Shown: positions 1 to 60,601 of the stretch, piece by piece
How positions within the stretch are numbered: the first letter of the stretch is position 1
How the letters are laid out: each line of letters starts with the position of its first letter
NCBI GenBank assembly: GCA_030682385.1
Contig: JAUXOG010000089.1
Coordinates: 1-60,601, forward strand
Length of the DNA: 60,601 nucleotides
From: Bacteroidota bacterium
GTDB lineage: Bacteria; Bacteroidota; Ignavibacteria; UBA10030; BY39
Reading direction: 5' to 3'
Notes under the pieces: model-generated
The model's input: only the letters and a program-made list of their open reading frames with translations
The model's database searches: none
What the model was told of the DNA's origin: nothing
Position numbers and translations under genes: made by a program

Positions 1-42
1 TTGCGAGGTAAAGGGTTTCTGGAATAGTGAGATGCGTTAGCT

Positions 43-126
43 ATCCGCCTACGTTACACTTCGGCGGATTCTCAAAATTTCTTATAAGTTAGCTGCACAT
101 TGTTTGCTAACTTATGAAATTTTGGA
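43..126 (+). repeat. Paired-hairpin element copy A, at the 3' end of tRNA-Leu
   Basis: An 84-bp element. Hairpin 1 is ATCCGCC/GGCGGAT (43-49 with 66-72 approx.). It is followed by the core TTCTCAAAAT and a long hairpin 2 with arms TTTCTTATAAGTTAGC and GCTAACTTATGAAA, ending in ATTTTGGA. It abuts the 3' end of tRNA-Leu with two bases between. It is nearly identical to copy D at 7273-7356, which has the same length in the opposite orientation; differences are confined to the two loops. Confidence 0.8.
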
Positions 127-128
127 AG

Positions 129-212
129 TGCCGGAGGCGGGACTTGAACCCGCATGACCTTTCGGACGCCGCGCCCTGAACACGGTGTGTCTGCCAATTC
201 CACCACTCCGGC
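129..212 (-). tRNA. tRNA-Leu (anticodon CAG)
   Basis: On the minus strand this folds as a type II tRNA with a long variable arm. The acceptor stem is GCCGGAG/CTCCGGC with discriminator A. The anticodon stem CCGTG/CGCGG encloses loop TTCAGGG, giving anticodon CAG. The T-arm is CGGGTTCAAGTCCCG. CCA is not encoded. A repeat element begins two bases past the 3' end. Confidence 0.95.
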
Positions 213-221
213 AAAAAGGAA

Positions 222-251
222 ACATTAACAAATCGATTAAAATCTTGTCAA
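222..251 (-). promoter_or_regulatory. Candidate promoter of tRNA-Leu
   Basis: Reading the minus strand, TTGACA (complement of 246-251) is followed after 18 bases by TAATGT (complement of 222-227). This lies 9 bases before the first base of the mature tRNA. The -35 box is perfect and the -10 box is weak. No other promoter-like pair was seen in this gap. Confidence 0.45.
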
Positions 252-472
252 ATTTAAGGATTTTATAGTTTGAAAACAACTAAAGATTTATGCCGATCAA
301 AAACAATAGTATGTGATACGGATAATATCTGGCGTGACGTTAAGTGAGATTATTTTATATCTTGATTTTAAGATAGCAATTTAATATATTTAAGCAGATA
401 AAAATTTTAACTTTCGATAGTAGTTTGGTATTTTTAAATATTGAATTTTCCAATTTAATAAGGAGACGTGCG

Positions 473-2980
473 ATGAGACTATCTCGAATATTTCTTTTTA
501 CAAGCATTATTTGCTTTCTTACTTTACACGCGACCAGTAAGACACTGATAACAATATTACACCCCGACTCTGTAGATGTAGGATTCATAGCCTCCATAGA
601 ACTTCAGGATACAAGTGGAAAGTTGATTGCCCCAAAGGTTAGTTTTGGTGTACACTCGCGAGCAACATATTGTTTGGATGCAATTTTTGATGAAACAGAA
701 TTGCCACCACCTCCGCCATCCGGAATTTCTGACATTCATTTCAGGGATGTTCGATCAGGAGCCGGTGCCTGCATGGGTGGAGGAACTAAAATCGATATCC
801 GGCATTTTAGCTCTACCACACAGGTAGATACTTATAAAGTGAGATTCGATCCTGGAGATAATGGTTATCCAATAAAAATTGCGTGGAATAGTTTATCGAA
901 TTATTACGAAGGCAGCGTAAATCTTCTATACCCGCTTTCAGGAAATCTTATGAATGTTGATATGAAGTCTGAAATATCCATAGTAATACAAGATGAAATC
1001 AGTACACTATATATTCTTGCAAAACATCCCAAAGGTCTTATTTCAGCCTGGGCAGATTCGGTAGCGGACAAAAGTATCCTCTTGGGTGCACGGTTTAATC
1101 CGCTCGGTGTTAACACGGTGGTATGGTTCGAGTGGGGTATTAAATATGGCACAGTTAACTCAACACCACCCGTTGTTCTTGGGGATGGGAATAACAACGT
1201 TACGTTTCGAGAAGTACTAAGTGGGTTACTTCCTCGAACAGAATATTATATAAAAGCAGTGATTCAAAACCAATTCGGAAAGGTGATGAGCGTTCCCATA
1301 AAAATAAAAACAAAACAAGGTTCCGATACGCTTAATCCCCCGATAATATATTCTTCCGGAGTCGGTTACATCAGCCCAATATCTGCCGTAGGTGGCGCGA
1401 TGATTGGTGCTAATGGTTCTAATACATACGCTCGGTTCCAGTGGGGGACAACAACAAATTACACCGACTCAACAAATTGGAAATACGGCCCGACTGATTG
1501 GAGGGTATCTCCAGTCTCAATCCCTATAGAGGGCTTGACGCCAATGACGACATACCATGCCCGTGTCAGTGCGAAAAATTCAGATGGCATTACACACGGG
1601 CCGGATATTGTTTTCAAGACCCTTCGTATTTTTAATCAACCAACGGCTATCACGCTCGCTCCGGAAAATGTGGGAATGACTTCCGCTTACCTGCGTGGTC
1701 TTGTCAATCCGAACAGCGAAAAAATCCAAGTGTATTTCCAATGTTACGATTCCGAAAACGGATTTGTACTGACGCCACCCCCCGTGAGTATCGACTCTTC
1801 TTCACGCGATACGATCATAACTATTTTTTTGCAGAACCTAACTCCAAACCGGGAATATTTCTATCGCGTACAAGTTAGTGTTGAGGGTTCCGGGTCTTCT
1901 CCCGTGAGTGGTGAATTTTATTATTTTACTACCCAATATGATTCTTTTTTTGGTGGTTTCAGTGTACCGTTGATGTTTAAAATTAATAGCAGTTATACAC
2001 GTCTCCTTCGCTTCGGCGTTCATACCTATGGGTCGCGCTGTCTCGATTATGGTCTCGGTGAGATGGAACTACCTCCGTGGCCTCCTTCTGATAGGAGTGA
2101 AACCCGTTTTGTTACTCCGCCCAACTCTCCTCCTTCATGTCTAGCACTGGGAGTTTATATTGACTTCAGGAAATATTATTCATCAACTCAAATAGATACG
2201 TATAAAATCCGCATCCAACCCGGAGAGGGAGAGTACCCAACTGAACTCTCGTGGGGCGATATCGGAAAATACTATCAAGGGCAAGTTAGATTGATTGATC
2301 CAACTGGTGGTTCAGGATTTAATATTGATATGAAAAACATTAATTCATATCTCATTAATGAAATATATACATCTGCTCTGATAATTGCTGAAGGTCCGAT
2401 CAATATCATTAAATCAAAATCTCCTGAAATAAACGGAACAACGGCAAAGTTGACCGGAATTTTTAATCCAAACGGCGAAACAACCGAAGCATGGTTTGAA
2501 TGGGGTGCTGATTCTTTGTACGACCAGATAACCACAAGCGTGGAATTAGGCAATGGCATGCAGCCATTAAATTTCACAGCTTCTCTCATGAATTTAAACA
2601 CCAACACAAAATACCAATTTCGTCCGGTCGTAAAAAAGTTAAACTCTACATTTTATGGTATCGGACAATCGTTTATGATTACATTTACTGATATGAAAGA
2701 AAATAAAAATATCCCTTCAGGTTTGGTACTATCACAGAACTATCCCAATCCTTTCAACCCTGTAACAGTTATCAAATGGCAATTAGCGAATGGCAATTAT
2801 ACAACGTTGAAGGTCTACAATATTGTTGGCAAAGAAGTAGCAGTACTAGTTAACGGTTATAAATCAGCAGGTAACCATCAAGTTACCTTTGACGGCTCAC
2901 AATTAACAAGTGGAATGTATTTCTATAAACTACAGAGTGGCAACAATGTAAAAGTACGTAAACTTACATTGGTGAAATAA
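473..2980 (+). CDS. T9SS-exported protein with duplicated LPPxPP domain and FN3-like repeats
   Basis: 835 residues from the ATG at 473, which follows a good Shine-Dalgarno (AGGAG, 461-465) and opens a signal peptide (MRLSRIFLFTSIICFLTLHA). An upstream TTG at 425 has no RBS and would bury the signal peptide. The body contains a domain of about 150 residues twice, near residues 20-180 and 490-650. Each copy has FGVH, a cysteine in YCLD or RCLD, E.ELPP.PP, and a downstream YP..I.W strand. Fibronectin type III-like segments lie between and after them (AWFEWG, TEYYIKA patterns). The last ~85 residues are a T9SS type A sorting domain (SQNYPNPFNPVT to KVRKLTLVK), which predicts export across the outer membrane and cleavage or anchoring at the surface. 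The ligand or activity is not recognisable. The gene stands alone between two tRNA genes on the other strand. Confidence 0.85.
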   Translation: MRLSRIFLFTSIICFLTLHATSKTLITILHPDSVDVGFIASIELQDTSGKLIAPKVSFGVHSRATYCLDAIFDETELPPPPPSGISDIHFRDVRSGAGACMGGGTKIDIRHFSSTTQVDTYKVRFDPGDNGYPIKIAWNSLSNYYEGSVNLLYPLSGNLMNVDMKSEISIVIQDEISTLYILAKHPKGLISAWADSVADKSILLGARFNPLGVNTVVWFEWGIKYGTVNSTPPVVLGDGNNNVTFREVLSGLLPRTEYYIKAVIQNQFGKVMSVPIKIKTKQGSDTLNPPIIYSSGVGYISPISAVGGAMIGANGSNTYARFQWGTTTNYTDSTNWKYGPTDWRVSPVSIPIEGLTPMTTYHARVSAKNSDGITHGPDIVFKTLRIFNQPTAITLAPENVGMTSAYLRGLVNPNSEKIQVYFQCYDSENGFVLTPPPVSIDSSSRDTIITIFLQNLTPNREYFYRVQVSVEGSGSSPVSGEFYYFTTQYDSFFGGFSVPLMFKINSSYTRLLRFGVHTYGSRCLDYGLGEMELPPWPPSDRSETRFVTPPNSPPSCLALGVYIDFRKYYSSTQIDTYKIRIQPGEGEYPTELSWGDIGKYYQGQVRLIDPTGGSGFNIDMKNINSYLINEIYTSALIIAEGPINIIKSKSPEINGTTAKLTGIFNPNGETTEAWFEWGADSLYDQITTSVELGNGMQPLNFTASLMNLNTNTKYQFRPVVKKLNSTFYGIGQSFMITFTDMKENKNIPSGLVLSQNYPNPFNPVTVIKWQLANGNYTTLKVYNIVGKEVAVLVNGYKSAGNHQVTFDGSQLTSGMYFYKLQSGNNVKVRKLTLVK

Positions 2981-3204
2981 TGCTTCGATTTTAACTTTGC
3001 TAAGTAATGAAGACGCTCGCAATAGAAGATAAATGGGGCTTATAAGAATTTCTTATCAAGAATAGAAACTAAACATGGAGAATCACCAATCAAAAAATAT
3101 CTCTGCTTGGCATAGATATTTTTGTTAAACCAAATGATGTTAAGGTGTTGGTAAAATATTCTGAGTTAGGATATATCAGTTGTATGAAAAAATGTGAAAA
3201 TTAG

Positions 3205-3278
<74 letters not shown>

Positions 3279-3355
3279 ATTATTTTACATATCATATTTA
3301 TTTAAAGAACGATTGACCCGACAAGCTCATCTTCATTTTTTCTTTGCTACAGCTT

Positions 3356-3422
3356 ATCCCGCCAAGAGCGGGATTCTCAAAATTGCAACCACTCGTAAAA
3401 AACACTCGTGGGCAATTTTCGA
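3356..3422 (+). repeat. Paired-hairpin element copy B, in the tRNA-Arg anticodon loop
   Basis: Hairpin 1 is a perfect ATCCCGC-CAAGA-GCGGGAT (3356-3374). The core TTCTCAAAAT follows. Hairpin 2 is short: CAAAATTGC pairs with GCAATTTT, with an inner repeat ACTCGT...ACTCGT. The flanks CAGCTT and AGAAGGCTG are the two sides of the tRNA-Arg anticodon loop on the other strand. Confidence 0.75.
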
Positions 3423-3449
3423 AGAAGGCTGATGCTCTATCCGATTGAG

Positions 3450-3532
3450 TCCCGCCTGCGGCGGGATTCTCAAAATGACTTATAACTTAACTTCTCCCGC
3501 TTTGCGGGATCGTTAAGTTATGTCATTTTGGA
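3450..3532 (+). repeat. Paired-hairpin element copy C, in the tRNA-Arg D-arm
   Basis: Hairpin 1 is TCCCGCC-TGC-GGCGGGA (3450-3466), followed by the core TTCTCAAAAT. Hairpin 2 has arms TGACTTATAACTTAAC and GTTAAGTTATGTCA and holds a nested palindrome TCCCGC-TTT-GCGGGA (3495-3509) at its tip. It ends ATTTTGGA. It splits the tRNA-Arg copy between GTAGC and CTCAATCGG. Confidence 0.8.
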
Positions 3533-3544
3533 GCTACGGGCCCA

Positions 3545-3600
3545 TATTAATTATCAATGGACAATTGTTAATTGCTAATTGTTGATTGTTGATTGATCAT
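3545..3600. repeat. AATTG-rich tract 5' of the broken tRNA-Arg
   Basis: A run of short interleaved words (TCAATGGACAATTG, TTAATTGCTAATTG, TTGATTGTTGATTGATCATTG) starts a few bases beyond the 5' end of the interrupted tRNA-Arg copy. Similar tracts lie at 7202-7258 and 7699-7734, each ending three bases before a tRNA-Arg 5' end. The rest of the 2981-3789 gap outside the tRNA material (2981-3204 and 3600-3789) shows no gene that I can support. Confidence 0.6.
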
Positions 3601-3789
3601 TGATTTCGTTTGAAAGATAAGAAAGATTGCAGAATTTTCCAAAGATTCCTCGTTTCTTGAAACGTAGAACGTTTCTTGTAATTTTCATAAATTTTCATTA
3701 AACTTGAACGCAGGGTTTAGTTATCAATACAATTCGCTAGTTCTTTTTGGAAAAAAACAAAAATTAAAAAATAAAAAAGGAATTTATTT

Positions 3790-4860
3790 ATGCACAAGAA
3801 ACTATTTATTCCCGGTCCAACAGAAGTAGCACCGGAGGTATTAGCCAAAATGGCTACACCAATGATCGGGCATCGGAGCAAAGATGCTTCAAACTTACAA
3901 CGTGAGATTACAGAAAAACTTCGCAAACTGATGTACACCGCAAATCCGATTCTACTCTCCACAACTTCAGGGTCGGGCTTGATGGAAGGCTCACTCAAAT
4001 CTTTAACTTCCAAACGAGCAGTAGTTTTTTCGGTTGGCGCATTCGGCGACCGATGGTTCAAGATGGCTGAAGCTAACGGAATACCGGCCGACAAACATTC
4101 TGCTGAACTAGGTAAACCAACTACACCTGAAATAGTCGACCAGTATTTATCCACCGGTAAGTACGACGTATTCACGATAACGCACAACGAAACGAGTACA
4201 GGAATCATGCACAACCTGGAACCGTTTGCAGATCTGAAGAAAAAATATCCCGACGTTTATTGGCTCGTGGATGCAGTAAGTTCACTCGGCGGCGTAAAGA
4301 TTGATGTCGATAAATTAGGAATCGATGTCTGTATAACTTCTACTCAAAAAGCGCTCGCTCTTCCTCCGGGAATGGCGATAGCTTCAGTTACAATGCGTGC
4401 CCTCGAACACGCCAAGACTGTAAAGAATCGCGGACTGTATCTCGATCTCGTTGACATCTATAGCTACATCGAGAAGAAAGATCATCAGTATTCTTCAACT
4501 CCATCGCTGTCGCATATGTTCGCACTCAATTTCCAACTCGACAGAATTTTAGCCGAAGGATTGGAGAACAGATTCAATCGTCATTTTGAGATGGCCGAAT
4601 ACACTCGCGCCTGGGCGAAGAAACATTTTGCTCTATTCCCCGAAGAAAAATTCGCTTCTCAAACACTTACTACAATTACAAATACTAAAAATATTTCAAT
4701 CGCAGACCTCAATAGCGGCTTGGGAAAACTCAATATGCAGATTTCGAACGGATACGGCGACCTGAAAGAAAAAACTTTCCGTATCGCACACATGGGCGAA
4801 CTGACGATGGACGATATTAAAGAAGTTACGTCTGCAATCGAAAAAATATTACAACTATAG
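3790..4860 (+). CDS. Class V aminotransferase, serine-glyoxylate/phosphoserine transaminase-like
   Basis: 356 residues, a PLP-dependent fold type I enzyme of the AGXT/SPT group. The N-terminus FIPGPTEVAPEVL is the family's phosphate/substrate loop. WLVDAVSSLGG holds the aspartate that contacts the PLP ring nitrogen (about D161). TSTQKALALPPG carries the Schiff-base lysine K187. The RBS AAAAAAGG precedes the ATG. The stop is 13 bp before a SerA-type dehydrogenase, so the pair most likely makes serine from 3-phosphoglycerate, with this gene as the transamination step (a phosphohydroxypyruvate aminotransferase not of the SerC family). Sequence alone cannot exclude alanine- or serine-glyoxylate aminotransferase activity. 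Confidence 0.85.
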   Translation: MHKKLFIPGPTEVAPEVLAKMATPMIGHRSKDASNLQREITEKLRKLMYTANPILLSTTSGSGLMEGSLKSLTSKRAVVFSVGAFGDRWFKMAEANGIPADKHSAELGKPTTPEIVDQYLSTGKYDVFTITHNETSTGIMHNLEPFADLKKKYPDVYWLVDAVSSLGGVKIDVDKLGIDVCITSTQKALALPPGMAIASVTMRALEHAKTVKNRGLYLDLVDIYSYIEKKDHQYSSTPSLSHMFALNFQLDRILAEGLENRFNRHFEMAEYTRAWAKKHFALFPEEKFASQTLTTITNTKNISIADLNSGLGKLNMQISNGYGDLKEKTFRIAHMGELTMDDIKEVTSAIEKILQL

Positions 4861-4873
4861 AAAGGTATGAATT

Positions 4874-5782
4874 ATGAAAATATTAATCTCCGATGGAATT
4901 GAGGATATTGGCAAAAAGATATTACTCAATGCCGGTTTTGAAGTTGTAGATAAAAAACTTTCACCCGAAGAACTTCTTCAACAAATTCCGGAATACGATG
5001 CAATCATTGTTCGGTCAGCAACCAAAGTAACAAAAGAAGTAATTGATATCGGTACAAAATTAAAAGCCATTGCCCGCGGCGGTGTTGGTTTGGATAATAT
5101 CGATGTGGCATACGCAAAGAGCAAAGGAATTCCAGTACTCAATACTCCCGGTGCGTCGGCAATATCGGTGGCAGAGTTGGCGATCGCGCATATGTTCGCT
5201 CTATGCCGGTTTTTGCACGTTTCCACATCAGAAATGCGGAATTTGAAGTGGCCCAAAAAAGAATACAGTAAAGGCATTGAGCTTACCGGTAAAACGCTTG
5301 GTATTTTTGGAATCGGAAGCATCGGTAAGGAAGTTGCAAAACGGGCAATCGGTTTGGGGATGAATGTGATTGCTTACGATCCGTTTGTTACAACAACCGA
5401 TTTAAATGTAAAGCTAACCACTCAGGATGAAGTTTTGAAACAATCGGATTTTATATCGCTGCATATTCCACTTGATAAAAAAGTTGGCGCCGCGATTACG
5501 AAAAAAGAATTCGATATGATGAAGAACGGTGTAGTATTGATAAACTGCGCCCGCGGCGGTGTAGTTTCAGAAACTGATTTGCTTGAAGCGCTGAAAAGTG
5601 GAAAAGTTGCCGGTGCCGGTATCGATGTATTCGTGAACGAACCTACAACAGAATCACAAAAGGAACTTCTCAATCATCCTAATGTTTCGGCAACGCCACA
5701 CATCGGCGCCTCGACAAACGAAGCACAAGAACGTGTTGGCGAAGAAATCGCGACTAAAGTTGTGAATGCACTAAAATCGTGA
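4874..5782 (+). CDS. serA: D-3-phosphoglycerate dehydrogenase, short form
   Basis: 302 residues of the D-2-hydroxyacid dehydrogenase family. The NAD-binding loop is GIFGIGSIG (about 143-151) with the acidic D169 at the end of the second strand (VIAYDP). The catalytic triad is visible as R227 (NCARGGVV), E256 (VFVNEP) and H276 (TPHIGAST). RSATKVTKEVI and NTPGASAISVAELAIAH match phosphoglycerate dehydrogenases. It lacks the C-terminal ACT domain, so serine feedback through that domain is not expected. It lies 13 bp after the aminotransferase, probably in one transcript, and is followed by a hairpin terminator candidate. Confidence 0.88.
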   Translation: MKILISDGIEDIGKKILLNAGFEVVDKKLSPEELLQQIPEYDAIIVRSATKVTKEVIDIGTKLKAIARGGVGLDNIDVAYAKSKGIPVLNTPGASAISVAELAIAHMFALCRFLHVSTSEMRNLKWPKKEYSKGIELTGKTLGIFGIGSIGKEVAKRAIGLGMNVIAYDPFVTTTDLNVKLTTQDEVLKQSDFISLHIPLDKKVGAAITKKEFDMMKNGVVLINCARGGVVSETDLLEALKSGKVAGAGIDVFVNEPTTESQKELLNHPNVSATPHIGASTNEAQERVGEEIATKVVNALKS

Positions 5783-5823
5783 TAGTAAAATTTAAACTCA
5801 CTTCACACTCTCGAAATATTTCC

Positions 5824-5866
5824 GAACTCAACCTTCGACAACTTTGTAGAGGGTTGAGTTCTTTAT
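5824..5866 (+). terminator. Rho-independent terminator candidate after serA
   Basis: GAACTCAACC (5824-5833) pairs perfectly with GGTTGAGTTC (5852-5861) around an 18-base loop. The T-tract after it is weak (TTTATACTTT). It sits between serA and the DUF1015 gene. Confidence 0.6.
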
Positions 5867-5907
5867 ACTTTATCTAAACAAAAATATAAACAGAATTAAT
5901 ATTTATT

Positions 5908-7152
5908 ATGGCAATATTACGACCTTTTCACGGCTGGCGTCCCCTGCCTCAATATGCAGCCGAAGTAGCAGCAAAACCTTACGATGTTCTAAACTCCGAA
6001 GAAGCAAGAAAAGAAGCTGAAGGACATCCTCTAAGTTTTTTACACGTCGGCAAACCCGAAATCGATTTAGAACCTTCGATACATCTCTACGACCCGCGTG
6101 TTTATCAAAAAGCAAAAGAGAATTTAAACAAATTTATTAACGAAGGAATCTTACAAAAAGATCAGGAACCTTATTTTTACTTATACGCTCAAACGATGGG
6201 AACACACACGCAATACGGAATTGTAGGTTGTGTTTCTGTTCAAGAATACTTGAACGATACAATAAAGAAACACGAACTGACTCGTAAAGATAAAGAAGAC
6301 GACCGTACAAATCACGTACGAGTTACAAACGCACACACAGGTCCCATTTTCTTAACATATCCTGCACACAACGAGGTTGATAAAATTGTTGAACAAGTAT
6401 CTGCATCCAAGCCGGTTTATGATTTTGTTGCGGCAGATAGTATACGTCATCAATTTTGGCTAATCACAGATCAAAATACAATCGCACAAATAAAAAAACT
6501 TTTCGAATCTATTCCTACACTTTATGTCGCCGATGGACATCACCGCTCAGCATCGGCTGCAAGAATGGGAGTTGAACTGGCGAGTAACAATCCTAACCAC
6601 GCGGGCAATGAAGAATACAATTTTTTTCTCGCCGTTCTCTTCCCTCACAATCAATTAAAAATTTTGGATTATAACCGTGTTGTTAAAAATTTGAACGATA
6701 GAAATGTTGATGAATTTCTGAATGAGGTAAAAAGTAAGTTCGAAATTGAAGAATCGTCTGCACAAGCTAAGCCGAGAATGAAAGGCGAATTCGGAATGTA
6801 CCTCAACAAAAAATGGTATTATTTACGTCCGCTTCCGACGTTGATTGTAAATGATGATATAATTGCCCGCCTTGATGTTTCAATTTTGCAAAATCACTTG
6901 TTGAAGCCGCTGCTTGGAATAGATGACCCCCGCACAAGTAAAAATATTGATTTTGTGGGGGGAATCAGAGGTTTGGGCGAGCTTGAACGCCGCGTTGATT
7001 CAGGCGAAATGGCTGTTGCGTTTGCCCTTTTTCCAACTTCTATCGAAGAGTTGATGGCGATTGCGGATGCCGGTAAAATTATGCCTCCGAAATCAACATG
7101 GTTCGAACCGAAACTGAGAGACGGACTTGTGATACATTTTTTAAGTGAATAA
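5908..7152 (+). CDS. DUF1015 family protein, serine-gene neighbour
   Basis: 414 residues. The start MAILRPFHGWRP, the segment AAKPYDVL near residue 20, NAHTGPIFLTYP, and YVADGHHRSASAARM near residue 210 are the family's conserved blocks. The DGHHR block resembles the ParB/SerK-type fold, so phosphate transfer or hydrolysis is possible, but I know of no proven activity. In many genomes this family lies beside serA and a serine-pathway aminotransferase, as here. The final serine-pathway step (phosphoserine phosphatase) is not otherwise represented in the window, which makes a role there an attractive inference only. No signal peptide; cytoplasmic. Confidence 0.75.
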   Translation: MAILRPFHGWRPLPQYAAEVAAKPYDVLNSEEARKEAEGHPLSFLHVGKPEIDLEPSIHLYDPRVYQKAKENLNKFINEGILQKDQEPYFYLYAQTMGTHTQYGIVGCVSVQEYLNDTIKKHELTRKDKEDDRTNHVRVTNAHTGPIFLTYPAHNEVDKIVEQVSASKPVYDFVAADSIRHQFWLITDQNTIAQIKKLFESIPTLYVADGHHRSASAARMGVELASNNPNHAGNEEYNFFLAVLFPHNQLKILDYNRVVKNLNDRNVDEFLNEVKSKFEIEESSAQAKPRMKGEFGMYLNKKWYYLRPLPTLIVNDDIIARLDVSILQNHLLKPLLGIDDPRTSKNIDFVGGIRGLGELERRVDSGEMAVAFALFPTSIEELMAIADAGKIMPPKSTWFEPKLRDGLVIHFLSE

Positions 7153-7201
7153 TTTTTTTGGAATAATCAACTTTGTTTCTTATTTTGTTACCGCAACGAG
7201 A

Positions 7202-7260
7202 CAATTGTTAATAGCTAATTTACAATTATCAATTGGCAATTGACCATTAGCAATTAGAAT
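7202..7260. repeat. AATTG-rich tract, left copy by the tRNA-Arg(TCG) duplication
   Basis: Alternating words such as CAATTGTTAATAG, CAATTATCAATTGG and CAATTGACCATTAG. The last ten bases plus the next twelve (7251-7272) are repeated exactly at 7728-7749, where they join the real tRNA-Arg. Confidence 0.6.
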
Positions 7261-7272
7261 GCGCCTGTAGCT

Positions 7273-7356
7273 TCCAAAATTTCATAAGTTAGCAAATGTA
7301 ATGCAGCTAACTTATAAGAAATTTTGAGAATCCGCCGAAGTGAAACAAAGGCGGAT
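7273..7356 (-). repeat. Paired-hairpin element copy D, in the tRNA-Arg(TCG) D-arm
   Basis: An 84-bp element, the near-identical reverse complement of copy A (43-126): TCCAAAATTTC, hairpin 2, GAGAATCCGCC, loop, GGCGGAT. It begins right after GTAGCT of a tRNA-Arg 5' fragment. This is the homologous position, within a base or two, to that used by copy C in the other tRNA-Arg. Confidence 0.8.
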
Positions 7357-7396
7357 CAATAAAATAAAACACACGCGCCTGTAGCTCAATTGGATA

Positions 7397-7444
7397 CCCG
7401 CCCGACCGAACGTTAGAGAGCTCATTATCGGTCGTTCGGGCGGG
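7397..7444. repeat. Palindrome inside a tRNA-Arg fragment
   Basis: CCCGCCCGA (7397-7405) pairs with TCGGGCGGG (7436-7444), and ACCGA with TCGGT inside it. It separates GGATA from GAGCATC of the tRNA-Arg sequence, on the 3' side of the D-loop. Confidence 0.7.
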
Positions 7445-7461
7445 GAGCATCAGTTTGATAT

Positions 7462-7734
7462 ATGAAACACTATGTTTATATATTGAAGAGTTGTAGAGAT
7501 AGTAAAAGATATATCGGTATGACAACTGATCTTGAAAGAAGATTAGGAGAACACAATGCAAAAAAGACTAAATCTACAAAAGGACGCGGTCCTTTTGTAT
7601 TAGAATATTTTGAAGAGTTCGATACACGACTTGCAGCAAGAGAAAGAGAAAAGTATTTTAAAACCGCTGCCGGTAGAAGGTTAATAACTGAAAAGTTAAT
7701 AATTAACTATCAGCAATTAGCCATTGACAATTAG
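7462..7734 (+). CDS. Small GIY-YIG nuclease-like protein (UPF0213 type)
   Basis: 90 residues. It has YVYIL (the GIY strand) at 4-8, YIGMT at 17-21, the conserved arginines of DLERRLGEHN at 24-32, and AAREREKYFKTAAGRR at 58-73, which carries the catalytic-type glutamate. It is one domain with no separate DNA-binding module. Such proteins are common in this phylum, often near RNA genes; their function is largely unknown. The gene lies inside a 477-bp segment bounded by 22-bp direct repeats carrying the tRNA-Arg 5' end. Its last residues (QQLAIDN) and stop codon are supplied by the right-hand AATTG tract, so the 3' end of the gene was formed by, or fused to, the repeat. Confidence 0.8.
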   Translation: MKHYVYILKSCRDSKRYIGMTTDLERRLGEHNAKKTKSTKGRGPFVLEYFEEFDTRLAAREREKYFKTAAGRRLITEKLIINYQQLAIDN

Positions 7735-7737
7735 AAT

Positions 7738-7811
7738 GCGCCTGTAGCTCAATTGGATAGAGCATCTGCCTTCGGAGCAGAGGGTTAGGGGTTCAAGTCC
7801 CTTCAGGCGTA
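7738..7811 (+). tRNA. tRNA-Arg (anticodon TCG)
   Basis: Complete cloverleaf: acceptor GCGCCTG/CAGGCGT with G1-U72, discriminator A. Anticodon stem TCTGC/GCAGA encloses loop CTTCGGA, giving anticodon TCG. CCA is not encoded. This is the intact copy downstream of the broken ones. An AATTG tract (7699-7734) ends three bases before it. Confidence 0.95.
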
Positions 7812-7872
7812 CAAATTTATACGCCGCTACTCTCTTTGCTTTTTTCTCAAATCATATTAATCTTGAAATCAA

Positions 7873-9207
7873 ATGCCTACTGTAATAATTGTAGATAAAA
7901 TACTAACGAGTTCACAGCCGGAACTATTAACGAGCGCCGCTATCCTTATTGAAGAAAATCGCATTACGAAAATCGTTACAGGAAAAGATGTTGACGAACT
8001 CGCCAACTACGATACAATAGACGCTTCACACTGTATAGCAATACCCGGATTCGTGCAAACGCATATACATCTCTGCCAAACATTATTCCGCGGGATGGCT
8101 GAAAACTTACTCTTGTTAGATTGGCTGCAAAAGAGAATCTTTCCGTTTGAAGCTGCTCACAACGCTGAATCGATGCACGCATCTGCGATGATGGGAATTG
8201 CTGAGTTGATCCGAAGCGGCACTACCACAATTTTAGATATGGGAAGTGTAAATCATCACGAGGAAGTTATTCGTGCAATCGGAGAAACCGGTTTCCGCGC
8301 ATTTACTGGCAAGGCGATGATGGATATAAACGGGGCGTTCTCGAAATTAAAAGAGCCGACTGAAGATTCTATTTCATCTACAATAGCACTTGCTGAAAAG
8401 TGGCATAACTCGTTTGATGAGCGTGTAAAATATGCACCCGCCCCACGTTTCGTACTTTCCTGCACCGATGAATTAATGAAGGAAGCATTCGAAATTACAA
8501 AACAATTCGACGGGATGCTTTATCATACTCACGCTTCCGAAAACTACGGCGAGGTGAATGCTGTCCGCGAAAGATGTAAAATGGATAATGTCGAGTTTTT
8601 AAATCACCTCAAAGTTCTTTCTAAAAATACTGTACTTGCTCACTGCATACATCTTAATGAAAACGAAATACAATTGATGAAGCAAACCAAAACAAGTGTT
8701 GCCCATTGTCCGAGTTCAAATTTGAAATTAGGTTCCGGAATAGCAAACATACCGCGTTACATTTCGGAAGGAATAACTGTATCGCTTGCAGCCGATGGCG
8801 CCCCGTGCAACAACAATTTGAATATGTTTCAAGAAATGCGGCTCGCAGGATTGATACAAAAGCCGGTACACGGACCAACCTCGATGCCTGCCAAAACAGT
8901 TTTTGAAATGGCTACAATCGGTGGAGCGAAAGCATTGGGGCTTGAGAACGAGATTGGGAGTATTGAAGTTGGTAAGAAAGCCGATATAGTTCTTCTCGAC
9001 TTAAATAATTTCTGGAATCCGCTGATTCAAGATGATGCAGATGATTTATACACAACTATTGTCTATTCCGCCGAGCCGATAAATGTAGATTCGGTTATGA
9101 TAGACGGGAAATGGGTCTATCGCAAAAAAGAATTTGCCGGGATTGATGAAGAATTAATTCTTTCAAATGCAAGAAACGAATTAAAGAAGTTGTTGGATAG
9201 GATTTAA
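7873..9207 (+). CDS. Amidohydrolase, SAH/MTA/5'-deoxyadenosine deaminase type
   Basis: 444 residues of the metal-dependent ATZ/TRZ (subtype III amidohydrolase) family. Metal and catalytic residues are visible: HIH at 64-66 (THIHLCQT), HTHASE at 218-223, AHCIH around 257-260, AHCP at 278, and D308 in AADGAPCNNN. The C-terminus has the usual IEVGKKADIVLLDL return strand. These enzymes deaminate S-adenosylhomocysteine, methylthioadenosine or 5'-deoxyadenosine; guanine deaminase-like enzymes are related. The NNLNMFQEMRLA segment favours the adenosine-derivative group. Cytoplasmic. It starts 62 bp after tRNA-Arg, with no clear RBS and no partner gene. Confidence 0.8.
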   Translation: MPTVIIVDKILTSSQPELLTSAAILIEENRITKIVTGKDVDELANYDTIDASHCIAIPGFVQTHIHLCQTLFRGMAENLLLLDWLQKRIFPFEAAHNAESMHASAMMGIAELIRSGTTTILDMGSVNHHEEVIRAIGETGFRAFTGKAMMDINGAFSKLKEPTEDSISSTIALAEKWHNSFDERVKYAPAPRFVLSCTDELMKEAFEITKQFDGMLYHTHASENYGEVNAVRERCKMDNVEFLNHLKVLSKNTVLAHCIHLNENEIQLMKQTKTSVAHCPSSNLKLGSGIANIPRYISEGITVSLAADGAPCNNNLNMFQEMRLAGLIQKPVHGPTSMPAKTVFEMATIGGAKALGLENEIGSIEVGKKADIVLLDLNNFWNPLIQDDADDLYTTIVYSAEPINVDSVMIDGKWVYRKKEFAGIDEELILSNARNELKKLLDRI

Positions 9208-9339
9208 GGGCTCCCTCCTGTTTATTTTACCTTACCCAGAAGGTATAATTTATTTTATTATTTGTACAAGTATTTCATATTTTTAAATTTTGTTTCTTCC
9301 AAGCTCTTATTTATATTTAAATAAAAATATGGAGGAGAT

Positions 9340-10965
9340 ATGAAAATTATAATTTGTTCATTTTTGTTTTTATTTTTTATCACCACAGAGGTTTATAACC
9401 AAACCATTATTAAAGGGAAACTTTTAAGTTACGACGGCTCACCAATGCCTAAAGCCCACGTCCATTATTTTGATAACAAAAAAACAAATTCTATCGAAGT
9501 CGGTAATGATGGATTCTTTGAGTTTACAACCGACCTCAATGGTATCGTTAAGTTTTCGTGTAGCGGAGTTAATCATAATCTGACTGATGTTGCTTTGTTA
9601 GCTGAAAATACCGGCACTTACGTTGTTGAAGTAAATCTGAGTCCGTATGAATATGCCGATGCGGTCAACGGAGTAAAAATTATTGGCGATTTTAACGCTT
9701 TCGATTTTGAAACCGCTCAGCAAATGATTAAAGAACCTGACGGAACCTATACCTCTGTATTCAATACGTCTGAAGAAAAATTTTCTTATCAAATTTTAGG
9801 AATTGTTGCCAATCGAAGTGTGAACGGAACAATGTCGGAAGATTATGAATACGACGGTGGCGGCGATTACCGATCGATTGTAACTCCCGAAGATGGGAAA
9901 GTTAAAATAATTTTTGACCCTGCAAAGCTAATACGCTCCAAAAACAAACCGGAAATAATAGTTAAACACGATGATATTGCAGTTCAAAAATTTTCGGCTT
10001 ACTTTTCAGATTATTCACAACTGTATAAAGAGAAAGAGAAAGCTTACAGCTTGTCGCTGAATTCTCACATTGCAAGCGGTAAAAAACTGAGAGACTTTAA
10101 ATTTAACTGGGTTCAGGAACAGGTTGATAAACTAAAAAACAAAATATCGGTAGAACAAAATCAAAAGCTACGGCAGTTTTTACTTTTAAGCTATTTTCAA
10201 TTATACTCTTTCGACCCAAAGAATGCTGATTCAACTTTAATAAATCGGGTTATCCAAGAAGTTCCCTTGAATTCAATATTCTGGGGTGCAGATGCTCAAT
10301 TAAATGCTACAGCACTCAGTTCACTCAACAAAAAAGGTAATATTAATTTTTATATCTCAAACCTACTGGAAGAAAATACAAATGATAAGTTAAAATCAGC
10401 GTTGCTTTATGCTGAATATGAGAGACTAAAGTCGGATGGACTTGATGGTGATGCAGAAAAATACTACAATAAATTAATTAATGGCTACAGCAACAGCCGT
10501 GAAGTAAAAGCATTAAAAATTAAGAACCTTAAATTAGTTGGCTCGCTCGTTCCTGAATTTTCATTTGTATCGTTAGATGAGCCAAATGTAGTTTACACAA
10601 ACGAAAGTTTGAAAGGTAAAAATTATTTGTTAGATTTCTGGGCAACTTGGTGTAAACCCTGTGTCGATGAAATGGAAAACCTTCATAAGACATACGAAAA
10701 GTTTAAAGATAAGAATTTTGAGATAATCAGTATCTCACTCGATAACAGCCCTAAAGCTGTTAATAAATTTCGTGAAGGTAAATGGAAAATGCCTTGGTTG
10801 CATAGTTTTTTGAACAATGGTTTCCAAAATAAAATAGCAGAAAAATTCGGCATCGTCGGTATCCCCAAACCAGTTTTAGTGGATGTATCGGGAAAAGTAG
10901 TTGCTGCCGATTTTGAACTGCGTGGCGAAAACTTAGAAACAAAGATTTCTGAAATTTTAAAATAA
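9340..10965 (+). CDS. Exported thiol-disulfide oxidoreductase, TlpA/AhpC-TSA type
   Basis: 541 residues with a strong RBS (GGAGGAG) and an N-terminal signal (MKIIICSFLFLFFITTEVYNQ). Residues ~22-100 form a beta-rich carboxypeptidase-regulatory-like domain, and the middle ~300 residues are helical and unrecognised. The C-terminal ~140 residues are a thioredoxin fold with redox site WCKPC (W437-C441), SLDNSP and the cis-proline segment GIVGIPKP. This layout resembles the periplasmic redoxins of Bacteroidota. It probably reduces or shuffles disulfides in the periplasm. The next gene starts 17 bp downstream and encodes a T9SS cargo protein, so the two may be cotranscribed. Confidence 0.8.
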   Translation: MKIIICSFLFLFFITTEVYNQTIIKGKLLSYDGSPMPKAHVHYFDNKKTNSIEVGNDGFFEFTTDLNGIVKFSCSGVNHNLTDVALLAENTGTYVVEVNLSPYEYADAVNGVKIIGDFNAFDFETAQQMIKEPDGTYTSVFNTSEEKFSYQILGIVANRSVNGTMSEDYEYDGGGDYRSIVTPEDGKVKIIFDPAKLIRSKNKPEIIVKHDDIAVQKFSAYFSDYSQLYKEKEKAYSLSLNSHIASGKKLRDFKFNWVQEQVDKLKNKISVEQNQKLRQFLLLSYFQLYSFDPKNADSTLINRVIQEVPLNSIFWGADAQLNATALSSLNKKGNINFYISNLLEENTNDKLKSALLYAEYERLKSDGLDGDAEKYYNKLINGYSNSREVKALKIKNLKLVGSLVPEFSFVSLDEPNVVYTNESLKGKNYLLDFWATWCKPCVDEMENLHKTYEKFKDKNFEIISISLDNSPKAVNKFREGKWKMPWLHSFLNNGFQNKIAEKFGIVGIPKPVLVDVSGKVVAADFELRGENLETKISEILK

Positions 10966-10982
10966 ACTTAGAAAGTGTACAA

Positions 10983-13775
10983 ATGAAAAAATTATTTACT
11001 CTCTTAGGATTAGCGTTGCTATCAACATTTCAACTATTCCCACAAATCCCGCAATACAGCGTTACAATGACACAAGTCCATTACGAATCGCTTTACACCC
11101 GCAGCATTTGGAGCGATGTTCGTCTGCCAGCTCCGTTTACATCCAACGACTCTTTATGGAGCGGCTCAACTATCCGCTTTAAAGGGCATTCTACTCGTTA
11201 TTATCCGAAAAAATCTTACAGAGTTCGCTTCTCCACGTCCCAATTATTTTACGGAGTTCGTGATGCAAACTTCAATTCTATGTACACCGACAAATCCTTA
11301 ATCAGAGAAAAACTCGCCTGGGATTTATTTGCCGACATGAAAGCTGTTGCACCTTTTTGCTACCACGCAAATTTTTCTATTAATAATGAATCCAAGGGAT
11401 TGTTTTCTTTTATTGATAAAATAGATAGCTATTTCCTCTTATACAGGGGGTTTACACCCGGTCCGATGTATGAAGCAAACGATACGTGGACGTTGGCAGA
11501 CTTAACCGTTCAACCAGACAGTCTCCTTCAATTGTATTACGATTTAGGTATCGGAACGAGCTACGCCGACTTGAAAGAATTAATTCAAGCGCTTAACGAC
11601 GCTCCCGATGAAACATTTGCCCAAACGGCAATTCAATTGTTCGATACTCTGAGCGTATTAAATTGGTTCTGCGCAAACACTATTACTATGATGGGGGATA
11701 GTTACAACAAGAATTATTATCTATATCGTGATACAACAAGGCTATCCCAGCAATGGATAATAATACCTTGGGATTATGATTTGTCGTGGGGTCGCAGCGG
11801 AGATTTATCAAAACCTTATCCATCATCTCTATTAAATGACGGTTTCGCTTATACCTATCAACCCCTTGCCGGTCCATCAAATGTTTTAAAAGATAGGTGG
11901 ATGGCTACGCCGCAGTTAAAGGAAATGTTCAGGACTCGATTGAAGTTCGTTCTTGATTCACTTTTTACAGAAGCCCGTTATCATACAAAAATTGATAGTC
12001 TTAAAACTCTCATCGAAAATGAAGTAGCTGCCGATAATTACAAATGGGGAACGATGCAGGATTTTTATGAACAGGTAGATGCCTTAAAATATTATGTAAC
12101 AGTCAGGAGAAGTTTTCTTTATAAAACATTCATAAATCCTCCGAGCGGAATGTATAATATGGTTACACTTCCAATTACGCAGACGAATGTTCCGTATCAT
12201 TTTGTAACTTACGATGGTCGCACAATTGCCACGATGTGGTTTACCAGCATTAGCGGGCTGGATAGTATAAATGTGCGAGCTTATCCGGATTCCACTCCAC
12301 CTCTTATCAGTAACCCCGGCAGCGAACGTTATTTGAAAAGATGGCTAAGAATAACTCCCTATCCATCGAACGCGCAATTTAACGCAAAGCTCCAGTATAT
12401 GTATCAGGATATACAAGCGGATAAACGAGAAGTGGGCGCCGGAGTTCAGGATGAGAAATTGTTAAGGGCGGGTTTCTTTAACGGTTCATACTACGAAAGT
12501 TTGCCCACAAAAATAAATTCCTTCGCAAACACAGTAACTATTGACCAGATAAACCAATCACAGGTCGGAATTAATAAATATATTTCAGCATTGATTTCCG
12601 ATACTTATACTCAAAAATGGTTCAAACAACCGAATTTTTTCTGGCAGAAATTGAACGATGTAAAATTCACAGACCGTCAAAATGGATTTGCAGTAGGCGA
12701 CCAGGGAGTATTCCTAAAAACAACGGACGGCGGAGTAAGCTGGGCAATGGGCTGGATCGGGAATAATTTGCCATTTTACAAATTTGCTAATCCAACTCAG
12801 AATGTTTTCTTCGCAGTTGGAGAGAACGGTTCGTTGTTCAACAGCGCCGACGGCGGAACCATTTGGCAAAAGCGAGCACTTTCAAACAAGAAAACAATAC
12901 GCGCTATATCCATGAATCTTTCGCAACCCGGTTGGATTGCGGGCGATAAAGGATTTGCCGCTTCAACAGTTGACAGCGGAAAAACCTGGAACGAGATGGT
13001 TGTTGACTCGACGAAGAACTTTTACGGCGTTGATGTGTTCCCCGACTGGAAAGCCGTACTTGCCGGAGACAATGGAACTGTTTTTATTTCTACAGACAGC
13101 GTGAACGGCTGGGAACAGAAATATCCCGGCGTAACGGCAAATTTGCAAGCTGTAAAAATTATCGGCAACCAATTATTTATTGCAGGGGATAGCGGCACTG
13201 TAATTACATCGAGCGATAGAGGATTAACATGGGAAAACATCAGCGTTCCGATAGCAACCAACCTCAAAGATATTTTTCTTTTAACTAATCAAGCGATGTA
13301 CGTTGTGGGAGATGTCGGGAAAATATATTACACGAACAATGGCGGCACAAACTGGTATTCACAGTACAGCGCCGACTCGCACGATTTATTTGCCGTAGCG
13401 TTTGTCGATTCGGCGTATGGAATAGCTGTCGGGAATGATGGCACAATTCTAAAGACAACCGAACCCGGTACTTTGAATGGAAACAAACCGCCGGTCGCTA
13501 CTATACCCGATGATTTCAAGCTCTATCAGAATTATCCCAACCCATTTAATCCGACCACCATAATTGAATACGATATTCCGGTCCAAACGAAAGTCGTGAT
13601 GAAAGTTTATAATATTCTAGGACAGGAAGTAGCAACGTTAGTGAATGAAGAACTTAATGCAGGACGCTATGAGGTTAAGTTTAATGGTTCGCGCTTATCG
13701 AGTGGTGTGTATTTTTATAGGATAACAACAGGAAGTGGATTTTCTCAGACAAAAAAACTTTTGCTGCTGAAATAG
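10983..13775 (+). CDS. CotH kinase-like protein with YCF48 repeats and T9SS sorting domain
   Basis: 930 residues with a signal peptide. Residues ~25-390 match the CotH family: IRFKGHSTRYYPKKSYRVRF, a ligand-loop block at SLIREKLAWDLF, GLFSFIDKIDSYFL, and the acidic motif IIPWDYDLSWGR (about residues 258-269). CotH is an atypical secreted protein kinase of spore coats that is also widespread in non-sporulating bacteria. Residues ~545-835 contain repeated YCF48/BNR-like blades (FAVGDQGVFLKTTDGG, YVVGDVGKIYYTNNGG). The last ~83 residues are the T9SS sorting domain. An exported surface protein, possibly phosphorylating other secreted proteins, is inferred from the family. Confidence 0.82.
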   Translation: MKKLFTLLGLALLSTFQLFPQIPQYSVTMTQVHYESLYTRSIWSDVRLPAPFTSNDSLWSGSTIRFKGHSTRYYPKKSYRVRFSTSQLFYGVRDANFNSMYTDKSLIREKLAWDLFADMKAVAPFCYHANFSINNESKGLFSFIDKIDSYFLLYRGFTPGPMYEANDTWTLADLTVQPDSLLQLYYDLGIGTSYADLKELIQALNDAPDETFAQTAIQLFDTLSVLNWFCANTITMMGDSYNKNYYLYRDTTRLSQQWIIIPWDYDLSWGRSGDLSKPYPSSLLNDGFAYTYQPLAGPSNVLKDRWMATPQLKEMFRTRLKFVLDSLFTEARYHTKIDSLKTLIENEVAADNYKWGTMQDFYEQVDALKYYVTVRRSFLYKTFINPPSGMYNMVTLPITQTNVPYHFVTYDGRTIATMWFTSISGLDSINVRAYPDSTPPLISNPGSERYLKRWLRITPYPSNAQFNAKLQYMYQDIQADKREVGAGVQDEKLLRAGFFNGSYYESLPTKINSFANTVTIDQINQSQVGINKYISALISDTYTQKWFKQPNFFWQKLNDVKFTDRQNGFAVGDQGVFLKTTDGGVSWAMGWIGNNLPFYKFANPTQNVFFAVGENGSLFNSADGGTIWQKRALSNKKTIRAISMNLSQPGWIAGDKGFAASTVDSGKTWNEMVVDSTKNFYGVDVFPDWKAVLAGDNGTVFISTDSVNGWEQKYPGVTANLQAVKIIGNQLFIAGDSGTVITSSDRGLTWENISVPIATNLKDIFLLTNQAMYVVGDVGKIYYTNNGGTNWYSQYSADSHDLFAVAFVDSAYGIAVGNDGTILKTTEPGTLNGNKPPVATIPDDFKLYQNYPNPFNPTTIIEYDIPVQTKVVMKVYNILGQEVATLVNEELNAGRYEVKFNGSRLSSGVYFYRITTGSGFSQTKKLLLLK

Positions 13776-13822
13776 GGGTTATATTGATTTTGTAAATAAA
13801 ATTAGCTATATTTTTACCGTTC

Positions 13823-13848
13823 AAAACCCGACAACATGTCGGGTTTGT
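13823..13848 (+). terminator. Terminator candidate after the CotH/YCF48 gene
   Basis: AAACCCGACA-ACA-TGTCGGGTTT is a perfect stem-loop 50 bp past the stop codon. Only a short T-run follows (TTTGTTA), so it may act instead as another member of the CCCG...CGGG palindromes. Confidence 0.55.
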
Positions 13849-13903
13849 TATGAAAAATAGAAATTTTGCAGATTCAAAGGGAAATTTCGCCTTTGGCACA
13901 CAC

Positions 13904-13978
13904 GGTGTCCATAGTTCAGCTGGTTAGAACGCCAGGTTGTGGCCCTGGAGGTCGAGGGTTCAAGTCCCTCTGGACACC
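13904..13978 (+). tRNA. tRNA-His (anticodon GTG)
   Basis: Anticodon stem CCAGG/CCTGG encloses loop TTGTGGC, giving anticodon GTG. The extra 5' G (13904) opposite C73 (13978) and the acceptor GTGTCCA/TGGACAC are typical of tRNA-His. The T-arm is GAGGGTTCAAGTCCCTC. Confidence 0.95.
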
Positions 13979-13979
13979 C

Positions 13980-14051
13980 TAAAAATTTCGGATTTGATTC
14001 ATAAATCATAAATTCCCGCCTGACCTGCGGGCAGGTGCAATCCGAAATTTA
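13980..14051. repeat. Large palindrome between tRNA-His and tRNA-Glu
   Basis: AAATTTCGGATT pairs with AATCCGAAATTT, enclosing ATTCATAAATCATAAAT and an apical CCCGC-CTGACCT-GCGGG. This nested layout, a long AT-rich arm with a GC-rich palindrome at one side, resembles the paired-hairpin elements in opposite order. It fills almost the whole gap between the two tRNA genes. Confidence 0.65.
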
Positions 14052-14054
14052 GCC

Positions 14055-14127
14055 GCCCCTATCGTCTAGAGGCCTAGGACACGAGCTTTTCAAGCTTGGA
14101 ACACGGGTTCGAATCCCGTTGGGGGCA
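14055..14127 (+). tRNA. tRNA-Glu (anticodon TTC)
   Basis: Acceptor GCCCCTA/TGGGGGC with discriminator A. Anticodon stem CGAGC/GCTTG encloses loop TTTTCAA, giving anticodon TTC. T-arm is ACGGGTTCGAATCCCGT. Parts of this gene and its 3' flank recur at 14237-14382, 14383-14555 and 34760-34980. Confidence 0.95.
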
Positions 14128-14146
14128 CTGCAAAAAATATCAAATT

Positions 14147-14172
14147 ACAAATCCGCCGGAGGCGGACAAATT
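14147..14172. repeat. Short palindromic insert in the tRNA-Glu 3' flank
   Basis: The 26-bp insert contains ATCCGCC-GGA-GGCGGA and ends with CAAATT, repeating the CAAATT that precedes it (14141-14146). The third copy of this flank (34931-34945) has a single CAAATT and no palindrome, giving an empty-site reference. The same insert is present at 14401-14426 with one loop change. Confidence 0.8.
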
Positions 14173-14184
14173 TCAAATCAATAA

Positions 14185-14220
14185 CAAAAGCCACGATAGT
14201 TTGTCGCGGCTTTTGTCCTT
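14185..14220 (+). terminator. Terminator of tRNA-Glu
   Basis: CAAAAGCC-A-CGA pairs with TCG-C-GGCTTTTG around TAGTTTG, followed by TCCTTTT. Copies lie at 14439-14474 and 34949-34980, all downstream of a tRNA-Glu 3' end or fragment. Confidence 0.7.
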
Positions 14221-14236
14221 TTAAGTGATGAGGTGT

Positions 14237-14382
14237 GCTTTTCAAATCCCGCTTCTCCGCCTTCGACGGATACAGCGGGATCCGCAATTCGACTGATAAC
14301 ATATCTGCACTACGTTTGATAAATTATGTCGAATTGGGACTTGGAACATCCCGACAAAGTCGGGAAATCCCGTTGGGGGCAC
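14237..14382 (+). pseudogene. Broken tRNA-Glu copy 2, anticodon loop split by element E
   Basis: GCTTTTCAA (14237-14245) is the tRNA-Glu anticodon arm up to base 38. Element E (14246-14339) is inserted there, and the gene resumes with CTTGGAACA. In the T-arm the bases CGGGTTCG are replaced by a palindrome TCCCGAC-AAA-GTCGGGA (14349-14365), after which AATCCCGTTGGGGGCAC ends the tRNA. Most of the 5' half has been lost. Confidence 0.8.
14246..14339 (+). repeat. Paired-hairpin element copy E, in the tRNA-Glu anticodon loop
   Basis: Hairpin 1: ATCCCGC...GCGGGAT (14246-14282), with a smaller TCCG...CGGA inside the loop. The core is CCGCAATT. Hairpin 2 has CAATTCGAC pairing with GTCGAATTG, and the end is GGGA. 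It is a variant subfamily of copies A-D: the positions are the same but the arms differ. Confidence 0.75.
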
Positions 14383-14560
14383 TCCGAAAAATATCAAATT
14401 ACAAATCCGCCGGCGGCGGACAAATTTCAAATCAATAACAAAAGCCACGATAGTTTGTCGGGGCTTTTGTCCTTTTAAGTGATGAGGTGTGCTATTCAAA
14501 TACCGCTTCTCCGCCTTCGACAGATACAACGGGATCCGCAATTCGACTGATAACACTTCT
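14383..14560 (+). repeat. Tandem copy of the tRNA-Glu flank with partial element F
   Basis: This repeats 14128-14300 at a period of 254 bp: the flank with palindrome (14401-14426), terminator copy (14439-14474), GCTATTCAA of the tRNA anticodon arm (14491-14499), and the first half of an element like E (14500-14555). It stops before hairpin 2 closes. Together with the surrounding RNA genes this fills the 13776-14625 gap; no protein gene is evident. Confidence 0.75.
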
Positions 14561-14566
14561 GCTGAA

Positions 14567-14601
14567 AATAAAAAACCCCGGCTTGCTTGAACAAACCGAG
14601 G
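14567..14601 (-). terminator. Rho-independent terminator of the subtilisin gene
   Basis: On the minus strand CCTCGGTTTG (14592-14601) pairs with CAAGCCGGGG (14576-14585), with two G-U pairs and a six-base loop, then a T-run (complement of 14567-14575). It lies 25 bp past the stop codon of the minus-strand gene. Confidence 0.8.
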
Positions 14602-14625
14602 TATAATTGAGAGTTGTTCGCAAGT

Positions 14626-17600
14626 TTATTTTATGAGTATCATTTTCATCACTTGTATAGCTGATGTATTAGGATCACTAACGCTTGTAACTTCCAGGCG
14701 ATAGAAATACACACCACTTGAAACGAGATTTCCAAAATTATTTCTTGAATTCCATTCAACAATTTTAGTTCCTGTGTTTTGGCTTTCATCGACGAGTGTT
14801 CGAACTTCCTGCCCCAAGGTATTATAAATTTTTAATATAACTTTACTTGCTTCAGGTAATTGATACTTAATCGTTGTCGTCGGGTTAAACGGATTGGGGT
14901 AGTTTTGGAACAAAGCAAAAGTTTCCGGAACATTATCGAGATTATCTGCAACATTTGTAATTGATGTTGTAATGACTTCGATATCGTCGAAATAAATGCC
15001 ATCGCCTTCGAGTGTATCGTCGGTAGTCAAACGGAATCTGAGATAGATTGAATCATTGCCCGGTCCAAAATATATCGGGTTAATTTCAACAGAATCCATA
15101 CCGGTAAGTGCACCACCGGACGGACGGGAAATTGTAATATATGTGCGTAATATATTCCAATCAGTCTTATTATTTGAAATCTCAAAGTAACAAGTATCAC
15201 CTCTATGGAGGACTTGTTGCCGCCACCACTTAACTCTGCCTCCGTTGTAATTAGTTAAGTTTATCGATTCGAGGAGTGTTAGTGTATCGCGGAAGTTTTT
15301 CGGATATTTTCCGAAGCCATCAGTGATTGAATATTTACCCGATTTTTTTGAAGAATCTATCAATGTCCATCGTTTCCCTATATTCCATTTTTCGATCCCT
15401 TCTTCAAAATCGTCAATTATTTCTAAACCGATTCTAAACGAATAATATCCGGTTTCAGGAAATCTCTTTGAGTTTTTATTGGATGTTGAATCTGTAGCAG
15501 AGAAATAATATAAAATATTTTGCCCGCATGTAGCTGGTACTGATAAATTAAAAAGTCCTCCGAAAGTTTCGTCATTATCACGTAAAGTCAGTAATTGCCG
15601 CTGTTCATTCTCATCATTTTCTCTTTTATAGTAAATAAAAGTGCTATCTTTATCTACAGCAACATTATCGGTTACCATTATTTTTGTTTTATATGGTCCA
15701 GAAAGTTTTAGCGATGAAGGAATTGGTTTTATTACATTGATAACCGGAGGAACATGATCCGGACCAACTTTAAATGTGTATGTGTTATCCGATATCAAAC
15801 CTTTATTGGTCTCTACAATAATTTTGTATCCAAAATTGCTTTTACTCATCGCTGGAGGAATAGTTGCTTCGTAAACACCCGAGGGACTCTGAGTCATCAA
15901 TAATTTATTATAGGGTCGTTCATTATTTTTCGACCAAGCTAAATATACATTTAATACTGAATCTCGCGAATTAACAGTCGCCGAAATCGGGATGGGAATA
16001 GTAACATCTTCTGTATCTTTCACACGTATCACATTGACTTTAAATCCTGTAAGCCAAGCTAATGACCGATCTAATATTTGTTGCCTGACTAAAGTACTAC
16101 CGATTGATTCCATGCTTCCAAACGATAAATAAACTAGGCGATAGTTACCGTTGTATCGTATACCAGCAATGCTTTTATTAGGATATCTGAAAACGGGTTT
16201 AGAACCATTAAGTGTATCTATAACGGAGGGCCATGGTGTATTGAAAGAAAATGATAACCCATTACCGATAGTATCATTTGCGACACCCGTGATTGTTCGA
16301 TAATCAGTCCCGTCTGAAATATATTTTGCTCTGAGATTGTTTTCATACCAGATTTTTGATGCACCTCCGGAAGCAATATATTCCGTTCCTTGTGGGTCTG
16401 CCATATCAAACCCGAAATCCATACCCGCAATAAATAGATTCCCCCCGTCGGCTAAATATGTCCCTAAATTTGCCCTGTCATTGCTCTCAAGATAAGGATG
16501 GACATATACATCAGCAAACCATATAACTGCACTGTATTTTTGCATTATATCGGCAGACGGACTTCCCTCATTTTCTCTATCCCAATGTCTGTACACGACT
16601 CCAATGTTTTGTAGAGCTTCAGCATATTCATTAAGACCAACTTGTCCTATATTATCTTCAACTAATAAAACTGTAGGATTGACTGGTAATTGTAAAAGAA
16701 AAGCTGTCTGATAACCATCTGAGTAAACATCTAGTATTAATGGTATTACTTCAGGGAGTGCACCGCTGTGTATTTGGAATTCTAATGGATTTGAGAAATT
16801 CGATTTTGTAGATTTTTCCAAATTGCTGATACCATAAATCGTATCCATATTTGCAGTTGGGTTTGTGACCGAGATTGCCCAATTATCCGTTGATAATGCA
16901 ATGGATGTATTTATAGCATCGCCCCATTCATTTTCAAGAGTTACTGCCAATCCGATTGTTTCACCCGGTTCTATGTTATTATCCATATCTCCAGCAAATT
17001 CATAAAATGAATAACCTTTTAAGACAATTTTAGGAAGCGGCATCGGAGCTGTTTCTGTAAGCGCTCTGTAAGCGTTAATTCTACCAGAACCAAGTTTCCC
17101 TATATATGAGGGATTAATCGGATCAATATTATCCGCAGTACCAAGTAGTTGAAAAATTATTTGTGCTTGTGTAAACGATGGATTATGAGCTTTTATCAGT
17201 CCTGCCAAAGATGCTACTAATGGAGTTGCCATTGAGGTTCCGGCGAAACGTGTATATTGCTCGTTACTGTAAAACGCAGAGGGATGTACGACAGTACTTA
17301 AAATTCCTAAAGCATCGCCACCGGGAGCGGAGACATCTACATCTGCGCCAAAATTTGAATAACTCGCTCTAACATCTGATTCATTTACCGATGCAACACT
17401 CAGGGCAAACGGTGTGGCGCCTAACGCACCCACACCTTCCGCATTTCCATTACCCGCTGAGTGGCACACCACAACACCCTTTATGTGTGCGTATCGAGCA
17501 GCATCGTTTATTAATGTTCCATCACCGGATCCAAAACTTAAATTCGCTATGCGTGCACCGTTATCAGCGGCATAAACAAATGCCTGTGCCATCCAAAGTA

Positions 17601-18432
17601 TTGAACCGGATCCATTTCCATCTGCAGTGTGATAACCAATTCTAATAGGCATAATTTTCGCCGACCAGACTAATGATGCAATGCCGAGTGAGTTGTTCGA
17701 AATTCCAGCAGCAATACCCGCTACATGTGTCCCATGACCATTAAAGTCCATAGGATTATTATCTGCAACAGTAAGGTCTTCACCGGGATAGCCGCCGGAC
17801 GTTACACCTGTTACAAAATCCCAACCTTTTGTATCGTCAATAAAATCATTTCCATCATCATCTACTCCATTGTCTGGTATTTCACCCTGATTTCTCCAAA
17901 TCGCATTTGCTAAATCTGGATGGTCCCAATCGACTCCTGTATCAATTATTGCTATAATAACGCTTGTGTCGCCTTTCGATATATCCCATGCTTGCGGGGC
18001 TTTTACTTGCGGTAAATGCTGCATCTGGGGATATAACGGATCATTGGGAGTTGCATCCATCGTAACAAGATAATTTGGCTCTGCATATTCAATCATGGGA
18101 TCTGCGCTGATTTTTTTTGCGAGCAGCTCAATATCGGTTGTTGAAGGGACATTCAATACAGCTACCAAAGCTAAGTTAACTTCTCCTGATTTCAGATTTG
18201 GGTCGAATTGCTTATTCGGAAAAGCCTTCTCGATTTTTTCTATTCGATATTTCGATGAAAAATCCGATAGTGCTGAATTTTTCTCAATGGCGCCGAAAGA
18301 GTTTTTAAACTTGACAATAATTTGCCCAGGTAAATACAATTTTTCTTTACTTTTATCGGCTGCGTTAGAAATGTTAATCAAAAATAATAAGCTTATTAGT
18401 ATGATTAATGGAGAGCGTAATATTTTAAACAT
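14626..18432 (-). CDS. Subtilisin-family (S8) serine protease with T9SS sorting domain
   Basis: 1268 residues. A signal peptide (1-24) precedes an S8 prodomain (PGQIIVKFKN to EYAEPNYLV, 34-123). The protease domain runs ~125-460 with the full triad: D164 (AIIDTGVDWDHPDL), H233 (FNGHGTHVAG) and S400 (GTSMATP). About 700 residues of beta-rich modules follow, including a segment near 600-780 resembling a ThuA/GATase-like fold and a jelly-roll-like segment near 1030-1170. The T9SS sorting domain occupies the last ~85 residues. An exported, probably surface-held or released endopeptidase that matures by prodomain cleavage. The next gene upstream on this strand ends 525 bp away, so it probably has its own promoter. 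A terminator follows. Confidence 0.9.
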   Translation of the reverse strand: MFKILRSPLIILISLLFLINISNAADKSKEKLYLPGQIIVKFKNSFGAIEKNSALSDFSSKYRIEKIEKAFPNKQFDPNLKSGEVNLALVAVLNVPSTTDIELLAKKISADPMIEYAEPNYLVTMDATPNDPLYPQMQHLPQVKAPQAWDISKGDTSVIIAIIDTGVDWDHPDLANAIWRNQGEIPDNGVDDDGNDFIDDTKGWDFVTGVTSGGYPGEDLTVADNNPMDFNGHGTHVAGIAAGISNNSLGIASLVWSAKIMPIRIGYHTADGNGSGSILWMAQAFVYAADNGARIANLSFGSGDGTLINDAARYAHIKGVVVCHSAGNGNAEGVGALGATPFALSVASVNESDVRASYSNFGADVDVSAPGGDALGILSTVVHPSAFYSNEQYTRFAGTSMATPLVASLAGLIKAHNPSFTQAQIIFQLLGTADNIDPINPSYIGKLGSGRINAYRALTETAPMPLPKIVLKGYSFYEFAGDMDNNIEPGETIGLAVTLENEWGDAINTSIALSTDNWAISVTNPTANMDTIYGISNLEKSTKSNFSNPLEFQIHSGALPEVIPLILDVYSDGYQTAFLLQLPVNPTVLLVEDNIGQVGLNEYAEALQNIGVVYRHWDRENEGSPSADIMQKYSAVIWFADVYVHPYLESNDRANLGTYLADGGNLFIAGMDFGFDMADPQGTEYIASGGASKIWYENNLRAKYISDGTDYRTITGVANDTIGNGLSFSFNTPWPSVIDTLNGSKPVFRYPNKSIAGIRYNGNYRLVYLSFGSMESIGSTLVRQQILDRSLAWLTGFKVNVIRVKDTEDVTIPIPISATVNSRDSVLNVYLAWSKNNERPYNKLLMTQSPSGVYEATIPPAMSKSNFGYKIIVETNKGLISDNTYTFKVGPDHVPPVINVIKPIPSSLKLSGPYKTKIMVTDNVAVDKDSTFIYYKRENDENEQRQLLTLRDNDETFGGLFNLSVPATCGQNILYYFSATDSTSNKNSKRFPETGYYSFRIGLEIIDDFEEGIEKWNIGKRWTLIDSSKKSGKYSITDGFGKYPKNFRDTLTLLESINLTNYNGGRVKWWRQQVLHRGDTCYFEISNNKTDWNILRTYITISRPSGGALTGMDSVEINPIYFGPGNDSIYLRFRLTTDDTLEGDGIYFDDIEVITTSITNVADNLDNVPETFALFQNYPNPFNPTTTIKYQLPEASKVILKIYNTLGQEVRTLVDESQNTGTKIVEWNSRNNFGNLVSSGVYFYRLEVTSVSDPNTSAIQVMKMILIK

Positions 18433-18803
18433 AAAGTCATTAAACCTTTAATTTTATTTTAAAAAACAGGTAGCGTGCATTGATGAAACATGAAACAGCG
18501 CTACCACTAAGAGGGTAGTGAAACCTGATAGAAATTTTTTCTTTGTGTTTGTCATGAAACTTAAATATCGTTTATTGAATTATTGATATATCTGAAATAT
18601 TATAATACAACAGATTCAGAAACTGTTGAAATAGTTTATATTCTTCTCCTTTTATCAGTAACCGTTTCAACGGTTTGAAAACAATTTTTCAGACGTCTCT
18701 ATAATTTTGTAAGAGGCTACCTAGGAGTTGTTATGTTTACTATTTACTATTCACTAATACTAACAAAGCAGCCCCTTACATTAAAAATATATCTTCCTTA
18801 TCC

Positions 18804-18888
18804 GTGCTCTCGATACGACTCACTTCGTTCATCTACTCGAGCACCAACGGAGTTTACCATGTAGAGACGCTCAATGGAGCGTCTCTAC
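18804..18888. repeat. Two intergenic palindromes
   Basis: GTGCTCTCGA...TCGAGCAC (18804-18844) is followed by a perfect GTAGAGACGCTC-AATG-GAGCGTCTCTAC (18861-18888). Both look like dispersed intergenic repeats rather than terminators, since no T-run follows. The rest of the 18433-18957 gap has a small AACCGTT-TC-AACGGTT hairpin (18660-18675) and otherwise AT-rich sequence without a gene. Confidence 0.6.
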
Positions 18889-18957
18889 ACAATAATAGAA
18901 TTACTTTACCAACAATCCCGCCAAAAAGCACCGGGACTCCTTCTTTTTTTATTTGAA

Positions 18958-21900
18958 TTATTTGAGAAGGAGCATCTTCTTTATTTCAGAACGGCTGTTA
19001 GTAACAACCTTGTAGAAATAAAGACCGCTGGTGAAGTTCTCTCCGTCAAATTTCAGTGAATAATATTTGCCGGGTTCTGCAACACCATTGAATAAAACCG
19101 CAACTTCTTGTCCGAGGACGTTATATACAGACACTACCGCATGTTCAGTCTTATCAACTGAGAATTTAATTAACGTTGATGGATTGAACGGATTCGGATA
19201 GTTTTGATGGACACGGAATTCCACAGGGGTAACTTCTTCAACTGATAGCATAGAAATGCTAATGCTTACTACCGGTGAATAAGTTATTAGCCCTTCGTTA
19301 TCCTGCTGACGTAAACGATAGTGATAGATTCCAGAAGTTGATATTGTATTATCAACAAATGAATATTGTTGAGGATCAAGAGTTGTTCCATAACCCGGGA
19401 TAAAGCCGTTCTCAACTTCGATAAAGTTTTGTTCGTTATCAGCACGGCGTTCTACAAAGAAACCATAGTTATTAATTTCACTTATAGTTTCCCACTGTAA
19501 GGAAACACCTGAACCTTCTGCGTTCAACTGACCAATAAAGAAAGCCAACTGGACCGGAAGTGGACTTCCAGGAATTTCATCTGCGCCCATATAAGGAAAT
19601 AATACATCACGCACTTCACCGTCGAAATCATTTGTTATGCCTGTTCCTGTTGCTGCGATTAAATCTACATCACCAATAGAACCACCGGATAAATGGAGAT
19701 CCCCCGTTGTCACATCAGCAAATGTAATTGCCTTTGATTTAGAATTAGCATCTTGACTTGAAGCTGTTTGCCAAGCAGCTAATGTTGCAGTAGCAGCAGT
19801 TTCCCAATAACCAAATACTGAACCGCTGCCAGAAACATAAAAATCGTTATAGTTTGAAACCAAACCGGTACCACAACCGCTCTCAACGTAAACAGCGTAA
19901 TGTGAACCCGTTGCACCTGAGTTTGTTCGAACATTATATACAATGTTATTTTTAAAATTTGTCGTACTGCCTTGATAGCTGCGATAGAACCCTATAGAGT
20001 TCTTACTAGTACCCGTTGTAGGGCTGCCGCCGATATAGATTGTGTTATAGTAGATATTGAACAACCTTCCTGTTCCGGCTTGGTCATGAATACCATATAT
20101 TACTGCATTATTAGTCGTTGACGATCCATCAAGCGTTATGAAGTTGTTTGCAACTGTCGTTACGAGTGTTGAACTCGCGTCATAAAGATCAATACCTTTT
20201 AGTGTAGGAGTTACAGCAATTGTTTGTATGTTGTAAATCTTGTTACGGAGTATGTTTGTTCCTCCAACCGTAGGGGAGTGAACATCAATTACCTTTACGA
20301 GTGAGGAACTGAAAGTCGTTGTCCAATAAAGATTGTTTTGACTGATTGTTGTGTTGATCGCAGCGTAACCAAGATAGAAACCATATCCACTAAAATCAAA
20401 TATATTACATTGACTGATGCTATTATTAGTATTTTCTTTAGCCGCTGTTCCATTAAAAACAACTGCTGTTGTAGCCCAACCGGCTGAAGTCCTTGTTATA
20501 TCACAATTGTTAACATTGTTGTTATCGTTGCCAGTCGTTCCGGTTGTTGTGCTAAATAAAATTACTCCACCCGTTGATGAGCTTTGTCCACCTTTTATTG
20601 TACAATACTGCACCGTGTTGTAGTCAGCATCATTTATTAAACGAATCGTGTTGGCAGTTGAGGTACTTGAAGTCGAAGTATTTTCTACTGTTAATTCTTT
20701 TGATGTTCCGCTGCCGCCGGGTCTTCCATCAATTGTAACATAGTCGGCACCGTTCAAAACAATTATACCAGTGGCGCTGGAACCAGAAATGGTAAGCCCG
20801 ATAGCATCTGATGCGGGTCTAAATGTCACTGTATTTGTTGAGCTGCTTAATGACATTGAATTTATTGTGAGCGGGTAAGTTTCACTTGCGCTTGTATATG
20901 TGCTTTGGAGTTCTAATACTGTCGGACCTTCTATACCAAACGCATTCAAATCAGCAATTGCAGTAGTAAGTGTTAAATAAGAAAAACTTCCACCGGGACC
21001 AATTGTTTTAGTTCCCGACAAAGGAGCTTTGATTGTTCTGGTTCCAGCAGGTGCAGTAACTGTTGGCGTTTGAGCGCTGCCAACTGTTAATGATGTACAT
21101 TCTGCATCAACAACATTTTCTGGTGTTGCACCGGAAACAATATCATAAGTAAGCCAGAAATAGTTTGTACCGCTTGAGAGAGTTTGACTTCCGGTAATTG
21201 AATATGACCCGCTCGGAGTTATATTGGTTGACCCAAATTGAGTCGTTGTCGAAAATGTACTACTCGTTCCCGTGTAGAAAATCTTTGCATTTGAAATATC
21301 TACAGTATTTGTTGTGCCAGTTGTGTTCAAATCAAATTGCGTAGCGCTAAGTGGACTTTCTGTTCCGCTGGTAACAACCTGAATACCGATAATCTGGTTG
21401 TTCGTTGTTCCTCGCATAACAATGCTTGTATTTTGCGTTGTGGTACTGGATAAATAGGCCATATTCGCTGCCTGCCACGTGAATGTTTGGCCTGAGGCAG
21501 GATAAACTGCATCAGTAAGTGTGCAACTTGCGCCATTAGTACCGCCCGCTGTTGTTGAAGCCCAATTCGTCGTAGTCGTTCTATTGTTGAAGTCTGCATT
21601 CGATGAGCCTTTCAATCCATCCTGATAAGTTCGGCTACCACCTCCCGCAGTCATTGTTCCATAGACAAATTCCACCTTGTTTGAGGTTTCGTACAGTTTT
21701 ATTTGAAAGTTATATGTCTGTGGACCACCGTTATGCTTATAGTTTTTCCACTGTACGGTAAATACACGATTGGGGGAACTTCCCTCCATCAATGACATCA
21801 ATTCGCCATCAGCCTTAGATTGTAAATCTCCGCTTAATGCTGCAACAAGAGTATTGGGGGATGTCGCGCTAATTGCAGAATAAGTACTCGAGACTGAAGA

Positions 21901-22155
21901 ACCCATCGCAACGAAACCGTTGGTCTGAATGCTAACTTGAGTATATGCTGTTCCGTTGTAAGTAAAGCTAAATCCAATGCTGATTGCATTAAAGTTATCG
22001 TCATCATTTGCGGTAGTACCGTGAACCGTTCCTCCGGTAATCGCAGAATACGTACCGGATGAACTTGTAAAGCCGAGCGTGCTTACCTGTGCAAATACTA
22101 CTGTACTTGCAAAAAAGAATAAGCAGCTAAACAAGAAAATTGTTAAGTTTTTCAT
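18958..22155 (-). CDS. T9SS-exported beta-helix protein
   Basis: 1065 residues. Signal peptide 1-22 is followed by a beta-sandwich (~23-230: FSFTYNGTAYTQVSIQTNGF, common at the front of Bacteroidota adhesins) and a BNR-neuraminidase N-terminal-like domain (~235-390: NQIIGIQVVTSGTESPLSATQF). A right-handed parallel beta-helix spans ~395-840 (DYVTIDGRPGGSG, DYNTVQYCTIKGG, NNVNNCDI). Then come a linker with QLNAEGSGVSLQWETISEINN (an FN3-like strand set) and the T9SS sorting domain. It is serine/threonine-rich, as expected for a surface protein. The beta-helix suggests glycan binding or cleavage, but no catalytic residues can be assigned. Confidence 0.85.
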   Translation of the reverse strand: MKNLTIFLFSCLFFFASTVVFAQVSTLGFTSSSGTYSAITGGTVHGTTANDDDNFNAISIGFSFTYNGTAYTQVSIQTNGFVAMGSSVSSTYSAISATSPNTLVAALSGDLQSKADGELMSLMEGSSPNRVFTVQWKNYKHNGGPQTYNFQIKLYETSNKVEFVYGTMTAGGGSRTYQDGLKGSSNADFNNRTTTTNWASTTAGGTNGASCTLTDAVYPASGQTFTWQAANMAYLSSTTTQNTSIVMRGTTNNQIIGIQVVTSGTESPLSATQFDLNTTGTTNTVDISNAKIFYTGTSSTFSTTTQFGSTNITPSGSYSITGSQTLSSGTNYFWLTYDIVSGATPENVVDAECTSLTVGSAQTPTVTAPAGTRTIKAPLSGTKTIGPGGSFSYLTLTTAIADLNAFGIEGPTVLELQSTYTSASETYPLTINSMSLSSSTNTVTFRPASDAIGLTISGSSATGIIVLNGADYVTIDGRPGGSGTSKELTVENTSTSSTSTANTIRLINDADYNTVQYCTIKGGQSSSTGGVILFSTTTGTTGNDNNNVNNCDITRTSAGWATTAVVFNGTAAKENTNNSISQCNIFDFSGYGFYLGYAAINTTISQNNLYWTTTFSSSLVKVIDVHSPTVGGTNILRNKIYNIQTIAVTPTLKGIDLYDASSTLVTTVANNFITLDGSSTTNNAVIYGIHDQAGTGRLFNIYYNTIYIGGSPTTGTSKNSIGFYRSYQGSTTNFKNNIVYNVRTNSGATGSHYAVYVESGCGTGLVSNYNDFYVSGSGSVFGYWETAATATLAAWQTASSQDANSKSKAITFADVTTGDLHLSGGSIGDVDLIAATGTGITNDFDGEVRDVLFPYMGADEIPGSPLPVQLAFFIGQLNAEGSGVSLQWETISEINNYGFFVERRADNEQNFIEVENGFIPGYGTTLDPQQYSFVDNTISTSGIYHYRLRQQDNEGLITYSPVVSISISMLSVEEVTPVEFRVHQNYPNPFNPSTLIKFSVDKTEHAVVSVYNVLGQEVAVLFNGVAEPGKYYSLKFDGENFTSGLYFYKVVTNSRSEIKKMLLLK

Positions 22156-22222
22156 AACTTCTCCTAAAGATTAATGATTATTATTTTGTTAATTAGTTAA
22201 TTAGTTATTTATTGAAACGCAT

Positions 22223-25200
22223 TTATTTATTCAGTAACATTTTTTTTACGCTGTTATATTGACCTGTTTTTAACGAATAAAAATATACTCCGTTCGAAAG
22301 ATTTTGTGAGTTAAACAGAGCCGTATGTTTTCCTGCTTCTTTTTCTTCGTTCACAAGCGTTATTACTTCCTGTCCTAGGACATCGAATACTTTCAAGTTT
22401 ACCCAACTGCTTACCGGAATGTCGTACTTTATTAAAGTTGTCGGGTTAAACGGATTAGGATAGTTTTGGTGTAAGGCAAACTCATCAGGAATCTCTGTTT
22501 GTGAAAAGTTTTGAATACCCAATTGAAGCTCTTTAATTTTTTCATCTTGAATTTGTATCTGACCCTTTCCACTCCTTGTATTATTGCTTATTACCTTTCC
22601 GCCGACAGGTTCTCTAACCACGAACCGATCGCAATTCGTTTCTTTTATGTCCCACTCTATTTTTATTGGATATGCGTGTGATTGAATTGCAATTGTGTAA
22701 TCTTTAATATCGGCTTCACCCGCATTGTACAAGACAACAGAACTTCCACCGGATTTAGTTTGAAAGCGCACATCGAATCCATCTTGAGGGGGCAGAGGCG
22801 GCAGCTCATACCGGAACAAATTATCATCTCCAACGCCAGCGCCAAAGTATAAAATTTGCTTTTTACCCGCGTTGTCGGTGAATATTAACCTATTTAAGTT
22901 ATCAATGTTTTGGATGGCAGATGCTTCATTCTTTGAAAGAATTATGCCGGAGGATAAAAACAATTTTCCGTTAGACCTAATTTTTATCCAATATCCATTA
23001 CCTGGTTTTATAGTATCGGCTGGATAATAGCCGTTATTATATCCATAATAACTTGAGGAAATCAGACCCGGAGGATTAGTTGTAATGTTGGCAGTTTTAA
23101 CTGGGTTGCTAATCGAACCGATCATATTCCATCCTTGTGAAACGTCCACGGAGTCTGTTGCAATAAGAGTTCCACTCAATTGAAAAACATCCGATGCAGG
23201 AAATTTTAACCAATACCCAAAACCATTTTCAATTGTATCTTTAGCTTGATATCCTGCCTGATATAAAAAAGCATTCGAAGTTGCCGAAGGGAATAATATA
23301 GTTTTGCGTCGGTCGGGTCGGGTAACCGGCAGCGATACCATATTCCAACCGCTATTGACTGTAAAGGTAGGCGTAAGAGGAGGTATTGTGATGTCTTTAC
23401 CAAATATGATAGCAAAATTATCCGGGAAGTTCGCATCCAACCTGACAGCCGGAGTTCCATCGTATAGATATTGGCTGCCTCTTTTTCCATCGCTATTTTC
23501 AATTCCGATTGTTGAAGCGGATTCGTTAGCGGGCATCGTGTTATATTGGAATAGTATAGTGTTGGCGCGATATAAATTATCGCCATAGTTTAGGATAACT
23601 TCAAAATCATTTAAGTCCGTGCTACCTAAAAGGGGAATGTTGTGATATTGAACAATAAACCTGCCATTAACAGCATCATTGTAATAGTAGATATTACCGG
23701 CGCCAGCTTCTGCGGGGTTTAAGTCATCCCAGAAAGGGGCAATAATTGCATCAGGCAAATAATCAGCATTAGGTATACTACGATTTGATGCCGAGTTACT
23801 ACCTCCCCAAGCAAGATCAAATGTAATAAAACCATTGGCGTTGACCCTAAGTTGTGTATAGGTTATATCATAAAATTGAAATTCGGGAATAGTAATCGGT
23901 AAACTCGTTCCATCATCAGTGAGGTTGAGAGGTGTTCCGACGGACGTTATATTCACCCAATTAAAACTTGGCTTAGGAGTGTTAGGGTTTAAACTGTTCG
24001 AATAATAATATCCGCCTGCATCCGGTCCGCCGGCAAATGGAGAATTGACATTTCTCAATTCATCACGAGAATCGTTCGCGGAAACTTCATCACCCGCCAT
24101 TGTAACTTTAAACCTGACTGTATGAGACCCCGGCACAGTTGGAACCCAGGTTGCGTTAATAGTAACATCGCGAGTTGCACCGGCAGGAATATCTGGATAG
24201 AAAGCGGCAAACTCATGAAACGTAGCACTTCCAGGAAATCCATCCGTTGGTCCTATCCAAGCTTCTGCCGTATAATTTGTACCCAGGACTGGGTCCACGC
24301 CGTTGTTTTTAACAGATGCTTTAACTCCATATCCTAATGTTCCCGTATAAAGACCTGTCAAGGTTGGATAAACAATATTAGTTACAGAAATATCGACTGT
24401 AGGGACAACGGTTACAGAGCGCAAAGGCGAAGCATCGTTAGATGGAATTTCATCACCCGATAATTCTGTTTGGACTTGTATAACATACTCTATGTATTGA
24501 GTAGGTGTCCATTGAGTTGAGAATGTAAAGGGAACTGAGCTTCCGGAGTTGACTGCCGGTCCTGACTCCACATTATTATAAACCGGCGTCCCGCCCGGAT
24601 ACTCTGTACTCCGCCAAATTTTAGCTCGCACATTAAAAGCTCCCGCCGACTGGTTTGCGGTTCCAAAATTATTTATTGTAACCGCAATTGTTTGAGGAGT
24701 CAGTAAAACATTTCCAGCCGGGGGACTTGAGATAGCCGTAACACCCACATCATTTACAATTTCTTCACCGATAAACACATTATCGATATGTATCCAGTTA
24801 CCCCACTTACCGACACCACGAAAAGCGAAGGTTAGAGAAGGATAACCTCCATACGCAGTTACACTTACTGTCTTTTCCTCGAAGTATGCGCCAAACGGCG
24901 GCGGCACGACAGACCGTCGGAATCCCGCCAGCACTATCCACGAACTCCCACCATCGGTTGACACATCAACATAAAGTGAATCTAATGTGCTCGAATATTG
25001 TGTGTCTCTTCTAAATTGAAATTTACATTGAGGAGTAAATGTTGAAGACCAATCGAGTGTAGGTGTTATGAGCCGCGCAGTAGAACCCGACGGCAAATTA
25101 TAACTCTGAAACGTAGCAACATTTGGTGAACTCGGCGCCGACGGTGTAGCTGGATTATATGGTCCTGTGATTGCCCAAGTATAGTATCCCGCTATGGAAT

Positions 25201-25348
25201 CAGGTACCGCAGACCAACCCGCTGGTAACGATGACGACCCGTCAAACTTTTCATAAATTAGGTTTGCGAGTTTTTTTTCCTGAGAATAGGAAGACGAAAA
25301 GATAAAACATAACAATACAAAAATTAGTAGTAAGGCAAAGTGTTTCAT
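22223..25348 (-). CDS. T9SS-exported multidomain adhesin-like protein
   Basis: 1041 residues. After the signal peptide, residues ~28-195 form a choice-of-anchor-J/MAM-like jelly roll (YEKFDGSSSLPAGW, DSLYVDVSTDGGSSW, WIHIDNVFIG). CARDB-like adhesion modules follow (~200-425), then a nidogen-like propeller-edge domain (~450-650: INANGF-type VNANGFITFD, IIAPFWDDLNP) and a repeated YQAG/YYGYNNGY segment. An LPPxPP domain (~850-950: FGAGVGDDNLFRYELPPLPP, YPIKIEW) is like the duplicated one in the 473-2980 protein. The T9SS sorting domain ends it. The stop of the upstream gene is 10 bp before its start, so the two are cotranscribed. Confidence 0.85.
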   Translation of the reverse strand: MKHFALLLIFVLLCFIFSSSYSQEKKLANLIYEKFDGSSSLPAGWSAVPDSIAGYYTWAITGPYNPATPSAPSSPNVATFQSYNLPSGSTARLITPTLDWSSTFTPQCKFQFRRDTQYSSTLDSLYVDVSTDGGSSWIVLAGFRRSVVPPPFGAYFEEKTVSVTAYGGYPSLTFAFRGVGKWGNWIHIDNVFIGEEIVNDVGVTAISSPPAGNVLLTPQTIAVTINNFGTANQSAGAFNVRAKIWRSTEYPGGTPVYNNVESGPAVNSGSSVPFTFSTQWTPTQYIEYVIQVQTELSGDEIPSNDASPLRSVTVVPTVDISVTNIVYPTLTGLYTGTLGYGVKASVKNNGVDPVLGTNYTAEAWIGPTDGFPGSATFHEFAAFYPDIPAGATRDVTINATWVPTVPGSHTVRFKVTMAGDEVSANDSRDELRNVNSPFAGGPDAGGYYYSNSLNPNTPKPSFNWVNITSVGTPLNLTDDGTSLPITIPEFQFYDITYTQLRVNANGFITFDLAWGGSNSASNRSIPNADYLPDAIIAPFWDDLNPAEAGAGNIYYYNDAVNGRFIVQYHNIPLLGSTDLNDFEVILNYGDNLYRANTILFQYNTMPANESASTIGIENSDGKRGSQYLYDGTPAVRLDANFPDNFAIIFGKDITIPPLTPTFTVNSGWNMVSLPVTRPDRRKTILFPSATSNAFLYQAGYQAKDTIENGFGYWLKFPASDVFQLSGTLIATDSVDVSQGWNMIGSISNPVKTANITTNPPGLISSSYYGYNNGYYPADTIKPGNGYWIKIRSNGKLFLSSGIILSKNEASAIQNIDNLNRLIFTDNAGKKQILYFGAGVGDDNLFRYELPPLPPQDGFDVRFQTKSGGSSVVLYNAGEADIKDYTIAIQSHAYPIKIEWDIKETNCDRFVVREPVGGKVISNNTRSGKGQIQIQDEKIKELQLGIQNFSQTEIPDEFALHQNYPNPFNPTTLIKYDIPVSSWVNLKVFDVLGQEVITLVNEEKEAGKHTALFNSQNLSNGVYFYSLKTGQYNSVKKMLLNK

Positions 25349-25358
25349 ATTTTTTTCC

Positions 25359-27482
25359 TTATTTCATTAAAATCATTTTTTTAATCCGCGTTTCATTACC
25401 TGTATTTAAGCGAACAAAATAAATTCCGCTGGTCAAACCCGATCCGTCGAAACTAACTTTATGTTTTCCGGTAGATAACGTTTCATCTACAAGCGTAGCG
25501 ACGGTTTGCCCGAGAACATTATATACTCGCACAGATACTTTTGAAGTGCGGTCGAGTGTGAATTCTATTGTGGTAGAAGGATTGAACGGGTTTGGATAGT
25601 TTTGCAATAAAGCTACCTTAGATGGTAAATTTCCATTCAGGTCGGGGCGAACCGAAACAAACCCACCGGTTTTTGTATGGATAATCGTTCCCCAATCACC
25701 CACCACCCAGCCATTCTGTGGATCGCTGAAAGATACTCCGGTTAAAGAATTATTACTATTCCATGATTGTTGCCGCCAAGACAAACCTCCATCTGACGTG
25801 TATAAAATAACACCGTTATCGCCTACGATCCAAGCATGATCGTCATCTACGTAGAACACTTTCTTTAATGAAGTTGTGACCCCCGTATTTAATGGTATCC
25901 AATTTTGACCGTTATCAGGTGAGATTGATATTAATCCGTTATCTCCTCCGATTAAAAATGTCGATTCATCAAACATTAGTGCTACATACAAATTTGTCGT
26001 TATACCTGCGGAAACATTTGACCATGAATTTCCGCCGTTTTTGGTTGATACAATTGTGCCGTTTAAACCAACAGCAATTCCTGTGCTTGAGTTGAAGAAT
26101 GATAAATCCCAAATATCTTCGGATGTATTAGTTGTCAGCAATTGCCACGTGTTGCCTCTGTTTACTGTTCGTAAAATTGTCCCGTTCCATCCTGCTGCAA
26201 AACCGATCATGGAATCTACAAAAGCAACGCATGTCAAAGTATTTGTAGTGCCGCTTGTTTGTTTTTCCCACGACAATCCGTTATCCGAAGTTCGAATTAT
26301 CCAACCGCGGTAACCTACCACCCATCCATTGTTATAATCTGAAAAATCCATATCGAACATGCGTGTGTTAGTTCCGGTGGGCATAACACTCCAGTTGGAA
26401 CCGCTATCAGTTGTTCGTAGGACATTTCCCCAATCGCCGGCAGCTACCGCGATATTTGTGCCGAAGGATTCGACGGCAACTAAATCTTTGTAACTCACAC
26501 TCGTCTGATTTTTCCATGTTGCAGCGCCATTAAAAGTGAAGACAATTTTTCCAATATCACCGGCACCCCAGCCATGATTTCGATCAACAAAATCGATACT
26601 TAATAAACCGTTAGTAACCTCGAGAGTCGGACCGTTCCAGTTAGCGCCACCATTAGTTGTTTTAAGCAGTGCGCCCAATGCCGTAGTAGCCCATCCGTAA
26701 TCGGAATCAACAAAATCAATTTTAAAAAAGGTCTTAGTTGTACCCGTTATTTGTTTTGTCCACGAGATACCGCTATTCGTAGTTTTAAAAATTGCTCCTT
26801 CAAACCCACCAACCCATCCAACATTTGTACTGATAAAATTAATAGCATAGAAGCTTGAGATATGTCCGTCCGGTGATGATCGGTCAATCCATGTCGAACC
26901 ACCATCTGTAGTATATTTAACAAGTGCGCCTCTGCCCGCAATCCATCCGTTAGTAGGACTGAGAAAAGATAAAGCTGTTAATTCGGTAGTTGTTCCTTGC
27001 GCTGATTGCGTTTGCCAATTAGAGCCACCGTCGGTGGTATGAACAAGTGTACCCGCGGCGCCAACTGCCCACCCATTTTGTTTATCCACAAAGTCAACAG
27101 CATTCAAATATGGTGTAACATTACTAATCTGCGGCTGCCATGTTTCACCGCCGTCGGTCGTTGCGATTATTGTTCCCGAATTACCGACAGCCCATCCATA
27201 TAAATTATCTACAAAACTGACACCCCAGAGGTCGGAATTCGTATTTGAGTTTTGAATTTGCCATTCTGTTCCGCCGTTAGCGGTATACAGAATAATACCT
27301 CCTCTTCCCACAGCCCAGCCGTTTAATGTATCCACAAACGCAACATCGGTTAGATCATTACCAGTCGGTTTCGGATTTTGCCAAACCCATTGAGAAAAAA
27401 GAGCGGTTTGATAAATGCTAAAAAAACTTACCAGTATCAGAATACGGAATAGATTTTTATTTTTCATCGATATAGTCTTCAT
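25359..27482 (-). CDS. YCF48-type beta-propeller protein with T9SS sorting domain
   Basis: 707 residues made of about a dozen YCF48/BNR-like blades, each with a core such as GWAVGNSGTIIATTDGGETW, spaced ~42-45 residues apart from ~35 to 620. A T9SS sorting domain follows. The family name comes from the photosystem II assembly factor, but in this lineage the blades are generic secreted propellers. The ATG at 27467 (MKNKNLFRILIL) may be the true start, since it leads straight into the hydrophobic signal; neither start has a clear RBS. It lies 12 bp after the upstream gene and 10 bp before the next, in a minus-strand operon of at least three T9SS cargo genes. Confidence 0.85.
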   Translation of the reverse strand: MKTISMKNKNLFRILILVSFFSIYQTALFSQWVWQNPKPTGNDLTDVAFVDTLNGWAVGRGGIILYTANGGTEWQIQNSNTNSDLWGVSFVDNLYGWAVGNSGTIIATTDGGETWQPQISNVTPYLNAVDFVDKQNGWAVGAAGTLVHTTDGGSNWQTQSAQGTTTELTALSFLSPTNGWIAGRGALVKYTTDGGSTWIDRSSPDGHISSFYAINFISTNVGWVGGFEGAIFKTTNSGISWTKQITGTTKTFFKIDFVDSDYGWATTALGALLKTTNGGANWNGPTLEVTNGLLSIDFVDRNHGWGAGDIGKIVFTFNGAATWKNQTSVSYKDLVAVESFGTNIAVAAGDWGNVLRTTDSGSNWSVMPTGTNTRMFDMDFSDYNNGWVVGYRGWIIRTSDNGLSWEKQTSGTTNTLTCVAFVDSMIGFAAGWNGTILRTVNRGNTWQLLTTNTSEDIWDLSFFNSSTGIAVGLNGTIVSTKNGGNSWSNVSAGITTNLYVALMFDESTFLIGGDNGLISISPDNGQNWIPLNTGVTTSLKKVFYVDDDHAWIVGDNGVILYTSDGGLSWRQQSWNSNNSLTGVSFSDPQNGWVVGDWGTIIHTKTGGFVSVRPDLNGNLPSKVALLQNYPNPFNPSTTIEFTLDRTSKVSVRVYNVLGQTVATLVDETLSTGKHKVSFDGSGLTSGIYFVRLNTGNETRIKKMILMK

Positions 27483-27494
27483 AAAGTTTGGTAA

Positions 27495-30467
27495 TTAACG
27501 CACTAACAGTAGTTTTTTTGTTGAGACAAAACTGCCTGCCTGTAATTGATAGAAGTATATTCCTGAGCTTAATCTGGAAGCATCAAAGACAACTGAATAG
27601 CGCCCGGGTTCATTTTCTTGGTTTACAATTTCCGCAACCTGCTTTCCGAGGACATCAAACACTTTCATTTTTACAAAAGCTTTAGTTGGAATGTCGTATT
27701 CAATTTTGGTTGTCGGATTGAATGGATTGGGATAATTTTGCTTCAAATCGAAAGAAGCGGGTACTATTTTGGTATCCTTTTCGTTTTCGACACCGACAGG
27801 ATTCTCCGGATTATCGAGCCAAGCTTTTGCGCGTTTCAGCAAGTTGACTCTTTTTGTAGAATCAATGCACCACAAGTCAAAGGAGAGAAATGCCGTATTA
27901 AAATTCTCTCCGACAAACTTCTGTCCGCACGACCACCCGTAAGCATACATACCATATCCGAATCGGACAAATGTCTTTGATGTATCGATAGTAATAAGCG
28001 GCCGTGTCGTAGTAATGACGTTAGGCGAAAGTGCAAAAACATTGATAGTCTGACCGCCGGTAATGTGATCACCAGGTTCACCTTTAATTGTGCCAGAAGA
28101 ATAAGCAGTAGGATCATTATCCATTCCATCTCTTCCACCTCCTACCCACTGACTATGAAGATACTGGCTAAAGAGTTTTAAAATGGGCGTGTCATTCGAA
28201 AAACCGGTCTGCATCCAGGCATATCCCTGGCTCGTCATAAAAAGTTTTTTCTTGTTTTCGGGTGTACCTGAATCAAGGAAGGACATTAACCATTCGGCAG
28301 CATCATTCTCATCGTCAAATGAGCCGGGTCCCGGGCTGTTAAAAATTACAAAATCATAAAAATCGAACCGTGCGTTTTTGTTTGCTCGGTCGAATGTATC
28401 GTACGTCCAACCTGTTTTGCTGAGTGTATTAAAATACGCAGGGTTGTCTTTATATACACGCCAATCTTGTTTGCTGTCGTATGCGAATAGAATTTTCACG
28501 CCATTTGAAGGAAGTATTTTGTAAGTATATGGAGTTGCTTGTCCGCCAGCAGGAAGCACAGTCGTATTAAGTGAGGGCGAACCGTCCTTTGCAATCAAGT
28601 AATAGCTAATAAGTGTTCCACGAGGTTGAACTGGTATATGAAAGTAATACGTATTCGTAGCAGAATTTATACTATCATGAGTTGCTGCTACCCATCCCCC
28701 GCCAACATTATAGTAAATTGAGTCGGCAGAAATCCCTTGTGCGTCACTCATCTGAGCGCTGATAACTTCCGATAGTTTGAAAGTATTGGTTTGAGGTTTG
28801 TGCACAACTGTGGGCGGAATCAAATCATTAGTTGGAAGATAAAACCGGATAGCAAGACTATCGCGCAAAACATTGCCGCGTGGAACTCCATTTAATTCAT
28901 ACTGCAAACCCATTTTGTAATCATCATTCTGCATACCCACAGTAGCTCCGACACCATAATCGACAGCTGAGTGTCCGACTGATGCATCTTTATATTGAAG
29001 AACGATATCACCGTTTTCATGTAGGATTGCTTGAAAAGTCAGGTAGTCGTAAACAGAAGTGTCTCGTGCATAATTTGATGAGAATTTGTCCCATTGTACG
29101 ACAAGATACCTAGTGGGAGCCACTCCGAATAATTGATGGTATCCTTTAGCATCCGGAGATATTCGTTCAAGATTATCCCAGAATACAGCGATGTTGGCTG
29201 GAATGGTTTGAGTAGGATGTGAAGGTAAATTCCAATTAAATGGATTACCTTGTGAATACCACGAGTTTTGCCATTTCAAAATAATTTCACCATTAATATC
29301 GACTGCCAAAGTATCTCTAAAAATTCCATAATAAGGAAATCGGAAACCAATGGGAATAGGCGGATTTGATTGCGCATTGTTTGTTGAATCCCACCAACCA
29401 GCTGGATTATAATACCAAAATTTAATTGGTGTTCCTGTTTGCGAAATTTCGACCCAATCATAAGCAGGTCCACCAAGCGTGTCACTATCAATCCACTTAT
29501 AGCCAAATGCATCGGGTCCACCGGTATGATAACGTCCGGCAATCTCCAATGGAGCTTTATAGGCATCGTTTGTAGGTCTCGCATCTCCAACTAAGTGGGT
29601 TCGTGCAAACATCGTGTCCACACTTGGGGATGTTGGCGTGAAAGGATTAAAGCTCACAGTATCATTTGCTAGCGACAATACGGTGTCGGTATAAATAGTT
29701 GTATCTGTATATAATAATAATCCCGATTTATCTTTTATTGTAAAACTTACCGGAAATTCAGTTTGTGAAGTAGCGCCAAAGTTCCTGATTAAAACCTTTG
29801 GCGTATAACTCTGTCCAACCCAAATTACCGATGGTGGTTCGATAATGTTTACCGCGCCTACGTCAACAGTTGTCATGCTTGTTGATGTCAATACTATATC
29901 ATCTAACACCCACGCATCAGCAAATCCATTTGGCGAGGTGTGTATAAATGCGATGTATATTTTTTTTCCGGAATAATCAGGTAATGTCAAATTTACTTGT
30001 GCCCAATTTGCAGGGTCTCTACCCGGGAGAGTAAAAATAGTATCCACAAAGCTTGACGGCAAAGTATCTGTTTTTGATACCAGAACATATTCAGGTCCAT
30101 CCGAATAATTATTCCATTGTAACCTATGCCAGAAGCTTAGACTTAGATTAACACTAGATGGAATAGTAAGCGACCTTGAAACCAACCATTCTTCCATTCG
30201 TTCGCCGGCTTCACCATCCTGCGAAAAAGCTCCAGCAGTGCCTGAGTGATAAGTATTCGGATCAGTTGTGCGAATCCAAGTTTCCGAAGTATCCGCTGAA
30301 TTACTCCCTCTATTTTTGAAATGCCAACCTACAGGCGGAAATGTGGTATTTTCGAATCCTTCTTGAAGAAGTATTGTTTGCCCAATCAAAGACTCTGTTA
30401 AGAATGCTAAGATTACAAATATTAATATTAAGAAAGACCTTAAGTGATAATTGTACTTATAATTCAT
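27495..30467 (-). CDS. T9SS-exported choice-of-anchor-J protein
   Basis: 990 residues with RBS AAGGAAAA before the ATG and a signal peptide. Residues ~33-195 are a MAM/choice-of-anchor-J jelly roll (QEGFENTTFPPVGW, FADAWVLDDIVL). CARDB-like strands (~200-320), a nidogen-like domain (~325-550, PANIAVFWDNLERI) and an interdomain rich in YYNVGGGW/YFHIPV strands follow. A region of ~200 residues (~655-880: GVKILFAYDSKQDW to AFLSFDLWCID) resembles a GATase/ThuA-like fold; the T9SS sorting domain ends it. It heads the operon that continues into the YCF48 gene 12 bp away. Adhesive or scaffolding surface role inferred from domains; no enzyme signature. Confidence 0.83.
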   Translation of the reverse strand: MNYKYNYHLRSFLILIFVILAFLTESLIGQTILLQEGFENTTFPPVGWHFKNRGSNSADTSETWIRTTDPNTYHSGTAGAFSQDGEAGERMEEWLVSRSLTIPSSVNLSLSFWHRLQWNNYSDGPEYVLVSKTDTLPSSFVDTIFTLPGRDPANWAQVNLTLPDYSGKKIYIAFIHTSPNGFADAWVLDDIVLTSTSMTTVDVGAVNIIEPPSVIWVGQSYTPKVLIRNFGATSQTEFPVSFTIKDKSGLLLYTDTTIYTDTVLSLANDTVSFNPFTPTSPSVDTMFARTHLVGDARPTNDAYKAPLEIAGRYHTGGPDAFGYKWIDSDTLGGPAYDWVEISQTGTPIKFWYYNPAGWWDSTNNAQSNPPIPIGFRFPYYGIFRDTLAVDINGEIILKWQNSWYSQGNPFNWNLPSHPTQTIPANIAVFWDNLERISPDAKGYHQLFGVAPTRYLVVQWDKFSSNYARDTSVYDYLTFQAILHENGDIVLQYKDASVGHSAVDYGVGATVGMQNDDYKMGLQYELNGVPRGNVLRDSLAIRFYLPTNDLIPPTVVHKPQTNTFKLSEVISAQMSDAQGISADSIYYNVGGGWVAATHDSINSATNTYYFHIPVQPRGTLISYYLIAKDGSPSLNTTVLPAGGQATPYTYKILPSNGVKILFAYDSKQDWRVYKDNPAYFNTLSKTGWTYDTFDRANKNARFDFYDFVIFNSPGPGSFDDENDAAEWLMSFLDSGTPENKKKLFMTSQGYAWMQTGFSNDTPILKLFSQYLHSQWVGGGRDGMDNDPTAYSSGTIKGEPGDHITGGQTINVFALSPNVITTTRPLITIDTSKTFVRFGYGMYAYGWSCGQKFVGENFNTAFLSFDLWCIDSTKRVNLLKRAKAWLDNPENPVGVENEKDTKIVPASFDLKQNYPNPFNPTTKIEYDIPTKAFVKMKVFDVLGKQVAEIVNQENEPGRYSVVFDASRLSSGIYFYQLQAGSFVSTKKLLLVR

Positions 30468-30545
30468 TTACTTTTTCCTTTTAATTGTTCATCAGAAAGT
30501 TTAAAATTTATTTATTTTGTTTAATGAAAGAAATAAACAGATTAA

Positions 30546-30842
30546 CTACCGATTCGGTATAGACAGTTGTAGTAGGTTATATTCTAATAATTGCATTTCG
30601 ATGTATAATGAGTAGCCTTGAAAACATAGCGGATATATTTTCTTGAATCTTTGAAACATTTTTAGACAGTCATCACATATAAATTCTATTTTATCCAAGT
30701 CGATAATAATTTCACTACTTTCCCTCAGACCATATAAAATTTTATTTAATTCTTGTTCAATAGTTAAAACCGTATCTATCCGTCCTTCTAAATAAATTTT
30801 AAGATTTGAAGGATTCTTGTTATCTAGCTTCAGGCAATACAT
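30546..30842 (-). CDS. STAS-like small protein without the usual phospho-serine
   Basis: 98 residues. LKIYLEGRIDTVLTIEQEL, then SEIIIDLDKIEFICDDCLKMFQRFKK, matches the beta-alpha-beta pattern of STAS domains (anti-sigma-factor antagonists such as SpoIIAA). In that family the loop normally reads D-S-S-G with a phosphorylatable serine. Here it reads D-D-C (residues ~57-59), so phosphorylation switching would be absent or different. It lies between the T9SS operon and the sigma-54 activator gene, all on the minus strand. A regulatory partner role is possible but unproven. Family assignment is moderate because the protein is short. Confidence 0.55.
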   Translation of the reverse strand: MYCLKLDNKNPSNLKIYLEGRIDTVLTIEQELNKILYGLRESSEIIIDLDKIEFICDDCLKMFQRFKKIYPLCFQGYSLYIEMQLLEYNLLQLSIPNR

Positions 30843-30970
30843 AAGTTAATCGCAGTTGAATAATTATTAATGATTGAACTTGTTCAATAATCATACCACG
30901 AGAATTGAGTCCAAGAACTCTTTATTTTAGGTAAATTTGGGTAATTAGCTGGAAAAAGGTTAGATTTTTT

Positions 30971-31004
30971 AACGATATATCGTGCGGGTACGAAATATCG
31001 TTTT
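30971..31004. promoter_or_regulatory. Inverted repeat between the activator and STAS-like genes
   Basis: AACGATATATCGT and ACGAAATATCGTT form a near-perfect inverted repeat around GCGGGT, with T-rich sequence on both sides. It could be an operator for a dimeric regulator or a weak terminator; the sequence does not decide. Confidence 0.35.
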
Positions 31005-31058
31005 AATCCAATGGTAAAATGATTGAGGTTGTAAGGATGAAACTGAATGAGGAGTTAA

Positions 31059-34000
31059 TTAAATATTCTCACCCTTGAATGGTATTTGTAGTTTTATCAT
31101 ACGCGATCTTAAAGTATTTGGGTGTAACCCTAATATTTCTGCGGCACCGGTTTTACCACGGATTTTCCATTGAGTTTTTTCAAGAATATTAAGAATATAT
31201 TCCCGTTCTACTTGTTCCATTGTTTGATATGTGTTTGAACTCGTAAACTGGTTGCCTTTTTCTTTTCTAGATGACATAGAGTGTATGACTATGTGTTCAT
31301 CTGTAATTACCTCTCCCTCACATAAAATTACAGCTCTTTGAATAATATTTTCAAGCTCACGAATATTCCCAGGGAAATTGTAGTTTTTCAAAATACTTAA
31401 AGCTTCTTTTGTAACAGCGTCAATTTTTTTATTCATAGATTTGGAAAATCGGTCGATAAAATATTTTGCCAACTGCTCAACATCTTCGAGACGGTCTTTG
31501 AGTGGCGGGACATCAATTCTAAAAACATTTAAACGATAATAAAGATCTTTTCTAAACTTATTGTCCTTAACAAGATCTTCTATCTCATAATTCGAAGCCG
31601 CAATTACCCTTACATTCACATCTATTGGAATATTCCCACCAACACGTGTGCATTTTCTTTCTTCGAGAACGTTTAGAATTTTGGCTTGTACTGAAAGATT
31701 CATATCACCGACCTCGTCTAAGAAGATAGTACTTCCGTCAGCGATTTCGAATTTTCCAATCCTACGCTCATTAGCACCTGTAAATGCACCCTTCTCGTGT
31801 CCGAAAAGTTCGCTCTCTACTAATCCTTCAGGAATTGCAGCACAGTTTACAGTAATCAGTGCATGTTCCTTCCGAGTGCTAAGTGTATGAATTGCCTCGG
31901 CAATTAAATTTTTTCCAACTCCCGTTTCTCCTGTGATTAATACTGTAGAATCGATAGGGGCTATATCAATAATTTTCTTTCGGATTTGTTGAACAATCTC
32001 ACTCTTGCCAACTATTGAACTAACTTCGTGAACTATACTTTGTTTCTCCTTTAAATAAACATTCTCAACAGCTAACCTGTTTTTTAATTTATTTATCTCT
32101 TCATAAGCTTTTTCTAATTTTTCCTTTTCAACAAGTTCGGCTTGAGCTTGCAACAATTGATTATACTGCTTTTCAAGCGTATCCTTACTTAACTGTAACT
32201 GTTCAGTTTTCTCACGAATTATATTTTCTAAAAGCAGATTTCTTTTTTTAATGTGAGCGAGCCGGTATTGTGTCGCACCATACGATCCCACGAGAACAAA
32301 AAGCGAGAGAGCAATAAAAAACCATGTTCTTTTCCAGAAAGGAGCTGTAATCGTGAATGATAATTTCTGTGGATCACTAATATAACCCAGGACACTTATT
32401 GCACGTACGTGAAATGTATAAGCTCCGGGGTCTAAATACCCATACGAGATAGTGGGCAAAAGAGTGGTATTAGACCAAGCTTTTTCAAGCGGCTCTAGAT
32501 AATATTCAAATCGAACTGCATCTTCATCAAAATAAGAAAGTCCTTCAAAAAAGAAACTGAGTTTATTTTGGGTGTATCCGAATTCATAATTTTCCCCAAT
32601 AACGTTATGCCAAGTTGAATCATTTGCCTGCAAAGCAGTTAAATAACAATATGGTTTTAAAGTTGCAGAAGGTTTTTCCATCGGATTGTAAAGCGTAAGC
32701 CCGCCGTAAGTGCCAAACCATATCCGCCCCTCTTTATCCTCATGGACAGTTCCATTCCGAGTGAACTCATTTGACATTAGTCCATCTTTTTGTAAATAAA
32801 CTGCTACCACTTTATACTTGCCATCCACTTTTTTTAGGAGGTGTAATCCATTATCTGTACCTGCCCATAATTGACCGTTCCTATCAATAAAGAGCACTAT
32901 CACGAAGCGATGATGGAGCCCTTCAACCACACTATATGTTTCATTCGAAGTCAGAATGTTTATTCCCTGGCTAGTAGCAATAATTATATCGCCTTCATAA
33001 GAAACTTCTAAATCGTTAATCATGTTCGAAAGCAAGCCCTCGCTAGTAGTAACATTTCGAACAGATTTTTCTCCAAAAGGAGAGGTTGCATTTTCGATTA
33101 TTACTAATCCACTATCTGTTGCAACGTAAAGGTCTTTTTTGCGAACCTCGAGCAATTTGTTAACGTAACGATTTTGAATTCCAAAATCTTGAAACGTCGG
33201 CGTATTATTGTTCTCTAATTTATAGATACCCTTATTTGTTCCTATCCATACATTTCCTTCAAAATCTCTAAAAAATGTTTGAACTAATAAACGGGGTAAA
33301 CCTATTAATTCAATATTTTTACTTCTGTTCATCAGATATAAGCCAGGGGCACTGCCGAGAATCCACGAATCTTCGGCTATTTGTAACATGCAAAGATATG
33401 TTTTTGCATCTCTGGATTTATTCGAGAGATCTTTGACTTGGATTTTCAAGAAACGATCCTGATTAAATTCAAATATCCCGTTTTCGGTTAAGCAGTATAT
33501 CGATTTTCGGTCTGACGTTATCGAAAGAACTGCTTCCGCAGCGAATTCTTCTTCTTTACCGTATGTAATAAACCTCATACTGGATAACTTAGATATTCCT
33601 TTTAAGTTTGTACCTATCCAAATATTTTCTTCTCTGTCCTCAAATAATGTAAACAGGTTGTCAGTGGGTAATCCATTCTTACTAGTTATATGCAGAATAT
33701 TTTTATCCGATGATTTTTCTGTGTTCCTTGCTTTTATTCGAAATAGGCCATTCTCCTGAGTCGCTATCCAGTAATAACCATTAGCGCTTTCCAATCCAAA
33801 CACCACAGACTCCCTTATAATCCAACTAATATCATACTTGTTGGTTATACGGTTGAGCAATATTTTTGCGGCTCCTTTTTGACCACATAAAACCAAATCA
33901 CCTTCGGAATCAAAAAAGAACATTCTTGCACCGACTTCTTGGATATAGCTAGAAATAGGTACTTCTGTTACAGTAGTGGTAAAATATTTATACATTTTTC

Positions 34001-34556
34001 CGTCGCTTGTAAGCAAATGAACAGAGCCCTTTTTGTCTTCATTGACGTAAAAGATTCTCTGATTTCTAAAATTGTACATCCGGGAAAAATTGAATAACGA
34101 ATCATTTTCTAAGAAATAAATATCACTGATAAATTGAAAGTTATAAGCCCACACACGATCATAACTATCTACGAATACGTTGTAAAAGTCATCAAACCTT
34201 CCTAAACGAAAATTATCGATTTTATTGTTTTTAATTCGGCTTACTCCTCCCGGGCAACCAACCCAGATATAACCCTTGTTATCTTGTCTAACATTAAGAG
34301 CAAAATCTTCTAATAAGCCTTTGGCTTTATCGAATATTTCATATTCCTTCCCGTTATATTTTACAAGCGCTGCGGTTGTCGAAAACCACATGTAACCTTC
34401 TCTGTCTTGGTATATATTCCAAACTTGATTACCAGGGAGTCCTCTATCTTTAGAATATTGTGTAAACTTATATTGTTGAGAGAGTACAACGTGCCAAGCT
34501 AGAATTAGAATTATCAAGAGAGAAGAAAGCCTTATTCTAATTTTAACGGAAAACAT
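31059..34556 (-). CDS. Membrane-spanning propeller sensor fused to a sigma-54 activator
   Basis: 1165 residues from the ATG at 34556, which opens a signal/anchor (MFSVKIRIRLSSLLIILIL); a TTG at 34613 is possible but weaker. The order is: two-component-regulator (Reg_prop) propeller blades ~25-640 (GLPGNQVWNIYQDREGYMWF, NIWIGTNKGIYKL), a Y_Y_Y domain ~645-735 and a transmembrane helix ~745-765 (WFFIALSLFVLVGSYGAT). A coiled coil ~770-850 leads into a full sigma-54 AAA+ domain: Walker A GETGVGKN near 880, intact GAFTGA near 920, IFLDEVGD Walker B and an R-finger region. A Fis-type helix-turn-helix ends it (GAAEILGLHPNTLRSRM). In Bacteroidota this sensor is usually fused to a histidine kinase; here it would drive sigma-54 transcription directly across the membrane. 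No clear -24/-12 site was found in the neighbourhood. Confidence 0.85.
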   Translation of the reverse strand: MFSVKIRIRLSSLLIILILAWHVVLSQQYKFTQYSKDRGLPGNQVWNIYQDREGYMWFSTTAALVKYNGKEYEIFDKAKGLLEDFALNVRQDNKGYIWVGCPGGVSRIKNNKIDNFRLGRFDDFYNVFVDSYDRVWAYNFQFISDIYFLENDSLFNFSRMYNFRNQRIFYVNEDKKGSVHLLTSDGKMYKYFTTTVTEVPISSYIQEVGARMFFFDSEGDLVLCGQKGAAKILLNRITNKYDISWIIRESVVFGLESANGYYWIATQENGLFRIKARNTEKSSDKNILHITSKNGLPTDNLFTLFEDREENIWIGTNLKGISKLSSMRFITYGKEEEFAAEAVLSITSDRKSIYCLTENGIFEFNQDRFLKIQVKDLSNKSRDAKTYLCMLQIAEDSWILGSAPGLYLMNRSKNIELIGLPRLLVQTFFRDFEGNVWIGTNKGIYKLENNNTPTFQDFGIQNRYVNKLLEVRKKDLYVATDSGLVIIENATSPFGEKSVRNVTTSEGLLSNMINDLEVSYEGDIIIATSQGINILTSNETYSVVEGLHHRFVIVLFIDRNGQLWAGTDNGLHLLKKVDGKYKVVAVYLQKDGLMSNEFTRNGTVHEDKEGRIWFGTYGGLTLYNPMEKPSATLKPYCYLTALQANDSTWHNVIGENYEFGYTQNKLSFFFEGLSYFDEDAVRFEYYLEPLEKAWSNTTLLPTISYGYLDPGAYTFHVRAISVLGYISDPQKLSFTITAPFWKRTWFFIALSLFVLVGSYGATQYRLAHIKKRNLLLENIIREKTEQLQLSKDTLEKQYNQLLQAQAELVEKEKLEKAYEEINKLKNRLAVENVYLKEKQSIVHEVSSIVGKSEIVQQIRKKIIDIAPIDSTVLITGETGVGKNLIAEAIHTLSTRKEHALITVNCAAIPEGLVESELFGHEKGAFTGANERRIGKFEIADGSTIFLDEVGDMNLSVQAKILNVLEERKCTRVGGNIPIDVNVRVIAASNYEIEDLVKDNKFRKDLYYRLNVFRIDVPPLKDRLEDVEQLAKYFIDRFSKSMNKKIDAVTKEALSILKNYNFPGNIRELENIIQRAVILCEGEVITDEHIVIHSMSSRKEKGNQFTSSNTYQTMEQVEREYILNILEKTQWKIRGKTGAAEILGLHPNTLRSRMIKLQIPFKGENI

Positions 34557-34759
34557 ATTAAATTTGCATTGATTATTTAAATTTAATATATATAAACCCT
34601 TTGTTTTAGTCAAGTGATCGCGTCCAAAAGCCTTAGATCGTCGGTTACCAGAATATTACAATTTTCAATATCATTTCTACACATTTTCCCTTAAACAACT
34701 TTCATATACCATCAAATTTGTTTTCAAACTCTTTTACGAATTTCGAAACTATCCAACCA

Positions 34760-34918
34760 GTTTTCAAATCCGCTTCTCCGCCTTCTGTGGATACAGCGGG
34801 ATCCGCAATTCGACTGAGCACTTACCTGCTCAGCATCGAATTAGTGATTTCAAGTTAGAGCTTGGTATATCCCATCGCACCCGCCGAAGTTTTAACGTAA
34901 GCGGAACGTTGGGGGCAC
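34760..34918 (+). pseudogene. Dispersed broken tRNA-Glu copy
   Basis: GTTTTCAA (34760-34767) matches the anticodon arm and is broken by element G. The gene resumes as GAGCTTGG (34858-34865), is interrupted again in the T-arm by a CCCGCCG...GTAAGCGG hairpin (34871-34905), and ends with ACGTTGGGGGCAC (34906-34918), the tRNA-Glu 3' end. The following flank and terminator match those of tRNA-Glu 20.8 kb upstream. Confidence 0.75.
34768..34844 (+). repeat. Paired-hairpin element copy G
   Basis: ATCCGC...GCGGGATCC encloses TCCGCCTTCTGTGGA. After the core CCGCAATTCG, the second hairpin is CTGAGCA-CTTACC-TGCTCAG, closed by ATTCGA/TCGAAT. It aligns with element E but hairpin 2 has a different sequence that still pairs. 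The remainder of the 34557-35019 gap is the upstream region of the activator gene, with no other gene. Confidence 0.7.
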
Positions 34919-34948
34919 TGCAAAAAATATCAAATTTCAAATCAATAA

Positions 34949-34980
34949 CAAAAGCCGCGATAGTTTGTCGGGGCTTTTTT
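34949..34980 (+). terminator. Copy of the tRNA-Glu terminator
   Basis: CAAAAGCC-G-CGA pairs with TCG-GGGCTTTT, followed by a T-run. It belongs to the duplicated tRNA-Glu 3' flank and would now end any transcript entering from the broken tRNA, just before the TPR protein gene. Confidence 0.65.
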
Positions 34981-35019
34981 ATTGGAATAATTATACATCT
35001 TTCGTATATTTGCAATCAA

Positions 35020-36990
35020 ATGGAGAAATCTTCAAAATTCATAATGCTCTTCGGAGTTGTATTTTTAATACTCCATATATGGGCAGCTCTTTCACCTTCA
35101 CATCTGAATTGGGGTTTTCATTTTTTCGCATTTTACAGTCCGGCATTTTCCATAATTTCATTACTTATTGCATTACTATTTTTTATCCCTATTGTTCAAG
35201 AAAAATTTATTCACTACATAAATCATCTATCACAAAAAATTAAGAGAGATTTCCCTAAAGCCTTTTTTCTGATTTTGTCATTATTGGCACTGTTGTTACC
35301 AATCCTATTATTTCCTGTCAAAGTGCATCTTTTAGGCGACGGTGCACTTTTACTAAGGGAAATATCCGGCGTACAATTAGGCGACCAACTGCCACCAACT
35401 TTTAACCGGCAATTATTAACAGGTCTATTATTACAAGCTATGAAAACCGTTTTCCAATCAGGCAGCTTGGAAAATTCAGAATTAATTTTCAGAATTGTAG
35501 GAGGGCTCTCCGGTTTAGTCTTCGTATTAATAATATTTGCTCTTCTGAAGTTAGTTCAAAAACCGGTTTCTGAAAAGTTTTTGCTTGGTGTATTAATTTT
35601 TATTTCAGCAGGCAGCCAACTTTTTTTTGGATATGTTGAAAATTATGCAGTTCTGTTTGTTACAACAGCCGCTTACTTAACCACTTGTTGGTTTACGTTA
35701 GAGAAAAAATCAAATATTTTGCTTCCCATACTGTTGTTTATTGTATTGGTAGGATTGCATATCGGAAGTATCGTACTCCTGCCTGGTTTACTCCTCGTTA
35801 TGTATTATGGATGGCGGCATCAGAGAATCGAAACCTTGATCATCGTTATAATTTCCCTCTTGCTTTCTGTAATTTTCAGTTTAATTTATTACAATAGGTT
35901 GGAAGATATAATTATCCGCACAATCAGCGAAAGCCGGTGGAATTTCCTTCAATTAATCCATTCAGATAATTATTTTGCTTACTCTATTTTTTCCTGGGCA
36001 CATCTGATTGATTGGTTAAATGCAAATCTTTTAATTGCACCTTTCGGTATCGCCGTAACAATTGCCATCCTTTTTTTCCTTCGGAAAAATATTGAATGGA
36101 ACAACAGAATACTTATCTTCTTACTTACTACAACTTTCTGCGGACTTTTATTTACCTTCATAACTTTTTTTGCACTTGGTATGGCTCGCGATTGGGATTT
36201 TATAGCAAGCTTCTTTCTACCCTTAGGATTCTTAAATATATATGTGTTAGCAAAATCTAATTTTTCAATTAAAAATACGCATGTAATTGCCTTTATCGTT
36301 GTGTTGAATTTTCTTCATTGGATTTCATGGATAGGTTTGAATGCCGATGAAAAGCGAGCCTTGGAGAGAGTTAAAATATTAAATGACCCTTACCTTTTAG
36401 GTCATGTTCCTCAATTAAATTTTTATGAAAATCTTGGCAGTTACTACTGGGCACAAAAAAATTATATTGAAGCTCGAAATTATTTTGAGCAATATATAGA
36501 AATAGATTCTTCGAATCCGAGGATACTCGGAAATCTTTCAGCAATATATACAAAGTTGAATCAGAGGGATAAAAATTATTGGGCTTTAAAACGCGCTGCC
36601 GATGCTAACAGCCCAAACCCGGCAGTTTACATAAACTTAGGTATCGAGTATTCCAAACAAGGCGATGCTGCAACGGCAATCGCTTTATACCAAAAAGCAC
36701 TTGCGATGGATTCTACGCGTGCTAAAGCTTATGCGAATCTTGGCAGCGTGTATATGCAAAGAAATGATATCAAGCTCGCAGCCGAAAATTACCACAAAGC
36801 AATATTATATGGATTGGTAGATTCAATTTTGTATCGTGAAGCCGGCACAGCATTTTATTTAATTGGGGAATACGAAAAGTCCTTGGTGATGTACAATAAT
36901 TATCTCAACATGGCTCCACACGATGAGAAAATAAAAAATATAAGGGATAAATTATCAGAATTAATTCGAGAATCGAAAGCTCAAAAATAA
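35020..36990 (+). CDS. Multi-pass membrane protein with C-terminal TPR repeats
   Basis: 656 residues from the ATG at 35020; the open frame reaches back to 34909 only through the duplicated tRNA flank. About ten to eleven hydrophobic helices span residues 8-430. LLGDGALLLREI after the third helix resembles the acidic loop of GT-C glycosyltransferases (such as DUF2723 or PMT relatives). Residues ~450-640 are TPR units (NLGSYYWAQKNYIEARNYFEQYIEID, NLGIEYSKQGDAATAIALYQKAL). The layout resembles membrane glycosyltransferases or O-antigen ligase-like proteins with TPR tails. It converges with the polysaccharide locus, 7 bp from its last gene, which supports a role in glycan or lipid-linked sugar handling. 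Confidence 0.7.
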   Translation: MEKSSKFIMLFGVVFLILHIWAALSPSHLNWGFHFFAFYSPAFSIISLLIALLFFIPIVQEKFIHYINHLSQKIKRDFPKAFFLILSLLALLLPILLFPVKVHLLGDGALLLREISGVQLGDQLPPTFNRQLLTGLLLQAMKTVFQSGSLENSELIFRIVGGLSGLVFVLIIFALLKLVQKPVSEKFLLGVLIFISAGSQLFFGYVENYAVLFVTTAAYLTTCWFTLEKKSNILLPILLFIVLVGLHIGSIVLLPGLLLVMYYGWRHQRIETLIIVIISLLLSVIFSLIYYNRLEDIIIRTISESRWNFLQLIHSDNYFAYSIFSWAHLIDWLNANLLIAPFGIAVTIAILFFLRKNIEWNNRILIFLLTTTFCGLLFTFITFFALGMARDWDFIASFFLPLGFLNIYVLAKSNFSIKNTHVIAFIVVLNFLHWISWIGLNADEKRALERVKILNDPYLLGHVPQLNFYENLGSYYWAQKNYIEARNYFEQYIEIDSSNPRILGNLSAIYTKLNQRDKNYWALKRAADANSPNPAVYINLGIEYSKQGDAATAIALYQKALAMDSTRAKAYANLGSVYMQRNDIKLAAENYHKAILYGLVDSILYREAGTAFYLIGEYEKSLVMYNNYLNMAPHDEKIKNIRDKLSELIRESKAQK

Positions 36991-36997
36991 TTTGCCT

Positions 36998-38014
36998 TCA
37001 TCGCTTGGTATGAATTTTCACGAAGCTTTTAATTACACCTATAACACTACCGACAAAGCAAACAATATGGTCTAAAAATAGAATCGGAATCATAACCAGC
37101 ATTGCAAAAAGTCCGCGTGCTTGTTCAAGATAATTCAGGAAGCGAATATTAGCTATTAAGTATAATCCAAACCCACCCGCCAAAAACCAATACGAAATTT
37201 TTCCAAAAATGCTTAATAGCAAAATTCCAATCAGCACAACCGTGAAGATAGTTGAAATTATAAAGACAGGATAAACATTTACAAATCCGTGTTTCAATGA
37301 CTGAGTTGTTTCACCAAGTTTTGTTGCAAGCTCTGCAAAACCTGAACTGCGGTGAAACTCATTTTTAATGAACGAGCATAACGTGTAATGTTTCAGATGC
37401 TCAACTTCAACATCTACATTTAATGCGATATTCAGATTTGCCTGAGCAAACCGTTTGCCTAGTTCAATGTCATCGTGTCCTTTGTGTGCGAGTAATTCAA
37501 CATTGAAGCCCCCGATTTTTTCAAAAGCATCACGTTTAATACCTGATACGGCGCCAAACAGCCAATCTATTGCAGGCGGACTTTTTAAATAAGAAAACCG
37601 AATCCAAAGATTTTTGTATTGGCTTACGATGTTTTCATTTCGATGCTGCGCTGAATAAACTCCGACTACTGCATCGACGTTGCCGGTTTCGAGCGTTTCA
37701 ACTATAGTCTGAATCGTATCGCTTCTGACTTCAACGTCGGAATCAAGAAAAATTAATATCTCACCTTTTGCATTTTTCGCACCGAAGTTGCGTGCCCGGT
37801 TTGCACCATCGCCTTCTGAAGATTGTAAAACTTTACAATTGTAACTTTCAGCAATTTCAACACTGTTATCCGTTGAGTGGTCATCCACAACTAATATCTC
37901 AATGTTTTTGAAGTAGGAGCGCTTTATAGACCGCAAACAAGCGCCGAGTGTTTTATTGCCATTTTTTACGGGAATGATAACAGAAACTTGCAGATTTTTT
38001 TCGGCATTATACAT
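36998..38014 (-). CDS. Family 2 glycosyltransferase with membrane anchor
   Basis: 338 residues. GT-A fold with VSVIIPVKNGNKTLGACL at the start, VVDDHSTDNS, LIFLDSDVEV (the DXD-type metal site near residue 95) and GHDDIELGKRF near 180 (the catalytic acid region). Two to three hydrophobic helices near residues 245-325 suggest membrane attachment. It is the last gene of the polysaccharide cluster and starts 3 bp after its neighbour's stop. Donor and acceptor sugars cannot be told. Confidence 0.85.
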   Translation of the reverse strand: MYNAEKNLQVSVIIPVKNGNKTLGACLRSIKRSYFKNIEILVVDDHSTDNSVEIAESYNCKVLQSSEGDGANRARNFGAKNAKGEILIFLDSDVEVRSDTIQTIVETLETGNVDAVVGVYSAQHRNENIVSQYKNLWIRFSYLKSPPAIDWLFGAVSGIKRDAFEKIGGFNVELLAHKGHDDIELGKRFAQANLNIALNVDVEVEHLKHYTLCSFIKNEFHRSSGFAELATKLGETTQSLKHGFVNVYPVFIISTIFTVVLIGILLLSIFGKISYWFLAGGFGLYLIANIRFLNYLEQARGLFAMLVMIPILFLDHIVCFVGSVIGVIKSFVKIHTKR

Positions 38015-38017
38015 TGT

Positions 38018-38932
38018 TTAGTTATATCTGTCTTTGACGATTTTAATAAAAACAAAGATAAGGGATTTAGACAAACGAAACAAATGTTTCCGAAAACTTA
38101 AACATCCTACTATGAATGATACGGCTGCTCGTAAAAGCAATCCAATTAAAACTAAAATGAAAACAACAATATAGAATGGATAACTATAATGTTTCCTGAT
38201 AAAAAGTAATTTGTTGTGATAAAGATTAAAGAAGAAAGCTTCTCTATCGTTTGAAGAACTTTTTGCTGCAAAGTGAACAACTTCTATGTCTGGGTTATAA
38301 TAGACCGAATAACCTTTTTGTTTAGCACGCCAACAGAAATCAATTTCCTCATAATACAGAAAGAACCGTTCATCAAATCCATTCATTGCTTTGAACACAT
38401 CCCGGCGGATAAGGATACAAGCTCCAGATACATTCTCTACCTTGGTTGGTTTATTCGGCTTTTCTGTAACAAGATTAATAGAAATATTATATGGAAACAG
38501 GATCTCAAATAAAATTGTCTTTAAAGAGATTTTTTTCCAGGAAGAAGGATGGTGTTTATTGTTTTCGTCAACTATTTTTACACCGGTTATCGAGGCATCG
38601 GGGGTACTGTTTACAAACGAATATAACTCACCGGTAAAATTATTTTTTAGAATCGTGTCCGGGTTAAGCAATAAAACATGTTCACCTTTCGACAGTGAGA
38701 ATACCTGATTTACGGCAGAAGCAAAGCCTACATTTTCGCGATTCTCATTCAGAATTATTTGAGGAAACTTTTTTCTGACAATTTCAACTGTCAAATCCTT
38801 AGAAGCATTATCAATGAGTATAACTTCACTTGTAATCTCATTTGATTTTTGCCGGGCAATTGAATTTAAACAATCTCCGATAAAACCTGCAGAGTTGTAT
38901 GTAACAATGATGTAAGATAAATTGATACTCAA
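38018..38932 (-). CDS. Family 2 glycosyltransferase, rhamnosyltransferase-like
   Basis: 304 residues starting at a TTG: no ATG lies upstream in frame, and SYIIVTYNSAGFIGDCL must be the N-terminal strand. LLLNPDTIL (residues ~92-100) is the metal-site variant typical of WbbL/rhamnosyltransferase relatives. NVSGACILIRRDVF and FFLYYEEIDFCWRAK (about 195-209) complete the pattern. Two helices at the C-terminus (~250-290) anchor it. It is part of the minus-strand polysaccharide operon. Confidence 0.85.
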   Translation of the reverse strand: MSINLSYIIVTYNSAGFIGDCLNSIARQKSNEITSEVILIDNASKDLTVEIVRKKFPQIILNENRENVGFASAVNQVFSLSKGEHVLLLNPDTILKNNFTGELYSFVNSTPDASITGVKIVDENNKHHPSSWKKISLKTILFEILFPYNISINLVTEKPNKPTKVENVSGACILIRRDVFKAMNGFDERFFLYYEEIDFCWRAKQKGYSVYYNPDIEVVHFAAKSSSNDREAFFFNLYHNKLLFIRKHYSYPFYIVVFILVLIGLLLRAAVSFIVGCLSFRKHLFRLSKSLIFVFIKIVKDRYN

Positions 38933-38951
38933 TTAATGACTTCGCCTAATA

Positions 38952-39713
38952 TTATTTGAAGAATTCCGGGTGATTTATTTCTAAATATTCCCAGAGTTTT
39001 TCAACATTGGGATTTGTTACCGTGTTCAGCATTGAAGTTTTATGCACTCGATACCTGGCAAGAATTTCTGGGACCTGCACTCCCCACCCTTTTATTCTTG
39101 CGATTTTAAACCACAACTCGTAATCTTCCCAACCCATAACCGGCATTATAGAATAGCCATTTACTTTTTCCAACACACTTTTTCGCAGAAGAACCATCGC
39201 GTCAATTGTATTTACAACTCCTAATGTCGTTGGATTCCAAGGTTTCGTGTTTTTTAGTTTATTGCCATCTCCGAATTCTTCTAAGTAAGAATAAGCAAAA
39301 CTCGCATCACAATTTTCTAATGCAGAAACAAGACTTTCTAAACATCGATGATAAAGCGAGTTGTCTGCATCGAGTATAAAAATATACTTTGTGCGAGCGA
39401 GCGATATGGCTGTATTGCGTGAGACAGCAAGCCCTCGATTTAATGTGTGCCGAGCAAGCACATACTCGTTAAACCTATTTCCATTTTTATCCAACCATAT
39501 ATTTGCTTTTTTTAAAGATCGATCCTTCGAGCAATCGTCAACTATGACAAGGTTCAATTTATTAATAGTCTGATTTTTTAGCGAGTCCAAACAAGCCGCA
39601 ATAAAACTTTGATAATTATACAACGTTATAATAACCGTAACGAGGGGTGTCTCACCAATATTTTCTTTATGAGAAATTATTTCGTATAAGTTTTTTTCGT
39701 TGCCTGTGTTCAT
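38952..39713 (-). CDS. Family 2 glycosyltransferase
   Basis: 253 residues. PLVTVIITLYNYQSFI, VVDDCSKDRS, RNTAISLARTKYIFILDADN (metal site near residue 116) and GWEDYELWFKIA near 208 are the GT2 landmarks. No membrane helix is visible. It lies 3 bp downstream of the large triple-domain glycosyltransferase and 19 bp before the next. Confidence 0.85.
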   Translation of the reverse strand: MNTGNEKNLYEIISHKENIGETPLVTVIITLYNYQSFIAACLDSLKNQTINKLNLVIVDDCSKDRSLKKANIWLDKNGNRFNEYVLARHTLNRGLAVSRNTAISLARTKYIFILDADNSLYHRCLESLVSALENCDASFAYSYLEEFGDGNKLKNTKPWNPTTLGVVNTIDAMVLLRKSVLEKVNGYSIMPVMGWEDYELWFKIARIKGWGVQVPEILARYRVHKTSMLNTVTNPNVEKLWEYLEINHPEFFK

Positions 39714-39716
39714 ATG

Positions 39717-42602
39717 TTATTGTGGTTTAGTAATATACAAACGATGGACTAATGGCTGAAGAAAAGTAGTCAGTCGGCATTCTTCCGTGAGTTTTTTAAA
39801 TCCTCTTTCAATAATTTCTTCAGCTTCCTTAATTCCGGACGGAGTGGAAAGATAATATTTTATCTTATCGGGTATATCTTTTAGTTTAGCTTCAACATAA
39901 TGTACCCCCGGCTGAAATATAGGCGACGAAATACTTGGCTCCGATATCACGAGAGTTTTTTGCGCTATTCCGAGTAACACTATCCTGTGCCATTCGAAAT
40001 AGTTGTCGGCGCCGTGGTGAATATTAAGCATAATCTTAGACCTCTGCATCAATCCTAATACTATCTCTGTATTCAAATAAGTTGTTGAACCGGGAACAAC
40101 CGGTGCTGCCAGTCCATCTGAAAAATGTATGTAAGATTGAAAGTTAGATATAACCGGTGCCGCTTTAGCAAAAAACTCATCCCGTCCGGGGGTTAACGCC
40201 CCCACAAACGATATGTCGATGGGGCGGCTTATAAATGGCTCATTAAAGAAAGATTTATTTTTGATGTCATTCTTTAAAAAACAAGTTGTGTAATTTTCAG
40301 GTAGCTGCTTAACTTCCTGAAAAAGGTAAGAACCATCTACAAAACCGAGCGGTAAAAAATCGCACTGAAAACCTTGTTCAGAAATCCGCTTTGCTGAGTC
40401 ATAATTAATATCCCAAATAAAACTAGCCGTTGGAAAATAATCGGCTGCGAGAGAAAACCATTGCGTTGATGGTTGTTCCGTATTTATGAGTATCAATTTT
40501 TCCGGAAGAATTTCATTTTCAGAATTTACATAATCACCTAAATAAAAAAACTCATGCGGAGCAACAACGATGTGCCAGGCATCGTCTTCACACAACCAAT
40601 CGTTCTCATTTTTTACTTCAACGTGGTAACCAAGTTTACGAATACCTTCAGCGATTAAATCCCGAATCTCTGTAAAAAAATAATTGCCTTGAGAGTGTGT
40701 ATAGAGGATAAATTTATTTATCTCTGAGGAGCTCCGGGACTTCTTGATAATTCTATTTTTTTTCTTGTTGCTTCGACTCCGGGATGAATCAGCTGTTATC
40801 TCCGAATATATTGAAGGAATTTCAAGGTTATCGTGTCTCACTTTCTTCCGCAAGAAGCGCTCTAATACAGCTCGTCTCTTGCTTCCGAACGGAATAATCC
40901 ATCTATCCCAAAAACGAAAAACATATCGATTCAAGAGCCGCCACGATAAATTATCCTGAATAGCCGCTAATCTGGCATTTAACACTTGTATTGCAGACTC
41001 TCTCTGAACAATTTTTTCTTGAATATTAACCTTCTCACTTTCAAGCCCTTTAATGTGATCGTAAGCCCACTGTAATGAATGTGTTAATTTATTTTTCCTT
41101 GCATCGATAATTCCGGGCTTTTTAATTACTTCATCACTATACTTGTTATAGATAATCAGAAGAGTTGAAAGAAATTCACTTCGTCTTTGGCTTTCGCGCA
41201 CCTCGTTCTCTATCCAGCTAAATTCACAAGTGATTTTTGGAATATGTCCGAAAGAAAATTTTTGGGACATTCTTATCCAAATCTCCCAATCCTCGTGCGA
41301 AGTTAGTGTTTCATCGAACACTCCAACATCCTCGAAGCAGCTTCTCTCATGCATAAAGCAAAGGACGGGGATAAAATTTTCAACAAAAATTCTGTCGTTA
41401 TCAAAATCGGGTGAAGGAAATATTTCTTTACGCTGGCAAACGGTCTCCCCTCTAATGTTTTTATAAACTGCCCGGTAAGAATCTGTGTAGGCGATTTTAT
41501 ATTTTGTCGTCTCTAAAAAATCGACTAATGTTTTTAGATGTTCTGGATAAAAAATATCGTCGTCATCCAAGTAAGCAATATATTTTCCCCGGGCTATCTT
41601 TATCCCCGAATTTCTTGCCGCGGGTAATCCTCGATTGGTCGCATGATTCAAATAAATGATGTTCTTCTCTTTATTCATATCGTCGACAAGGTTTTTGATA
41701 TCTACACCTCCATCGTTAATGACGATGATTTCAAAATCCTGATAAGTCTGATTGAGAACACTTTTCAACGCTATGGAAAGAGTTTCGGGTCTGTTGTATG
41801 TAGGAACTATTACAGATACTTTTGGAGCGGACTTAGCGACGCGCTCTTGAATGGCGTTTCGATTCTGATCCTCTCGTAATAAAATACTTTTCGCCTCTTC
41901 GATTTTTTCTTGTGAGTATGCTTCGGAGTTATTCAAAATAATTTGTGCTTTAATAAATTCCATATATCTCTTTGAATTTTGGAATCTGCCTGTATCATGG
42001 CGGCGGTATTTAAAAAGAGGTTTGGAAATGTGGTAACCCTTAAACCCTCTCGCTCCCGCAGCAACCCAAAAATCCCAATCCTCACACCCGGTAACATTCG
42101 AACGATATCCGCCGACCTGTTCCCACACTTCACGCCGATACATTGCACAATACGAAATATGGTTTTCATATTTCAGTTTATCGAAATTGTAATCGCCTGC
42201 TTGAACGATCTCTTCGACCCCGTCAAAATCCAATCGATCAGTATAAGCAATGTAGAATTTTGGATTGTTTTCGAGAACTTTTAAACACTCTTCGATCATT
42301 GTCGATGCTATCTTATCGTCAGCATCCAAACATAAAATGTACTGACCTTTTGATGCGGCAATACCTATGTTCCGCGAAATTGCCGGCTTACCAGAATTTT
42401 CCTGGTTGATAAGGACGATCCGGTAGTTATGATATTTCTTGACCAGTGATTCGGCGACATATTCGGTTTCATCGGTACTTCCATCATTTACGATGATAAT
42501 TTCGAAATCCTGATATGTTTGCTGTACGACACTTTCGACTGCGTCGGTTAAATATCGCCCATAATTATAACAAGGAATTATTACGGATACTTTAGGATTC
42601 AT
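39717..42602 (-). CDS. Three-domain glycosyltransferase: two GT2 domains plus a GT-B-like domain
   Basis: 961 residues. The first GT2 domain (1-~235) has VSVIIPCYNYGRYL, LCLDADD and GCEDWDFWV. The second (~257-500) has VSVIVPTYNRPETL, IAYLDDDDIF and SHEDWEIWI. A coiled coil (~510-560) joins them to a C-terminal domain (~625-961) with LYTHSQGNYFFTEIRDLI, SWQ-like INTEQPSTQWF and LNIHHGADNYFEWHRI. The last resembles the CgeB/glycosyltransferase family 1-type acceptor domains. All catalytic acids are kept, so it may add two or three sugars in sequence, as in bifunctional polymerising glycosyltransferases. Its start overlaps the lipoprotein gene's stop by 4 bp. Confidence 0.82.
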   Translation of the reverse strand: MNPKVSVIIPCYNYGRYLTDAVESVVQQTYQDFEIIIVNDGSTDETEYVAESLVKKYHNYRIVLINQENSGKPAISRNIGIAASKGQYILCLDADDKIASTMIEECLKVLENNPKFYIAYTDRLDFDGVEEIVQAGDYNFDKLKYENHISYCAMYRREVWEQVGGYRSNVTGCEDWDFWVAAGARGFKGYHISKPLFKYRRHDTGRFQNSKRYMEFIKAQIILNNSEAYSQEKIEEAKSILLREDQNRNAIQERVAKSAPKVSVIVPTYNRPETLSIALKSVLNQTYQDFEIIVINDGGVDIKNLVDDMNKEKNIIYLNHATNRGLPAARNSGIKIARGKYIAYLDDDDIFYPEHLKTLVDFLETTKYKIAYTDSYRAVYKNIRGETVCQRKEIFPSPDFDNDRIFVENFIPVLCFMHERSCFEDVGVFDETLTSHEDWEIWIRMSQKFSFGHIPKITCEFSWIENEVRESQRRSEFLSTLLIIYNKYSDEVIKKPGIIDARKNKLTHSLQWAYDHIKGLESEKVNIQEKIVQRESAIQVLNARLAAIQDNLSWRLLNRYVFRFWDRWIIPFGSKRRAVLERFLRKKVRHDNLEIPSIYSEITADSSRSRSNKKKNRIIKKSRSSSEINKFILYTHSQGNYFFTEIRDLIAEGIRKLGYHVEVKNENDWLCEDDAWHIVVAPHEFFYLGDYVNSENEILPEKLILINTEQPSTQWFSLAADYFPTASFIWDINYDSAKRISEQGFQCDFLPLGFVDGSYLFQEVKQLPENYTTCFLKNDIKNKSFFNEPFISRPIDISFVGALTPGRDEFFAKAAPVISNFQSYIHFSDGLAAPVVPGSTTYLNTEIVLGLMQRSKIMLNIHHGADNYFEWHRIVLLGIAQKTLVISEPSISSPIFQPGVHYVEAKLKDIPDKIKYYLSTPSGIKEAEEIIERGFKKLTEECRLTTFLQPLVHRLYITKPQ

Positions 42603-43111
42603 TTTTCATCTGCCACTAAAATTGGACTACTCCATTCAACCCAAGCATCTGTGCCAAAGTAAAGCACCGAAAATCGTACAGTTATTGGTTGATTCAGATA
42701 TCGCGACATATCTGCATATTCATCCGACCAATTTCGGTCTTGAGTAAATCGAGCAGCATCCATTAAACGTCTGAAAACCGTATCGCTTTGAGAGGATGTT
42801 TCCACAACAATAATACACTCTGCACGTGCCGAATCAGGAATTCTTAGACGCAGACCAAAGTATAGATCATCACCGGTTTCTTCGGGACGCAGAGTAAAGC
42901 TCGCTTCTCCATATACACCAATCACCATCGCGTCTCTACCTTCTGTCCCCTTCTGCCAGCTTAGATATCTAAATACTTTTTCGGCACTCGGTTTTTTTTC
43001 TACTTTATTAAAATTTTGTAAAAAATCAAAACGCATCCGGCCCTCAGGTACCGGATAATCACAACCCCAAAAAATCACTCCTATTATTAATATTAAAATT
43101 AGTGTTTTCAT
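42599..43111 (-). CDS. Small lipoprotein of the polysaccharide operon
   Basis: 170 residues. Signal peptide with lipobox (IGVIFWGC, cysteine at 17). The body (KVEKKPSAEKVFRYLSW, GDDLYFGLRLRIPDSARAECIIVVE, WSDEYADMSRYLNQPITVRF) is beta-rich and I do not recognise a family. It lies between the Wzi-like gene (16 bp upstream) and the triple glycosyltransferase (4-bp overlap). An envelope-attached accessory role in polysaccharide export or assembly is inferred from position only. Confidence 0.65.
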   Translation of the reverse strand: MKTLILILIIGVIFWGCDYPVPEGRMRFDFLQNFNKVEKKPSAEKVFRYLSWQKGTEGRDAMVIGVYGEASFTLRPEETGDDLYFGLRLRIPDSARAECIIVVETSSQSDTVFRRLMDAARFTQDRNWSDEYADMSRYLNQPITVRFSVLYFGTDAWVEWSSPILVADEK

Positions 43112-43127
43112 ATTACAATTATAGTAC

Positions 43128-44522
43128 TTAATTGAACTTATACGATAATGTCAAACCAAGCAGTAAGGATTGTGCAGTACTTCCTCGTTGAGAAATAATT
43201 TCAAGCAAATCAGGATGACGGTCAATATTTTTATAATAATTTTTCATAACTAAAAAAGAGGTGTTTAAATTATTCCATTTGTAACTAAATTCACCCCCGA
43301 TTTGAATAAAATTTTCAGGATCATGACTCACATTGAAAACCGTACCGTAACCAGAAGCTAAGCCGTGTCGTTCTTTATGATAGAACAATTTAAAACTTCC
43401 AAGACCAACTCTATGCTGCACTTCAAAATACAGATCGTCCGCTTCAGGCCCCATATGATGCCCCATTAAAGAACCGTAGTTAAGGAAGGGAATCGTTCTG
43501 TACCATTTCTTAGTGTATAACTGATAACTTTTAAATTGTTCTGTATGTACGCTGTAGAAAATGTTTTTGATACTATAATTTTGTGAATACTCTCCTCTCA
43601 TTATTGTATTTTCTGTCTCGAACCAAAAACCGGTCGTAATTCCCGGATCAAAGAACTCAATCCCTATTGGACCTAACCATTTATCATCTTCCGGCTGCCA
43701 CCAAGCATGGATGTCTTCGCCGGCATATTCAAAATAAATTTTTCCGTTTGTAAGAGGTGTTATACTTTTCAAAAAGTTCAGATGCAATGCCACATCCATA
43801 CTCGCTCTTTGATCGTTGTTATAATGACCCGGAAGATTTTCTTGAGATGCGCTTAGAATTTTAAAAAATTCCCAAAACTTGTAATTTCGTTTATAAACTA
43901 CGGTTTGATTTATTCCGAATTCAAGCCATGGAACCGGAAAATATCCGATTCTCTGACCTAAAACCTTGAAGTTCTCAGCCCATCCGTTGAATAACAGATA
44001 ACTAAACTTACCCACGTATGGAATTCTAAATGGCTTTTCAGTCTGAAATTTTACTACCCTAAAAGGCGGTGCATTATTCGATAGTAGAAGCGAGCCATGA
44101 TAACCATGTCCGAGCCATACCGAATCTAAACCCGCAAGAAAAGAGACCGATTTGTCGCGGTACGAAAAATTCAACCGTTGGAAATAAATCGCTTGTAAGT
44201 CCTGAAGTTGTAAGCGGTATTGAAAAAAGAACCGTTCTAATAAGCTGGCACTACCTTTAACTTGCAAAAAAGAATTCATTCCTTTTTTTATAAATTCACC
44301 GTCTGAATTAAATAAATGATAATTAACAAAAGGATGGTTCTCCGGTAAATAATATGTACGGAGCGACATCTCACTTATCGGTGAAATTCGGTACCAATTG
44401 TCTGTGTTCGACGAAGAATCCAGCGGTGTCTGAGCCGATAAATTAGAAGACCAAATGTTTGTGAAAAATATAAATATCATAAACAAAACAATTGTGAGCG
44501 ATGTGTTGTATCTATTAGTCAT
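43128..44522 (-). CDS. Wzi-like capsule-assembly outer-membrane protein
   Basis: 464 residues with signal peptide and alternating strands ending in an aromatic (LLLGLTLSYKFN), as in outer-membrane beta-barrels. The pattern VSFLAGLDSVWLGHGYHGSLLLSNNAPPF near residue 130 and MRGEYSQNY near 320 match the Caps_assemb_Wzi family, which binds or ligates exported polysaccharide at the surface. It overlaps the ABC ATPase gene by 4 bp (ATGA), so the exporter and the barrel are translationally coupled. Confidence 0.75.
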   Translation of the reverse strand: MTNRYNTSLTIVLFMIFIFFTNIWSSNLSAQTPLDSSSNTDNWYRISPISEMSLRTYYLPENHPFVNYHLFNSDGEFIKKGMNSFLQVKGSASLLERFFFQYRLQLQDLQAIYFQRLNFSYRDKSVSFLAGLDSVWLGHGYHGSLLLSNNAPPFRVVKFQTEKPFRIPYVGKFSYLLFNGWAENFKVLGQRIGYFPVPWLEFGINQTVVYKRNYKFWEFFKILSASQENLPGHYNNDQRASMDVALHLNFLKSITPLTNGKIYFEYAGEDIHAWWQPEDDKWLGPIGIEFFDPGITTGFWFETENTIMRGEYSQNYSIKNIFYSVHTEQFKSYQLYTKKWYRTIPFLNYGSLMGHHMGPEADDLYFEVQHRVGLGSFKLFYHKERHGLASGYGTVFNVSHDPENFIQIGGEFSYKWNNLNTSFLVMKNYYKNIDRHPDLLEIISQRGSTAQSLLLGLTLSYKFN

Positions 44523-45250
44523 TGTAATAAAATTTGCTCTTTATAATATTTTATAATGTCTTCTGTATTTCCATCTTTCACGACTTGGCCCTTGTGTAAT
44601 ACTATCACCCTGTCGCAATACTCTTTCACTGAGCCAAGGTCGTGGCTTACAAAAATCACTGTCCGTCCTTGTTTTTTATATTCCCAGAAAAGTTCTCTGC
44701 ATTTTTTCTGAAAGATTGTATCTCCTACTGCCATTACTTCATCTACGATTAAAATAGGAGCATGAGATTGGATTGCAATCGTGAAAGCGAGACGGACTTG
44801 CATTCCAGCAGATAGTTTATTCAATTTAATATCTTTAAAATTTTCAAGTTCTGCAAATTCTATGATGTTGTTAAAACGCTTTTCAATTTCTTTTCGTGAG
44901 AAACCTAACAGAGCACCGTTTATGTAAATGTTTTCACGGACAGTAAAATCTCCTTGAAAGCCTACTCCAATCTCCAAGAAAGGAGTAATTTCTTCTTTTA
45001 CAAAAATATTTCCGGAGGTTGGCTGATAAATTCCGGCAATGATGCGGAGTAAAGTTGTTTTACCAGACCCGTTTCTTCCGATAATACCTAAAAATTCATT
45101 CTTCTTTACATTGAACGAAACGTCTTGCAATGCAAAAAACTTTTCATAACTGTATGAGGAATGGAATAAGTTCGTAAGCTTGTGATAAAGGGTCTTCGTT
45201 CTCTCGTGAGGTATTTGAAAAACTTTCGTAACGTTTTCGACTGTAACCAT
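44519..45250 (-). CDS. Polysaccharide ABC exporter ATPase, Wzt/TagH type
   Basis: 243 residues. Walker A GRNGSGKTT at 58-66, signature LSAGM at 146-150, Walker B ILIVDE at 166-171 and switch histidine in FVSHD near 202. The N-terminal KVFQIPHERTKTLYHKL is the extended start typical of teichoic-acid/O-antigen exporters. The carbohydrate-binding C-terminal domain of E. coli O9a Wzt is absent. It pairs with the permease, whose stop is next to its start. Confidence 0.88.
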   Translation of the reverse strand: MVTVENVTKVFQIPHERTKTLYHKLTNLFHSSYSYEKFFALQDVSFNVKKNEFLGIIGRNGSGKTTLLRIIAGIYQPTSGNIFVKEEITPFLEIGVGFQGDFTVRENIYINGALLGFSRKEIEKRFNNIIEFAELENFKDIKLNKLSAGMQVRLAFTIAIQSHAPILIVDEVMAVGDTIFQKKCRELFWEYKKQGRTVIFVSHDLGSVKEYCDRVIVLHKGQVVKDGNTEDIIKYYKEQILLQ

Positions 45251-46024
45251 CTACATATACTCTACAATCTTATGCGAATGTTTATTAAATAACCACAAGC
45301 CAACAACAAAAAATACTATGCAAAATACGAATGTCGTTACCATAAATTCTACTGATGGAAAATCATCATAAACCAGGAATGATCGAAGCATTATCAAAAT
45401 TCTTCCCACAGGATTAAAGAGAGCAACCATCTTCAAAGGCAGAGGCGCTGTGAGTGCATTGTAAACGATGGGAGTAAGCCAAAAACCAACATTTAAGCAA
45501 ACAAGCCATATTTGAATAGTGTCCCTAAAGTAAACATAAAATACGGAGAGCAGGAAAGCAGTTCCCATTGCTAATAATAATATTGAGAGAAAGGGGATTA
45601 CTATTAGGAATTGATTTATTGAAAAGTGGTCGAATACTATAACCACCAACCAAAGGATTGAGGTGTTGATTATGAATGATATAAGAGCGGTGGCTGTTGA
45701 AGAAAATATTATTAAATTTCGTGGGAAATATATTTTTTTTGAGATAGATGCTTTTGCGTACACGGCGTTCATTCCGCTGAGGGTTGCATCGTGGAAAAAA
45801 TTCCAGAAAACAATTCCTGACAGCAAATAGAATGTGAATTTCGGAACCTCCACAACAAAAAGGTAAGAAAAAACAAAATGAAGAACTACAAATTGTAACA
45901 GCGGATTCAGCAAGGACCAAAAATACCCCAGGACTGAGTCGTGGTACTTCATCCGAAAATCGGCTAATGCCAATTCTCTGATGATATTGTAAGATTTCCG
46001 TACACTAAATGCAGCGTTACTCAT
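45251..46024 (-). CDS. Polysaccharide ABC exporter permease, Wzm/TagG type
   Basis: 257 residues with six hydrophobic helices. The N-terminal LALADFRMKYHDSVLGYFWSLLNPLLQF is the conserved amphipathic entry of ABC-2 type O-antigen and teichoic acid exporters, and NPVGRILIMLRSFLVY lies before the last helices. It overlaps the upstream glycosyltransferase gene by 4 bp and directly precedes the ATPase gene. Confidence 0.88.
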   Translation of the reverse strand: MSNAAFSVRKSYNIIRELALADFRMKYHDSVLGYFWSLLNPLLQFVVLHFVFSYLFVVEVPKFTFYLLSGIVFWNFFHDATLSGMNAVYAKASISKKIYFPRNLIIFSSTATALISFIINTSILWLVVIVFDHFSINQFLIVIPFLSILLLAMGTAFLLSVFYVYFRDTIQIWLVCLNVGFWLTPIVYNALTAPLPLKMVALFNPVGRILIMLRSFLVYDDFPSVEFMVTTFVFCIVFFVVGLWLFNKHSHKIVEYM

Positions 46025-46896
46025 ATTATTAATTTATTGCTTTTTTTCAATGCTTGCAAACAAAAACCGAATGCTACTAATTTTTGGGCGCCAATATACA
46101 ATATAAATTTTTTAATACTTAAAAAAATATTCCCCTTAAAAAAAGATAGACTTAGTCGAAGATGAGCCGCAAGTGAGATCTTCGGAATTTTTATTTTAAA
46201 TTCTTTTCCAACAACATTGTAAAGCAAAAAAGAACCACACCCGTAATTTAACTGTTGCTTTACAAATCCGGACAAATCCATCTCGTGGTTATGATCAACA
46301 AGAATGTCTGGCGCATAAACCGATTTGCCGCCGGCACTTAATATTTTCCAATTCAATGCTCTCTCTTCACCACCGGCTTTTCGGAACCGATCATCAAATC
46401 CGCCGACTTTCTTTAAAACATCAGCCCGGTAAGCAATGTTGTTGGATGTTAGAAACGGCGATGACCCGCCTTCCTGATTCAGGTATTCTACGAAAAAATT
46501 TGTAATGTGCTGACTCACCTCTGAGTAAATATTTTTCTTGTTAGAGTTCCTGACTGCCCCACCGATAATATCAACCTCATTAGATTCAAAAACTTCCTTA
46601 AAACTACTTAACCAATTTGAAGGAACCGTACAATCATCGTCTGTGAAAGCAATATATTTTCCTTGTGAAAGTTTGATACCAGCATTACGAGCGGCGGCGG
46701 GACCTTTATTGTTCTGGCTAATCACTATCAATTTCGGTTTTGCCAACGATTTAAGATACTGTTCGGTACCATCTGTACTGCCATCATCAACAACTATAAC
46801 TTCATAATCATCTAAGTCCTGATTGAGTATGCTTTGTAAAGCTAACTTTAGCTGGGATAAGCGGTTATATGTTGGGATGATGATTGAAAACAACAT
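46021..46896 (-). CDS. Family 2 glycosyltransferase
   Basis: 291 residues: FSIIIPTYNRLSQL, VVDDGSTDGTEQYL, YIAFTDDDC (metal site) and FRKAGGEERALNWKIL in place of the usual ED acid pair. C-terminal hydrophobic stretch suggests loose membrane association. It is the first gene of the polysaccharide operon that ends with 36998. Confidence 0.85.
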   Translation of the reverse strand: MLFSIIIPTYNRLSQLKLALQSILNQDLDDYEVIVVDDGSTDGTEQYLKSLAKPKLIVISQNNKGPAAARNAGIKLSQGKYIAFTDDDCTVPSNWLSSFKEVFESNEVDIIGGAVRNSNKKNIYSEVSQHITNFFVEYLNQEGGSSPFLTSNNIAYRADVLKKVGGFDDRFRKAGGEERALNWKILSAGGKSVYAPDILVDHNHEMDLSGFVKQQLNYGCGSFLLYNVVGKEFKIKIPKISLAAHLRLSLSFFKGNIFLSIKKFILYIGAQKLVAFGFCLQALKKSNKLII

Positions 46897-46899
46897 TTT

Positions 46900-48111
46900 T
46901 CAGAATGTAATATTTTTAAGATACTCAACTAAAATTTCATTTTGCAATTTTGGCGTTTTACTATCCATTAAAAAAATAAAAAAATTGTTCTTTCTACCTT
47001 CGTCAAGCAAATTATAAAAATCTTTAATGGCTTTTTCTGAAAAACCGTTTGCAGAATAAAATATATTTTGTTCATTCACCGTAGATAGAGTATGACAATA
47101 ACCTCGGATATTTCTTGAAGTCAAACCGAGAATTGGATGCGGAGTAATAGACTTACCAGAAACCACCACCTCAGAAAAATTGGTGTAAAGCATCATTTTT
47201 ATCAGTCCGTCTTTAATATCGGCAATACTTGGAATGAGAGATTTTTCACTATGTTTCTTTTCGACTAAAAAGATATTATTATCCAGAAGTAGAGCTTCGT
47301 CAACTGTAAAATAGTAGTACCCCCCTAAGTAATTCTTGATAGTAAGTGTAGCTTTGTCTTCAATAACATTCTCTTTGGGTTGAGTAGTATGATATTCTCT
47401 ATTTTGAGCGGAAGAGGCAAGTTCACGAGAATTACTTTGAAATTTATTTACACCCTCACGAATAACTTCGATTCGATTTTCTATTCCGCCTTCACTATGC
47501 ATCTCGACTCTTGTTCGCTTGGAAATCTTTTTGTAATGGAACTTACTTAATTCAGCGACACTTAGAAGGTTATTATTAAGCTCGTTAAGATTCCAATGAA
47601 GTGCATCGAGTTTGTATCGGCTAAGTTCATCAAGACGGTTTTGCAAATAATTATAATCAAATTCTTGTTCTGTGATCTTATGTTCGTAAGAATCACTCTT
47701 TTCAGCTTTTGTATAATAACCCAGAATAACATATACCCCTAAAAGGCTCATCAAAGAAACTGTATCCCATTGAATAAAATCTCTATCGCCTTGCCGACCT
47801 TCATCTTTGAGAAATGGAATAATTGTAACACGACGACTCATGTTCATCGTATCGTAAACGCGTGCGTATGGATAACTTCGTGTACGTTTGGGTGAAACCC
47901 AATGACTGATTGCGTAAATATTTTTTTGATAGGATAAAATAAATGCTGCATTTGAAAAAGCCGAACCTTTAAGAAAATCGTCGACTGAAACTGTATTAAG
48001 ATGTTTACAAAGAGAAGTATCGTATTTAAGGTTTTCTATCCTCGCATCAATTTTCAACTTCTTTTTACCTCTTTTCTTCAAATGTAAACGTTTGTGTTGA
48101 AATTTCGTCAT
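46900..48111 (-). CDS. Putative type II restriction endonuclease
   Basis: 403 residues, overlapping the methyltransferase gene by 47 bp. Near residues 270-305 it has DEALLLDNNIFLVEKKHS then IPSIADIKDGLIKMMLY, which fits the D...ExK core and helix of PD-(D/E)xK restriction enzymes of the type found beside beta-class methylases. The N-terminus is basic (KRLHLKKRGKKKLK). I cannot name the recognition site. It lies 3 bp beyond the first gene of the polysaccharide operon, in the same direction, so the two loci are contiguous. Confidence 0.65.
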   Translation of the reverse strand: MTKFQHKRLHLKKRGKKKLKIDARIENLKYDTSLCKHLNTVSVDDFLKGSAFSNAAFILSYQKNIYAISHWVSPKRTRSYPYARVYDTMNMSRRVTIIPFLKDEGRQGDRDFIQWDTVSLMSLLGVYVILGYYTKAEKSDSYEHKITEQEFDYNYLQNRLDELSRYKLDALHWNLNELNNNLLSVAELSKFHYKKISKRTRVEMHSEGGIENRIEVIREGVNKFQSNSRELASSAQNREYHTTQPKENVIEDKATLTIKNYLGGYYYFTVDEALLLDNNIFLVEKKHSEKSLIPSIADIKDGLIKMMLYTNFSEVVVSGKSITPHPILGLTSRNIRGYCHTLSTVNEQNIFYSANGFSEKAIKDFYNLLDEGRKNNFFIFLMDSKTPKLQNEILVEYLKNITF

Positions 48112-48934
48112 TTATCTTCCTTATAGCATATTTTATATACTCACTTTGAGTTTCAATACCGATGTGTCTTCGGCCCAATTTTTCTGCCCCAATGTTCGTC
48201 TGACCACTACCGGTGAATATATCTATAACAATGTCGTTTTTATAAGAATAAAGTTGAATTATTCTATCAGCAAGTTCGATTGGAAATGGGCAAGGATGAA
48301 TATTTTCTTGAGGTGCAACCGGACGAATTTTCCAAACATTCTTGCTCTTCTCGCCCTGATAGTCCGATAAATCTATTACATTGTTTTCTTTTTCCTCGAA
48401 TGTTCGATTCCAATAAATATTTGCCTTTCCTTCTTTCTCCGCGGGTTTTTGAAAAACAAAAACATATTCAGCAACTAAGCTTGGATAATAGTATCCAGGA
48501 TACGGATGCTGTAATAAAACTCCCGATCGTCTATCTCTTGCAATCGGTTTCTCCCAAATTATGTCTTCTTTAAATTTCCATCCTATTTCTTCCATCCAAC
48601 TTACAAAATGAAAAGGTAGTGCGGTTCGTTCACCATTCCAAGAGATTGGTGAAATATTTACTACATTATGCCCGCCAGGACGGATGACTCGCAATAATTC
48701 CTTAAATCTTTCTTTGAGAAATTGTTTGTACTCGTCATAAGAAACTTCTTTTCTATCCCATCGATCTCGTTTGCCTTTTAGTTTCTCTATATGCTCTTCA
48801 TAATTTATCGCATTCAAATATGGAGGAGAAGTAAAAGCCAAAACAATTTCATTTTCTGGTAGAGTTTTCAGCACATCAACGCAGTCACCTTGAATAATCT
48901 TTCCATTACCAACTGGAAATTCCTTGAACATCAT
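48065..48934 (-). CDS. Type II DNA methyltransferase (beta-class, N4-cytosine or N6-adenine)
   Basis: 289 residues. The motif order is IV (FTSPPYLNAI, TSPPY at 35-39), X (HPCPFPIELADRII, 214-227), I (IDIFTGSGQTNIGAE, 237-251): a beta-class methylase. SPPY is most often seen in N4-cytosine enzymes, but N6-adenine cannot be excluded. The start could be either of two adjacent ATGs. It is translated into the restriction gene through a 47-bp overlap, a usual coupling for a type II system. Confidence 0.82.
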   Translation of the reverse strand: MMFKEFPVGNGKIIQGDCVDVLKTLPENEIVLAFTSPPYLNAINYEEHIEKLKGKRDRWDRKEVSYDEYKQFLKERFKELLRVIRPGGHNVVNISPISWNGERTALPFHFVSWMEEIGWKFKEDIIWEKPIARDRRSGVLLQHPYPGYYYPSLVAEYVFVFQKPAEKEGKANIYWNRTFEEKENNVIDLSDYQGEKSKNVWKIRPVAPQENIHPCPFPIELADRIIQLYSYKNDIVIDIFTGSGQTNIGAEKLGRRHIGIETQSEYIKYAIRKINDEISTQTFTFEEKR

Positions 48935-48971
48935 TAGTACCTTTTATTATTATCTCGCATATAACTATTAC

Positions 48972-50054
48972 CTAACTATGTCTTATCGAAATTATGTCCC
49001 CGTCATCAACAATATATTCTTTACCTTCCAACCGCCATACACCTTTTTCTTTGCACTTTGCGAATGACCCGTGTTCAACAAAATGGTCGTAATGCACTAC
49101 TTCAGCACGAATAAATTTATCGTAAAAGTCGGTGTGAATGACTGAGGCAGCTTCCTGAGCACTCATTCCCTTTCTGATCGTCCATGCACGGCACTCGTCT
49201 TCGCCCACGGTAAAGAACGATTGCAGTCCCAACAGGTCGTAAGCGTTGCGAATTAACCGGCTGAGTGTAGATTCCTGAATTCCGTATTCAAGCATAAACG
49301 ACTTAGCTTCTTCAGCGGGAAGCTCGGCAATTTCCATTTCAATTTTTCCGAAGAATATATCAACATTAATTTGTTTGCTGTTGTATATGCTTCTTACTCT
49401 TGTCAAAATCTCTTCATAAGTATGAACATCGGTTTCCGATAAATTCAGAACTACCAAAACCGGCTTCACGGAAAGCAATTGGTAGCCGCGCAAGATTTTT
49501 ATTTCTTCTCTGTCGTACTCAAGATTTCGCAACGGGGTAGAATTTTCAAGCGAGACCAAGCATCTTTCGAGCAGCGATAATTCTTTTGGATTAATTGCTG
49601 CACCCGACTTCTGAAAATTCTTTTTCATCCTGTCGATCCGTGATTCAATGAGAGCCATATCGGAAAGTATGAATTCACTCTCCATCATACTTATATCCCT
49701 AAGTACATCCAGCTTTCCTTCGGGATGCGGTACGGCGGGATCATCGAACAAACGCACAACCTGAAGCAGGGCGTCTGTTGTCTTAACTTTATCCAAAAAA
49801 GCTGTTGTGAATTTTACGGAGCCGCTATCTCCATTTTGCAGGTCGGAGATTTCAACAAAATCGATTACGGCATAATTCTCTTTTTTCGGTTTAAAAATAT
49901 CAATCAAACTTGTCAGCCGGTCATCAGGAACTTTAACAACTGTCTGATTACTGCTGTTTTTCTTAAGATCCGACTCTTTTATATATGCCTTGCTAATCGT
50001 CTGGAAAAGCGTACTTTTACCCGACGACGGCAATCCAATAATACCTATTTTCAT
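48972..50054 (-). CDS. Divergent YchF/OLA1-like GTPase
   Basis: 360 residues from the ATG at 50054, preceded by AAAGGA; an earlier start at 50180 would add a hydrophobic stretch before the P-loop and overlap the divergent helicase gene. P-loop GLPSSGKST at the very start, NLSE as the NKxD equivalent, and a C-terminal TGS-like domain with FYDKFIRAEVV and EGKEYIVDDGDIISI match YchF. The G3 motif, normally D-x-x-G, reads FVEISDLQNG, and the GLGN loop is missing. It is thus either a non-canonical paralogue or altered in nucleotide hydrolysis. It separates the two restriction loci. Confidence 0.75.
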   Translation of the reverse strand: MKIGIIGLPSSGKSTLFQTISKAYIKESDLKKNSSNQTVVKVPDDRLTSLIDIFKPKKENYAVIDFVEISDLQNGDSGSVKFTTAFLDKVKTTDALLQVVRLFDDPAVPHPEGKLDVLRDISMMESEFILSDMALIESRIDRMKKNFQKSGAAINPKELSLLERCLVSLENSTPLRNLEYDREEIKILRGYQLLSVKPVLVVLNLSETDVHTYEEILTRVRSIYNSKQINVDIFFGKIEMEIAELPAEEAKSFMLEYGIQESTLSRLIRNAYDLLGLQSFFTVGEDECRAWTIRKGMSAQEAASVIHTDFYDKFIRAEVVHYDHFVEHGSFAKCKEKGVWRLEGKEYIVDDGDIISIRHS

Positions 50055-50166
50055 AAATCCTTTATTAATTTGAGTATAAATATACAGAATTTTGGGCAGG
50101 ATTGAAAATAGAGATAAAAATTTGTAAATTAAAACAAAAAAAGATAATTTACTATCGGTAAACTCA

Positions 50167-53142
50167 ATGACTGACTTCAATCCTATATTAAATAACCCAT
50201 ACGAGGAACCGAGATTTTACTATCAAACCGATCTTGACGGTCGTTTAGATTACGATGATAAACGCAAAGGTCGCAGACCATTTATCCCGATTATACCTAC
50301 GATGCCGGTTGCTCAGAGACAAAGGTCATTACTCGATGTCAGTGATGTTTCGGCGGAGTATGAAAAACACATAGTAAATCTTATCCGAAGAGAGGTGAAA
50401 AAATGGAGAGAAGCAAATTATCCGGAGACGACTCGAGTTACAAAAGAGTTACTAAACTATTGGTTCAATCCGCAACGCATCAACAAGCTGTTCTTCGCAC
50501 AGCGGGAAGCGATTGAGACTACGATTTGGCTGAATGAGATTGCTGAGAAGTCAAATATCGGGCAGCATGTTCTTAATGAATTACAGGGTGGGTGGAATAA
50601 GATATCAACCGATAAACCACAGTTCAATCTTCCCCGCATTGCTTTTAAGATGGCAACGGGAGCCGGTAAGACCGTTGTTATGGCAATGCAGCTTCTTTAT
50701 CATTTCTTTAACAGACAAGAATATCGCGGAGATACGAGATTTGCAGATTATTTTTTGATTGTTGCGCCGGGTATTACTATCCGAGATCGGTTAAGTGTTC
50801 TTTATGCTGATGCCGACCGAAAATCTGAACGGGATTATTATCATCTCAGAGACCTTGTTCCTCGTTCCCAGTTCTATCAGGATTTGTTCCTCGGTTTAAA
50901 TTCCCGACTCGTTATAACAAACCGTCACTCATTCGAATTACGAAAGCTTCAAGGCAATAAACGGAGTCCGCTCGATGGAAAGAAAGGCCGTAATAAGCAT
51001 GAAGCTGTTGAAGATTATAACCAGACGATCCGGCGAGTCATCGGAAAATTCAAGCCCGGAACACGTCTCCTCATTATTAACGATGAAGGACATCATTGTT
51101 ACCTTCCAAAGAATAATGGTGTAAAACGTAGTGATGATATTTCGAAGGAAGAAAACGAGCGAGCCGCTGTGTGGGTTACAGGGCTTGCAGAAATATCCCA
51201 GCGTTACAAAGTTCGTTCGGTTTATGATTTGAGTGCAACGCCTTATTATTTGCAGGGTTCGGGTTATGAACCTTATACTTTGTTCCCTTGGGTTGTTAGT
51301 GATTTCGGTTTAGTTGAGGCAATCGAATCGGGACTTGTGAAAATACCTTTCTTACCGGAAGAAGATCCAACGCATGAATTAGAGCAGCCAAAGTTAGCAA
51401 ACTTATATGAGCATGTTAAAAAGGATTTACCAAATTTTGGTGCAAAACACCGAAGGCTTGAGGGAAGGCCTGATATTCCACCTTTAATTCAAATTGCCCT
51501 TGAACAGCTCTATACGAATTATTTTAAAGAGTATGAACGTTATCGCGGGTTGTTCGATCATCCCCCTGTGTTCATTATCGTTTGTAATAACACGAATGTT
51601 TCGTCAGAGGTTTTCAAATATATTGCAGGATATGAATTAACAAATGCAGATGGAACGACGACAGTTGTGAATGGAAAGTTAGACTTGTTCGATAACTATG
51701 ACAAGCTAACACGTCGGCCGTTGTTAAAACCTCCTACGTTACTTATTGATTCAGATGCACTTGAGAATTCAGATCAGATAGATGAACAATTCAAGAAAGT
51801 GTTTGCACCGGAAATCAATCAATTCAAATCCGAATATCGGGTTCTACATCCAGATAAATCCGTAGAAAAAGTAGTAGAAGCGGATATTCTCCGTGAAGTT
51901 GTGAATACAGTTGGTAAAGTAGGTATGCTTGGCTCTCACATTCGTTGTGTTGTTTCTGTTTCGATGCTCACGGAAGGATGGGATGCAAATACCGTTACAC
52001 ACATTTTGGGCATTCGTGCATTCGGTTCACAGTTATTATGCGAACAAGTTGTCGGTCGTGCGCTGCGGCGGGTAAGTTACGCAGTAGCAAAAGACGGCAA
52101 ATTTACGCCGGAATATGCACAGGTTGCAGGAGTTCCGTTTACCTTTTTCAAAAAAGGAAAAGCTGGAACGCCTGTCCAACCGGAAAAAGTCGAGCAGGTT
52201 TATGCTATACCAGAGCGCGAAGCGAAATACGAAATCACATTTCCCAATCTCACGGGATACAGAATCGAAACTTCAAACGATATTATAAAAGCCGACTTCA
52301 GTAAAATTAAGGACTATGAAATTGATGGCTCGAAATATCCTGAATATACTATAATGGCAAATGCGTTTTCACCTGAGAAAGAAACGTTGACATTAGAACA
52401 AACAAAATTAAAACGCAAGCAAGAAGTTATTTACACTCTCGTGAAGTATCTCATAAGCCATTCTTATAAAGATGACGACGGTAATCCTTATTTCTACCAA
52501 TTCAACCAACTTAAGAAAGTTGTTGAAGAATGGTTCGATACAAAATTAAAACTGATCGGTGATGCGTTTAAAAATATGGTTCTCTACGACAATCCGAAAG
52601 CCGTGTGCGATCATCTCATGCTCGGCATCTATGCTGAACAAAGGAAGACGGATGTTGTATTACCTGTGTTTAACCATTACAATAAATTTGGATCGACGAA
52701 ATATGTGCGTGGGCAGACTACAAGAAAAACTTATCCCACAAAAAAGAGCCATGTGAACGTTGTAGTTGGTGATACGGAAAGCTGGGAACAGATTGCAGCG
52801 AAGACTATGGAAGAAATACCTGAAGTTCTGTCATACGTGAAGAATGCTTTTTTCGATTTCCAGATTCCGTACAACAAAGATGGAAGAGAGAATCCGATGT
52901 ACGAACCGGATTTCATTGCTCGGTGCAAAACTGGTAGCGGAAAAACAATAAATCTCATTCTAGAAATCACCGGCATGAACAAAGACAAAGCTGAAAAAAA
53001 GTGGTATGTTGAAAATCACTGGCTGCCGGCAATCAATGCAGTGAAAGAAAAGTACAAATACGATGAGTGGCATTTTCTTGAGATTGCCGGTGATATCAGA
53101 GATATAAAAAACCAGATTAGAGCAAAACTGGCTGACCTTTGA
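50167..53142 (+). CDS. BPTD_3080-family helicase-nuclease (type III R-like)
   Basis: 991 residues. SF2 helicase motifs: Walker A KMATGAGKT near 162-169, DEGHH near 306, SATPYYL near 356 and CEQVVGRALRR near 625-635. The C-terminal domain has YEPDFIARCK near 912 and NLILEITG, fitting a PD-(D/E)xK nuclease in which the usual lysine is replaced (EITG). The start MTDFNPILNNPYEEPRFYY is characteristic of the family. These proteins normally act with a cognate methyltransferase; here the only such gene is a truncated fragment at 54973. It ends one base into the next gene. Confidence 0.82.
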   Translation: MTDFNPILNNPYEEPRFYYQTDLDGRLDYDDKRKGRRPFIPIIPTMPVAQRQRSLLDVSDVSAEYEKHIVNLIRREVKKWREANYPETTRVTKELLNYWFNPQRINKLFFAQREAIETTIWLNEIAEKSNIGQHVLNELQGGWNKISTDKPQFNLPRIAFKMATGAGKTVVMAMQLLYHFFNRQEYRGDTRFADYFLIVAPGITIRDRLSVLYADADRKSERDYYHLRDLVPRSQFYQDLFLGLNSRLVITNRHSFELRKLQGNKRSPLDGKKGRNKHEAVEDYNQTIRRVIGKFKPGTRLLIINDEGHHCYLPKNNGVKRSDDISKEENERAAVWVTGLAEISQRYKVRSVYDLSATPYYLQGSGYEPYTLFPWVVSDFGLVEAIESGLVKIPFLPEEDPTHELEQPKLANLYEHVKKDLPNFGAKHRRLEGRPDIPPLIQIALEQLYTNYFKEYERYRGLFDHPPVFIIVCNNTNVSSEVFKYIAGYELTNADGTTTVVNGKLDLFDNYDKLTRRPLLKPPTLLIDSDALENSDQIDEQFKKVFAPEINQFKSEYRVLHPDKSVEKVVEADILREVVNTVGKVGMLGSHIRCVVSVSMLTEGWDANTVTHILGIRAFGSQLLCEQVVGRALRRVSYAVAKDGKFTPEYAQVAGVPFTFFKKGKAGTPVQPEKVEQVYAIPEREAKYEITFPNLTGYRIETSNDIIKADFSKIKDYEIDGSKYPEYTIMANAFSPEKETLTLEQTKLKRKQEVIYTLVKYLISHSYKDDDGNPYFYQFNQLKKVVEEWFDTKLKLIGDAFKNMVLYDNPKAVCDHLMLGIYAEQRKTDVVLPVFNHYNKFGSTKYVRGQTTRKTYPTKKSHVNVVVGDTESWEQIAAKTMEEIPEVLSYVKNAFFDFQIPYNKDGRENPMYEPDFIARCKTGSGKTINLILEITGMNKDKAEKKWYVENHWLPAINAVKEKYKYDEWHFLEIAGDIRDIKNQIRAKLADL

Positions 53143-54785
53143 TGAATGAAACCCAAGACATAGAGAAAAAATCTTTGAAACTGCTTACAGGCAAATCTCC
53201 CGACTGGCACGAGCTTGTTAGGATTGCTGTCTGTTTTGCAAATGGCAGAGGCGGTTCCATTCTCATCGGAATTGAAGATGATGCTGATATTCCACCAAAG
53301 AATCAAACGATTGATGTTTCATTGCCAGAGAAAATAACTAAATACATTCGCCAACATTCGGTTAATGTTGGCGTTGCAACAGCCACAATAATGAAAGCTT
53401 CAAATACCGGAGAATATATTGAGATTGAAGTTTATCCAAGCAGACAAACAATTGCCGGAACTTCGGATGGAAGATATTATCTCCGAATTTCAGACGAATG
53501 TCATCCGGTAATGCCGGACCAGTTAAGTCGTTTAGCAGCAGAAAAGAACGCCTTCGTTTGGGAATTACAAACAACAAAGCGAATACCCAAAAACAAAATT
53601 GATGAGCAAAAATTCCAGGATTTTTTGGATGGAGTTCGCCGCTCGGATCGAGTGATGGAGTTCGTTAAGAATAAAACCGACGATGAAATTCTCGAACAGT
53701 ATTTTTTTGTTAAAGATGACTACCTAACGAATCTTGGAATTCTATGGATAGGACAGAGAGAAGACAGAGCAGGCTTACTCTATGCACCTACAATTCAGTT
53801 TATCCGTTATGACGATCTGGAAAAGAAAGTAAAGAAAGTTCTATTCGACGATTATTCGCTTAACCCCCTCGAGCTATTATCTGCAGTTGAAAAACTTGAC
53901 GATTGGAATGAATCTATTGAATTCCCATCAGGAATATTTCGGAATTCAATCCCTATCTACAACCGTGAAGTGATACGTGAATTAGTTGCCAACGCTCTTG
54001 CGCATCGAGTCTATGTAATGCAGGGAGATATTTTTATCAACCTTTATACTGACAGATTGGAAGTGCACAATCCTGGTCTATTGCCGCTGGGAGTTACACC
54101 AAGCAACATTCTTCATCAGTCAGTCAGAAGAAACGAGCATCTTGCAAAAGTATTCTATGACCTGAAGTTGATGGAGCGTGAGGGTAGCGGCTACGATAAA
54201 ATTTATGAACGGCTCTTGCTTGATGGAAAACGATTACCTGTTGTGGAAGAACGGTTCGACAGTGTTACGGTAACGGTTAATGGGAAGAATTTTAATTTAG
54301 AAGCATTACGGCTTATGGACAAGGTCTCTAATGAGTATCAACTCAAACAACGTGAATTCATTACGTTTGGTCTTATTGCACAACATACAGCGCTTTCTGC
54401 ACTTGAATTAGAGAAACTATTGAAGCTAAAGGACAAATATCAGGTACGTTCGTGGATGGGAAAGCTCATAAGCGATAAGCTTGTTCTTGCAAAGGGGAAA
54501 ACAAGAGGAACGGAATATGTCGTTAATCCGGCTCTTCTTCAAAAAGTTGGATATCGCGGTAAAACGACATTAAAACAAATTGAGAATCACCGGCTGCGTG
54601 AATTACTTTTAACTGATTTGAAAACATTTCCTGAAAGTTCGATTAGTGAAATTCATGAACGTATCGGAAAAGAAATTCCAATCAGGAAAATTAGACGTGT
54701 ATTGAAAAATCTCATAACAGAAAAGATAATCACGACCAGGGGCGAAAGGAAAGGCAGAAAATATGCAATTGCCTATAATCAATAA
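53142..54785 (+). CDS. AlbA_2/GHKL ATPase with C-terminal winged helix
   Basis: 547 residues from the ATG at 53142 (TGATG, 1-bp overlap with the helicase stop). Residues ~14-145 are an AlbA_2/Schlafen-type divergent AAA domain (VCFANGRGGSILIGIEDD, YYLRISDECHPVM). Residues ~285-375 are a HATPase_c_4 module (REVIRELVANALAHRVYV, LPLGVTPSNILHQS, MEREGSGYDKIYERL). Two winged-helix segments end it (SAVLELE-like LSALELEKLLKLKDKYQVRSWMGKL; SEIHERIGKEIPIRKIRRVLKNL). This combination was long called RecG-like transcriptional regulator. Strict coupling to the nuclease suggests a regulator or effector of that defence system. Confidence 0.75.
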   Translation: MNETQDIEKKSLKLLTGKSPDWHELVRIAVCFANGRGGSILIGIEDDADIPPKNQTIDVSLPEKITKYIRQHSVNVGVATATIMKASNTGEYIEIEVYPSRQTIAGTSDGRYYLRISDECHPVMPDQLSRLAAEKNAFVWELQTTKRIPKNKIDEQKFQDFLDGVRRSDRVMEFVKNKTDDEILEQYFFVKDDYLTNLGILWIGQREDRAGLLYAPTIQFIRYDDLEKKVKKVLFDDYSLNPLELLSAVEKLDDWNESIEFPSGIFRNSIPIYNREVIRELVANALAHRVYVMQGDIFINLYTDRLEVHNPGLLPLGVTPSNILHQSVRRNEHLAKVFYDLKLMEREGSGYDKIYERLLLDGKRLPVVEERFDSVTVTVNGKNFNLEALRLMDKVSNEYQLKQREFITFGLIAQHTALSALELEKLLKLKDKYQVRSWMGKLISDKLVLAKGKTRGTEYVVNPALLQKVGYRGKTTLKQIENHRLRELLLTDLKTFPESSISEIHERIGKEIPIRKIRRVLKNLITEKIITTRGERKGRKYAIAYNQ

Positions 54786-54800
54786 AATTTTATATAAAGT

Positions 54801-54992
54801 GTTCATAAAATCTAAAAATCATTGAAATCAGAACGTATTGCTGAATTTTAAACCCTGAAATAATTCATAAATGTCAATAAAGATGTCTATAAACCTGTTC
54901 ATAGAATCTTAAAATCTTGAAAAATGACTAAAATTACAGACTTTCTAAACTCGAAATAATCCATAGAATCCTATGTCAATATCATCATTCAA
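54801..54992 (+). repeat. Diverged 96-bp tandem duplication
   Basis: GTTCATAAAATCTAAAAATC at 54801 recurs as GTTCATAGAATCTTAAAATC at 54897, and the later parts (GAAATAATTCATAAATGTCAATA; GAAATAATCCATAGAATCC) also align. The second unit carries the ATGTCAATA that starts the methyltransferase fragment; the first has the same ATGTCAATA without an open frame. Confidence 0.65.
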
Positions 54993-55092
54993 ACACAAAG
55001 ACAAACGCCCGCACATCCCTTCTAAAGAAGAAGCGGGTTACGAGCAATCCAACCCCAAGGTACAGGCGAAAGCTTCTGCCGAGTTTCCTCTC

Positions 55093-55118
55093 CCTTCGAC
55101 TTCGCTCAGGGCAAGCAA
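55093..55118. repeat. Palindromic insert in the methyltransferase fragment (first)
   Basis: CCCTTCGACTTCGCTCAGGG, an imperfect palindrome closed by CCCT/AGGG, plus CAAGC. It encodes PSTSLRAS within an otherwise family-like stretch (EFPL before, NPVVHRG after) and keeps the frame (24 bases). Confidence 0.6.
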
Positions 55119-55178
55119 CCCGGTCGTTCATCGCGGACAAGATCCGGAGCTTTACTGGCTCAACAAATACGGCAACGA

Positions 55179-55196
55179 TCCCGATAGGAATCGGGA
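55179..55196. repeat. Palindromic insert in the methyltransferase fragment (second)
   Basis: Perfect TCCCGAT-AGGA-ATCGGGA, 18 bp. It encodes most of PDRNRD between YGND and EELLKVD and keeps the frame. The shape matches the palindromes in tRNA-Glu (14349-14365) and tRNA-Arg copies (3450-3466). Confidence 0.65.
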
Positions 55197-55373
55197 CGAA
55201 GAACTGCTCAAGGTTGATATCCGTTCGCTCTACAGGCACGAGCACATCTCGCCGGAGATGCTCATAAAAAATCTTTCGCTGCAAAAAGTAGCCCGCTAAA
55301 ATTTTGAGATTGTATTGCCTAATTAGTTTGGAAATTGTAACTTAAAGATAATGTTATTAAATTTGGCAGGAAT

Positions 55374-55398
55374 AAAAAAGCCCCTGAAGAACAGGGGC
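55374..55398 (-). terminator. tracrRNA terminator
   Basis: On the minus strand GCCCCTG-TTCTT-CAGGGGC is a perfect stem-loop followed by TTTTTT (complement of 55374-55379). Confidence 0.9.
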
Positions 55399-55453
55399 AA
55401 GGCGTAAGCCTACAGAATAATCTTTATTGTAGTAAGCTTTCGCCGATAATATA
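55374..55453 (-). ncRNA. tracrRNA of the type II-C CRISPR system
   Basis: On the minus strand GAAAGC-TT-ACTACAAT (55426-55441) is an anti-repeat. It pairs with the first 16 bases of the crRNA-sense repeat (GTTGTAGTTTGCTTTC) with a 2x2 internal loop and one G-U pair. It is followed by a small nexus hairpin AGGC-TTAC-GCCT (55400-55411) and the terminator stem. ATTAT upstream may extend the pairing to the ATAAT of the repeat. The 5' end is uncertain; a TATAAT lies at 55461-55466. It is transcribed away from cas9. Confidence 0.85.
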
Positions 55454-55460
55454 AATCAGT

Positions 55461-55466
55461 ATTATA
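55461..55466 (-). promoter_or_regulatory. Candidate -10 of the tracrRNA
   Basis: The minus strand reads TATAAT, placing a start near 55450-55455, just before the anti-repeat. No convincing -35 is visible. It lies close to the cas9 RBS, so the two promoters are back to back. Confidence 0.45.
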
Positions 55467-55495
55467 TAAAATGCAAATCATTGGAGGAAAATGAA

Positions 55496-58400
55496 ATGTC
55501 AAAAACGTTAGGTTTAGATGTCGGTACAAATTCGGTTGGTTGGTGTCTTGTTGGAGATAACGCTAAAATAATTAATTCGGGGGTTAGAATTTTTCCAATC
55601 GGAGTAAAAGAAGAAGATTTTTTAAAAAACGGGAAAGAAGTCTCGAAAAATGTTGACCGTCGTATTGCACGTGGAATCAGACGAAGATTCCATAGATTCA
55701 AGTTGCGACGGGAAAGATTGATTGATATTCTAACAAAGAATGGCATGTTGCCTAATGATGATGAATTTTATTCAACTCGTGAATTATATGAACTCCGTTC
55801 TCGTGGATTAGACGAGAAGCTTTCATTGTCTGAGTTTGGGAAAATTCTATTGATGCTTAACAAGCGACGGGGTTTTAAGAGCAATAGAAAAACAAGCGCG
55901 AGTGCAGAGGCAAAAAAAGAAGAAGGGGTAGTAAAAGAAGCAATTTCCGAACTTAAGGAAAAAATTGTGGAGAACAATTGCAGAACTATTGGAGAATATT
56001 TCACACTACTGTTTAAACAAACCAATGCAATACCTGATTGGCATAATAAAGATAATCCGATAGAACGCATTCGGGATCGATTTGTGGGAAGGGAAATGTA
56101 CATTGAAGAGTTCGATATGCTGTGGAATAAACAGAAGACATTCTATCCAAATGTATTGACAGATGCACTCAGGACGAAGATCCGGGATGAAATTATCTAT
56201 TACCAACGCAACCTAAAATCGCAAAAAGGTCTGGTTGCTCGTTGTCGTTTCGAGCCTTATAAACGATGTGCGCCAAAGAGTTCTTTCCTGTTTCAAGAAT
56301 TTCGTATATGGCAACAGCTTTCATCAGTACGTTTTGCAAGCGGTGATAGAATAGGACAATCATTGACTGTTGAAGAAAGGCAAAAAGTCTTCGAGTTCTT
56401 AAATGTAAAAAAGAAAGCAACAGTTACTGATGTTAAAAAGATTTTGAAGACTATGGGTTTAAAAGGAAATACCACTTTCAACGATGTCTTCGATCTTCTT
56501 GGAAATACCACAGCAGCGCGATTGATCGATGCGCTTGGAGAGGAAACATATACATCTCTAACAGAGAACCAAAGATTTGAATTATGGCATATTTTGTCTT
56601 ACTCTGATAATACCGAGAAGCTGAAAGATATTGTCAAAAGAAAGATTGAGCAAAATATTCTTCCCGCACTCACCTCCGAACAAATCGAACAATATTCTGA
56701 AGTAAATTTTGAAGAAGGGTATGGGAATTTTTCAACAAAAGCACTCAATAAAATTTTACCCCACTTAAGAAATGGGCTTGCACCGTTTGAAGCTTTCGTT
56801 GCGGCTGATTATAATCCTACAATAAAAATAGTTGGCGGTAAAGTAAAAGAAGTAATGAAGATTGATGCGCTTAAGCCAAATGAGCTTCGAAACCCTATTG
56901 TACAACGAATGTTAGGTGAAACATTCCGTGTAGTAAACGCAATTGTGGCAAAGTACGGAAAACCGGACATGATCAGGGTTGAACTTGCGCGCGAATTGAA
57001 GAAACCGAAGAATAAACGAGAGGAAGATAGAAATAAAGCTATACAAAAGAGAAAACAGCGGGAGGAATATGCAGAATTTCTTTCAGAACGGTTGGGGAAA
57101 AAAATTGAACCGAATGACCCTGAAGTGAGAAAGTATGAGTTGTGGCTTGAAATGGGCTGTGAGGATTCAGAACTGGATAATCTTGAATCATTTTTAAAGA
57201 GAGGCAGAGTACTTGATGCAAGAAAATATAAACTTTGGAAAGAATGTGGGCGTATATCGCCTTATTCAGGAAATACTATCTCATTAACAAAATTGTTCTC
57301 TCCAGAAATACAGATAGAACATATTTTACCATATAGTAAAACAATGAATAATGAATTCACAAATCTTAGCTTATGCGAAGTAGAGATAAATAAAGACAAA
57401 GGTAAAAAGTTACCTTATGAATATTTCGCTTCAAAGGGTGAGCAAGCTTTAAATGAATTTAAATCCCGTGTTGCAGTTTTCGGACAGGGTAAGCGAAACA
57501 GGTTTTTAGCAAAAGAAATACCGGAAGATTTTCTTAATAGCCAGCTTACTAATACAAGCTATGGCGCGCGTGAGGTAACGTCCAGGTTCGAGATGCTGCT
57601 TCCACCTATACAGAAAGACGACAAGATGAGTCCACGTGTTCAAGTTGTGAACGGGCAAGCCACAGGCACGTTACGGCGACTTTGGGGATTAAATGCAATT
57701 TTATCAAAAGGAGATATTGATACAAAGAACCGGGGCGACCACCGCCACCATGCAATTGATGCTGTTGTAATTGCCTGTACAACCCCACGACTCATGCATA
57801 CACTTGCCGCTTACAGCAAATTCGATGCTCTCAATAAATTGAAAAATGATAAAATAACTCCACCTTGGGGAGAGTTTTTATCTGATACAGGCGAAGCAAT
57901 TAATAACATTATCATCTCGTACCGGAATGAAAAACGATTGATAGGAAAACGGCCTAATAAGATTAAGCAAATGAATTTGGAAAAATATCCAGATAGACAT
58001 TTACGTACATCTAATACAACCATAAGGGGATCGTTACACGAGGAAACATTGTATGGGTCAATAAAAATGGATGGTGAGGATACCTTTGTTACAAGATGGC
58101 CACTTGAGAAATTTACAAAGATAGACCAGTTTGAAAAAGTAGTCGATAAGAAAGTCCGTGAGGTATTGTTAGAGAGGGTAAAAAAATATAACGGCGATGT
58201 TAAAAAGGCACTTGCTGAAAACTCCGATGATCCGTTATATATGTATTCAATAAAGGGTGTTAAAATACCAATCAAGCGCGTGAGAGTAAAAAATCCAACT
58301 GAAAATTTAGTAGAAGTAAGACCCGATGTATTCGTTGAAACAGGAAACAACTATAAGATCGCAATTTACGGTACATGGGAAGATAAGAAAAAAGAATTCG

Positions 58401-58765
58401 AAACCATCACTTTCTGGGAAGCAGTTCAGCGTGCACTGCAACGTAAACCGATAGTTCCAAAAGAAAAAGGTGGCAAGCATTTACTTCTTTCTATCACACA
58501 GAGAGATACTATGGTCATGTTTGAAAACCACCCTGATGAAATTGATTGGAATAATATTGAATATATAAGGAACAATATCTTTCGTGTCCGAAAATTTGAT
58601 GTGAATGGTATTATTTATCTGGATTATTTATACGCTGCTAATATTGATAATATTAAAGATAGAAATAGGCTTTTTTACTCACCGACTACAAATACAATCC
58701 GATGCCTTAAAGTTAGTATCGATATTCTCGGTCAAATAACACGTTTACAAGAAGCAGATGATTAA
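55496..58765 (+). CDS. cas9: Cas9, type II-C RNA-guided DNA endonuclease
   Basis: 1089 residues from the ATG at 55496 (GGAGG at 55483-55487, 8 bp spacing; an upstream TTG in frame lies over the RBS and is unlikely). RuvC-I GLDVGTNSVGW with D8; arginine-rich bridge helix near 55-75 (RRIARGIRRRFHRFKLRRERL). RuvC-II IRVELAREL with E496. HNH IEHILPYS with H609, N623 and N632 (EINKDKG). RuvC-III HHAIDA with H752 and D755. All catalytic residues are present and the frame is intact. The length, and the absence of csn2 and cas4 in the window, place it in subtype II-C. It overlaps cas1 by 8 bp. Confidence 0.95.
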   Translation: MSKTLGLDVGTNSVGWCLVGDNAKIINSGVRIFPIGVKEEDFLKNGKEVSKNVDRRIARGIRRRFHRFKLRRERLIDILTKNGMLPNDDEFYSTRELYELRSRGLDEKLSLSEFGKILLMLNKRRGFKSNRKTSASAEAKKEEGVVKEAISELKEKIVENNCRTIGEYFTLLFKQTNAIPDWHNKDNPIERIRDRFVGREMYIEEFDMLWNKQKTFYPNVLTDALRTKIRDEIIYYQRNLKSQKGLVARCRFEPYKRCAPKSSFLFQEFRIWQQLSSVRFASGDRIGQSLTVEERQKVFEFLNVKKKATVTDVKKILKTMGLKGNTTFNDVFDLLGNTTAARLIDALGEETYTSLTENQRFELWHILSYSDNTEKLKDIVKRKIEQNILPALTSEQIEQYSEVNFEEGYGNFSTKALNKILPHLRNGLAPFEAFVAADYNPTIKIVGGKVKEVMKIDALKPNELRNPIVQRMLGETFRVVNAIVAKYGKPDMIRVELARELKKPKNKREEDRNKAIQKRKQREEYAEFLSERLGKKIEPNDPEVRKYELWLEMGCEDSELDNLESFLKRGRVLDARKYKLWKECGRISPYSGNTISLTKLFSPEIQIEHILPYSKTMNNEFTNLSLCEVEINKDKGKKLPYEYFASKGEQALNEFKSRVAVFGQGKRNRFLAKEIPEDFLNSQLTNTSYGAREVTSRFEMLLPPIQKDDKMSPRVQVVNGQATGTLRRLWGLNAILSKGDIDTKNRGDHRHHAIDAVVIACTTPRLMHTLAAYSKFDALNKLKNDKITPPWGEFLSDTGEAINNIIISYRNEKRLIGKRPNKIKQMNLEKYPDRHLRTSNTTIRGSLHEETLYGSIKMDGEDTFVTRWPLEKFTKIDQFEKVVDKKVREVLLERVKKYNGDVKKALAENSDDPLYMYSIKGVKIPIKRVRVKNPTENLVEVRPDVFVETGNNYKIAIYGTWEDKKKEFETITFWEAVQRALQRKPIVPKEKGGKHLLLSITQRDTMVMFENHPDEIDWNNIEYIRNNIFRVRKFDVNGIIYLDYLYAANIDNIKDRNRLFYSPTTNTIRCLKVSIDILGQITRLQEADD

Positions 58766-59657
58766 AAAAACTATCTGTATTTCTAATCCTTCCTTCATCA
58801 AGAAGCAAGACGAACAGCTTGTTATTGAGCAAGAAGAAAACAAGCAGTCGATCCCTATTGAAGATATTGGCGTTCTTTTGCTCGACCATTATCAAATAAC
58901 TGCAACAACATCGTGCATAAGTGCAATACTTGCAAATAATGGAGTAATAATTACATGTAATAAATCCCATCACCCCGATGGTATTTTGTTGCCGATAGAG
59001 GGACATGTTACTCATGCCGAAACTTTGAAAGCCCAAGTAGAATCTTCACTGCCACTTAAGAAGCAGTTATGGCAGCAAACGATTAAAACAAAGATAAACA
59101 ACCAAGCTTATGCACTCCACGCATCCGGTTCTAATCCCGATCCGCTTCTTTATATTTCGAAACAAGTTAAATCGGGCGATACGAGTAATTGCGAAGGACG
59201 CGCAGCAGTTGCTTACTGGAAAAACTTTTTCCCTTCAGGATTAAAGTTCAGGCGCGACCGGGAAGGAAATCCACCCAATAATTTATTGAATTACGGTTAT
59301 ACGGTTCTTCGCGCACTAATGGCACGCGCGGTTGTATCGACGGGTCTTCATCCCGCATTAGGCATACATCATAAAAACCGGTATAATGCTTTCTGCCTTG
59401 CCGACGACCTGATGGAACCCTATCGGCCATTCATAGATATTGTAGTCCGCGATATCGTTGTATCAGAAAGCAGTTATGAATTACTCACACCCGATTTGAA
59501 GCGACGGCTACTCTCGACCCTAAACAACGATGTTTATATGGAAAATGAAAGAAGACCGCTTCAACTAGCGGTTATGCGCACCGCTACATCTCTTGCACAA
59601 GTATTCAGAGAAGAAGAATCGAAAATAGCATACCCTGAAATAAATGCGGCTGAATGA
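58758..59657 (+). CDS. cas1: Cas1 integrase
   Basis: 299 residues. Active-site residues E146 (NCEGRAAVAYW), H204/H205 (GIHHKNRYNAF) and E220 (DDLMEPYRP) are all present. ITATTSCISAILANNGVIITC and the second domain fit type II Cas1. The gene overlaps cas9 by 8 bp and cas2 by 14 bp, so adaptation proteins are cotranslated with Cas9. With Cas2 it should integrate new spacers at the leader-side end of the array. Confidence 0.95.
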   Translation: MIKKTICISNPSFIKKQDEQLVIEQEENKQSIPIEDIGVLLLDHYQITATTSCISAILANNGVIITCNKSHHPDGILLPIEGHVTHAETLKAQVESSLPLKKQLWQQTIKTKINNQAYALHASGSNPDPLLYISKQVKSGDTSNCEGRAAVAYWKNFFPSGLKFRRDREGNPPNNLLNYGYTVLRALMARAVVSTGLHPALGIHHKNRYNAFCLADDLMEPYRPFIDIVVRDIVVSESSYELLTPDLKRRLLSTLNNDVYMENERRPLQLAVMRTATSLAQVFREEESKIAYPEINAAE

Positions 59658-59973
59658 GTATAGAATTATGTGGGTTCTTGTTTTTTTTGACCTTCCAACA
59701 GTAGAAGAGAAAGATCGAAAAATCTATACACAATTCAGAAAGAAGCTGCTTAAAGACGGTTTCGATATGTTTCAGTTTTCTATATATCTTCGCCATTGTA
59801 TGAGTTCTGAAAACGCAGATACGCATATTAAGCGTGTTAAGGGCTTTTTACCACAAAAAGGTAAAGTGGGTATTCTCAGGATAACGGATAAACAGTTTGG
59901 AATGATGGAAATATTCGAGGGAAAAGCTCAAAAAGATGCGAAACCGCCACCCCAGCAGCTTGAGATGTTCTAA
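59644..59973 (+). CDS. cas2: Cas2
   Basis: 109 residues. Ferredoxin-like start IMWVLVFFDLPTVEEKDRK with the conserved aspartate D16; FSIYLRHCMSSENADTHIKRV and the C-terminal GILRITDKQFGMMEIFEG match type II Cas2. It forms the dimer that bridges Cas1 dimers. Last gene of the operon; followed by a terminator. Confidence 0.93.
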   Translation: MRLNEYRIMWVLVFFDLPTVEEKDRKIYTQFRKKLLKDGFDMFQFSIYLRHCMSSENADTHIKRVKGFLPQKGKVGILRITDKQFGMMEIFEGKAQKDAKPPPQQLEMF

Positions 59974-59992
59974 AAAAATAGGATTTATACTG

Positions 59993-60019
59993 AAAAAGCA
60001 CCTAAGTTGGGTGCTTTTT
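59993..60019 (+). terminator. Terminator of the cas operon
   Basis: AAAAAGCACC (59993-60002) pairs perfectly with GGTGCTTTTT, followed by ATTT. A-runs and T-runs on both sides make it potentially bidirectional. Confidence 0.8.
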
Positions 60020-60026
60020 ATTTAAT

Positions 60027-60059
60027 AAAAAATCCCGCTAAGTATATATACAAAGCGGG
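60027..60059 (-). terminator. Terminator at the cas-proximal end of the CRISPR array
   Basis: On the minus strand CCCGCT (complement of 60054-60059) pairs with AGCGGG (60034-60039) around a loop containing TATATATA, followed by ATTTTTT. Its T-run is on the minus-strand 3' side, so it should stop transcripts coming from the array towards cas2. Confidence 0.7.
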
Positions 60060-60075
60060 GTTATTTGGGGGTGTG

Positions 60076-60443
60076 AATGTAATTATAAAAACCTTGAAAG
60101 CAAACTACAACTATCGATGTCGAGGTAGCATATATGTCTCGTGAATGTAATTATAAAAACCTTGAAAGCAAACTACAACAACGCGAGTACTTACGGCTGA
60201 TGAAGAAAAAATGTAATTATAAAAACCTTGAAAGCAAACTACAACTAATGCGTCAATCAACTCGATCGGATATTTAATGTAATTATAAAAACCTTGAAAG
60301 CAAACTACAACTGCGATATAGTTGCCACTACCTTACCTTTAAATGTAATTATAAAAACCTTGAAAGCAAACTACAACATTGATCAGGTGTGTAGTGTTTG
60401 CAAGTGTAATGTAATTATAAAAACCTTGAAAGCAAACTACAAC
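60076..60443 (-). CRISPR. Type II-C CRISPR array, six repeats and five spacers
   Basis: Six identical 36-bp repeats at 60076-60111, 60144-60179, 60210-60245, 60276-60311, 60342-60377 and 60408-60443. Spacers are 32, 30, 30, 30 and 30 bp. On the minus strand each repeat begins GTTGTAG, the usual type II start, and its 5' part pairs with the tracrRNA anti-repeat, so crRNAs are read on the minus strand. No repeat is degenerate. Reading the minus strand, TTGTAG at repeat positions 2-7 and TATAAT at 25-30 form a promoter-like pair with a 17-bp gap, as in Neisseria arrays where each repeat drives its own crRNA. The leader would lie beyond 60443. Confidence 0.95.
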
Positions 60444-60476
60444 AAAGGCTTAATTAGACCATCTGTAAGATAAAAA

Positions 60477-60601
60477 TGATCTTACCCCTGATTTTCGGAC
60501 ACGTAGAAAAGGCAGTATATTACAGAAAAGGAAAAATCAGAAATGGAAGCAACACAAGTCAAGCGAAGAAGATTTGATAAACAATTCAAGATGGAAGCAA
60601 T
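60477..60601 (+). mobile_element. Left end of an IS3-family-like insertion sequence (cut by window end)
   Basis: TGATCTTACCCCTGATTTTC followed by GGACACG resembles an IS3-family terminal inverted repeat. A transposase reading frame begins 66 bp inside. The end lies 33 bp from the last CRISPR repeat, in what should be the leader. The other end and any target duplication lie outside the window. Confidence 0.7.
60543..60601 (+). CDS. Transposase OrfA, N-terminal fragment (cut by window end)
   Basis: Only MEATQVKRRRFDKQFKMEA is visible. RRRFDKQFKMEA is the first helix of the HTH_Tnp_1 domain of IS3-family OrfA proteins (usually ~90-100 residues). The preceding AAAGG may serve as RBS. Confidence 0.65.
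   Translation, partial: MEATQVKRRRFDKQFKMEA

Follow-up and report, generated by a model that had tools for sequence, protein, structure and literature searches.

A free-standing GIY-YIG nuclease gene between tRNA copies, one of them hairpin-interrupted, points to a probable homing cassette at bacterial tRNA genes

The window, by which we mean the whole stretch of 60,601 nucleotides that was analysed, is contig C128 of genome G000, which comprises 3.38 Mb in 140 contigs. Five tRNA genes lie within it, and broken extra copies are present near three of the five, namely tRNA-Arg(TCT), tRNA-Arg(TCG) and tRNA-Glu(TTC). The features used below are the following:

43-127, minus strand: double-hairpin element immediately 3' of tRNA-Leu(CAG)
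128-212, minus strand: tRNA-Leu(CAG)
3204-3278, minus strand: intact tRNA-Arg(TCT)
about 3357-3423, minus strand: element C2, another double hairpin, located in the displaced TCT copy's anticodon loop
3423-3449, minus strand: displaced tRNA-Arg(TCT) copy resuming, D arm to anticodon, CTCAATCGGATAGAGCATCAGCCTTCT
3450-3531, minus strand: element C, a double hairpin
3532-3543, minus strand: 5' fragment (nt 1-12) of the second tRNA-Arg(TCT) copy, reading GGGCCCGTAGCT
7261-7272, plus strand: outer 5' fragment (nt 1-12) of tRNA-Arg(TCG), GCGCCTGTAGCT
7272-7356, plus strand: element D, a double hairpin capping the outer TCG 5' fragment
7375-7396, plus strand: inner 5' fragment (nt 1-22) of tRNA-Arg(TCG), GCGCCTGTAGCTCAATTGGATA
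7397-7444, plus strand: palindrome CCCGCCCGACCGAACG...CGGTCGTTCGGGCGGG inserted at GGATA^GAGC of the tRNA-Arg(TCG) copy
7445-7453, plus strand: GAGCATCAG, the displaced tRNA-Arg(TCG) copy resuming past the palindrome
7462-7734, plus strand: GIY-YIG endonuclease ORF, 90 aa (PF01541, E 5.8e-18)
7738-7812, plus strand: intact tRNA-Arg(TCG)
14055-14128, plus strand: intact tRNA-Glu(TTC)
14232-14382, plus strand: displaced tRNA-Glu(TTC) copy

The extra tRNA-Arg(TCT) copy is on the same strand as the intact gene. A base-by-base check places element C after nt 12 of this partial copy; a further palindrome, TCCCGCTTTGCGGGA (3495-3509), is nested within the first loop of C, and after element C2 the displaced copy continues with AAGCTG. 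The same check places element D after nt 12 of the outer tRNA-Arg(TCG) fragment, where the rest of the tRNA is absent and a new leader and the second 5' fragment are found instead. Palindromes of the same kind as that at 7397-7444 occupy the same site, GGATA^GAGC, in C43, L047 and G141. The GIY-YIG ORF is the sole gene between the tRNA-Arg(TCG) copies of the window, with no integrase there, and its end lies four bases ahead of the intact tRNA. The displaced tRNA-Glu(TTC) copy contains an inverted double-hairpin element in its anticodon loop (14247-14339), its T arm is partly replaced by a hairpin (14349-14365), and no ORF was found at this copy. When the window was scanned against Rfam at gathering scores, tRNAs alone were returned; with no match to an intron RNA core, we rejected a group I intron with a homing endonuclease.

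Elements C, D and C2 and the element at 43-127 share one layout, which consists of TTCCAA-stem-TTG, then GAGAATCC and then a GC-rich hairpin. The original prediction described C and D as different in sequence, which they are, yet a comparison of stem pairs across 14 copies assigns both to one double-hairpin family. In this comparison 11 of the 21 predicted first-hairpin pairs survive two-sided changes in at least one sequence, and the second hairpin is clear in every sequence, but the copies did not align there. The family thus consists of dispersed copies in which two adjoining hairpins are conserved in structure. Pattern and protein searches of the genome, whose list may be incomplete, gathered about 16 copies in the 3.38 Mb, nearly all of them in contact with tRNA sequence, so that chance is not a plausible source of their placement and the preference for such sites that had been proposed over chance is supported. 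Within 5' fragments of Arg-type tRNAs the copies follow nt 7 and nt 10 (C43), nt 10 (tRNA-Arg(CCT), C130) and nt 12 in both fragments of the window. Others occupy the anticodon loops of the tRNA-Arg(TCT) and tRNA-Glu copies of the window, lie directly 3' of intact tRNA-Leu(CAG), Arg(CCG), Glu(CTC) and Ala(GGC) or, in inverted orientation, stand 5' of a tRNA-Leu 3' fragment (C59); the exceptions are two copies in plain intergenic sequence (C17 and C27). On tRNA coordinates the insertion points concentrate within nt 7-13 of 5' fragments without being confined to that stretch, and the claim of a single D-arm nucleotide as the site fails on the copies at nt 7 and 10, in anticodon loops and at tRNA 3' ends. 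To read the family as an element with one preferred D-arm site would be too narrow. C and D do have the same orientation relative to the tRNA, each reading (T)TCCAAAAT after GTAGC(T), and gene conversion between the tRNA-Arg copies finds no support, since each fragment matches its own tRNA (GGGCCC... versus GCGCCTG...). The shared position is real, but its description as two independent hits became doubtful once the TCT site proved to be already occupied in a relative, G141.

We compared the two tRNA-Arg loci with those of G150, from the same family, and of G141, from the same genus, in which the gene preceding the TCG tRNA has 93% protein identity. G150 has a lone tRNA-Arg(TCG) between syntenic neighbours, the preceding gene (window 5908-7149) and a following amidohydrolase-like gene (named by eye), and thus presents an empty site. 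In G141 the cassette of nuclease ORF and tRNA copies is absent at TCG, where an integrase-like gene adjoins the 3' part of the tRNA. At TCT, G121 and G150 each have a single intact tRNA gene, likewise an empty site. At the TCT locus of G141 a broken copy contains an element at nt 12, the same position as element C, and at GGATA^GAGC a palindrome of the type seen at TCG in the window; a GIY-YIG C-terminus of about 28 codons (profile E 3.9e-5) then precedes the intact tRNA. The first hairpin of the G141 element is closer to D than to C. Because the G141 element holds the identical TCT position, the occupation of element C's site is older than the split of the window species and G141, and because of the GIY-YIG remnant we conclude that the TCT copy formerly carried an ORF that is gone in the window species. 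Both C and D lie in the remains of the same kind of nuclease cassette. The element, palindrome and ORF remnant at the G141 TCT locus thus indicate that the position shared by C and D may partly be cassette history rather than two independent choices.

The relatives of the window ORF were surveyed at 111 loci taken from its own genome, from named genomes and from the same class. A tRNA is located no more than 200 nt from the ORF in 87 of the 111 loci, where about 1% is expected by chance (a rough figure from tRNA density), a share that may be inflated relative to small GIY-YIG genes generally because the loci were found by similarity to a tRNA-linked gene. In 86 of these 87 loci the tRNA and the ORF are on the same strand, and 25 tRNA species are represented. 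At least one relative is present in 72 of 149 class-level genomes; the named loci belong to Ignavibacteriales, Flavobacteriales, Chitinophagaceae and other Bacteroidota, apart from a few in Verrucomicrobia, Desulfoferrobacter and candidate phyla. The active-site residues Y, Y, G, R, H and E are nearly invariant among 86 ORFs, and the window ORF has no DNA-binding domain beyond GIY-YIG. The ORF thus shares with free-standing GIY-YIG homing genes the domain and its catalytic residues, as well as adjacency to a tRNA and cassette-free alleles in relatives; that the tRNA is also the target is what we infer. A tblastn search of a phage collection with the window ORF (E <= 1e-5) returned Listeria and Rhizobium phage records only and no T-even phage. 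We rejected a phage origin of the ORF, since this search found no close phage relative, and from the same search a close relationship to SegB of T4/T6 was not apparent.

The tRNA-linked ORFs are bracketed by tRNA sequence. Part of the same tRNA is found across the ORF in 76 of the 84 loci with room for it, versus 3 of 86 loci in a control that used the reversed tRNA; the far-side copy is absent for 10 of the 86 tRNA-adjacent ORFs, two of which have no room. When the intact tRNA is upstream of the ORF the partial copy retains the 3' end (48/53), and when it is downstream the partial copy retains the 5' end (19/23), so the whole unit opens with a tRNA 5' end and closes with a tRNA 3' end. It resembles the outcome of an ORF insertion into a tRNA gene followed by renewed completion of one half. 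The end points of the partial copies vary widely, and at L049, L065 and L071 the ORF and a broken tRNA form tandem arrays. Palindromes interrupt the broken copies, often two or three in succession. Among 64 clean insertions, 49 fall within or border on the D, anticodon or T loop, versus 35% expected if insertion were uniform (p = 1e-11). In the T loop the insertion is at TTC^R in 20 of 22 cases, and the hairpin sequences there are many and different. In the tRNA-Ser(GCT) copy of L140 the anticodon loop, variable arm and T loop all contain hairpins, and the D arm too is partly replaced. Hairpins of this broader class occupy defined places within the D, anticodon and T loops.

A tree of the 86 ORFs was used to ask how far nuclease lineages follow their tRNAs. 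The tRNA amino acid changes 27 times on this tree, whereas 500 shuffles averaged 55 changes and never gave fewer than 47, and the isoacceptor changes 46 times versus 70 in the shuffled data (minimum 63). Paralogues from the window genome cluster with ORFs that neighbour the same tRNA in other genomes, as seen for Leu(CAA) and Ser(GCT). The tree is built on 75 columns only and is poorly resolved, with many open forks, and the clustering by tRNA could in part be vertical descent. Placement of the ORF, with the intact tRNA upstream or downstream, is random on the tree (20 changes versus 22.4 in shuffles), and we rejected orientation as a lineage trait.

Our best reading, which we put at roughly two chances in three, is a SegB-like homing cassette with tRNA genes as both its target and its homology arms. 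It builds on what was observed of architecture, recurrence, strand bias, insertion sites, empty sites and nuclease lineages that track tRNAs; cleavage, homing and a protective role of the hairpins would complete it. The cassette would consist of a free-standing GIY-YIG gene of about 90 aa between two copies of one tRNA gene, one intact and the other partial, with loops interrupted by palindromic hairpins. In a tRNA gene that lacks the cassette, the nuclease would cut at a conserved sequence of a loop. The locus that bears the cassette would then act as repair template, its flanking tRNA copies supplying the homology, and the recipient would emerge with the tRNA intact and with both the ORF and a partial, redundant copy added. 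Tandem arrays would arise from repeated events or unequal exchange, and the redundant copies would be free to take up, or be selected to keep, hairpins that break recognition. The partial tRNA copies of the window would then be the debris of GIY-YIG nuclease cassettes, with the ORF present at TCG and lost at TCT, and C and D would be members of a dispersed double-hairpin family lodged in redundant tRNA copies. Several observations count against this account: the intact tRNA should itself be cut, yet it survives; the variable end points of the partial copies are not predicted by one cut site; the small ORF, with GIY-YIG as its sole DNA-binding domain, offers no evident means of site recognition; a far-side copy is missing for some tRNA-adjacent ORFs; and some decorated copies, such as tRNA-Glu in the window and tRNA-Gly in L229, have no ORF. 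In its favour, the T-loop hairpin site TTC^R overlaps the reported SegB cleavage motif. We offer only tentatively, and would not favour over its negation, the broader proposal that selfish cassettes home into tRNA genes widely in bacteria and keep a hairpin-plugged, uncleavable copy of the target as a homology arm, the hairpins acting as minimal non-splicing introns exactly at the recognition sequence that confer immunity while the intact tRNA is regenerated.

The closest studied case is SegB of phage T6, a GIY-YIG homing endonuclease of the free-standing type. It is reported to cleave within tRNA genes with a preference for RAWTSGAAC, is often near phage tRNAs and gives rise to tandem tRNA-segB repeats by recombination (PMC13096335). 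The reverse complement of this motif, GTTCSAWTY, is T-loop-like, and the hairpins in our survey interrupt that place. The T-even free-standing GIY-YIG genes and the cassette are alike in a nuclease adjoining tRNA genes, the T-loop-like motif and tandem tRNA-nuclease repeats; they differ in that SegB belongs to phage genomes and the cassette, with its ORFs of about 90 aa, to bacterial chromosomes, and hairpin-interrupted tRNA copies, a feature of the cassette, are not mentioned for SegB in the text available (PMC13096335). In fungal mitochondria (Allomyces, Glomus) mORFs make hybrid genes by bringing a replacement host-gene end, the native end being displaced past the ORF (PMC3630166). The cassette resembles them in the duplication of a host-gene end and its displacement beyond the ORF (76/84 loci), a likeness of architecture only and not of ancestry. 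The mORFs are found in protein genes of mitochondria, as in the atp6 example with a LAGLIDADG ORF (PMC3630166), whereas the cassette is found at bacterial tRNA genes and either end may be displaced. The mitochondrial double-hairpin or hairpin-forming elements, which are short, dispersed, often tandem and present both in intergenic sequence and inside RNA genes, resemble C and D in form, with no common origin implied (PMC2800124). Unlike these, the hairpins of our survey belong to bacterial chromosomes, where they are tied to redundant tRNA copies beside a nuclease gene and occupy defined positions in the loops.

Other explanations begin from the hairpins themselves. They could be mobile units that prefer the tips of hairpins extruded in single-stranded DNA, with redundant tRNA copies, rich in short hairpins, as safe landing places and the GIY-YIG gene as a bystander or merely the agent that makes the tRNA copies redundant. 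We regard this as a real possibility, though we lean against it. The T-loop and anticodon-loop insertions are at or near a dyad centre (GGTTC^GAATCC, GGTTTG^CTAAACC), palindromes are nested in the loops of other palindromes (3495-3509 in element C; C97), and TCCCGC..GCGGGA occurs 45 times in the genome, often outside tRNAs, versus 2 for the reversed pattern. However, the D-loop site of the Arg lineage, GGATA^GAGC, is the 3' edge of the loop and not its tip, and the ORF between the tRNA copies is left without an account. The flanks of palindromes genome-wide are barely more complementary than shuffled ones (mean 4.86 versus 4.32), an excess too weak for us to rely on general hairpin-tip targeting of TCCCGC..GCGGGA outside tRNAs. 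Alternatively, C and D could be a palindromic element with its own sequence-specific D-arm insertion, moved by a transposase in trans of the IS200/IS605 or REP/RAYT type. This would suit the use of the same nucleotide in two tRNA-Arg copies and the placement of five 5'-fragment copies all within nt 7-13, but it is made unlikely by the copies that lie in anticodon loops, behind tRNA 3' ends or, twice, in intergenic sequence, and by flanking bases that have no obvious common target.

The remaining explanations begin from the tRNA copies. Ordinary tandem duplication of a tRNA and its neighbour, with a non-selfish ORF serving a tRNA or repair role, would agree with the tRNA-ORF tandem arrays and with a same-strand arrangement that would permit co-transcription. 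We consider it quite unlikely, because 25 different tRNA genes are involved, presence or absence differs between close relatives, the interruptions are precise to loops and one outer tRNA end is kept on each side. Very improbable, in our view, is that the partial tRNAs are the decayed scars of integrases that insert into tRNAs and restore them. Integrases at tRNA genes normally displace one end, but both 5'-keeping (19) and 3'-keeping (48) copies occur; the constant neighbour is the GIY-YIG gene, and the window has no integrase between its tRNA copies, although in G141 the 3' end of tRNA-Arg(TCG) does adjoin a putative tyrosine-integrase gene (call by eye).

To return to the homing cassette, the recurrence at many tRNA genes of a tRNA, a nuclease gene and a hairpin-interrupted tRNA copy points to a selfish gene spreading into tRNA genes. 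Every genome offers a nuclease directed at tRNA genes a lasting target, since these genes are indispensable and strongly conserved, but the nuclease must not destroy them. The architecture suggests how such a gene may spread through bacterial chromosomes, with the tRNA regenerated and a blocked copy left behind. The cassette could account for tRNA pseudogenes and for hairpin repeats beside tRNAs, as well as for the short ORFs of Bacteroidota-type genomes named 'GIY-YIG nuclease family'; it makes the blocking of homing sites by hairpin insertions testable and links bacterial tRNA loci with the biology of phage SegB and of mitochondrial mobile ORFs. tRNA-associated GIY-YIG homing genes are already known, and the version in bacterial chromosomes with hairpin-interrupted tRNA copies is apparently undescribed: we found no description of a tRNA-linked GIY-YIG cassette in bacterial chromosomes in the open-licence PMC literature, a scope that makes this weak evidence. 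A search of 118 genomes for T-loop-type hairpins, carried out blind to the ORF, gave 8 matches, of which 4 were in tRNA T arms, two with a GIY-YIG ORF close by.

No GIY-YIG ORF was found either at the broken tRNA-Glu(TTC) copy and its partial repeat (window 14232-14560) or at the tRNA-Gly(GCC) locus L229 of another compared genome (G002:C47), where a hairpin-interrupted 3' fragment lies about 30 nt downstream of the tRNA. The partial repeat, in tandem at 14383-14560, directly follows the broken block. Two GIY-YIG-like matches were located on other contigs of the window's own genome (G000).

Window 14232-14382: broken tRNA-Glu(TTC) copy, anticodon loop with an inverted double-hairpin element, T arm with a hairpin
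G000:C25:3129 (L040): GIY-YIG-like match within an open frame of 1146 codons, no adjoining tRNA
G000:C39:2545 (L041): GIY-YIG-like match within an open frame of 1158 codons, no adjoining tRNA
Window 3546-3617, 7200-7256, 7696-7736: spacers that are quasi-periodic and rich in AT, with variants of AATTGNCAATTAG

These spacers surround tRNA copies and are present elsewhere too. The left end of the window (1-60) overlaps the end of contig C59 of G000 (L199/L170), which carries two more tRNA-Leu(CAG) 3' fragments; a double-hairpin element in inverted orientation precedes one of these.

In the same-genus genome G141, tRNA-Arg(TCG) may be used by another kind of mobile element too; a putative tyrosine-integrase gene adjoins the 3' part of this tRNA at L201 (G141:C134) and L223 (G141:C113).

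Follow-up and report, generated by a model that had tools for sequence, protein, structure and literature searches.

The tRNA-Arg(tcg) locus of the window (i.e., the whole analysed stretch of 60,601 nt, positions 1-60,601 of the forward strand of contig JAUXOG010000089.1, assembly GCA_030682385.1, Bacteroidota bacterium) carries a compact unit that probably belongs to a numerous group of tiny mobile cassettes, free-standing GIY-YIG homing genes specialised by tRNA isotype. The homing reading draws on the adjacency of these genes to tRNAs, a rule for the placement of tRNA 5' and 3' pieces, a gene tree that follows isotype, the distribution of hairpin families, empty sites, conserved catalytic residues and tandem cassettes. 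Target-specific homing that leaves an intact tRNA is the best explanation because the active site is intact and because precedents exist in phage SegB (PMC13096335) and in fungal mitochondrial mORFs (PMC3630166). The unit is organised as follows:

7219..7260, + strand: upstream flank of tRNA-Arg(tcg), copy 1, A+T-rich (54-nt repeat)
7261..7272, + strand: broken tRNA-Arg copy 1, first 12 nt (identical to 7738-7749)
7273..7356, + strand: paired-hairpin element D (hairpins at ~7275-7326 and 7330-7356)
7375..7396, + strand: broken tRNA-Arg copy 2, nt 1-22 (exact match to 7738-7759)
7397..7444, + strand: imperfect 48-nt palindrome between tRNA positions 22 and 23 (D-loop end)
7445..7451, + strand: broken tRNA-Arg copy 2 continued, GAGCATC, nt 23-29 (from the sequence)
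7462..7734, + strand: GIY-YIG nuclease gene, 90 aa (ORF, PF01541)
7696..7737, + strand: tRNA upstream flank, copy 2, overlapping the 3' end of the GIY-YIG gene (54-nt repeat)
7738..7812, + strand: intact tRNA-Arg(tcg) (ARAGORN; Rfam, 68.9 bits)

The sequence-only reading had described a GIY-YIG gene bounded by 22-bp direct repeats that include the tRNA-Arg 5' end, and this anatomy holds: CAATTAGAATGCGCCTGTAGCT is present in exact copies at 7251-7272 and 7728-7749, each containing the first 12 nt of tRNA-Arg(tcg), the stop codon of the gene (7732-7734) lies inside the right-hand repeat, and element D, a second tRNA-Arg fragment, a palindrome and the gene lie between the repeats where they had been placed. 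The second fragment is indeed present but longer than had been noted, since the palindrome lies inside it (GGATA, palindrome, GAGCATC, i.e., the t22/t23 junction) and it extends to t29. CAATTAGAATGCGCCTGTAGCT is itself the 3' part of a longer 54-nt repeat (7219-7272 and 7696-7749, 81% identity) made up of upstream flank and tRNA-Arg 5' end. Because the flanks are A+T-rich, their 81% similarity alone is weak evidence; a chance repeat is ruled out by tRNA pieces of 12 and 22 nt that match exactly and lie in the proper order, together with the recurrence of this layout at dozens of tRNA loci. The end of flank copy 1, ACAATTAGAAC, is also found at the GIY-less tRNA of a same-genus genome (G001). 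A spacer separates element D from broken copy 2, and the palindrome consists of inverted arms (7397-7420 and 7421-7444) that are 79% complementary; two other Arg loci (L016 and L067) have the same t22/t23 junction and a similar CCCGCCC...GGCGGG palindrome. The ORF list contains no gene between the repeats besides GIY-YIG, so the unit does not have the makeup of a tRNA-targeting integrative element (integrase and duplicated tRNA 3' end).

Copies of element D, ~83-91% identical, are present at window 43-128 (-) and at G000:C43, and a 73% relative lies inside a broken tRNA-Arg(tct) at window 3456-3582 (-). The copy at 43-128 (-), at 91%, is located directly behind the 3' end of tRNA-Leu(cag). A second near-identical unit, with D elements, palindrome and a protein 89% identical, can be identified at G000:C43. 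The window also holds a remnant that lacks the gene:

3300..3545, - strand: related GIY-less remnant, a 5' copy of tRNA-Arg(tct) interrupted by two paired-hairpin elements

This remnant lies just upstream of the intact tRNA at 3204-3278 and shows exact tRNA repeats of 27 and 15 nt. One of its hairpin elements follows t12, where CT is duplicated, and the other interrupts the anticodon loop. The window has another tRNA 3' remnant (14366-14400), in which the final bases of tRNA-Glu(ttc) and the adjoining flank are repeated over 35 nt, at 94% identity, 254 nt beyond the gene on its downstream side.

The 90-aa protein belongs to the GIY-YIG family, matching PF01541 at 65.4 bits against a cut-off of 22.6, and the predicted fold and active site can be read clearly from its sequence: the catalytic residues are intact, and Y6, Y17, G19, R27, H31 and E63 are conserved in 96-97 of 97 tRNA-linked relatives. 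The gene is free-standing, i.e., a separate ORF with its own start and stop outside any intron or intein, and only tRNAs reached thresholds in an Rfam search of the window, which returned no intron. Several known types of element were considered and set aside: a group I intron endonuclease (no Rfam intron in the window, TIGR01453 far under its cut-off), an intron or intein location (no intron match at the tRNA-Arg(tcg) locus), a RAYT/REP element with its HUH tyrosine transposase (the sole encoded protein is GIY-YIG) and a phage or plasmid cassette (close relatives not found there, best matches <60% identity). As for a relationship to SegB, the homing-endonuclease matches in PHROGs are weak only. 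Solved relatives include the structure-specific SLX1, and the UPF0213/YhbQ-like single-domain GIY-YIG proteins (PDB 1zg2, 1ywl) have the same domain and the same size; no described genomic context or target for the latter was found in open-licence full texts.

A search for relatives shows that they adjoin tRNA genes, tRNA fragments and hairpin elements. The genome of the window itself contains 14 matches to the gene, and 7 of these have a different intact tRNA gene on their own strand no more than 150 bp away. Across 60 relatives, with 104 GIY-YIG genes having at least 400 bp of flank on both sides, a same-strand tRNA is present within 250 bp in 81/104 cases and an opposite-strand tRNA in 0/104, while 126 kb of control flank, 0.8-1.5 kb from the genes, held a single tRNA. 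Eight of the remaining 23 are second genes of tandem cassettes, whose units are repeats of partial tRNA plus gene. Relatives far from tRNAs, which would have counted against the link, occur only as separate clades at other insertion sites. The arrangement follows a simple rule: a gene with the intact tRNA downstream is preceded by pieces of the tRNA 5' part, and one with the intact tRNA upstream is followed by pieces of the 3' part. The proposed mobile unit of nuclease and tRNA segment is thus supported by its relatives, but its tRNA part is a 5' end only when the intact tRNA is downstream and a 3' end otherwise. The other tRNA half is also present beyond the intact tRNA in 17/92 loci (wrong half in 3, shuffles 1), so that a cassette always lying between both halves is rejected. 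The layout extends to relatives of the wider class, named Bacteroidota, Deltaproteobacteria, Omnitrophota and several CPR lineages, the named-organism sample being small and biased to Asp-like relatives by its query, a single Asp-type protein. An assembly artefact of metagenome bins is ruled out by Draconibacterium orientale (L197), an isolate with a complete chromosome that shows this layout.

The phylogeny of the GIY domain (74 columns, without tRNA-derived sequence, 95 loci)—although many forks in this tree of a short protein are unresolved—requires only 15 changes of tRNA isotype as opposed to 51-64 after shuffling, i.e., lineages keep to a single target. This falls to 14 when L132 is relabelled Val(tac), its neighbour having been taken for a tRNA-Gly and being in fact a tRNA-Val(tac) that holds an assembly gap. 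Host family, in contrast, changes 50 times (49-61 shuffled), and related genes of the same isotype occur across host families and phyla. Within isotypes the host signal is weak (50 against a mean of 55, p ~0.007), which indicates that descent is partly vertical and is counted against the homing reading. The sequence-only reading had stated that this protein type has no established target; the tRNA gene of a particular isotype is now a strong candidate. Genes of the family away from tRNAs form their own clades at other sites, which is likewise counted against this reading.

Presence and absence at an orthologous target can be compared between G000 and G001 for tRNA-Pro(cgg), Ser(gct) and Leu(caa). 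In G001, tRNA-Pro(cgg) is a single gene, while in G000 the locus, with matching sequence on both outer sides, comprises an intact tRNA, a broken copy, the gene and a second broken 3' end, i.e., the tRNA, ~0.5 kb and a duplicated tRNA 3' end. The Ser(gct) and Leu(caa) loci are gene-free in G001, Ser(gga) conversely lacks a GIY gene in G000 but has two of them in G001, and the tRNA-Arg(tcg) locus of the window is cassette-free in G001, G002 and G004. From these empty sites and the phylogeny we infer that the cassettes are mobile. A tRNA-Ser(gga) segment is inverted relative to its flanks between G001:C31 (L071) and G000:C52 (L210).

The hairpin elements do accompany tRNA fragments, as first proposed, but are inserted within them, often in loops. 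Inserts in partial tRNA copies are self-complementary (median z -3.7 against shuffles), and 38/50 clean junctions fall in D-, anticodon-, variable or T-loops, where ~26 are expected; T-loops account for 15/50 (6.5 expected), 12 of these 15 exactly at GTTC^GA. The enrichment of loops as a whole (38/50) is only moderate, which is also counted against the homing reading. Inserts at Ser and Pro loci consist of two small hairpins with a constant length of 30 or 22 nt and covarying stems, which are 97.5-98.6% paired with one G-U among ~190 paired cells. Because G-U pairs are almost absent despite changes on both sides, these stems look as if they were maintained at the level of DNA inverted repeats and not of RNA stems. 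Hairpin families follow isotype across host families (6-mer overlap 0.165 vs 0.057, 0/500 permutations), and the isotype tree, this overlap and the separate clades of non-tRNA genes together indicate that gene clade, tRNA isotype and hairpin family go together. Double-hairpin elements (DHE) of organelle genomes are likewise short, mobile-looking double hairpins of conserved structure; to our knowledge, no tight association of DHE with one nuclease family and tRNA isotype has been reported.

These inserts give rise to an alternative, in which GIY-YIG is the nuclease of an element that works like RAYT/REP but with another enzyme. The moving part would then be the paired hairpins, with a preference for the structured DNA of tRNA genes, and the copies of tRNA would arise as by-products. 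Stems kept like perfect DNA inverted repeats through two-sided changes, hairpin families that track GIY clade and isotype, the enrichment of loops as sites, the existence of GIY-less broken tRNAs with the same hairpins and the kinship to SLX1 all agree with it. Nonetheless we consider it unlikely, as it leaves unexplained both the constant position of the gene on the tRNA strand between partial and intact tRNA and the tRNA-isotype phylogeny, and no hairpin was found as a defined cassette end. Lower still is the probability of an RNA-level system, in which the protein would cleave a specific tRNA and the broken, hairpin-bearing tRNA would act as a neutralising decoy RNA, as in type III toxin-antitoxin: strict isotype pairing, the same-strand layout and a structured tRNA-like RNA beside the gene would fit, but the broken part may be 5' or 3' and before or after the gene, the nearest families are DNA nucleases, and clades at protein genes behave as insertions. 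Least probable of all is an absence of mobility, with tRNA duplication by slippage or recombination carrying along an unrelated small gene that is then inherited vertically, which would suit recombination-prone tRNA loci, tandem arrays and some vertical signal but is strongly disfavoured by near-universal tRNA adjacency, a gene tree ordered by isotype and not by host, presence and absence between two genomes of one genus and a conserved active site.

Under target-specific homing, the nuclease would cut cassette-free copies of its tRNA gene, and repair from the cassette-bearing locus would install the gene together with part of a tRNA, splitting the resident tRNA but leaving a functional, intact tRNA to one side. 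The gene probably shares a transcript with this tRNA. More speculatively, the hairpins could destroy the cut site of the displaced copy, its homology, or both, and protection of the intact copy from its own nuclease could come from an altered tRNA half. Taken in full, i.e., bacterial selfish elements that home to tRNA genes in an isotype-specific manner, split the gene, leave an intact and sometimes recoded tRNA and mark the displaced copy with hairpins of conserved structure, this picture is tentative and somewhat doubtful.

Two known systems come closest. Phage SegB is a free-standing GIY-YIG nuclease that cuts within tRNA genes (PMC13096335), and the reverse complement of its motif RAWTSGAAC, GTTCSAWTY, corresponds to the tRNA T-loop, the very site where hairpins split broken tRNA copies here. 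As in the present cassettes, SegB of T-even phages and other free-standing GIY-YIG homing endonucleases adjoin tRNA genes, and SegB is linked to tandem amplification of tRNA and nuclease, recalling the tandem cassettes. SegB differs in being phage-borne, in a tRNA association without isotype preference, surveyed in viruses only, and in that broken tRNA copies or hairpin inserts are not described in the relevant passages (PMC13096335). The fungal mitochondrial mORF gene-hybrid elements (Allomyces atp6; Glomus atp6, atp9, cox2 and nad3), one of which encodes a GIY-YIG enzyme, resemble the cassettes in that an endonuclease ORF with a replacement gene end rebuilds the host gene and displaces the native end downstream; in contrast, mORFs affect the 3' ends only of mitochondrial protein genes, while the cassettes affect either half of bacterial chromosomal tRNA genes (PMC3630166). 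No description of a bacterial chromosomal version was found in open-licence full texts; the components have precedents, and their combination appears to be new. Conditional on biochemical proof, the tRNA-linked cassettes would be classed with free-standing homing endonuclease genes.

How the intact tRNA escapes its own nuclease bears directly on the homing reading. The intact tRNA-Arg(tcg) of the window is identical to the tRNA of the GIY-less G001, so recoding cannot protect it; an intact tRNA beside the gene should be cuttable, which is counted against homing. For free-standing GIY-YIG enzymes, donor alleles are cut poorly, as stated in PMC13096335. At cassette-bearing loci, 11/11 mismatches between sister tRNAs lie in the cassette-side half (8 pairs), while ~26 other sister pairs have 7 mismatches, Ser(tga) with its 20 differences being set apart from this comparison. 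Beside the cassette, the T-arm is altered in Pro and Ala tRNAs, the Ala locus retaining the native CCTCAT in its displaced 3' end, while cassette-bearing Arg, Ser(gct) and Asn tRNAs are unchanged, and T-arms vary in GIY-less relatives too. A new tRNA half conferring immunity to the cassette's own nuclease is thus suggestive only. Nested tRNA-Ser(tga) genes are present at two loci without a GIY gene: at G000:C42 (L239) the 5' and 3' parts of a different tRNA, Y, flank an intact tRNA X, and at G001:C40 (L255) it is Y that is intact, flanked by parts of X that themselves lie within degenerate Y parts, X and Y differing at 20/83 positions. This nesting would fit a history in which a complete tRNA was inserted more than once into the resident tRNA at its anticodon region, and such serial replacement suggests a possible arms race driving tRNA sequence evolution.

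Although tRNA genes are essential and strongly conserved, in many lineages a nuclease gene is lodged in them, in what looks like a selfish gene living in essential genes without host death by a route not described before. If true, this would provide a target and a role for a widespread single-domain GIY-YIG family lacking both, offer an explanation for tandem tRNA/nuclease arrays and for many of the broken copies of tRNAs, and make testable both how a homing gene persists in an essential RNA gene, with specificity that tracks isotype, and whether such elements rewrite tRNA sequences.

Further arrangements can be observed at non-tRNA sites. In one GIY-YIG clade (L029, L031, L032, L039, L070 and L096, also L004 and L010) an inverted repeat, CCCGTGAGATA / TATCTCACGGG, forms the boundaries, and one of its arms encodes the protein C-terminus KNYLTG; in L032 and L004 the unit appears to split a tyrosine recombinase gene. 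In L008, L009 and L013 the GIY-YIG domain lies in frame in apparent Eco57I-type methylase genes, recognised by eye, inserted after LHGNSxKKE and with apparent inverted repeat flanks. Finally, the GIY-YIG gene of L156 adjoins an Rfam group I intron (RF00028, 91.8 bits).

Follow-up and report, generated by a model that had tools for sequence, protein, structure and literature searches.

Small GC hairpins that appear and disappear as exact units, in most cases with no target duplication: a filled and an empty site in a duplicated tRNA-Glu tail

How does a very short GC palindrome come and go in a bacterial chromosome? The question is raised by the tail of a tRNA-Glu gene, two copies of which are 'filled', having a palindrome between CAAATT words, while a third is 'empty'. 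The first-pass annotation saw in this pair a small mobile insertion that had duplicated six bases of its target. The window, by which we mean the whole stretch of 60,601 nucleotides analysed, is part of a draft genome from the Ignavibacteria (G000; 3,383,374 bases in 140 contigs), which was compared with a relative of the same genus (G001), a member of the same family (G003) and others in a set of 60 genomes. The features at the three tails are as follows.

14055 to 14128, + strand: intact tRNA-Glu (ttc), from ARAGORN
14112 to 14365, + strand: first repeat unit, 254 bp, from repeat comparison and reading of the sequence
14141 to 14146, + strand: left CAAATT word of copy 1, from the sequence
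14147 to 14151, + strand: ACAAA, the five bases separating the CAAATT word from the palindrome in copy 1, from the sequence
14152 to 14166, + strand: GC hairpin TCCGCC-GGA-GGCGGA of copy 1, from sequence and fold
14167 to 14172, + strand: right CAAATT word of copy 1, from the sequence
14366 to 14562, + strand: second copy of the unit, 95% identical to the first, from repeat comparison
14406 to 14420, + strand: GC hairpin TCCGCC-GGC-GGCGGA of copy 2, from sequence and fold
34907 to 34978, + strand: third tail copy, without the hairpin ('empty'); the sequence past its end is syntenic with G001

The 254-bp unit comprises the 3' end of the tRNA, the hairpin-bearing tail, a terminator-like hairpin and a decayed tRNA copy with inserts. 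Copy 2 has the same order as copy 1, namely CAAATT (from 14395), ACAAA, the GC hairpin and CAAATT (14421-14426). The hairpin is 15 bp long in both, with fold z values of -3.5 and -2.1. Copy 3 reads CAAATTTCAAATC at 34931 and has no GC hairpin; removal of one CAAATT and the intervening bases from the filled form gives copy 3 to the base. Filled and empty forms thus differ by 26 bp, with a gap that slides over the six bases of CAAATT. Once one CAAATT is subtracted 20 bp are left, of which the palindrome makes up just 15. The filled/empty difference described in the first-pass annotation is therefore real and was correctly placed, but its letters need amendment: the palindrome was said to start at ATCCGCC, dropping 'ACAA', where in fact ACAAA precedes TCCGCC, and a GGA loop was assigned to both copies where copy 2 has GGC.

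Copies 1 and 2 form a tandem repeat with a spacing of 254 bp, 95% alike across 197 bp, and so do not represent two independent filled sites. The tail tract contains CAAAT four times within 57 bp, and the empty copy 3 already has two CAAAT-type words of this A+T word-repeat tract. About 12.5% of positions in the window, roughly one in eight, have a direct repeat of at least 6 bp around them, spaced 20-32 apart, so that the CAAATT repeat alone is only mildly unusual.

Relatives do not orient the change. The alignment of G000 to G001 ends at 14129 and restarts at 34972, leaving the following segment between.

14130 to 34971, no strand: 20.8 kb absent from the syntenic place in G001

In G001 the tRNA-Glu is followed directly by a different terminator-like hairpin and then by a homolog of the gene that the window has at 34909-36990, and its tail differs, having neither CAAATT nor hairpin. 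A 20-kb query from within the segment found just partial or distant matches in G001; the segment is either extra in G000 or lost in G001. Copy 3 occupies the right-hand flank that is syntenic with G001, which also has no hairpin there. Among the 60 genomes searched, the tail of the G000 tRNA-Glu was unmatched in the other 59, so that no outgroup has an alignable tail; over the three tail copies, gain and loss are equally parsimonious. The 3' end of the tRNA-Glu in G003 has a different palindrome within a similar CAAAT tract, evidence only of the recurrence of such sites.

The 20.8-kb segment itself is bounded by tRNA-Glu tail copies and contains six large ORFs, which include a subtilase, several proteins with secretion-tail domains and a hybrid sensor with a sigma-54 activator domain. 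An integrative island with att sites was considered for it and rejected: it resembles an insertion at a tRNA-Glu 3' end, but there is no integrase among the six large ORFs.

Beyond this locus, the feature is a member of a genome-wide family of GC hairpins of about 15 bp with TCC...GGA ends, sitting in a duplicated tRNA-Glu tail. The core CCGCCnnnGGCGG, searched as the pattern CCGCCNNNGGCGG, is found 68 times in G000 compared with once for the reversed pattern, and 37 times in G001 compared with none, so the family is far beyond chance. A strong excess over the reversed pattern is likewise seen in some others of the 60 genomes (G002 35/0, G003 36/0, G032 63/1, G041 55/3), and no excess in yet others (for example 29/33 in G015 and 45/48 in G022). 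Arms are mostly 6-7 bp long, the CCGCC core included. After identical cores had been merged and sites too close to a locus end dropped, 54 of the 68 palindromes in G000 and 32 of the 37 in G001 were analysed. CAAAT immediately precedes the core at three of the 54 G000 sites, two of which are copies 1 and 2. At the Rfam gathering score, the matches in the window are four tRNAs only.

Three palindromes occupy matching positions in G000 and G001, and two of these immediately precede start codons, those of genes judged by eye to be dnaK and lepA. Some palindromes are therefore stable. At L084:1541 and L126, in both genomes, a CCGCC palindrome lies just 5' of the ribosome site of a dnaK-like gene, and further palindromes are found close before start codons at L087, L089 and L090.

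Gain and loss of the family could be followed first at orthologous sites. In 139,673 nt of alignment between G000 and G001 there are 201 indels of at least 10 bp, each of which was scored for k, the length of the direct repeat at its joint; many of the 201 come from poorly aligning stretches and k of the non-palindromic set is noisy. The palindrome-bearing indels of up to 80 nt number seven, with k of 0, 0, 0, 0, 1, 4 and 5. Values of at least 4 are thus seen in two of these seven, compared with two of the 163 indels without a palindrome in the same size range. One case with k = 0 lies in the window, just upstream of the tRNA-Glu.

14015 to 14035, + strand: palindrome of 21 bp in the spacer between tRNA-His and tRNA-Glu, absent at the same place in G001, k = 0

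This hairpin is present in G000 and absent from G001, G002 and G004, and G003 has different ones in the spacer. At one G003 locus (L043), a GC palindrome is seemingly nested in the loop of another, in the tRNA-His/tRNA-Glu spacer and again behind tRNA-Glu. Other cases with k = 0 include 20 bp at L164:8764 and 26 bp found in G001 only. In the k = 5 case G001 reads TCCAT-CCGCCATAGGCGGAC-TCCAT and G000 a single TCCAT; in the k = 4 case the repeat is AAAT. Together with CAAATT (k = 6), both of these repeats lie within A+T word-repeat tracts. At L154:7839, L157:11327 and L084:1258 there are palindrome-like inserts of 15, 21 and 27 bp, multiples of three that are possibly within reading frames.

A second and better view of filled and empty sites comes from the partial tRNA copies that adjoin many tRNA genes here. 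Each copy was compared with the adjacent intact tRNA and insertions with exact flanks were listed. The 153 raw candidate events were mostly overlapping readings, of which 30 were kept after resolving; a control with reversed neighbourhoods yielded 0 candidates, compared with 300 overlapping real ones. The 30 insertions fall in 26 of 113 tRNA contexts, a proportion that is not a genome rate, since the loci behind the contexts had been chosen for a tRNA, hairpin or palindrome match or taken as blind stretches. Twenty-four of the inserts fold as hairpins (z <= -2), a few of them loose fits such as a 34-nt tRNA-Glu case, and among these k is 0 in 13, 1 in six and 2-4 in five. Single palindromes of at most 50 nt (22-49 nt) account for ten of the 24, among them inserts of 22 nt in tRNA-Pro copies (L110, anticodon arm), 29 nt in a D arm (L041) and 37 nt in a T loop (L043). 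The inserts cluster in the D, anticodon and T arms (tRNA positions 11-27, 32-36 and 57-60). A 25-nt module, TCCCGCCGATGGCGGGATAAACTCC, is found in G001 in a tandem pair of tRNA-Pro copies, not as a clean addition but in place of a few bases; it also occurs in G001 at an intergenic site, whose counterpart in G000 is empty, and, minus its first bases, in G000 at L023, with flanks resembling those of the intergenic G001 site. The window has several hairpins inside or at the ends of tRNA sequences.

60 to 128, - strand: hairpin 1 of the double-hairpin element (see below), abutting tRNA-Leu (cag) at its 3' end, from an RNA model match
3365 to 3534, - strand: two hairpin elements within a tRNA-Arg (tct) fragment, including an RNA model match
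7261 to 7356, + strand: 5' fragment of tRNA-Arg (tcg) with an inserted double hairpin
7375 to 7458, + strand: another tRNA-Arg (tcg) 5' fragment, whose D arm contains a 48-nt palindrome; the end coordinate is approximate
14272 to 14340, - strand: hairpin 1 of a double-hairpin element within the copied tRNA-Glu fragment, from an RNA model match
14349 to 14365, + strand: palindrome TCCCGACAAAGTCGGGA, located by eye, through comparison with the intact tRNA, in the T arm of the copied tRNA-Glu fragment

Both lines of evidence show that each hairpin comes or goes as an exact unit, in most cases with no duplication of the target. The earlier proposal that the GC palindrome alone can be the moving unit is borne out by the ortholog pairs and by the hairpins inside tRNA copies, which also supply the further filled and empty pairs it had called for. 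Its other half is not supported: a 6-bp duplication is not the regular companion of the palindrome and a duplication does not always go with it, k being 0-1 in five of seven ortholog indels and in 19 of the 24 tRNA-copy hairpins. A direct duplication of fixed length, by which insertion sequences and MITEs are recognised, was not found. What was found is an optional GC hairpin at orthologous sites, as in mitochondrial GC clusters.

For the pair itself, loss in copy 3 by slippage is the simplest event, and we would put its likelihood at a little better than even. Replication would misalign the two CAAATT words, aided by the hairpin lying between them, and would then delete one CAAATT word, ACAAA and the hairpin to leave copy 3. 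The hairpins would arrive by insertion of single-strand DNA, or by copy-choice insertion, at breaks, a route that leaves no duplication. Taken as a whole, the explanation by a family member, exact-unit gain and loss mostly without duplication, and slippage loss in copy 3 is in our judgement probable. Loss in copy 3 is favoured over a duplication-free insertion with a change in word number, and that in turn over an insertion with duplication.

The intermediate reading is rather unlikely. It holds that the palindrome was inserted without duplication, that the number of CAAAT words was changed separately by slippage and that the fit to CAAATT is coincidence. Such a history agrees with the general rule that k is 0-1 and with the periodicity of the tract, which has four CAAAT words, but it calls for two events where one is enough.

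The original proposal, in which a mobile palindrome entered CAAATT and duplicated 6 bp of its target, copy 3 being the site that it never reached, now appears quite unlikely. The joint does fit one extra CAAATT, and the TCCAT case (k = 5) provides a second fitting pair. Repeats are also in excess beside the palindromes: directly adjacent repeats of at least 6 bp occur at three of the 54 G000 sites where re-paired flanks predict 0.12, and at laxer offsets near-boundary repeats are in excess in both genomes. Two of the three adjacent-repeat sites in G000 are, however, copies 1 and 2, and G001 has none among 32. Some enrichment of repeats beside palindromes is thus seen, but their length varies (6, 5 and 4, all three in word-repeat tracts) and they are not usual, given the k values of ortholog indels and tRNA-copy hairpins. 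Moreover, an insertion with duplication must carry the non-palindromic ACAAA, which is not a feature of the family, as the three CAAAT-preceded cores among 54 indicate, and this favours loss in copy 3. Duplication may still accompany a minority of insertions.

Could the hairpins instead be REP-type elements moved by this genome's own RAYT (Y1 HUH) transposases, which would act on TCCGCCnnnGGCGGA single strands? REPs are short palindromes with many copies, mostly intergenic, that fall into GTAG and CGTC families, the CGTC type being listed for Chlorobi and Bacteroidetes (PMC3733652). The family described here resembles them in small size and abundance. The transposase search, which covered the Y1_Tnp family (PF01797), gave ten matches in the genome, all above the cut-off, so that at the level of that family a RAYT-type gene is present, and several RAYT-like genes have palindromes of their own nearby. 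HUH insertion is not known to leave a duplication. Against this, eight of the ten Y1_Tnp loci were examined and the flanks read contain no CCGCCnnnGGCGG palindromes, and the REP tetranucleotides are not the rule: within 12 nt of the palindromes, GTAG occurs at 1/54 sites and CGTC at 0/54 in G000, with 4/32 and 0/32 in G001, where two of the GTAG cases are tRNA fragments. Neither tags nor RAYT flanks fit membership, and the examined loci lack a RAYT gene flanked by this palindrome; the hairpins within tRNA copies are a further difference from REPs. We rejected this assignment and regard RAYT-driven movement as improbable. Among the eight Y1 transposase loci (L251-L258), several have their own palindrome families, such as TAACTCCGCCCTGAAGGGCGGAGTTA, and others none.

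It is very improbable that the hairpins are functional conserved structures, such as mRNA leaders or terminators, made and lost by mutation and not mobile; the three hairpins shared in place by G000 and G001, two just before start codons, would suit this, but the same module is found at unrelated places and hairpins lie within broken tRNA fragments. Scarcely credible is an assembly artefact, in which the 254-bp tandem copies would stem from collapsed or chimeric repeats in a 140-contig draft: several tRNA-hairpin loci do lie at contig ends (C43, C139, C69), but several bases distinguish copy 1 from copy 2, each of which has neighbours of its own, and the same architecture is seen in many other genomes.

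The association with tRNA extends to a larger, double-hairpin element, whose first hairpin is bulged and A+T-rich and whose second is a GC hairpin; it occurs within tRNA copies and at the 3' ends of tRNAs. An RNA model built from 15 G000 copies has matches in 40 of the 60 genomes searched, G000 included, with up to 25 per genome. Other genomes returned 29 loci, and in 19 of these an intact tRNA is no more than 300 bp away, compared with 0.5% of positions in 40 G000 stretches; in G000 itself this is true of 12 of 21 matches, and several others are at contig ends. In hairpin 1, 97.5% of cells are paired and 53 cells have double changes over 15 rows, figures that are biased by the choice of 12 of these rows with a scan demanding pairing. 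A resemblance of the double hairpin to integron attC was tried by eye against attC core sites and dropped.

Small GIY-YIG genes are found in the same surroundings, as here.

7462 to 7734, + strand: small GIY-YIG ORF of 90 aa, separating a tRNA-Arg fragment from the intact tRNA-Arg (Pfam E 5.8e-18)

This ORF has 14 matches in G000, itself included, seven of them within 150 bp of an intact tRNA. The order at 7261-7812 is two hairpin-bearing 5' fragments of tRNA-Arg (tcg), the GIY-YIG ORF and the intact tRNA. At the contig end, 60076-60449, the window also has six copies of a 36-bp repeat with 66-68 bp spacing, CRISPR-like in appearance.

We tentatively propose, as a possibility that falls somewhat short of even likelihood, a tRNA-anchored hairpin system. 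Partial tRNA copies, made next to an intact tRNA gene, would receive single GC palindromes and bulged double hairpins in their D, anticodon and T arms, the joints being exact and free of duplication. The small GIY-YIG nucleases would be the likely source of breaks, and stray palindromes such as the one in the tRNA-Glu tail would spread from there across the genome. In phage T6 the free-standing GIY-YIG nuclease SegB drives segmental tandem amplification of tRNA segments (PMC13096335), which makes nuclease-driven copying of tRNA plausible. The likeness lies in a GIY-YIG nuclease adjoining tRNA genes and in tandem duplication of tRNA segments; the difference is that SegB belongs to a phage, and hairpin modules are not mentioned in the available part of that report. 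None of the titles and abstract openings covered by our literature search dealt with tRNA copies in Ignavibacteria that contain hairpin elements, or with small GIY-YIG genes at bacterial chromosomal tRNAs.

In behaviour, by analogy, the nearest counterparts are the mitochondrial hairpin elements. GC clusters, double-hairpin elements and repetitive hairpin-forming elements likewise come as single and double hairpins, also within RNA genes, and for those of Allomyces flanking duplications are reported to be lacking (PMC2800124). Unlike them, the present hairpins are on a bacterial chromosome, in a genome of 3.38 Mb, with tandem partial tRNA copies and small GIY-YIG genes beside tRNAs. The (A)n/(T)n palindromes of Fusarium mitochondria are similar in being optional between close species, which was taken as a sign of mobility, but they consist of A+T mononucleotide runs and not of GC hairpins (PMC7218506).

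These results replace the rule of a palindrome with a 6-bp duplication by a testable one, movement of an exact unit that normally occurs without duplication. They also bring to light an unusually good reference for such events, since the intact tRNA beside each broken copy records the empty site to the base. Were the tRNA-anchored system to prove true, it would be a bacterial counterpart of the mitochondrial hairpin elements, whose mode of spread is unsettled.
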